Below, one piece after another: positions 1 through 22,214 of a stretch of DNA of 22,214 nt (positions are counted from its first letter, which is position 1; every line of letters begins with the position of its first letter). This DNA is from a virus: positions 1-22,214 of IMG/VR virus record IMGVR_UViG_3300035034_001025. The stretch is one strand, 5' to 3'. The translations under genes and the position numbers were made by a program. Below the pieces are notes generated by a model. That model had not been told where the DNA came from. It was given only the letters and a program-made list of their open reading frames with translations, and searched no databases.

Positions 1-1
1 C

Positions 2-400
2 CGACGCTCTTGGGATAGAGTCTATCCTGACGCTATGACAATAGTAGAGCAGATAAAGGCGGGATTGGTTGAACCACCTCTTGGTATGAAAATCAAGGGG
101 GATGAACTTGTTGAGATGTCAATCAATGAACAGATTACCGCTGGGCAGATTTCAAGAGCTGAGGCAAATGAGAGACTTGCAAGGGAGATTAGAGACAAGC
201 GAAATAACCTCTTAGCTGAGTGTGACTATATAATGATGCCTGATTACCCCACGTTTGATAATAGTAAATGGATTGCCTACAGACAGGCATTGCGAGATGT
301 ACCAGAGCAAAAGGATTTTCCTGAAAGTATACGATGGCCTATGAAGCCACCATCCCCATTTAATAGAGTTGAGAAAGTTGTAATTGCTAAGGAGCGTTAA
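2..400 (+). CDS. Tail assembly chaperone-domain protein, 5'-partial
   Basis: The last ~100 residues match the pattern of the phage tail assembly chaperone family (Phage_tail_APC type): a helical stretch RDKRNNLLAECDYI, then MPDYPTF, then YRQALRDVPEQ and a closing proline-rich RWPMKPP. This domain occurs in small chaperone-like proteins and at the C-termini of tail fibre proteins. The frame is open to the left edge of the window, and the ATG at 35 has no Shine-Dalgarno site in front of it. The gene therefore probably starts upstream, and the ATG is an internal methionine. It ends immediately before the next gene (stop 398-400, next ATG 401), as expected in an operon. Assignment of the domain is family recall; whether this is a free chaperone or a fibre C-terminus cannot be told from the visible part. 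Confidence 0.7.
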   Translation, partial: RRSWDRVYPDAMTIVEQIKAGLVEPPLGMKIKGDELVEMSINEQITAGQISRAEANERLAREIRDKRNNLLAECDYIMMPDYPTFDNSKWIAYRQALRDVPEQKDFPESIRWPMKPPSPFNRVEKVVIAKER

Positions 401-1108
401 ATGGAACTTACATCTTTACTGAGACTATTCAAAGGCGCAACTCCATTGGATTTCATTATGTACGCAATAGTCACGTTCTTAGCTATACGTGCAGGGCTTG
501 TAGAGCTTAAGGGTAGAAAACCAGCTAAGGAAAAGCACATGGCAAGACATGTTACAATTGTAAATAGGGTTGATAAAATAGTCGCGGAAAAAACATTCAC
601 ATATTATTACCGAACCATGAGAGAGCAAATGCGAGTGTGTGAATCTACAATAGACTCAGTAGCTAGACTTATGAGAGATACTTTCTTTGAGCGTCTTAAG
701 TCTCGTGGTTATACAGCTTCGCAGATACTAAAGATGGTTGATGTAAAGCACTATAATGCAGTTGTAGAAATACTTGCGAGTAGAGTTCGTATGGACGTAA
801 GAACTATGCTAAGGGAAAATAGACTCTCAGAGAAAACAGAGATCGAAATGCAAGTATATGTAAATAGTAAGTTTGAGATTCTTGTAGAAACAGGACGTGT
901 TGTATTTGATATATATTATGCTGGTGATGACTTGATAATCTCAAGGCCAGATTTACACGAGATACACAAAAGTCTATTCGGTAGAATAAGTACAAAGTTC
1001 AGCGAGGTAATTAGAGAGTGCCGTGATATTGGAGTGAAGGCCGATGGAAAGATAGAAATACTTGAACAGCAATTAGAGGATATAAGGAATAGCCCCTGTA
1101 ATGGGTAG
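401..1108 (+). CDS. Unrecognised protein with one N-terminal membrane segment
   Basis: This 235-residue protein belongs to no family I recognise. Residues about 15-35 form one hydrophobic segment (PLDFIMYAIVTFLAI) that contains an Arg at its far end and is followed by a Lys/Arg-rich stretch. The rest is charged and mostly helical, with a likely coiled-coil end (KIEILEQQLEDIRN). Shine-Dalgarno AAGGAG at 389-394 lies 6 nt before the ATG and overlaps the end of the previous gene, which supports this start. Its place between a tail-chaperone-domain gene and the nozzle-like gene suggests a morphogenesis, lysis or virion-associated role, but this is position-based inference only. A holin is unlikely because of the long soluble domain. 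Confidence 0.75.
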   Translation: MELTSLLRLFKGATPLDFIMYAIVTFLAIRAGLVELKGRKPAKEKHMARHVTIVNRVDKIVAEKTFTYYYRTMREQMRVCESTIDSVARLMRDTFFERLKSRGYTASQILKMVDVKHYNAVVEILASRVRMDVRTMLRENRLSEKTEIEMQVYVNSKFEILVETGRVVFDIYYAGDDLIISRPDLHEIHKSLFGRISTKFSEVIRECRDIGVKADGKIEILEQQLEDIRNSPCNG

Positions 1109-1117
1109 GAGGACAGT

Positions 1118-3307
1118 ATGCAAAAACCATTTACGTTTACTGTAAGACCATCTAACAAAGGATTGAATACCTCTGAGCCCCCACAAGATATAGATATGAG
1201 AGAGTCCTCTAATCTCATAAATATAAGGTTTGCTAAAGGACTAACCCGCTTCCGTAGTGGTTTTAGATTGAAATACAAAGGTCAGGGAGATAACTTCCTT
1301 TGGCTTGACCTTATATACTCACTCACAGAGTCACAGGTAATTGGAATTGCTCCAAATGCTATATACGCACTGGTGGGAAGTGCTTTTGAATTAGTTACTC
1401 TATACGATCACAGTACAGGGGCCCCTAAGTCATACCCATATCTTAGCATGGAACCCTTCGTACAATATGTTACTGTAGATGCAGGATTCGGTCAATTTGA
1501 GTTTACTGGTGCAAATGGGGGTGCTTTATTTCCGGGGACAGATACTTATGAGACTATTACAATATTTGCAAACGGCACCACTGATGGAATTATTGTAGTA
1601 GCTTACACAGCTGCAGGTGCCGAAGCAGAGACTATTACAGGAGGGATTGTACCAACACTCGGTAGAACTGCAACTATGTATGATGGACGCATATTTATAG
1701 GCGGTGATGAAAACGATAATTCAAAGGTAACATGGTCAAGCAAAGGACTCCTCTCAGATTGGACACTTGAAAGTGGAGCTGGTTTTACAGTTATAGGAGA
1801 CTCACCTGACTGGATACAGGCGATGAGAAAGCTTGGTGAGTACCTCATCATCTACAAAGAAAGGTCTATTTTCATAGGTAGTCAAACTTATCTAGTAGAC
1901 CCACCTGTAAGATTTGACCCCGCGCCAGGACAAGGTATAGGATTAGCCGCTCCAAACTCAATTGGTAACTTAGGGTCTGAACACATATTCCTTGGTTGGG
2001 ATAATGTGTATGTATTCTCACTAAGTAATCTGAAACCCATAGGCACTCAGATAAAAGATGATTTATTCTATGGTGTAAATGGCATACTGCCGAAGTATCT
2101 TGGTAACTGTACTGGCGTAGTTGCAGAAGAGTTTGATGAGTACTGGCTCTTTGTACCTTCGGGTAAATGGCCTTACAGAGAAGAGAATAATAATGAAGTA
2201 GGTATTATAAATCTTCATACTGACCCTCTCTGTGGGGATACTACATTATGGTCAATAATCGATGGTACCATGGCAGAAGATACTGGTGTACTAGGAACTA
2301 AGTCAATAAGAATTACACCAACTACAGATGCCTCAGTACAGCTTCAGTGGACATCTGGTGGGTTTGCAATAGGTACTTACAGTATAACGGTATGGGTAAA
2401 GGCAGATAGTGCAATTACATTGAGCGTAGAAGCCCGTGGAGATTCAAGTGCTCTGCAAGGTGAGCTCGACGTGTCTGTGACTACAGAGTATCAAAGATTT
2501 ATATTCGAGTTTGAGGTTACAAGTACTCAGTCAGAAGGCATGATACGGATCAGGGATTTTTGGGATCAAAATACCTCTTTTAATATAGATGCTATACACT
2601 TAGTACGTATTGACGGTGTAGATTCTAAGTACCTCATAAATGTAGATGGTCATAACACAATAGGTTATATAGGCCCAGATAATGAACCTCAAGAGATACC
2701 TCTAATTACAACTAAGGTAGGTCAATGGGTTCCCGATACTTGTTGGGTATATAACTACTTCGATAATGCGTGGAGTATGTGGCGTATACCAATGACAGGT
2801 TTCGGCTATGACTCTATACAGACAATTATCTCCATAGCAGACCTTACTGGTACTATTGCAGAGCAAGCGTGGCGATTCGATGAGAAGCGTATCGTTGACT
2901 TTGCACCTACCAACCTCTTAGCGCAGCCAGACGGTCAAGTATATGAAGCAGTCTCTGGTGAAACACTTGACTTTGGTGGCGTATTCGATAGAGCCTTTGT
3001 AGGGTATTGGGAGTCAAAAGACTTTGACCTTAAGAGACCAGAGATAGATAAGACACTCAGCCGTATCATAATATACCATGAGACTTCTCATGCACCTCAA
3101 TCAGTAGATATAGGAGTGTCTACTGACTCAGGCCTTACATGGGAAGAGCAGACTGTGAATATAGCACAGGGTCACTTCAGCACACAGATTGATATGTTTA
3201 TGACAGGACCTCAGGTGAGGTTTAGAATGCGTTCAGTATCACCAGGGTTCTTTATATCGGGATTCTCCATGAAAATAATTGCACGTGGAGAAGCAAACGT
3301 ATACTAA
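1118..3307 (+). CDS. Tail nozzle / head-to-tail stabilisation protein (T7 gp12 / P22 gp10-like)
   Basis: This 729-residue protein is likely the distal tail nozzle or DNA-stabilising protein that closes the short tail of podoviruses. The N-terminus (residues 20-50, with MRESSNLINIRFAKG) resembles the opening of gp10/gp12-type proteins, which begin by listing a genome's worth of parameters and then build a beta-rich propeller. Repeated short beta motifs follow: YDGRIFIGG, KLGEYLIIYKERSIFIG, LGSEHIFLGWDNVYVF, then EYWLFVPSG and, much later, WVYNYFDNAWSMW. The last two normally lie close together; here about 135 residues (365-500) of a different beta-sandwich sequence separate them. Shine-Dalgarno AGGAGG at 1107-1112 overlaps the previous stop and sits 5 nt before the ATG. 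The family call rests on motif pattern and synteny, not on alignment. Confidence 0.7.
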   Translation: MQKPFTFTVRPSNKGLNTSEPPQDIDMRESSNLINIRFAKGLTRFRSGFRLKYKGQGDNFLWLDLIYSLTESQVIGIAPNAIYALVGSAFELVTLYDHSTGAPKSYPYLSMEPFVQYVTVDAGFGQFEFTGANGGALFPGTDTYETITIFANGTTDGIIVVAYTAAGAEAETITGGIVPTLGRTATMYDGRIFIGGDENDNSKVTWSSKGLLSDWTLESGAGFTVIGDSPDWIQAMRKLGEYLIIYKERSIFIGSQTYLVDPPVRFDPAPGQGIGLAAPNSIGNLGSEHIFLGWDNVYVFSLSNLKPIGTQIKDDLFYGVNGILPKYLGNCTGVVAEEFDEYWLFVPSGKWPYREENNNEVGIINLHTDPLCGDTTLWSIIDGTMAEDTGVLGTKSIRITPTTDASVQLQWTSGGFAIGTYSITVWVKADSAITLSVEARGDSSALQGELDVSVTTEYQRFIFEFEVTSTQSEGMIRIRDFWDQNTSFNIDAIHLVRIDGVDSKYLINVDGHNTIGYIGPDNEPQEIPLITTKVGQWVPDTCWVYNYFDNAWSMWRIPMTGFGYDSIQTIISIADLTGTIAEQAWRFDEKRIVDFAPTNLLAQPDGQVYEAVSGETLDFGGVFDRAFVGYWESKDFDLKRPEIDKTLSRIIIYHETSHAPQSVDIGVSTDSGLTWEEQTVNIAQGHFSTQIDMFMTGPQVRFRMRSVSPGFFISGFSMKIIARGEANVY
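2210..2617 (+). other. Inserted jelly-roll / carbohydrate-binding-module-like domain
   Basis: This covers residues about 365-500 of the nozzle-like protein. The pattern is that of CBM4/9/22-like modules that bind sugars: a short opening with paired small residues (DTTLWSIIDGTMAEDTG), GTKSIRIT, then TYSITVWVKADSAITLSV, a long loop, YQRFIFEFEVTS, GMIRIRDF and a closing FNIDAIHLVRI. In such modules the last strand is typically preceded by a Phe/Tyr-hx-hD signature. The domain interrupts the scaffold between EYWLFVPSG and WVYNYFDNAW. A surface-glycan contact role at the tail tip is inference. Confidence 0.5.
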
Positions 3308-3319
3308 AGGAGTATATCT

Positions 3320-3910
3320 ATGGAAATGCCAAAGGGCGTACACTTAATGCAGCTAACACCTCAGAAAGTTACTGAGTTGTGGGACAAACTGCACGTAATC
3401 GATGGTCTATTTGATGATTACACGAGAGGTAATTACCAGATGTTTGTACAGAGGCTTCAGGCACCTGACTCTGTATATCTAGAGAGGGACGACAATAATG
3501 GTATATTATACCTAACAGGAGTGGTCCCTGGACTTCGAGCGTATGGTCATGTTGTCTATTGGGACAAGAGACTGAGAAAACTTGAGGATTCCACACTTTC
3601 CTGTTTACAATGGCTTATGAGTATGTTATCATTAAGGAAGGTGAATGTATGGCTTCCGTCTTATGCCAAAGCCGCAATGGGCTTCACTAAGAGGATGGGT
3701 TTTAAGCACGAAGGGACGCTGAGGAACTGGTCATATAGCAATGGTCAGTTATTCGATATAGAGGCCTTTGGAATAACAAGTGAGGAGGTTTTTAATGAGC
3801 GATTTCATGAAACCGCAGATGCAGGAGTACGGAGCACCACACCTGAATCAAGCGACGGACTGGTTTCAGAACCAGCAGAACAAGCCGACACCACAGACGC
3901 AAGCGCCTGA
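3320..3910 (+). CDS. GNAT-fold protein in the virion gene cluster
   Basis: This 196-residue protein has a GNAT-like layout. Residues about 60-80 give the central strands (GILYLTGVVPGL, GHVVYWDKRL). The C-terminal part has the typical 'KAAMGFTKRMGFKHEGTLR' pattern followed by GQLFDIEAFGIT. The acetyl-CoA-binding loop (Q/R-x-x-G-x-G/A) is not present where expected; the region reads KRLRKLEDSTLSCLQWLM. Either the protein binds cofactor in a divergent way or it is no longer an acetyltransferase. Shine-Dalgarno AAAGGAG at 3306-3312 supports the start. The last 38 residues, after the GNAT fold, are low in structure and overlap the next gene by 116 nt in the other frame. GNAT-like genes near internal virion genes are known in podovirus genomes, but their role is unclear. 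Confidence 0.7.
   Translation: MEMPKGVHLMQLTPQKVTELWDKLHVIDGLFDDYTRGNYQMFVQRLQAPDSVYLERDDNNGILYLTGVVPGLRAYGHVVYWDKRLRKLEDSTLSCLQWLMSMLSLRKVNVWLPSYAKAAMGFTKRMGFKHEGTLRNWSYSNGQLFDIEAFGITSEEVFNERFHETADAGVRSTTPESSDGLVSEPAEQADTTDASA
3782..3788 (+). promoter_or_regulatory. Ribosome binding site fixing the start at 3795
   Basis: GAGGAGG lies 6 nt before ATG 3795, inside the end of the GNAT-like gene. It favours 3795 over the in-frame GTG at 3780, which is adjacent to the site itself. Confidence 0.8.
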
Positions 3911-4517
3911 TACACCATATTCACAACAAGCTGCACAGAGGGCTGATCAAAGTGTAGGTCAATATGGACCTGATATGGAGAAGTTCCTCTATGGTATGAT
4001 GATGGGTGGAGGTTCTCAGAACGTAGATAAACTCATGGCAGATATGAACTCCAAACAAGATATGGACAAGCAAAACACCATGAACCAGATAAAATCCTCT
4101 GGTTTGCCTATGCAAAGTTCTGCCATGGGTAGAGCAGTAGGACAAGGCTTAGGCCAGGTAGATGCCAGTGCGAACCTCGCTATGGGCGACCTACGTAGAC
4201 AGATGATGGAATCTTCTATGGGTAGACAGTTTCAAGGGGCTCAAGGCCTTAGTGGAATGCCAAGCTATTATGGGCAACCATCTAGCATAGAGCAAGCCAT
4301 AATGGGTATGCAATTACCTTATGACCAGATGAACTTACAAGCACAGCAGAACAAAGACAATATGATGGCTAACTGGATGACTCAACTTGGCATGTATCAA
4401 CCGGAGAGGATGCAAGAGCCCTCGGGGTTTAATCAGTACGTATCACCAATACTCGATCCGCTACTTCAGGGCGCTGGTCAGTTTTTACCATTCATGCTCT
4501 CTGAGGAAAAGGAGTAG
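3795..4517 (+). CDS. Met/Gln-rich putative internal virion protein
   Basis: This 240-residue protein is rich in Met, Gln, Gly and Asn and has no recognisable enzyme motif. A Gln/Pro-rich N-terminus (residues 1-45) is followed by helical Met/Gln-rich segments such as GMMMGGGSQNVDKLMADMN and a short hydrophobic C-terminus (DPLLQGAGQFLPFML). This composition and position, directly upstream of two large virion proteins, resemble the smallest ejection protein in T7-like phages (gp14 position), but this is synteny only. The gene begins inside the preceding one in the +1 frame and ends 2 nt before the next start, so translation is probably coupled on both sides. Confidence 0.65.
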   Translation: MSDFMKPQMQEYGAPHLNQATDWFQNQQNKPTPQTQAPDTPYSQQAAQRADQSVGQYGPDMEKFLYGMMMGGGSQNVDKLMADMNSKQDMDKQNTMNQIKSSGLPMQSSAMGRAVGQGLGQVDASANLAMGDLRRQMMESSMGRQFQGAQGLSGMPSYYGQPSSIEQAIMGMQLPYDQMNLQAQQNKDNMMANWMTQLGMYQPERMQEPSGFNQYVSPILDPLLQGAGQFLPFMLSEEKE

Positions 4518-4519
4518 TA

Positions 4520-6862
4520 ATGCCAATATATCATAACAATATGCAGTATGGTTTACAGGGTATCCAGCCGGGACTTAGTGTCTTGGCTGAGGGTGCTGCT
4601 CGACGTGCGGGACCTGAATCCCGACAGTATAGAGCCAATCTCGAAGAGCTCACGCAGTGGATTACACCAGATGGTGAGATTAGTCGCTCAGCACCTCGTG
4701 CGATACGTAATGATCTAGAAACTATTATCGCTGAAGGCCGTCTTTACGTAGACCCGACGACTCCCAACAGCTTTGGTGTACTAGGCCCTGGAGAACAGAT
4801 ACCTCAAGGTATGCAGCCGTTCAAACCAGGGACTACTTTCTATGATATATGGGGTCCTACGAAACAGAGTGAGGAAGGCAAAGAACACTACGTAGATAAA
4901 ACCAAAACTAAGAAAGATGACTTCCAAAAAGCAATGGAGGACATGGTTACTCACAACCAGCCAAGCGCCCAAAATATGCTACAGTTCAACTACAAACCAC
5001 CTCAGCAAGCACCTCAGCAACCACCTACACCCATACCTCAACAGCAACCACCTCCGATGCAACAGCCCACTATACAACAGCTCATGCAGTTTAGACAACA
5101 GCAAATGCAACAACAAACTCCCAATATAGGAATGCCATCCTTCCAACAGCCTCAACAGAACCCATTTGCACAGATGCTTGGAATGCCACAACAGGGTCCT
5201 ATAAAACGTTACGAAAATGGCGGACAAGTCAGCGGATTAGATCAACTCCGTGAACTAATGGGTCTTGATCGTGGTGAAGTTCCCATCATAGCTCATGAGG
5301 GTGAGTATGTACTCAACAACAACGCAGTAAACACTATCGGGGCAGAGAACCTAGATACTTTCAACAACCTCATGCGACAAGCACCTCACTATGCAAATGG
5401 TGGAACGGTTGACTGGGACTTTGGTGAGCGTAAGAAGATGGCAGAAACCTCTAGACAAAGACAGAATGAAGTCGCCGAACAAGGGGGTCAGCAGAAAACA
5501 ATACAACGTCCAGCTTCTGATGCCCTTGGCGGTCTCAATCGTGTAGCTCATGATATGCCTACTAAAGATGATGAAGTACTCAAAGAGATTGGCCGTCAAG
5601 TAGTAGAGAGGATGACAGACTTCGGTCGCAACGCACCAGAGCAAGGTTACAACAGAGTAGCAGGAGTCCCTGGAGCACAGCCAGAAGGCAGACAACATAG
5701 AGCACCCACCCAAGCCAGCGGTAGACCTGTGGACAGGTCCTCTAAAGATCAGACTCAAGGTGTAGACGCCATCTCAAGTGCACAACCCAAGAATGATTAC
5801 CGACGTGACAGACCTATGGGTGGTAATGGACAGCCTACCAGTGGTGTGACTGTAAACAGGGAGAATGCAGTTAGACCTCCGGGGGGACCTTACAGACGCT
5901 CAGCTCCTAAGCCTCCACCTACCGTCAACCTTCCAAATAAAGATGAAGTACCTAAGCGAGAGGAAAATAAAGCCGCTGGTGGACCTACTGAGGACGATAC
6001 TACAACTCAACAGCCTTCTATGGATAGACCTTTTTATAGAAGTCCTAACGCTGCACAAAATATCGATTGGGGACAGTTAGCTCAATTAGAGCCTGGACAA
6101 GCAATGAGTTACTTACAGCAATATGCAAATACTCAGGGTGTACAAACCAATGTAAACTTGACTGGTAAAGAGAACCCTAACAGACAAATGTTTGCAGACC
6201 TCGTAGGTCACTATGCTACTATGACAGGTATTGAGGATAGAGTAAATCAACAGAAGTGGAGAGACATTGTAGGTGAAAATAATGCTGAGAAGGCCCGACT
6301 TGAGATACAGGAAATGAAAGCAATGAGTCCTTATACCTCTGATCTTACTAAAGCAAAGCTTGATCTCACTAAGGCACAGACTAAGAATCTGTTAGCTCAG
6401 TCAATGGCCGCTGAGGAACAAGTTGGAAGAAGTCTATCTATTGACCCAACTAAGTTAATCTCTGCTATGAGCACTGTAGAAAATGTAAAGGGTAAGATAG
6501 TAGATGACATAAAGGATGCTATGCAGACCTCTTTACAATTTGCAAAGTCTCAAAAAAATAGTAAAGAAGCTTGGAAAGATTTCTATGAGAAGCAAGTAAT
6601 GTATGATATGGTAGCTGGTACAATGAGCCCCTACCTCTCATATGAAGAAGCCAAAGGCTCTATAGGCAAAGGACCAGGGAAGAAGTTTTTTGGCGGTGAA
6701 AAGTACGGTGAGACCTTGACAGAGGAGGAGTATCAGATAGCACAGTCCCAAGCAATGCAGATACTTACTAAGCTTAACTCGTTTGACCAAATGCTGGGAC
6801 AGCAACAGAACGCAGGTAATTTAGTTACTTTACTACAACAGCTTGGGATAGGCCAGGAATAG
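4520..6862 (+). CDS. Pro/Gln-rich virion protein with GEYVLN (tape-measure-type) motif
   Basis: This 780-residue protein has three parts. Residues 1-150 are a globular charged region. Residues about 154-230 are a very Pro/Gln-rich linker. The motif at about 252-296 has the form GEVPIIAHEGEYVLNNNAV, flanked on both sides by YxNGG elements (YENGG near 234, YANGG near 292). The GEYVLN motif with YANGG elements is common near the C-termini of tape-measure and other phage virion proteins. The second half is basic, Pro-rich and disordered, then helical from about 600. Shine-Dalgarno AAAAGGAG at 4507-4514 precedes the ATG by 5 nt. It is probably an ejected internal virion protein; the exact function is unknown. 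Confidence 0.65.
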   Translation: MPIYHNNMQYGLQGIQPGLSVLAEGAARRAGPESRQYRANLEELTQWITPDGEISRSAPRAIRNDLETIIAEGRLYVDPTTPNSFGVLGPGEQIPQGMQPFKPGTTFYDIWGPTKQSEEGKEHYVDKTKTKKDDFQKAMEDMVTHNQPSAQNMLQFNYKPPQQAPQQPPTPIPQQQPPPMQQPTIQQLMQFRQQQMQQQTPNIGMPSFQQPQQNPFAQMLGMPQQGPIKRYENGGQVSGLDQLRELMGLDRGEVPIIAHEGEYVLNNNAVNTIGAENLDTFNNLMRQAPHYANGGTVDWDFGERKKMAETSRQRQNEVAEQGGQQKTIQRPASDALGGLNRVAHDMPTKDDEVLKEIGRQVVERMTDFGRNAPEQGYNRVAGVPGAQPEGRQHRAPTQASGRPVDRSSKDQTQGVDAISSAQPKNDYRRDRPMGGNGQPTSGVTVNRENAVRPPGGPYRRSAPKPPPTVNLPNKDEVPKREENKAAGGPTEDDTTTQQPSMDRPFYRSPNAAQNIDWGQLAQLEPGQAMSYLQQYANTQGVQTNVNLTGKENPNRQMFADLVGHYATMTGIEDRVNQQKWRDIVGENNAEKARLEIQEMKAMSPYTSDLTKAKLDLTKAQTKNLLAQSMAAEEQVGRSLSIDPTKLISAMSTVENVKGKIVDDIKDAMQTSLQFAKSQKNSKEAWKDFYEKQVMYDMVAGTMSPYLSYEEAKGSIGKGPGKKFFGGEKYGETLTEEEYQIAQSQAMQILTKLNSFDQMLGQQQNAGNLVTLLQQLGIGQE

Positions 6863-6865
6863 TAA

Positions 6866-9800
6866 ATGGATATAAATGATCTCCGTTGGGACAACATTGC
6901 ATTCTCTGATGCTTATAGAAAAGCAGACCCCGGATTACAGAATAGGGTGAAATCCGCTTGGATGAGAGAAGCGGCGCCTATTCTGTACCCTCAAGTGAGA
7001 CAAGACCCAAGAGCAATGCACCAATTAGTGCAACAGGTAAACAAGACCACTCTTCCAGCACCATTAGAGAATGAAGAGCATATTATACGCCCTGAAACAC
7101 TTACTATAAATGGCATTACTAAGATGGAAACTAATCCGGCCTTTGCAGAGAAGCCGTTCAAAGAACAATATCAACTTAGGCAAGTATGGTTTCGTAAAAT
7201 GGCAAGGCAGGACCCAGAGTTCCAAAGTCTATCACCAGAGGAACAGGAAGAGTATTATAAGAATACTCTCAAGAGACCTCCTTCCTATCAAGTGTTTGAT
7301 AAGCACCCAGCGTTTGAGAAATTTACAGGTTTCTTTACTCCTATAGACCCAGAGTATGATGGTGATCTAAGTATAGACTATGAAAAGGTATTAACAGGTA
7401 CACAGACTATACTACAGAACTTCACGGAATCTTTTGCTGGTGGATTTGCTAGTTTAGTAACAGGTCCTGTAAAGTTATTGGCTGGTGAAGATTCTGCCAT
7501 ATCTCAAGCACTCATGGATATTCAGAAAGAAAGGAAATGGGTGAATACAGTAAACACAGAGCATGAGTTTGTGCGTGAAACTATACCATCCATTGTCGGT
7601 TTTGGAGCAGGTTTAATCACAGGTCCTTTTAGTAAGTTCGAGAACATATTTGCTGGTACATCTACACTCACAAAAGCCGCTGGTAAAAGAAGTATAACTC
7701 AAGTACCAGGACTCTTTGAAAAAGTAGGAACTAAAGTAACTAGTAAGATTCCTTCTCTTGGATATCGTGTAGCTGGTGGAGCAACAGCAGGAGCAGTACA
7801 GGGAGTGACTCAAGCAATATCTGAAGGTAAGCCGTGGCACTCATATCTGGCCGCTGATGCAACTCTTGGTGTGGGGTTTGAGTTCCTTTCTCGCTATCTT
7901 GGTGCTGTAAGACAGATAAAGAAAGTAGCTAAGGATGCCAATATAGGTGTAGACGATATACTGAGACAACCTTTCAAAGTCGGTGAAGGTATAAAGGCAC
8001 CTGAAGAGATAACTAATGTACTCAGAAGTAATCCAGACATGGAGGGCTTAGTACAGTTTACAGCGGCTACTGACAAAGATGGTATGATACTCCGTTGGAT
8101 CAATACAGAGGATGGAGTAAAGACAAAAAGCGATTTGCTTGGTTTCAAGACAAAGAAGGTGGGCGATCACCTCGAAATCCACAAAGGTGCAGAGAAGGTA
8201 AAAGAGTTCAATGGACCTTTGCAGAAACAGGTTAGAGAAGCAAATGACTTTTTAGATTTACAGGATGGAGCATGGGAAAAAGCACTTAAAGGCAAAACCA
8301 TGTATGAAGCCGTTGCAACTGCGCCTCAGATTCAAATGAGAAGAGCTCAGTTCGTACCTACTCAAGCTAGAAAACTATTACTAAAGAGAATGCAAGAGAA
8401 CAATGTATTTGTAGGTGCTGATTACTCAGTAGACCCTCGTGGTGATACTACTCAGGTAGATAAGCTCTTTGGTATACTGTACGACAATGGACCTAAAAAA
8501 GCAAGTGATACTCTAAAGCGAATGGGTATTGTTTTCGATGAGGTAGATAACAATAATAAGGCCATTATACGCCAGATGAAATCTGAACTTGAGCAGATAA
8601 TGCCAAAAGAACCTTTTCTCTATGTGAACAGTAGGAACAAGAATGTTGTGGCTCCTGAAAATATGCCGAAGGTATATGTAGAACACCCTGAAATGCAACA
8701 GCCATTTTATAACTCGAATGTGTTTTCAGGTAACCCTCGTAGTATACGTAATATAATCGATACTATAAAGAGTACTGAGAAAAGTGTGAAAACCAAAATA
8801 TCCAAGCAAGCAAGTGGGACTAATGTTGAAGTATTTAAGATGGGAAACCACAGTGCTTACGAAATAGAGGTCAAACTTCCAACTGAGAGTGGCGGAGTAA
8901 GGGAAGCACTATTGCATTTTCCTACCGAGAAATCTGTATATGACTTTTTGCAAAAAGGTAAATATAGAAAGGGGGCTGCCGGTCTTATAGAGGAAATGTT
9001 TGAGGGGGATGATGCACTCCAACAAGCATATAAGAAGTTCACAAAAGCGTTCAAGACTTCTGACCCAAAGAAGTTCAAAGAGGAAGCACTCCCTTTTCAA
9101 TTCGCCGCTAAGATGGCAAAGGACAAAGGTTATGCACTTGGTATATACAAAGGTAAATATGTAATACAAGATGCGCTCGACATAAACGATGTAAGGTTCA
9201 CATCTTATGACTCGTTACAAGATGCAATGACATTCCTGAAAGAAATGCCACCTCACGTAATGAGGCCAAGTCTATTGGGGAATGTTTCTGATGATGCTTT
9301 GGAACAGGCAGGCCTTAAACTGAAAGACCCTCTTGATGATATACCTTATGAAGAAGTAAAACGAACACGGAAGTTTGGTGTTTCCACCGAAATGGCTATG
9401 AAGTTAAGACCTACACAGTACGCTATACAAGCAATGGAGAAGCTTGAAACAGTTCAGTACCTAAGGAAACACTTTGACTTTTCTCCCACTCGAATATATA
9501 ACTTGATAGAGGATTCACATAGAGCTCAAGCTGCAATGGAACAGGGTAGACGTAAGTGGATAAAAAACATTAAGAAAGGTGTTAAGAAAGAAGAGTCAGA
9601 GTACACGACAGACTGGATTGAGTCACTTAGTGACCAATCTGAAAGAAAGATACAGGGTGTTGATTACAGGCTCAAAGTAGATGTTGAAGATGAAATGGCC
9701 AAGCAGTTTGGTAGACCTCGAACAGATCAACTTTTAGAGAAAGCAACTCAACTAGAACAGTTCTATGAAGAACTCTTTTCAATGTCAGATATACCGTGGA

Positions 9801-11359
9801 GTTCTTTTATAAAGCACTATGCACCTCACTTTGGAAATCAACTGGCTAAGGTAGGTGCTAAACTATCTACACCTATAGATGTACACAGTATGACACAAAT
9901 ACCTAAAACCCACCAGTCAGCTTTCTTTGAGTTTTTACGTGATGTGGACCCTCGTGACGTAGTATGGGAACGTGATGCGTTTAAGCTTGCCGAAATATAT
10001 AATCACTTATCAGCACGTAATGCTTTTGTAAGACCTACACTCGATAATATTAAAGGTGAACTTCAACACGTATTGAACTCGATGAAACACAATCAGGCAA
10101 GTAACGATGACTATAAAGCAGTGACAAATTATATATCTAATTTAATGGGCGTTATTAGTGGTGTTGATAACCCATCAGATAGAAGGCTCAAGTATGCAGT
10201 ACAGAGAAGCAACGAAGAGATTCAAAAGTACATAATAAAACAGGTAGGTGGAGAACCAAAGAACGTTAAAGGGTTTGACCCCATAAGTAAATTGGTAACC
10301 ATAGCTACAGGAGCCCACCTTGCTGCTCGACCTTTTCCGGTACTCCGTAACCTTACACAGTCACTAGTAACTGGTTCTTTTATAGGACCTCGTTGGTGGA
10401 TGGAAGGTGCAGATGAGGTTATGAATCCAGGTTCACTGAAACGCATGATGGATATGGGCGTGATTGAGAGTGTAGTCATGCCCACTGGTGCTGGTTTCAG
10501 TATAGACCCAAACTCGATTATAGCTAAGGGTATGCAAGGTTATAAATGGGCAGACTGGATCAACAGAGGTATAGTATACCTTGGAACCGAGAAGCGCTTT
10601 AATAATGCAGTGGAGGGATTAAAGTCAGGTAAACTATCAAAGAAGAAGTTCTTTCGTAATTCAGGTATGAAACTGTTTGGTAATACTGAGTTCAATGAGA
10701 TGGCACGTATATATAACACTTCAAGTGATAAAGATGCAGCTCTTAGAACAATACGAGATCGTGTTGCTAATAAGGCAACTTCACGTAGTCAGTACCTCTA
10801 TACTCGATTCGATCACCCTGAAGCATTTAGATCAAGTATAGGCAGACTCTTTGGTCAGTATACCTCATGGCCTTTGAACTACTTTAACTTTGTGAGATCG
10901 ATGATCTCAGCAGACTCATTAACTGTAGTAGATAAAGCACAGATGCTTGGTGGTCTTGGAGCAGTTACTTATGGATTAGCACGTGGGGCAAATGAAGCTG
11001 GTATAAGCCCTGACTCATTCCTCCCTTGGAAGATGGGTATCATGTCTCCTGGTCCCTACTTTCAAATGATTACAGATGGTATGCAAGCGGCCAATGGAGA
11101 TCAACAATCTATGAACAGTTTCATAAATAACATAACCAGTATACTCCCCTTTGTATATGAAGGTGAGGGAATCTGGAAATCAGCACAAGCTCTACAAGAT
11201 GGTGATATGTATGAAGCACTGCTACACGTTATGTCAGCACCAGTAAACTATGATTTATACCCACATAGAACAACGCCTATTCAAGCAGTGAGAGATGCTA
11301 TGAACAAGGGTGGGCAAAAGTACGTCGAGTTTCAACAAGAATCACCCTTCCAGGAGTAA
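6866..11359 (+). CDS. Large internal virion (ejection) protein, 1497 residues
   Basis: The size and place, last large gene of the virion cluster, match the largest ejection protein of podoviruses (gp16 position in T7), which enters the host with the DNA and helps form a conduit through the envelope. Several glycine-rich hydrophobic stretches could contact membranes: residues about 186-206 (FAGGFASLVTGPVKLLAG), 240-254 (PSIVGFGAGLITGPF), 300-318 and 328-346. The remainder is long and helical. A late segment near residue 1328 (FGQYTSWPLNYFNFVRSM) resembles a recurrent motif in large polyvalent phage proteins. I could not find the Glu/GxxQ pattern of a soluble lytic transglycosylase, so any murein hydrolase must be elsewhere or divergent. 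AGGAA at 6855-6859 precedes the ATG; the stop lies 3 nt before the next gene. Confidence 0.7.
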   Translation: MDINDLRWDNIAFSDAYRKADPGLQNRVKSAWMREAAPILYPQVRQDPRAMHQLVQQVNKTTLPAPLENEEHIIRPETLTINGITKMETNPAFAEKPFKEQYQLRQVWFRKMARQDPEFQSLSPEEQEEYYKNTLKRPPSYQVFDKHPAFEKFTGFFTPIDPEYDGDLSIDYEKVLTGTQTILQNFTESFAGGFASLVTGPVKLLAGEDSAISQALMDIQKERKWVNTVNTEHEFVRETIPSIVGFGAGLITGPFSKFENIFAGTSTLTKAAGKRSITQVPGLFEKVGTKVTSKIPSLGYRVAGGATAGAVQGVTQAISEGKPWHSYLAADATLGVGFEFLSRYLGAVRQIKKVAKDANIGVDDILRQPFKVGEGIKAPEEITNVLRSNPDMEGLVQFTAATDKDGMILRWINTEDGVKTKSDLLGFKTKKVGDHLEIHKGAEKVKEFNGPLQKQVREANDFLDLQDGAWEKALKGKTMYEAVATAPQIQMRRAQFVPTQARKLLLKRMQENNVFVGADYSVDPRGDTTQVDKLFGILYDNGPKKASDTLKRMGIVFDEVDNNNKAIIRQMKSELEQIMPKEPFLYVNSRNKNVVAPENMPKVYVEHPEMQQPFYNSNVFSGNPRSIRNIIDTIKSTEKSVKTKISKQASGTNVEVFKMGNHSAYEIEVKLPTESGGVREALLHFPTEKSVYDFLQKGKYRKGAAGLIEEMFEGDDALQQAYKKFTKAFKTSDPKKFKEEALPFQFAAKMAKDKGYALGIYKGKYVIQDALDINDVRFTSYDSLQDAMTFLKEMPPHVMRPSLLGNVSDDALEQAGLKLKDPLDDIPYEEVKRTRKFGVSTEMAMKLRPTQYAIQAMEKLETVQYLRKHFDFSPTRIYNLIEDSHRAQAAMEQGRRKWIKNIKKGVKKEESEYTTDWIESLSDQSERKIQGVDYRLKVDVEDEMAKQFGRPRTDQLLEKATQLEQFYEELFSMSDIPWSSFIKHYAPHFGNQLAKVGAKLSTPIDVHSMTQIPKTHQSAFFEFLRDVDPRDVVWERDAFKLAEIYNHLSARNAFVRPTLDNIKGELQHVLNSMKHNQASNDDYKAVTNYISNLMGVISGVDNPSDRRLKYAVQRSNEEIQKYIIKQVGGEPKNVKGFDPISKLVTIATGAHLAARPFPVLRNLTQSLVTGSFIGPRWWMEGADEVMNPGSLKRMMDMGVIESVVMPTGAGFSIDPNSIIAKGMQGYKWADWINRGIVYLGTEKRFNNAVEGLKSGKLSKKKFFRNSGMKLFGNTEFNEMARIYNTSSDKDAALRTIRDRVANKATSRSQYLYTRFDHPEAFRSSIGRLFGQYTSWPLNYFNFVRSMISADSLTVVDKAQMLGGLGAVTYGLARGANEAGISPDSFLPWKMGIMSPGPYFQMITDGMQAANGDQQSMNSFINNITSILPFVYEGEGIWKSAQALQDGDMYEALLHVMSAPVNYDLYPHRTTPIQAVRDAMNKGGQKYVEFQQESPFQE

Positions 11360-11362
11360 CAC

Positions 11363-12634
11363 ATGGGATTTAAGCTTATTTCTAAAAATGGCGACTTTCT
11401 ACCACTGCTCAGTAGGATAGAAGATGAGGGCAACGAAGTAGTTTTCCATACAACTCAAGGAGGTGATATATATAAAGGTATACTCCCATCTGTAGATAGT
11501 CCTATAGAGTTAGATATACAAAAAGATGATACAGTTATATTCGATATGGTTGGTGCTGGTGATACCGCTGAAGTACTTAAGGATAAGAATTACCATGTTA
11601 TTGGGGGTGGTAAATTAAACGATAAGATTGAGCTTGATCGTAACCACGGTAATGAGTTCATGGAGAAACACGGTATCCCGGTACCACCTACTCATAAGTT
11701 TGATAGTTTTGATGAAGTGAAAAAGTTCTTATTAGAGCACACAGGTGAGAGGTTTGTGTTCAAACCAGATGGAAACTTAGAGACAGACCTTACCATTGTA
11801 CCATCTTCATGGGAAGGTTTAATTCGCAGTTTACCCTACATAGAAGAGAAGGTTCCAAAAGATACTATGTTCCAACTGCAAGAGTTTGTAGAGGGAATTG
11901 AAATGTCCACTGAAGCGTGGTTCAACGGAACTAAGTTCCTTCAACCTATAAACTCTACTATGGAAGAAAAGAAGTTCATGGATAGTGACTTAGGACCTAA
12001 TACAGGGTGTGCGGGTAACATTGTGTGGGCATGGGAGCGAGAGTACTCTGAGTTTCTCTATGAGTATATATTCAGACCTCTCGAAGATACACTCCGTAAA
12101 GCAGACTATATAGGTCCTCTAGACATTAACGGTATATGGAATGAAGATGGTATACACGGATTAGAATGGACTTCCCGTTTTGGGTATGATGCTATACAGG
12201 CTATGACCAGATTATTTACAATACCATTTGGTAAGTTTCTTGAAAATATTAGAACCATTGACAAAATGCCACTGTCAAATGAACTTGCCATGTCTATTCG
12301 GGTCAGCATCCCACCTTATCCATCAGAAGGTGATGTGCCTAAAGTACCTATAGTATTCCCTGAAGATTTCTCCAAAGAAGAACAGGGCATGGTATATTTG
12401 TCCGATGTATTTGTTAGTCCCGATACAGGACTTTCTTGTGCCGGTACTGATGGTTATATTCTCGCTATTGCAACATCGGGAAAATCCATACCGAAGATGA
12501 AATCCCTCATTTATAATGTAGCTGATAGAATAGAGGTGCCTAATAAACAGTATCGCAGTGATATAGGGGATAGAGTTATTGGAGAGAAAGCAAAGATGGA
12601 GATGCTACTGAAGAATCTTATGAAAAAAGCTTGA
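11363..12634 (+). CDS. PurD-like ATP-grasp ligase homologue
   Basis: This 423-residue protein follows the domain order of phosphoribosylamine-glycine ligase (PurD). It has an N-terminal Rossmann-like part (VIFDMVGAGDTAEVL near 58-72), a linker KHGIPVPPT near 102, and an ATP-grasp core with FVFKPDG (K134), LQEFVEGIEMSTEAW (172-186), SDLGPNTG (208-215) and GLEWTSRFG (266-274). The C-terminal domain carries SCAGTDGYILAIATSG and YRSDIG (397-402). PurD joins glycine to phosphoribosylamine in purine synthesis. The nucleotide-binding Gly-rich loop after K134 is replaced by NLETDLTIV, and the EFNxRFGD metal site reads EWTSRFGY, with Thr instead of Asn. It may therefore use another substrate. It lies 3 nt after the ejection protein gene, so virion or nucleic-acid modification is possible but unproven. 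Confidence 0.75.
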   Translation: MGFKLISKNGDFLPLLSRIEDEGNEVVFHTTQGGDIYKGILPSVDSPIELDIQKDDTVIFDMVGAGDTAEVLKDKNYHVIGGGKLNDKIELDRNHGNEFMEKHGIPVPPTHKFDSFDEVKKFLLEHTGERFVFKPDGNLETDLTIVPSSWEGLIRSLPYIEEKVPKDTMFQLQEFVEGIEMSTEAWFNGTKFLQPINSTMEEKKFMDSDLGPNTGCAGNIVWAWEREYSEFLYEYIFRPLEDTLRKADYIGPLDINGIWNEDGIHGLEWTSRFGYDAIQAMTRLFTIPFGKFLENIRTIDKMPLSNELAMSIRVSIPPYPSEGDVPKVPIVFPEDFSKEEQGMVYLSDVFVSPDTGLSCAGTDGYILAIATSGKSIPKMKSLIYNVADRIEVPNKQYRSDIGDRVIGEKAKMEMLLKNLMKKA

Positions 12635-12659
12635 CACCGCTATTGAGATATGATACTAT
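12631..12659 (+). promoter_or_regulatory. Sigma70-type promoter with extended -10
   Basis: TTGACA at 12631-12636 is a perfect -35. After a 17-nt spacer comes TACTAT at 12654-12659, preceded by TG at 12651-12652 (extended -10). A perfect TATAAT also overlaps at 12659-12664. The promoter overlaps the last codons of the ATP-grasp gene. Expected transcription start is near 12667, so the leader to the next ATG would be about 112 nt. It shares the TTGACA-N17-TGn layout with the promoter at 21635. Confidence 0.75.
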
Positions 12660-12666
12660 ATAATAC

Positions 12667-12764
12667 GTAAGAGACAGTCACTTCCAACAGTGGAGTGACA
12701 CCCGACTGGTATAGCACCTAAACGTTTTGGGGGTGGGAGGGTGCTTGCCAGTTCGGGTTTTATT
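12667..12764 (+). ncRNA. Candidate structured leader or small RNA
   Basis: The stretch between the promoter and the first small gene has no good coding frame and two hairpins. Hairpin 1 is GTCACTTC/GGAGTGAC (12677-12684 with 12692-12699, loop CAACAGT, one G-T pair). Hairpin 2 is long: CCCGACTGG (12701-12709) with CCAG-T-TCGGG (12748-12757, one bulge), then an inner stem AGCACC/GGTGCT (12713-12718 with 12740-12745) closing a 21-nt loop that contains GGGGGTGGGAG. A T-rich run follows. With its own promoter and terminator-like end this could be a free small RNA of about 98 nt, or an attenuator leader for the downstream operon. The transcript itself is not shown by sequence alone. Confidence 0.45.
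12701..12764 (+). terminator. Terminator-like hairpin (attenuator candidate)
   Basis: A GC-rich stem (9 + 6 bp, one bulge, small interior loop) is followed directly by GGTTTTATTAT. The T-run is broken by A, and the 21-nt loop is long, so termination is likely to be partial. It would end transcripts from the structural operon and from the promoter at 12631. All genes from 12779 to 21633 lack another visible promoter and would depend on read-through. Confidence 0.5.
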
Positions 12765-12778
12765 ATCTGGAGTAACTT

Positions 12779-12946
12779 ATGGATTACAAATACTATGGAA
12801 GGTACATCCCCCAATTCATACGACTTACTGGACTACAAAGTAGTAGACCACAGGAGGTGGCAAGACATGACTGGGGACGTAGCAATAAAAATACTAAACA
12901 GGATACAAAATCTACACAGGGAACTAAACGGAAAGAGAAAATCTAA
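12779..12946 (+). CDS. Small basic unknown protein (55 aa)
   Basis: ATG at 12779 follows GGAG (12769-12772) by 6 nt and is the first good start after the leader hairpins. It encodes 55 residues (begins MDYKYYGRYIPQF, ends TKRKEKI), strongly basic in its second half, with no family I recognise. It overlaps the next small gene by 80 nt in another frame, and that gene's ribosome site lies inside it. It is short, so it could also be only a leader peptide. No function can be assigned. Confidence 0.5.
   Translation: MDYKYYGRYIPQFIRLTGLQSSRPQEVARHDWGRSNKNTKQDTKSTQGTKRKEKI
12852..12857 (+). promoter_or_regulatory. Ribosome binding site fixing the start at 12867
   Basis: AGGAGG, 9 nt before ATG 12867. 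It is the only strong site in this frame and supports 12867 over the GTG at 12741, which lies inside the leader hairpin, and the ATG at 12795. Confidence 0.7.
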
Positions 12947-13052
12947 GTACGGACAAGAAGAATTAGAATTTAATATGTTTGAATATGACCCCGAAGATGA
13001 GAGTGACGTTGAAGTGGCCTCCGGCGAATCTCCATCTGAGGGGTCTTTTTAA
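12867..13052 (+). CDS. Small unknown protein with acidic C-terminus (61 aa)
   Basis: This 61-residue product starts MTGDVAIKILNRIQNLHREL and continues into a strongly acidic tail (EYDPEDESDVEV) that ends Ser/Glu-rich. It starts inside the preceding small gene and has a good Shine-Dalgarno site. The N-terminal part is probably one amphipathic helix; no domain is recognised. Its position at the head of the replication operon suggests a small regulatory or host-takeover protein, but this is inference. Confidence 0.6.
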   Translation: MTGDVAIKILNRIQNLHRELNGKRKSKYGQEELEFNMFEYDPEDESDVEVASGESPSEGSF

Positions 13053-13056
13053 TACT

Positions 13057-13311
13057 ATGGACGATATACCTTTTTCAATGATGATACAAGGCACTCACAA
13101 TCTAAAAGAGATTTATGATCTGAAACCTTCGAAGGTGATTATAGTTGAGAGTGCTGTCATCGAGAAGGAACGTGACTACATACAGAATGCGATGAATCAA
13201 CTACAGAATGCTTTAGACGATGCTATGAAAACAAGAGGCCTACAATTGTATGAGTCATACTACGATATAGTTGAGAAAGCAATAGTAATAAATCTAAATT
13301 GGGGGACATAA
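13057..13311 (+). CDS. Small unknown protein (84 aa)
   Basis: The chosen ATG at 13057 lies 4 nt after the previous stop. GAGGGG (13038-13043) is 13 nt upstream, a rather wide spacing, so the start is not firm; in-frame ATGs at 12979-12997 would extend it into the previous gene. The product begins MDDIPFSMMIQGTHNL and has a central helical stretch rich in Glu, Gln and Asn that could form a coiled coil (residues about 33-75). No family is recognised. The stop abuts the start of the nuclease gene. Confidence 0.6.
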   Translation: MDDIPFSMMIQGTHNLKEIYDLKPSKVIIVESAVIEKERDYIQNAMNQLQNALDDAMKTRGLQLYESYYDIVEKAIVINLNWGT

Positions 13312-14178
13312 ATGGGTAGACGAGGTTCGGATAGTGGTTATCACTTTGTACAAGATTACCGAAAGTGTAAAAGGTACTTCTACAATAAGTATGTAAATAG
13401 GCTGGTTCCACTGGAAAAGTCACCAGCTTTATTGTTTGGTGGTTGTATGCACCTTGCAATGGAGACATGGTATGGTATGTTGGGTAAAGGTAGACCAGTA
13501 CACGATAGAGTCCGTGGAGCACTGGAAACCTTTGAGAATGAAATAAATAAAGTAAGAGATCAATATGTCACTGAAGATATGTTCCTTCGTGACGTGCAAC
13601 GAGGTCAAGATATACTACGTCAGTATGGACTTCAATACGCAAACGAAAACTGGCTCGTCCTTGGAATTGAGGAGGACCTAGAAATTACACTCTCATCAGG
13701 TGATGTGTTCACAGGTAGGTTGGACTTAGCTGTTAAATCAGGCGTTGGACTTAATTATATCATAGATCACAAGTTCACTGGATGGTCAATGAGTAATGTC
13801 ATAAAGACAATGCAGAACTCTGACCAAGCCACTTCCTACAAAATGATGTGGGAGCAGAAGTACCCAGACAAACCAATCAATGCTGTCATATTCAATATCT
13901 GTAGAGCTTATAAAGGGGACGTTAAGTTTCATCAGCTCCCTATCGCTAAAATGCCACAAGACGTGGAAGAGTTCAAAGTAGGTATACAAGACGATCTATC
14001 TGACATAGCTACTCGGATAGCAGACCCAGACAGACCTTGGCCGAAGAATACTGACAGGTGCTTTGACTATAACAGACCTTGTGAATATCTCCCTCTCTGC
14101 CAGGGCGTAAACTTTGACGGTTTGATTGGAGTAAACTACAAAATACTTGAACCAGACGAACTGGTAAGTACAGAATAA
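13312..14178 (+). CDS. Cas4/RecB-like PD-(D/E)XK nuclease with likely Fe-S cluster
   Basis: This 288-residue protein has the order of motifs of the RecB/Cas4 nuclease family: H47 with E51 in the first helix (GGCMHLAMETW), D138 in TGRLDLAV, D152-x-K154 in YIIDHKFT, and Q172 with Y176 in DQATSYKMMW. One Cys near the N-terminus (C19) and three near the C-terminus (C250, C257, C263) match the four-Cys iron-sulphur layout of Cas4 and AddB. It is probably a 5'-3' or end-processing exonuclease for phage recombination or replication. It stands directly upstream of a Sak4-like ATPase and an SSB-like protein, a usual recombination set. GGGGGA at 13301-13306 is the ribosome site. Confidence 0.85.
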   Translation: MGRRGSDSGYHFVQDYRKCKRYFYNKYVNRLVPLEKSPALLFGGCMHLAMETWYGMLGKGRPVHDRVRGALETFENEINKVRDQYVTEDMFLRDVQRGQDILRQYGLQYANENWLVLGIEEDLEITLSSGDVFTGRLDLAVKSGVGLNYIIDHKFTGWSMSNVIKTMQNSDQATSYKMMWEQKYPDKPINAVIFNICRAYKGDVKFHQLPIAKMPQDVEEFKVGIQDDLSDIATRIADPDRPWPKNTDRCFDYNRPCEYLPLCQGVNFDGLIGVNYKILEPDELVSTE

Positions 14179-14181
14179 TTT

Positions 14182-14188
14182 AAGGAGG
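14182..14188 (+). promoter_or_regulatory. Ribosome binding site for a TTG start
   Basis: AAGGAGG is 6 nt before TTG 14195. The next in-frame ATG is inside the P-loop domain, so the TTG start is well supported. Confidence 0.8.
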
Positions 14189-14194
14189 CACAAA

Positions 14195-14896
14195 TTGATT
14201 AAGGAAGTTGATACTTCTCAAGGTATCACAGGGAAAGACAAGGTGTCATGGTTGCTCTATGGCCCTCCTGGCTCTGGTAAAACGTGGTTTGGTGGACACA
14301 TGCCAAACCCATTCTTCATCTCTGTTGACAATGGTTTAATAGGACTCAAAAAGAAAAAGGTTCCTATTCAGGCAGTAGAGGTTGACAGGTATGATGATGT
14401 AGTCACTGTTATTGGTGACATTTCAATGGGTAAACGTGCAAAAGATTGTCAGACAATAGTCTTTGACCACGTAACTGAATTGGGTGAGCTTGCCAAACAA
14501 TCGGCTCTGCAAGAGTCAAATAAAGTCAAAACAGACTTAAATGTTTGGGGCGTCACAGTTGACAAGATAAGGTACGTAATAAGGCAGTTGTTGAACTTGC
14601 AATCAAACTTCCATGTTGTCGTACTCGCACACGAGCAGATTGAGAAGAATGAACTGCGAGGCGGTATATTCGGAACACCTGCAACCATCGGTAAGTTCGC
14701 ATATCACATCGGTGGTATGTTTGATCTTTTCCTGTACGCAAACCAAGAGGTTCAGTACAAGAATGGTGAGAAGATTAGAATGTGGAGCTTATACACGATG
14801 GACTTTGAAGAGTTCAAAGCCAAGGACAGACTTGGTGTACTCGACGTTGTCGAGTCGAGCGACCCGCAAGTGTTGCTCAATAAAATCTATTCATAG
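14195..14896 (+). CDS. Sak4-like RecA-fold P-loop ATPase
   Basis: This 233-residue protein starts with TTG and has a clear Walker A (LYGPPGSGKT, residues 21-30) close to the N-terminus, a Walker B (TIVFDHVTEL, D91) and a strand VVVLAHEQ (141-148) at the sensor position. Size, motif spacing and the short N-terminus match the phage Sak4/AAA_24 family, single-strand annealing or RecA-like recombination proteins. Its flanks, an upstream Cas4-like nuclease and a downstream ssDNA-binding-like protein, are the usual partners. The next gene starts 9 nt after the stop with AGGAGG between. Confidence 0.85.
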   Translation: MIKEVDTSQGITGKDKVSWLLYGPPGSGKTWFGGHMPNPFFISVDNGLIGLKKKKVPIQAVEVDRYDDVVTVIGDISMGKRAKDCQTIVFDHVTELGELAKQSALQESNKVKTDLNVWGVTVDKIRYVIRQLLNLQSNFHVVVLAHEQIEKNELRGGIFGTPATIGKFAYHIGGMFDLFLYANQEVQYKNGEKIRMWSLYTMDFEEFKAKDRLGVLDVVESSDPQVLLNKIYS

Positions 14897-14905
14897 GAGG
14901 CCTAT

Positions 14906-15334
14906 ATGCCTACTATCAATCTACCAAACTTCGACCAGGTGGAGCTCGCTCCTCCGCAACTTGACCCCGGCGAATACATGATGAGTATTTCTCAGAAGCC
15001 CGAGATCAAGACAAACCCCAACGGTAAACAGTACTTAGAAGTAAGGTACAAAGTTATCGAGGGACCGGAACAGCAGAAACCCGACCCAGGTACTGGTTCA
15101 AAAGACCCCACTGGACGAGTGGTTCCTGACCGTTACTATCTAGTAGAAGGCGCAGAGTTCAGAATCAAAAGACTTCTGGTATCTACTGGTATTATTGCAC
15201 GGGACGATAAGGAATCTCCTGTTGCTCAGGGTAACTTCAACACCGATATTCTCATGGGTGTAAAACTCCCTGTTAATGTCACCATTCAGATGAACAACGG
15301 CAAAGAGTACAGGAACTATGACCCTGTCGTATGA
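14906..15334 (+). CDS. Phage ssDNA-binding-like protein (DUF669-type)
   Basis: This 142-residue protein has a beta-rich layout: LDPGEYMMSISQ, KQYLEVRYKVIEGPE, then a loop rich in Pro, Gly and Lys, RYYLVEGAEFRIKRLLVSTGI, and KLPVNVTIQMNNGKEY. The order 'GeY...v....K......yLevryevieGp...gr......l.....a...Rlk.ll.a.Gi' fits the DUF669 group, often adjacent to Sak4-type ATPases and thought to bind ssDNA. The long acidic C-terminal tail typical of SSB is absent. The stop overlaps the following methyltransferase start by 17 nt. The family call is by pattern. Confidence 0.7.
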   Translation: MPTINLPNFDQVELAPPQLDPGEYMMSISQKPEIKTNPNGKQYLEVRYKVIEGPEQQKPDPGTGSKDPTGRVVPDRYYLVEGAEFRIKRLLVSTGIIARDDKESPVAQGNFNTDILMGVKLPVNVTIQMNNGKEYRNYDPVV

Positions 15335-16193
15335 GCCAAATAAAGTTATTCATGGGGATGCAAGGGAGGTCCTTCGGGGCCTCCCTCCCCATTTCATTGA
15401 CGTCGCGGTCACATCACCTCCCTACTTCAATCTTAGGAACTACACAGAGGGTGATGAGCGAGAGATCGGAACCGAGAGCTCATTGGAAAGCTACCTTGAT
15501 AACCTAATACAGGTTTTCTCTGCTATCTCTGACAAAATGAAACCTACAGGTACATTGTGGGTAAACATAGCAGACACTTACCGTGAGGGTGTACCAATGA
15601 TGGTTCCCTGGAAGTTTATGAATGCCATGCTCAATGCTGATTGGCACCTCATAAACATCGTTGTATGGTACAAGATAGATGCTATGGCAGAGTCAGTAGA
15701 CAGGAGGTTCAGCCAGAAATGGGAGCCTTTTTATTTCTTTGCTAAGGACCCGGACATCTATCACTTTGACCCTGAAGGGACTAAGATGCCTGTAAAGGTG
15801 TCATCAGTACAAAGACTTGAGCACAAGTTCAACAAAGGAAAATCACAAGATGTATCTAGAATGCGTGGTCTTGTGGGTGATATGTCACACAAAGCAGATA
15901 TAATGCTTGAGCGTGGAGTGAATGCTGGTGATGTATGGGCAATGCCTACTAACAAGGTTCGTGTGATGCACGCAGCACCTTACCCTGTAGAGTTATGCCT
16001 ACGACCTATAATGTCGTGTTGTCCTCAAAATGGTGTTGTGTTCGACCCTTTTGCTGGTTCAGGTACAACTGGTGTAGCTACTCTCGAATTGGGTGGTAAC
16101 AGAACATTTTATGGCACTGACATAAATCCTTTATCAGTAGAGGAAGCAAACGAGAGGTTAGCTCCACAAGCAATGCAACCAACCCTATTCTAG
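15318..16193 (+). CDS. Beta-class DNA methyltransferase (N4-C or N6-A)
   Basis: This 291-residue enzyme carries the catalytic motif IV early (TSPPY, residues 32-36) and the SAM-binding motif I late (VFDPFAGSGTTG, 241-252), the order of beta-class methyltransferases. TSPPY occurs in both N4-cytosine and N6-adenine enzymes, so the methylated base is not decided. NIADTY (83-88) and DVWAMPTNK (205-213) are also typical of this family. No restriction enzyme gene is nearby; the enzyme is probably an orphan that protects phage DNA from host restriction. It starts inside the SSB-like gene with AGGA only 3 nt upstream of the ATG. Confidence 0.9.
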   Translation: MTLSYEPNKVIHGDAREVLRGLPPHFIDVAVTSPPYFNLRNYTEGDEREIGTESSLESYLDNLIQVFSAISDKMKPTGTLWVNIADTYREGVPMMVPWKFMNAMLNADWHLINIVVWYKIDAMAESVDRRFSQKWEPFYFFAKDPDIYHFDPEGTKMPVKVSSVQRLEHKFNKGKSQDVSRMRGLVGDMSHKADIMLERGVNAGDVWAMPTNKVRVMHAAPYPVELCLRPIMSCCPQNGVVFDPFAGSGTTGVATLELGGNRTFYGTDINPLSVEEANERLAPQAMQPTLF

Positions 16194-16202
16194 GAGGTTC
16201 AC

Positions 16203-16532
16203 ATGAACGGACTTATTACGGCTATAATCACTGCTATAATGGGTGCTATAATTGCACTGTTGGCAGTAACAAAAAAATACAAGAAAGATAACTATGTACC
16301 ACCTCTGAAGCATACACGAGCAGACAAAGCAAAAGATGATGCTGAGGATAAAAGTGCAAAGGTATCTAAGGAGATCGCTGATGAAAGCAAAGCTAGTATT
16401 GTTAAGCGTTTCTTTGATGCTTTTTCTCATGGCCCTTACACCGATAGTAGCGCAGGAGATAGAGACTCCACCGGAGATAAATCCAGAGGGTCTAAAGGAA
16501 GCTCTAAAGGAACTGGAGGAAACGGGGACTGA
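16203..16532 (+). CDS. N-anchored membrane protein (Rz-like position)
   Basis: This 109-residue protein has one N-terminal hydrophobic segment (residues 3-22, GLITAIITAIMGAIIALLAV) followed by KKYKK, then a charged, coiled-coil-prone stretch (about 36-70), and a Gly/Ser/Asp-rich end (83-109). The last third is encoded on DNA shared with the nested gene at 16381. An N-anchored coiled-coil protein with a nested signal-peptide gene in the +1 frame is the layout of phage Rz/Rz1 spanins, but the rest of the match is weak. AGGAGG at 16192-16197 supports the start. A membrane or lysis role is inference. Confidence 0.65.
   Translation: MNGLITAIITAIMGAIIALLAVTKKYKKDNYVPPLKHTRADKAKDDAEDKSAKVSKEIADESKASIVKRFFDAFSHGPYTDSSAGDRDSTGDKSRGSKGSSKGTGGNGD
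16368..16373 (+). promoter_or_regulatory. Ribosome binding site of the nested gene
   Basis: AAGGAG, 7 nt before ATG 16381 and inside the coding region of the 16203 gene. It selects this start over the upstream ATG at 16336, which has no good site, and yields a clean signal peptide. Confidence 0.75.
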
Positions 16533-16779
16533 AACTGTACCTGTACCGATACCATATATGCGCAATGCTTTATGGTATTATGAACACTACTTTATCATAC
16601 GTGACTTAAACTATGAGTATGAAAAGTATATAGTTGAATTGGAGACAGACTTTGCTGACTGTGCAGAGGATGTCCGTGATCTAAGACAAGAAAACTCAAG
16701 CATGGAAAAGTGGCTTATGGGTACTGGTAGCTATGGTATCATTGCCACATTTATAATAGTCTTGATTATTGCAATCTAG
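16381..16779 (+). CDS. Nested signal-peptide protein with C-terminal membrane anchor
   Basis: This 132-residue protein begins inside the preceding gene (152 nt overlap, +1 frame). Residues 1-24 form a classical signal peptide (MKAKLVLLSVSLMLFLMAL, cleavage likely after IVA). No lipobox Cys is present, so it is not an Rz1-type lipoprotein. After a Pro-rich segment (TETVPVPIPY, 50-59) comes a charged helical region with a single Cys (C94), and the end is a hydrophobic anchor (about 115-132, GIIATFIIVLIIAI). The product would thus be periplasmic and held at its C-terminus in the inner membrane. Possible roles are a divergent spanin or an envelope effector; no family is recognised. Confidence 0.65.
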   Translation: MKAKLVLLSVSLMLFLMALTPIVAQEIETPPEINPEGLKEALKELEETGTETVPVPIPYMRNALWYYEHYFIIRDLNYEYEKYIVELETDFADCAEDVRDLRQENSSMEKWLMGTGSYGIIATFIIVLIIAI

Positions 16780-16788
16780 GAGATTTTT

Positions 16789-17286
16789 ATGGTACGTAAA
16801 ACACTTATCATCTGTATGCTTATACTCACTACAGTTACATTGTACAGTGAGGGGGCTAGGATTGATTATGCGAAAATAGTGAACGAAGTAAATGAAATAC
16901 GCCAAAGTGTTGGTTCTCCAGATGTTACTCACAACATAGACCTAGTAGAACTAGCAAAGTTACAAGTGGAAGCGATGATAGAGCATGGAGCTATGGAGCA
17001 CAACCTCACACCTGAAGAAGATAAACGAGGGCTGAAGATGAAAGCGATGCAATCGTTTAATGTGAATAAATCCTATATTGCGATACGAGTATTCGAACTG
17101 ATCGCCAGGATGCCCGTCAACTCTCTACTAAAGGCTGAGATCGTTATACCTCATGTATACGATACGAGCTCTCGACATTTCTCTGTCCTTACTGACTTTA
17201 ATGCAGAAGCAATGGGATGGTACGTCAGTGAGGATGATGGAACGTATTGGATTAGCACCTATGTACTCATGAGGTATTACCAATGA
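16789..17286 (+). CDS. Secreted CAP/SCP-like protein
   Basis: This 165-residue protein has a short N-terminal signal peptide (TLIICMLILTTVTLYS, cleavage near residue 20-23). The rest resembles CAP-superfamily (YkwD/PR-1-type) domains: an opening helix with NEVNEIRQSVG, a helix with AKLQVEAMIEHGAMEHN (H71), then SSRHFSVLTDFNAEAMGW (H130) and TYWISTYVL. The two His match the usual positions of the CAP cavity; the GENI-like Glu is not seen. CAP proteins in bacteria are secreted and bind lipids or wall components. AGGAG at 16778-16782 precedes ATG 16789. The gene ends in an ATGA overlap with the DNA polymerase gene. Confidence 0.6.
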   Translation: MVRKTLIICMLILTTVTLYSEGARIDYAKIVNEVNEIRQSVGSPDVTHNIDLVELAKLQVEAMIEHGAMEHNLTPEEDKRGLKMKAMQSFNVNKSYIAIRVFELIARMPVNSLLKAEIVIPHVYDTSSRHFSVLTDFNAEAMGWYVSEDDGTYWISTYVLMRYYQ

Positions 17287-19655
17287 TAACAGTGAAAGGG
17301 AGAGAGAAAGTTCACTTTGGGCAGGAGAACTATCCTCCTTGCCCAGAGTATTGGAAAAGTACATTCGTACCTAGCGTTGGTATGAGTCAGGTGGATGTAA
17401 TGGTCATTGGAGAAGCACCTGGTAAGAATGAGAATAAGCAGGGACTTCCGTTCGTAGGAGCCGCAGGTAAATGGCTCGATATACTTATGAATGGTGTTGG
17501 TATTGAAAGGTCAGACTGCTATATTACTAATGTCATAAAGTACCAACCCCCCGGAAATAACATCAGCACTCTGACAGCACACGATCAGATAAAAGCAAAT
17601 ATACCTATGCTTATAAAAGAGATCAAAACTGTAAAGCCAAAGGTCATTGTGCCTATGGGTAACGTAGCGTTACATGCACTCGGGTATTCACACAAGATAG
17701 GTAAAGCTAGAGGTACAGTATTCGAATCACAACTTGGTAAGATCATACCAACCTATCATCCAGCCGCGCTATTTAGACAATGGCATGAGTTATACACGGC
17801 TCAAAAAGACTGGGAGAAAATAGCAAAACACACTAAACAGATAGGTCAAACTCGATACCGTGAGGATTTTGAGATTTCACCTTCGATAGAAGATTTAGAG
17901 GAGTTCGTATACTTCGTAACCAATCTCGTTAACTCAGGTCAAAAGGTGAAGATAGCAGTAGACTTAGAGACCTACATAGCAGACTCACCATTGCTCACTC
18001 CTATAAAACTCATAGGTATTGCAATATCAGAGACACGCGCTATAGTTGTACCTTTTATAAATCAGTCAGATCAATATTACTGGCCGACTAAGGGAGAAGC
18101 AGTCAGGGCAATAAAGGCAGTGGGCACCTTACTTGAGAATCCTCAAATAGAAAAACTGTTCTTCAACGGTTTGTTTGACGTACTCGTTTTAATGAACCAC
18201 GGTTTTACTGTGACACCACCTTTCTTTGACCCTATGCTAGGGCAGACTCTCATATACCATCTGTCTCAACACTCACTTGCGTATGTCACCTCAATTTATA
18301 CAGACTTTCCAGCGTGGAAGCTCACGGTAGGGGAAGGAGACAAGGAGTACCGTGAGTACAACGCAAGAGACTGTGTAGTATTACACATGATCTACGACGA
18401 CATACTGAAGGATATTAATGACAACGGATTGACTTTTATATTTAATGTCCTCATGGATGAGATGCTACCTGTTGTGAAGATGATGCTCAATGGAATCTAC
18501 ATTGACAAGGAGAAGTATGCACACGTAAGAGAGTTGCTCGAAGCAGAAATGAAAGAGGTCACTGAAAGAGTCTCTAAGGTGGCAGGTTTCGATATAAACC
18601 TTGAATCTACTAGGCACGTAAGCAACTTACTGTTCAAGCGACTGAAGCTTAGGTCACAAGTAAATACAAAGGGAGGGGCCAAGAGTACTAGTAGGGACGT
18701 AATCAACAGACTTGCAAACCGCTATCCTGATAATAAAACAGTGCATGACATACTGACGTACAGAACAATTTCCACTCGTTACAAAACATTTATAAAGAAC
18801 CTATTGATTCAACCTGATAATAGGGTTCACAGCTCTTTCAAGATGCACCGTGTAGTCACTGGTAGATTCTCCTCAAGCGAACCGAATATGCAGAACCTCC
18901 CGAAGAGAGCAGACTCTGAAGGTTTCATACGTGGTATGTATGTAGCACCTCCAGGTCGCAAGATCATCACAGCAGACTACTCACAGTTGGAGCTTATGAT
19001 ATTTGCTGAAATCTCACATGACGAGATATGGCAAGAAGCGTTCAGGAATGGCGAGGATGTCCACAAAGTAAACGGCGACGCTCTTCTTGGCGAGTATCAA
19101 GAGAAGTATAGAACTTTCGTAAAGAACTTTATCTACGGTTTCATATATGGTAGTGAGGGCGGAGAAGTTGAGAAGGTTGCACCGAGAGAGCTCATTGAAA
19201 AAATCTCAGTACCACAGATGATGAACAACTTAAAGCAAACACACCCCTGGCTATTTCAGTACCGTCACACTATCGAACGCCAAATGAGGGAGAACAACTA
19301 TGTGACAAATGCGTTCGGCAGACGACGGTGGTTTATTGAAAAGCAAGATAAGGAACAACTACGCCAGGCCTACAACTTTCCAATTCAGTCCACCGCCGGT
19401 GACATAATGAATATAAAAATGAGCGAAGTAGACAAAGCATTAAAGTGGCCAGAGGAAAAGATAATACTCCAGCTACATGATGCTTTCTATCTTGAGGTGC
19501 CCGATGCACGAGTAAAGCATTGTGCACGAATGCTTAAAGAGATCATGGAAGAGTCCGTTTACTCACCTATGGGATATGAGTTTAATCTCAAGGTTGAAGT
19601 GGAGGTAGGCACTAGCCTGTCCGACAAAGACATGGAGAGATGGAGTGAAGAATGA
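17283..19655 (+). CDS. DNA polymerase I family fused to an N-terminal UDG-like domain
   Basis: This 790-residue protein combines three domains. Residues 36-170 follow family-4/5 uracil-DNA glycosylases: [37 protein letters not shown] and [10 protein letters not shown]. Residues about 220-380 are a 3'-5' exonuclease with DLE (D227, E229), FNGLFD (N295, D299) and YNARD (Y359, D363). Residues about 395-790 are a family A polymerase with ITADYSQLE (D565), [14 protein letters not shown] (R610, K614, Y618) and LHDAFYLEV (D733). The position aligned with E. coli F762 is Tyr. The Cys of the usual KCRPP in family-4 UDG is Tyr here and the N-terminal Cys pair is incomplete, so the iron-sulphur cluster is probably lost. 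Start and stop overlap neighbours by ATGA. Confidence 0.9.
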
Positions 19656-20935
19656 GCAAAGAAAATACACCTTTAGAGAAGCTACTTGCAAAGTCAGCTC
19701 AAGAAGAGAAAGAGTTCCGAGCTATTATACCAACAGCTGGTTTCATTGGCTCTTATATGAAATATACAGATTATCAAGAGAGTCCCAGCTCATATCACTT
19801 CTGGGTTGCTCTCTCTGTACTCTCTAGTATACTACAACGTAGAGCATGGGTGTCCAAAGGAGTCTACAATGTATTCCCGAATATGTTTATGATTCTCGTA
19901 GCACCTTCTGGTAGATGCCGTAAGAGTAGAGCATTGAACCTTGGTACTGAATTAGTACAGGACTTTGACTTCATGAATATAATCGCAGACAAGACCACAC
20001 CAGAGTCTATGCTTGAAGCCTTAATGACAGGTACTAAAAACCTCACAAGGGTTGAAGATCAGAACCAAGGTGTGATAGACTTGAATGTAGATAGTACAGG
20101 TTTCATAAAAGCTGGTGAGTTATCTGTATTCTTGAACAAGCAGACGTATACATCTGGCATGGTAAATCTTCTGACAGATTTATATGACTGCCCTAAGAAG
20201 TTCAAGTACCTCACACGTAACAAGAAACCTATTGAGCTAAACAACGTAGCTGTAACCTTCGTCGGCGCTTCTACACCTGATTGGCTTGCTACCAGTTTAC
20301 CTGAAGCTGCCTTTGAGGGTGGGTTTATGAGTCGCATTATCTTTGTTGTGAAGCATTACAAGGATAGATCAATAGCACTCCCAATGGACCCACCTAGAGG
20401 GATGTTTGAGGACTTACAGAAGCAGCTAATGCAAATAAGAAAGCTCTTTCGGGGTAGAATCGAGTTGAGTCAGGCCGCTCGAAAATGGTATGTGAACTGG
20501 TACCATAAGCTTGAGAACACACCGATGGAAGATGAGTCATTGAGCGGGTTCCTTGAGAGAAAACCTGATACAGTGTTGAAGGTTGCACTCTTACTCACAT
20601 CATCAAGTAACCCTGAGAAGAAGCTCATACAGGAAGGGGATATGATACAAGCAGAGAAGATTGTATCATGGACACAATCAAGAATGTTCAACGCGTTCAA
20701 AAACGTTGATATGACACACTTAGGCAGACTAGGTCAAAAGGTATTAGATATACTTGAGCAGAAAGGAGAAGTATCCAGAAGAGAGATCATGCGTAAGCTG
20801 GGGTCAAAGATCAATGGAACTAAAGACCTTCAAGAGATTGAACAGATTCTTGAGGAAAGTGGTCGGATGGAAGTCGTTCACGGTATCGCGAATAAGGGCG
20901 GTAGGCCAAGTACAGTTTACAAGAGGTTGTCATGA
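19652..20935 (+). CDS. DUF3987-type helicase/primase-like protein
   Basis: This 427-residue protein has the layout of DUF3987 phage replication proteins. A degenerate P-loop lies at 84-92 (APSGRCRKS, with Ala and Arg replacing Gly), a Walker B-like AGELSVFL at 154-161, GASTPDWL at 205-212 and GGFMSRIIFV with R228 at 223-232. A C-terminal winged-helix-like part follows (GQKVLDILEQKGEVSRREI onward) and ends RPSTVYKRL. DUF3987 proteins are usually placed with polymerase genes and are thought to act as replicative helicase or initiation factors; the family function is not well established. It begins in an ATGA overlap with the polymerase, so the two are translationally coupled. Confidence 0.75.
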   Translation: MSKENTPLEKLLAKSAQEEKEFRAIIPTAGFIGSYMKYTDYQESPSSYHFWVALSVLSSILQRRAWVSKGVYNVFPNMFMILVAPSGRCRKSRALNLGTELVQDFDFMNIIADKTTPESMLEALMTGTKNLTRVEDQNQGVIDLNVDSTGFIKAGELSVFLNKQTYTSGMVNLLTDLYDCPKKFKYLTRNKKPIELNNVAVTFVGASTPDWLATSLPEAAFEGGFMSRIIFVVKHYKDRSIALPMDPPRGMFEDLQKQLMQIRKLFRGRIELSQAARKWYVNWYHKLENTPMEDESLSGFLERKPDTVLKVALLLTSSSNPEKKLIQEGDMIQAEKIVSWTQSRMFNAFKNVDMTHLGRLGQKVLDILEQKGEVSRREIMRKLGSKINGTKDLQEIEQILEESGRMEVVHGIANKGGRPSTVYKRLS

Positions 20936-21210
20936 GTACAAAGAAAGTAGGAAAGAAAGTTAAGTGCTGGCTATGTGGCAACTGGCAAGATGGAGCATAC
21001 ACAGTAGTAATTGAGTTCAATGATAGTCCAGAGGTCATCTGCTTAAACTGTAAGTTAGCACTTGACACTCGTGAGGATGCTTTAGAGCAAAAGAGAATTG
21101 AGCTCGAAGCATACAGTCAGGAGGCCGAGGTGACACAGGTCACAAATGAAAATAATCAGGAGGGGGGTGACCCAGATGAAATCCCGGCCAAGGAAGATTT
21201 CTTGCCCTAA
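20932..21210 (+). CDS. Small zinc-ribbon protein
   Basis: This 92-residue protein has a CxxC...CxxC pair (C12, C15 in CWLCGNW; C37, C40 in CLNC), a treble-clef or zinc-ribbon layout, with a charged helical C-terminal half and acidic end. It overlaps the preceding gene by ATGA and is thus coupled to the DUF3987 protein. A nucleic-acid-binding or accessory replication role is likely from the context only. Confidence 0.7.
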   Translation: MSTKKVGKKVKCWLCGNWQDGAYTVVIEFNDSPEVICLNCKLALDTREDALEQKRIELEAYSQEAEVTQVTNENNQEGGDPDEIPAKEDFLP

Positions 21211-21400
21211 GCGAGTAGAGTTTTTAATGGATGGACCTGTCTATGAATTGTTACTGAAGAGACTCGGTAGCGAACAGACAGTTGCAGAGTTTATGCGTAG
21301 ATCAGTAGAGTACTGGCTAGGAGTAGAAGGATGGAAGAGTTCACCAGAGAGTCAAAAGGAGGACAAACACACATGGAAAACAAAGTCGGAAATGCCGTAG
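21176..21400 (+). CDS. Ribbon-helix-helix-like small DNA-binding protein
   Basis: This 74-residue product has the layout of MetJ/Arc-type ribbon-helix-helix proteins: a strand RVEFLMD, helix GPVYELLLKRLG and TVAEFMRRSVEYWLG. It is a likely small transcriptional regulator. The start is set by AGGAGG at 21158-21163; the spacing to the ATG is rather long (12 nt), but the earlier in-frame ATG at 21146 has no good ribosome site. It overlaps the zinc-ribbon gene by 35 nt and overlaps the next gene's start by 28 nt. Confidence 0.6.
   Translation: MKSRPRKISCPKRVEFLMDGPVYELLLKRLGSEQTVAEFMRRSVEYWLGVEGWKSSPESQKEDKHTWKTKSEMP
21356..21362 (+). promoter_or_regulatory. Ribosome binding site fixing the start at 21373
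   Basis: AAGGAGG lies 10 nt before ATG 21373, within the RHH gene. It favours this start over the in-frame ATG at 21331, which is only preceded by AGAAGG at very short spacing. Confidence 0.55.
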
Positions 21401-21633
21401 GGAAGTGTAGCAAGTACATGTCCCGTAAGTTAGTAGCCTTTATTATCAACGATTTAATACTGACGGGGTTCATGGTAATGGCATTACTCATTGAAGCTTC
21501 TATACTCACCTCAGCAGTCTTAATTTCATTCATGGCTTTAATAGTCTTGAATGGTGTCACTTATATTGGCGGCAAAGCACTGGAGGTCTGGGCAAAGAGT
21601 AAATACTTTCGTTCAGAACTTTTCAATAAATAG
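21373..21633 (+). CDS. Small two-span membrane protein (holin-like topology)
   Basis: From ATG 21373 the product is 86 residues with two hydrophobic segments, about 20-39 (VAFIINDLILTGFMVMALLI) and 43-68 (SILTSAVLISFMALIVLNG), a basic N-terminus and a basic C-terminus. The topology suits a small holin or another inner-membrane effector, but this is common for short phage membrane proteins and no endolysin is in the window. It is the last gene of the long operon, directly before the promoter at 21635. Confidence 0.6.
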   Translation: MENKVGNAVGKCSKYMSRKLVAFIINDLILTGFMVMALLIEASILTSAVLISFMALIVLNGVTYIGGKALEVWAKSKYFRSELFNK

Positions 21634-21634
21634 T

Positions 21635-21663
21635 TTGACAAATCATGTGTAACATGGTAGAAT
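21635..21663 (+). promoter_or_regulatory. Sigma70-type promoter with extended -10
   Basis: TTGACA at 21635-21640, a 17-nt spacer, then TAGAAT at 21658-21663, with TG at 21655-21656 giving an extended -10. A start near 21670 would give a short leader with AAGGAG at 21682-21687. The design equals that of the promoter at 12631. Confidence 0.8.
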
Positions 21664-21694
21664 ATACTTACAAATTACTTGAAGGAGTAACGTT

Positions 21695-22012
21695 ATGAAT
21701 GAAGAGTTTTTGAATGTAGAGGAGATTAAAAGTCTGAAAGAATTGGATGAGCTTCAGACAGCCCTCACCGAAGGGGAAACCGCAGAAGAGAAGCGTATTA
21801 TATCGCTGTTGGATAGTACCAACGACGAGTCCCTTCGAAACACACTGTCGGAACGGCTGGAAGAGATACAGAGCGCCAATTCTGTAGACATCGAAGAAGT
21901 CATCGGCCGTCTTGAATCCATCGGGTTCACCCACGCATCTGTACTACGTCACGGTATCACCAAGATTCGGCAACAGGTCAAATGGCGGGCCAAGAATCGC
22001 GGAAAAGAGTAG
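21695..22012 (+). CDS. Unrecognised charged protein in its own transcription unit
   Basis: This 105-residue protein has an acidic, helical N-terminal two thirds (NEEFLNVEEIKSLKELDELQ onward) and a basic end (KIRQQVKWRAKNRGKE). It has no recognised domain. The start is supported by AAGGAG 7 nt before the ATG. Its own strong promoter lies upstream and an intrinsic terminator 24 nt after the stop, so it is a monocistronic unit outside the long operon. Base composition is higher in G+C than the preceding genes, which may mean a separate origin. An early host-takeover or regulatory protein is one option; nothing in the sequence decides it. Confidence 0.75.
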   Translation: MNEEFLNVEEIKSLKELDELQTALTEGETAEEKRIISLLDSTNDESLRNTLSERLEEIQSANSVDIEEVIGRLESIGFTHASVLRHGITKIRQQVKWRAKNRGKE

Positions 22013-22035
22013 TCAACTCTCACCCCCAATAAATT

Positions 22036-22061
22036 GCCCCGGTGTTTCGCCGGGGCTTTTT
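22036..22061 (+). terminator. Intrinsic terminator
   Basis: Perfect 7-bp GC stem GCCCCGG (22036-22042) with CCGGGGC (22050-22056), loop TGTTTCG, followed by TTTTTATTTTT. It ends the 21695 unit. On the minus strand the same stem would end a convergent gene, though the following sequence is a weaker T-run. Confidence 0.9.
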
Positions 22062-22065
22062 ATTT

Positions 22066-22214
22066 TTACTTACTTGCCCATGGCGGTCTAGACCCTTGAA
22101 ACGGTGGTCTAGGTACCACGGCGCTCGCAGGCTGAGGGTCCCCATCAACAGACTTTGACGGCATCGGCAAGTTACCGCCCTCAAGACCGCCTCTCTTACT
22201 CCACTCATCTACAA
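22066..22214 (-). CDS. Possible 3' end of a convergent minus-strand gene, partial
   Basis: On the minus strand one frame is open from the window edge to a TAA at 22066-22068, 10 nt before the terminator stem. It would encode about 48 C-terminal residues, Pro/Gly/Ser-rich (VDEWSKRGGLEGGNLPMP, then PQPASAVVPRPPFQG, ending PPWASK). Stops in a G+C-rich stretch are rarer by chance, so the evidence is the frame, its natural stop position and its place before a terminator. No + strand frame is open here. Function unknown; another minus frame also lacks stops for 62 codons. Confidence 0.4.
   Translation of the reverse strand, partial: VDEWSKRGGLEGGNLPMPSKSVDGDPQPASAVVPRPPFQGSRPPWASK

Follow-up and report, generated by a model that had tools for sequence, protein, structure and literature searches.

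A promoter-proximal, terminator-like leader at the junction of the structural and replication genes in a partial phage genome

The window analysed here is the whole stretch of 22,214 bases that makes up positions 1-22,214 of the IMG/VR virus record IMGVR_UViG_3300035034_001025, a partial genome in which all the main genes are carried on the + strand. The structural block encodes tail-fibre assembly, a virion structural protein, large proteins and, as its last gene, an ATP-grasp/GARS protein, and is followed by the replication genes; a promoter and a structured leader sit at the junction between the two (Table 1). Related phages carry remote copies of the ATP-grasp gene, which there lie on the other strand from the replication genes.

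Table 1. Features identified at the junction and in the replication operon (positions are those of the window)
Feature	Position	Strand	Remarks
ATP-grasp/GARS protein, end of structural block	11363-12634	+	Related to phosphoribosylglycinamide synthetase (PF01071)
Sigma-70-type promoter TTGACA-N17-TACTAT with extended -10 TG	12631-12659	+	10/12 consensus matches
Hairpin 1, 9 bp (6+3, one-base bulge), ACAG loop	12677-12699	+	-9.7 kcal/mol, z -2.4
Hairpin 2, imperfect stem, large G-rich loop, 59 nt	12700-12758	+	-29.4 kcal/mol, z -4.0
G-rich loop segment GGGGGTGGGAGGG	12729-12741	+	Potential two-tier G-quadruplex
T-tract TTTTATTAT	12758-12766	+	From the sequence; would hold the RNA 3' end in the event of termination at hairpin 2
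GGAG, Shine-Dalgarno-like	12769-12772	+	6 nt ahead of ATG 12779
Best-supported first coding frame past the leader, 85 aa	12795-13052	+	By codon score
Second terminator-like hairpin (12987-13045) and TTTTT	12987-13050	+	-27.9 kcal/mol, z -4.0, 0/500 shuffles
Cas4-like nuclease	13312-14178	+	
Sak4	14195-14896	+	
SSB	14906-15334	+	
Methyltransferase	15318-16193	+	
PolA	17283-19655	+	
Primase	19652-20935	+	

The -35 (TTGACA, 12631-12636) and -10 (TACTAT, 12654-12659) elements of the leader promoter are separated by a spacer of 17 nt with a TG, and the -35 element covers the TGA (12632-12634) that ends the preceding ATP-grasp gene. From the position of the -10 element, transcription is expected to start near 12666. 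Sites of comparable quality (at least 10/12 matches, spacer of 17, TG) occur three times on the + strand of the window, as against a mean of 0.14 per shuffled window, and the leader promoter and a site at 21635 are those of the three that are located at gene ends or between genes. The near-consensus promoter that a first-pass annotation had placed ahead of the leader is thus borne out by its 10/12 matches, its TG and its rarity in shuffled sequence, and the accompanying claim that no other promoter is visible up to 21635 is essentially right, the intervening + strand sites having at most 10/12 matches and all lying within genes. The extended -10 promoter at 21635-21663 (+ strand, 11/12) is followed by a single 105-aa ORF of unknown family (21695-22012), which ends before a textbook terminator at 22036-22056 (+ strand).

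The leader past this promoter is predicted to fold into two hairpins that abut with no base between them. Hairpin 1, described earlier as an 8-bp hairpin, is present with a stem of 9 bp. Hairpin 2 has a stem of 19 bp (18 without the closing G-U pair) and a loop of 19-21 nt that holds GGGGGTGGGAGG, and the T-tract adjoins the base of the stem on the + strand alone. The stability of hairpin 2 was reached by one of 500 shuffles, and none of 500 was as stable as the whole leader (z -4.7). The same fold was obtained in every flanking context tried, with pair probabilities of at least 0.97 (hairpin 1 included), so that RNA extending in from the structural block would adopt it too. With both strands compared, hairpin 2 is the best hairpin-plus-T-tract of the window; the best sites on the + strands of 40 shuffled windows had a mean of -20.5 kcal/mol and none went past -29.0, against -29.4 kcal/mol for hairpin 2. 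The long imperfect hairpin with a G-rich loop and a terminal T-run that had been claimed for this position is therefore real as a predicted structure and exceeds 40 out of 40 shuffled windows.

Hairpin 2 shows the arrangement of an intrinsic terminator, a stable stem-loop with a T-tract immediately behind it, and there is no other strong candidate between the structural block and the replication block. Like ordinary Rho-independent terminators, it is a GC-containing hairpin that runs directly into the T-tract; unlike them, it combines a length of 59 nt and a loop of 19-21 nt with an interrupted T-tract and a borderline score. By the d'Aubenton-Carafa formula, the score is +3.3 without the A-T pair at the stem foot and -5.3 with that pair included; the same formula gives +56.6 for the compact terminator at 22036-22056. 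The T-tract is interrupted by A. Natural terminator loops have a median of 4 nt, and TransTermHP is limited to loops of 3-13 nt and stem-loops of at most 59 nt (PMC12207403); the length of hairpin 2 equals the latter limit, and its loop shortens to 9 nt only when two inner pairs are counted. Owing to the broken T-tract and the large G-rich loop, hairpin 2 is to be regarded as a sub-canonical terminator. Such proportions also make a purely structural leader possible, and the chances of termination at hairpin 2 with partial read-through appear about even. In E. coli, transcription is widely terminated early within 5' untranslated regions, with short RNAs as the outcome (PMC7815308).

An anti-terminator formed by CACCC (12699-12703) and GGGTG (12739-12743) had also been proposed. 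Both motifs are present, but pairing them gives a structure 16.6 kcal/mol less stable than the main fold, with a pair probability of about 1e-11, and the proposal is not supported. When the transcript was folded length by length, an ACCC-GGGU pairing appeared only at a transcript end of about 12744 and was displaced by 12750, which makes it transient. No better partner for the arms of hairpin 2 was found within 12560-13100, the best reaching -19.0 as compared with -30.2 for the native stem. In view of the costly CACCC/GGGTG pairing and the lack of a competing partner for the arms, no classical terminator/anti-terminator switch is visible, and the leader has no competing anti-terminator of the comparable stability that an attenuator switch calls for. 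Thus, of the earlier suggestion of a terminator-like leader heading the replication operon, or of a released small RNA, the position and the fold stand and an RNA of ~100 nt is possible, whereas the switch finds no support.

Searches for a homologous leader returned none by blastn in phages and none by exact pattern in IMG/VR. The leader gave no blast match in the relatives, and its covariance model found no match over 100 sources totalling 1.5 Mb (the window and the loci of the relatives). In Rfam no family rose above the gathering threshold, with weak minus-strand matches over the hairpins falling far below it. Relatives themselves were found neither by single-protein scans nor in the genome collection; profile scans yielded only primases with 24-38% identity, the nearest relatives being 36-38% identical. 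The collections searched may omit records very near the window, and closer relatives may therefore exist. In the nearest relative, a promoter (886-914) lies upstream of the nuclease gene and is followed by a leader without an unusual fold (z +0.8). 

The leader is nevertheless an orphan of a known kind of element. IsrK of Gifsy-1 is a prophage small RNA, and some transcripts pass its terminator and enter an operon (PMC4825925). The IsrK/anrP leader resembles the present one in its phage promoter and in a short RNA bounded by a terminator that is partially read through into the operon (PMC4825925), and differs in that no sequence relation, trans target, upstream ORF switch or antiterminator gene was identified here. 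The lambdoid pR'-tR' region with Q (PMC6606751) and AlpA with PalpB-tB (PMC9371919) are similar in having a terminator downstream of the promoter, read-through of which would control a long operon; in contrast to these systems, the present leader heads replication genes. Neither a Q nor an AlpA homologue was recognised in this partial genome. A -10-like NANNAT pause element, a mark of Q- and AlpA-type antitermination, is absent from 12664-12700 (the first ~30 transcribed nt, with the start taken near 12666), a simple string test for boxA of lambda N/nut detected no GCTCTT or CGCTC in 12631-12800, and no antitermination element was recognised in the leader. By analogy, the leader would come closest in function to IsrK and the lambdoid pR'-tR', in which a terminator near the promoter allows read-through.

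The reading preferred here, which we consider evenly poised between right and wrong, is that the region constitutes a promoter-proximal, intrinsic-terminator-like leader with partial or regulated read-through into the replication operon. Host RNA polymerase would start near 12666 and the leader would fold into the two abutting hairpins; a fraction of the polymerases would stop in the T-tract near 12764-12766, releasing an RNA of ~100 nt, and the remaining polymerases would read through into the replication operon. Hairpin 2 would determine how strongly the replication genes are expressed for a given rate of promoter firing, or regulate this together with an unknown factor, and would also block transcription arriving from the upstream structural block. 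The promoter match, the predicted fold, the T-tract and the order of the genes are shown by the sequence; termination, the dependence of the operon on read-through and any regulation are inferred from them. Against this reading weigh the oversized loop, the interrupted T-tract and the low score, together with the failure to find the leader conserved or to recognise an antitermination element. If the termination is real, the replication operon is gated by a leader terminator right after its own promoter, the phage makes an abundant ~100-nt RNA, and a strong promoter need not mean strong expression of the operon, which would offer a simple control point. A terminator-gated replication operon would alone represent no new principle.

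The block to upstream transcription could also be the main function, hairpin 2 being chiefly the terminator of the structural operon, with the polymerases of the next promoter bearing the cost or escaping kinetically. We consider this unlikely, as one would look for a plain terminator ahead of the promoter, and elsewhere (at 22036) the phage employs a compact one; the overlap of the -35 element with the stop codon could, on the other hand, have forced the order of promoter and then hairpin. No other strong candidate exists at the end of the block, and hairpin 2 lies 65 nt past the stop codon, a distance at which a terminator would act at full efficiency (PMC4824070). Since this spacing allows full-strength action on transcripts of the structural block, hairpin 2 may serve both operons.

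An improbable alternative of a different kind is that no termination occurs and the leader is a structured 5' untranslated region, the hairpins of which would protect the 5' end of the mRNA or bind a protein. The location of the T-tract exactly at the stem foot and on the + side only argues against it; the very stable stem, the large G-rich loop and the weakness of the T-tract are in its favour. The 5' end can in addition pair with the start codon at 12779, although the three-way junction so formed was rejected as being within chance (49/500 shuffles).

The ~100-nt RNA may itself be the product, acting in trans as a small RNA in the manner of IsrK of Gifsy-1 (PMC4825925). The promoter of its own, the two stable hairpins and the 3' T-tract agree with this precedent, but there is no homologue, known target or Rfam match, and such a role seems very unlikely. 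A G-quadruplex function for the loop is a still more distant prospect: a two-tier G-quadruplex would cap hairpin 2, with K+ or a G4-binding protein tuning whether polymerase terminates or continues into the replication operon; alternatively, the transcript, being G-rich, would form an R-loop that primes replication. The segment 12729-12743 is the most G-dense 15-mer of the window, and the energy model prefers the G-quadruplex (-48.3 vs -41.2); the G4Hunter score of 1.56 is not above shuffles, the mean maximum of shuffled windows being 1.65.

The put RNA of HK022 (~70 nt) has two adjacent stem-loops just past a promoter (PMC9378689), as the present leader has two abutting stem-loops immediately past its own, but the second stem here is followed by a T-tract, whereas the putL sequence of HK022 has none immediately adjoining its second stem. 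A cis-acting antitermination RNA of this type, modifying RNA polymerase to pass later terminators such as the terminator-like hairpin downstream at 12987-13050, is barely credible, as no put sequence or structure is matched and the covariance model that finds HK022 putR (positive control) finds nothing in the leader.

The coding sequence begins shortly past the leader. With +0.25 per codon, the frame 12795-13052 outscores the two alternative frames (-0.84 and -0.75), and its 85-aa product belongs to no known family and has no homologue in the searches made. The best Shine-Dalgarno spacing is that to the ATG at 12779 and not to this frame. The 55-aa ORF starting at ATG 12779 and a start from GTG 12741 inside hairpin 2 were both rejected as the first gene on account of their weak coding signal. 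The second terminator-like hairpin falls within the last codons of the 85-aa gene and is as unusual for its composition as hairpin 2 (both z -4.0); its 3' arm contains GAGGGG, the Shine-Dalgarno-like site of the next ORF (ATG 13057). Translating ribosomes would be expected to keep this hairpin open, and it could serve in the translational coupling of the two genes, or in polarity control by stopping untranslated transcripts.

Further along the replication operon, another strong hairpin (15352-15392, + strand, -28.5 kcal/mol) without a real T-tract lies near the start of the methyltransferase gene. The operon also includes a CAP-domain gene (16789-17286, + strand; Pfam PF00188, E 4e-6), the product of which probably carries a signal peptide. 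Between the methyltransferase and the CAP-domain genes, two small ORFs overlap in different frames (16203-16779, + strand), each with a hydrophobic segment, and a weak Rz1-like (LysC) Pfam match below the cut-off hints at spanins.
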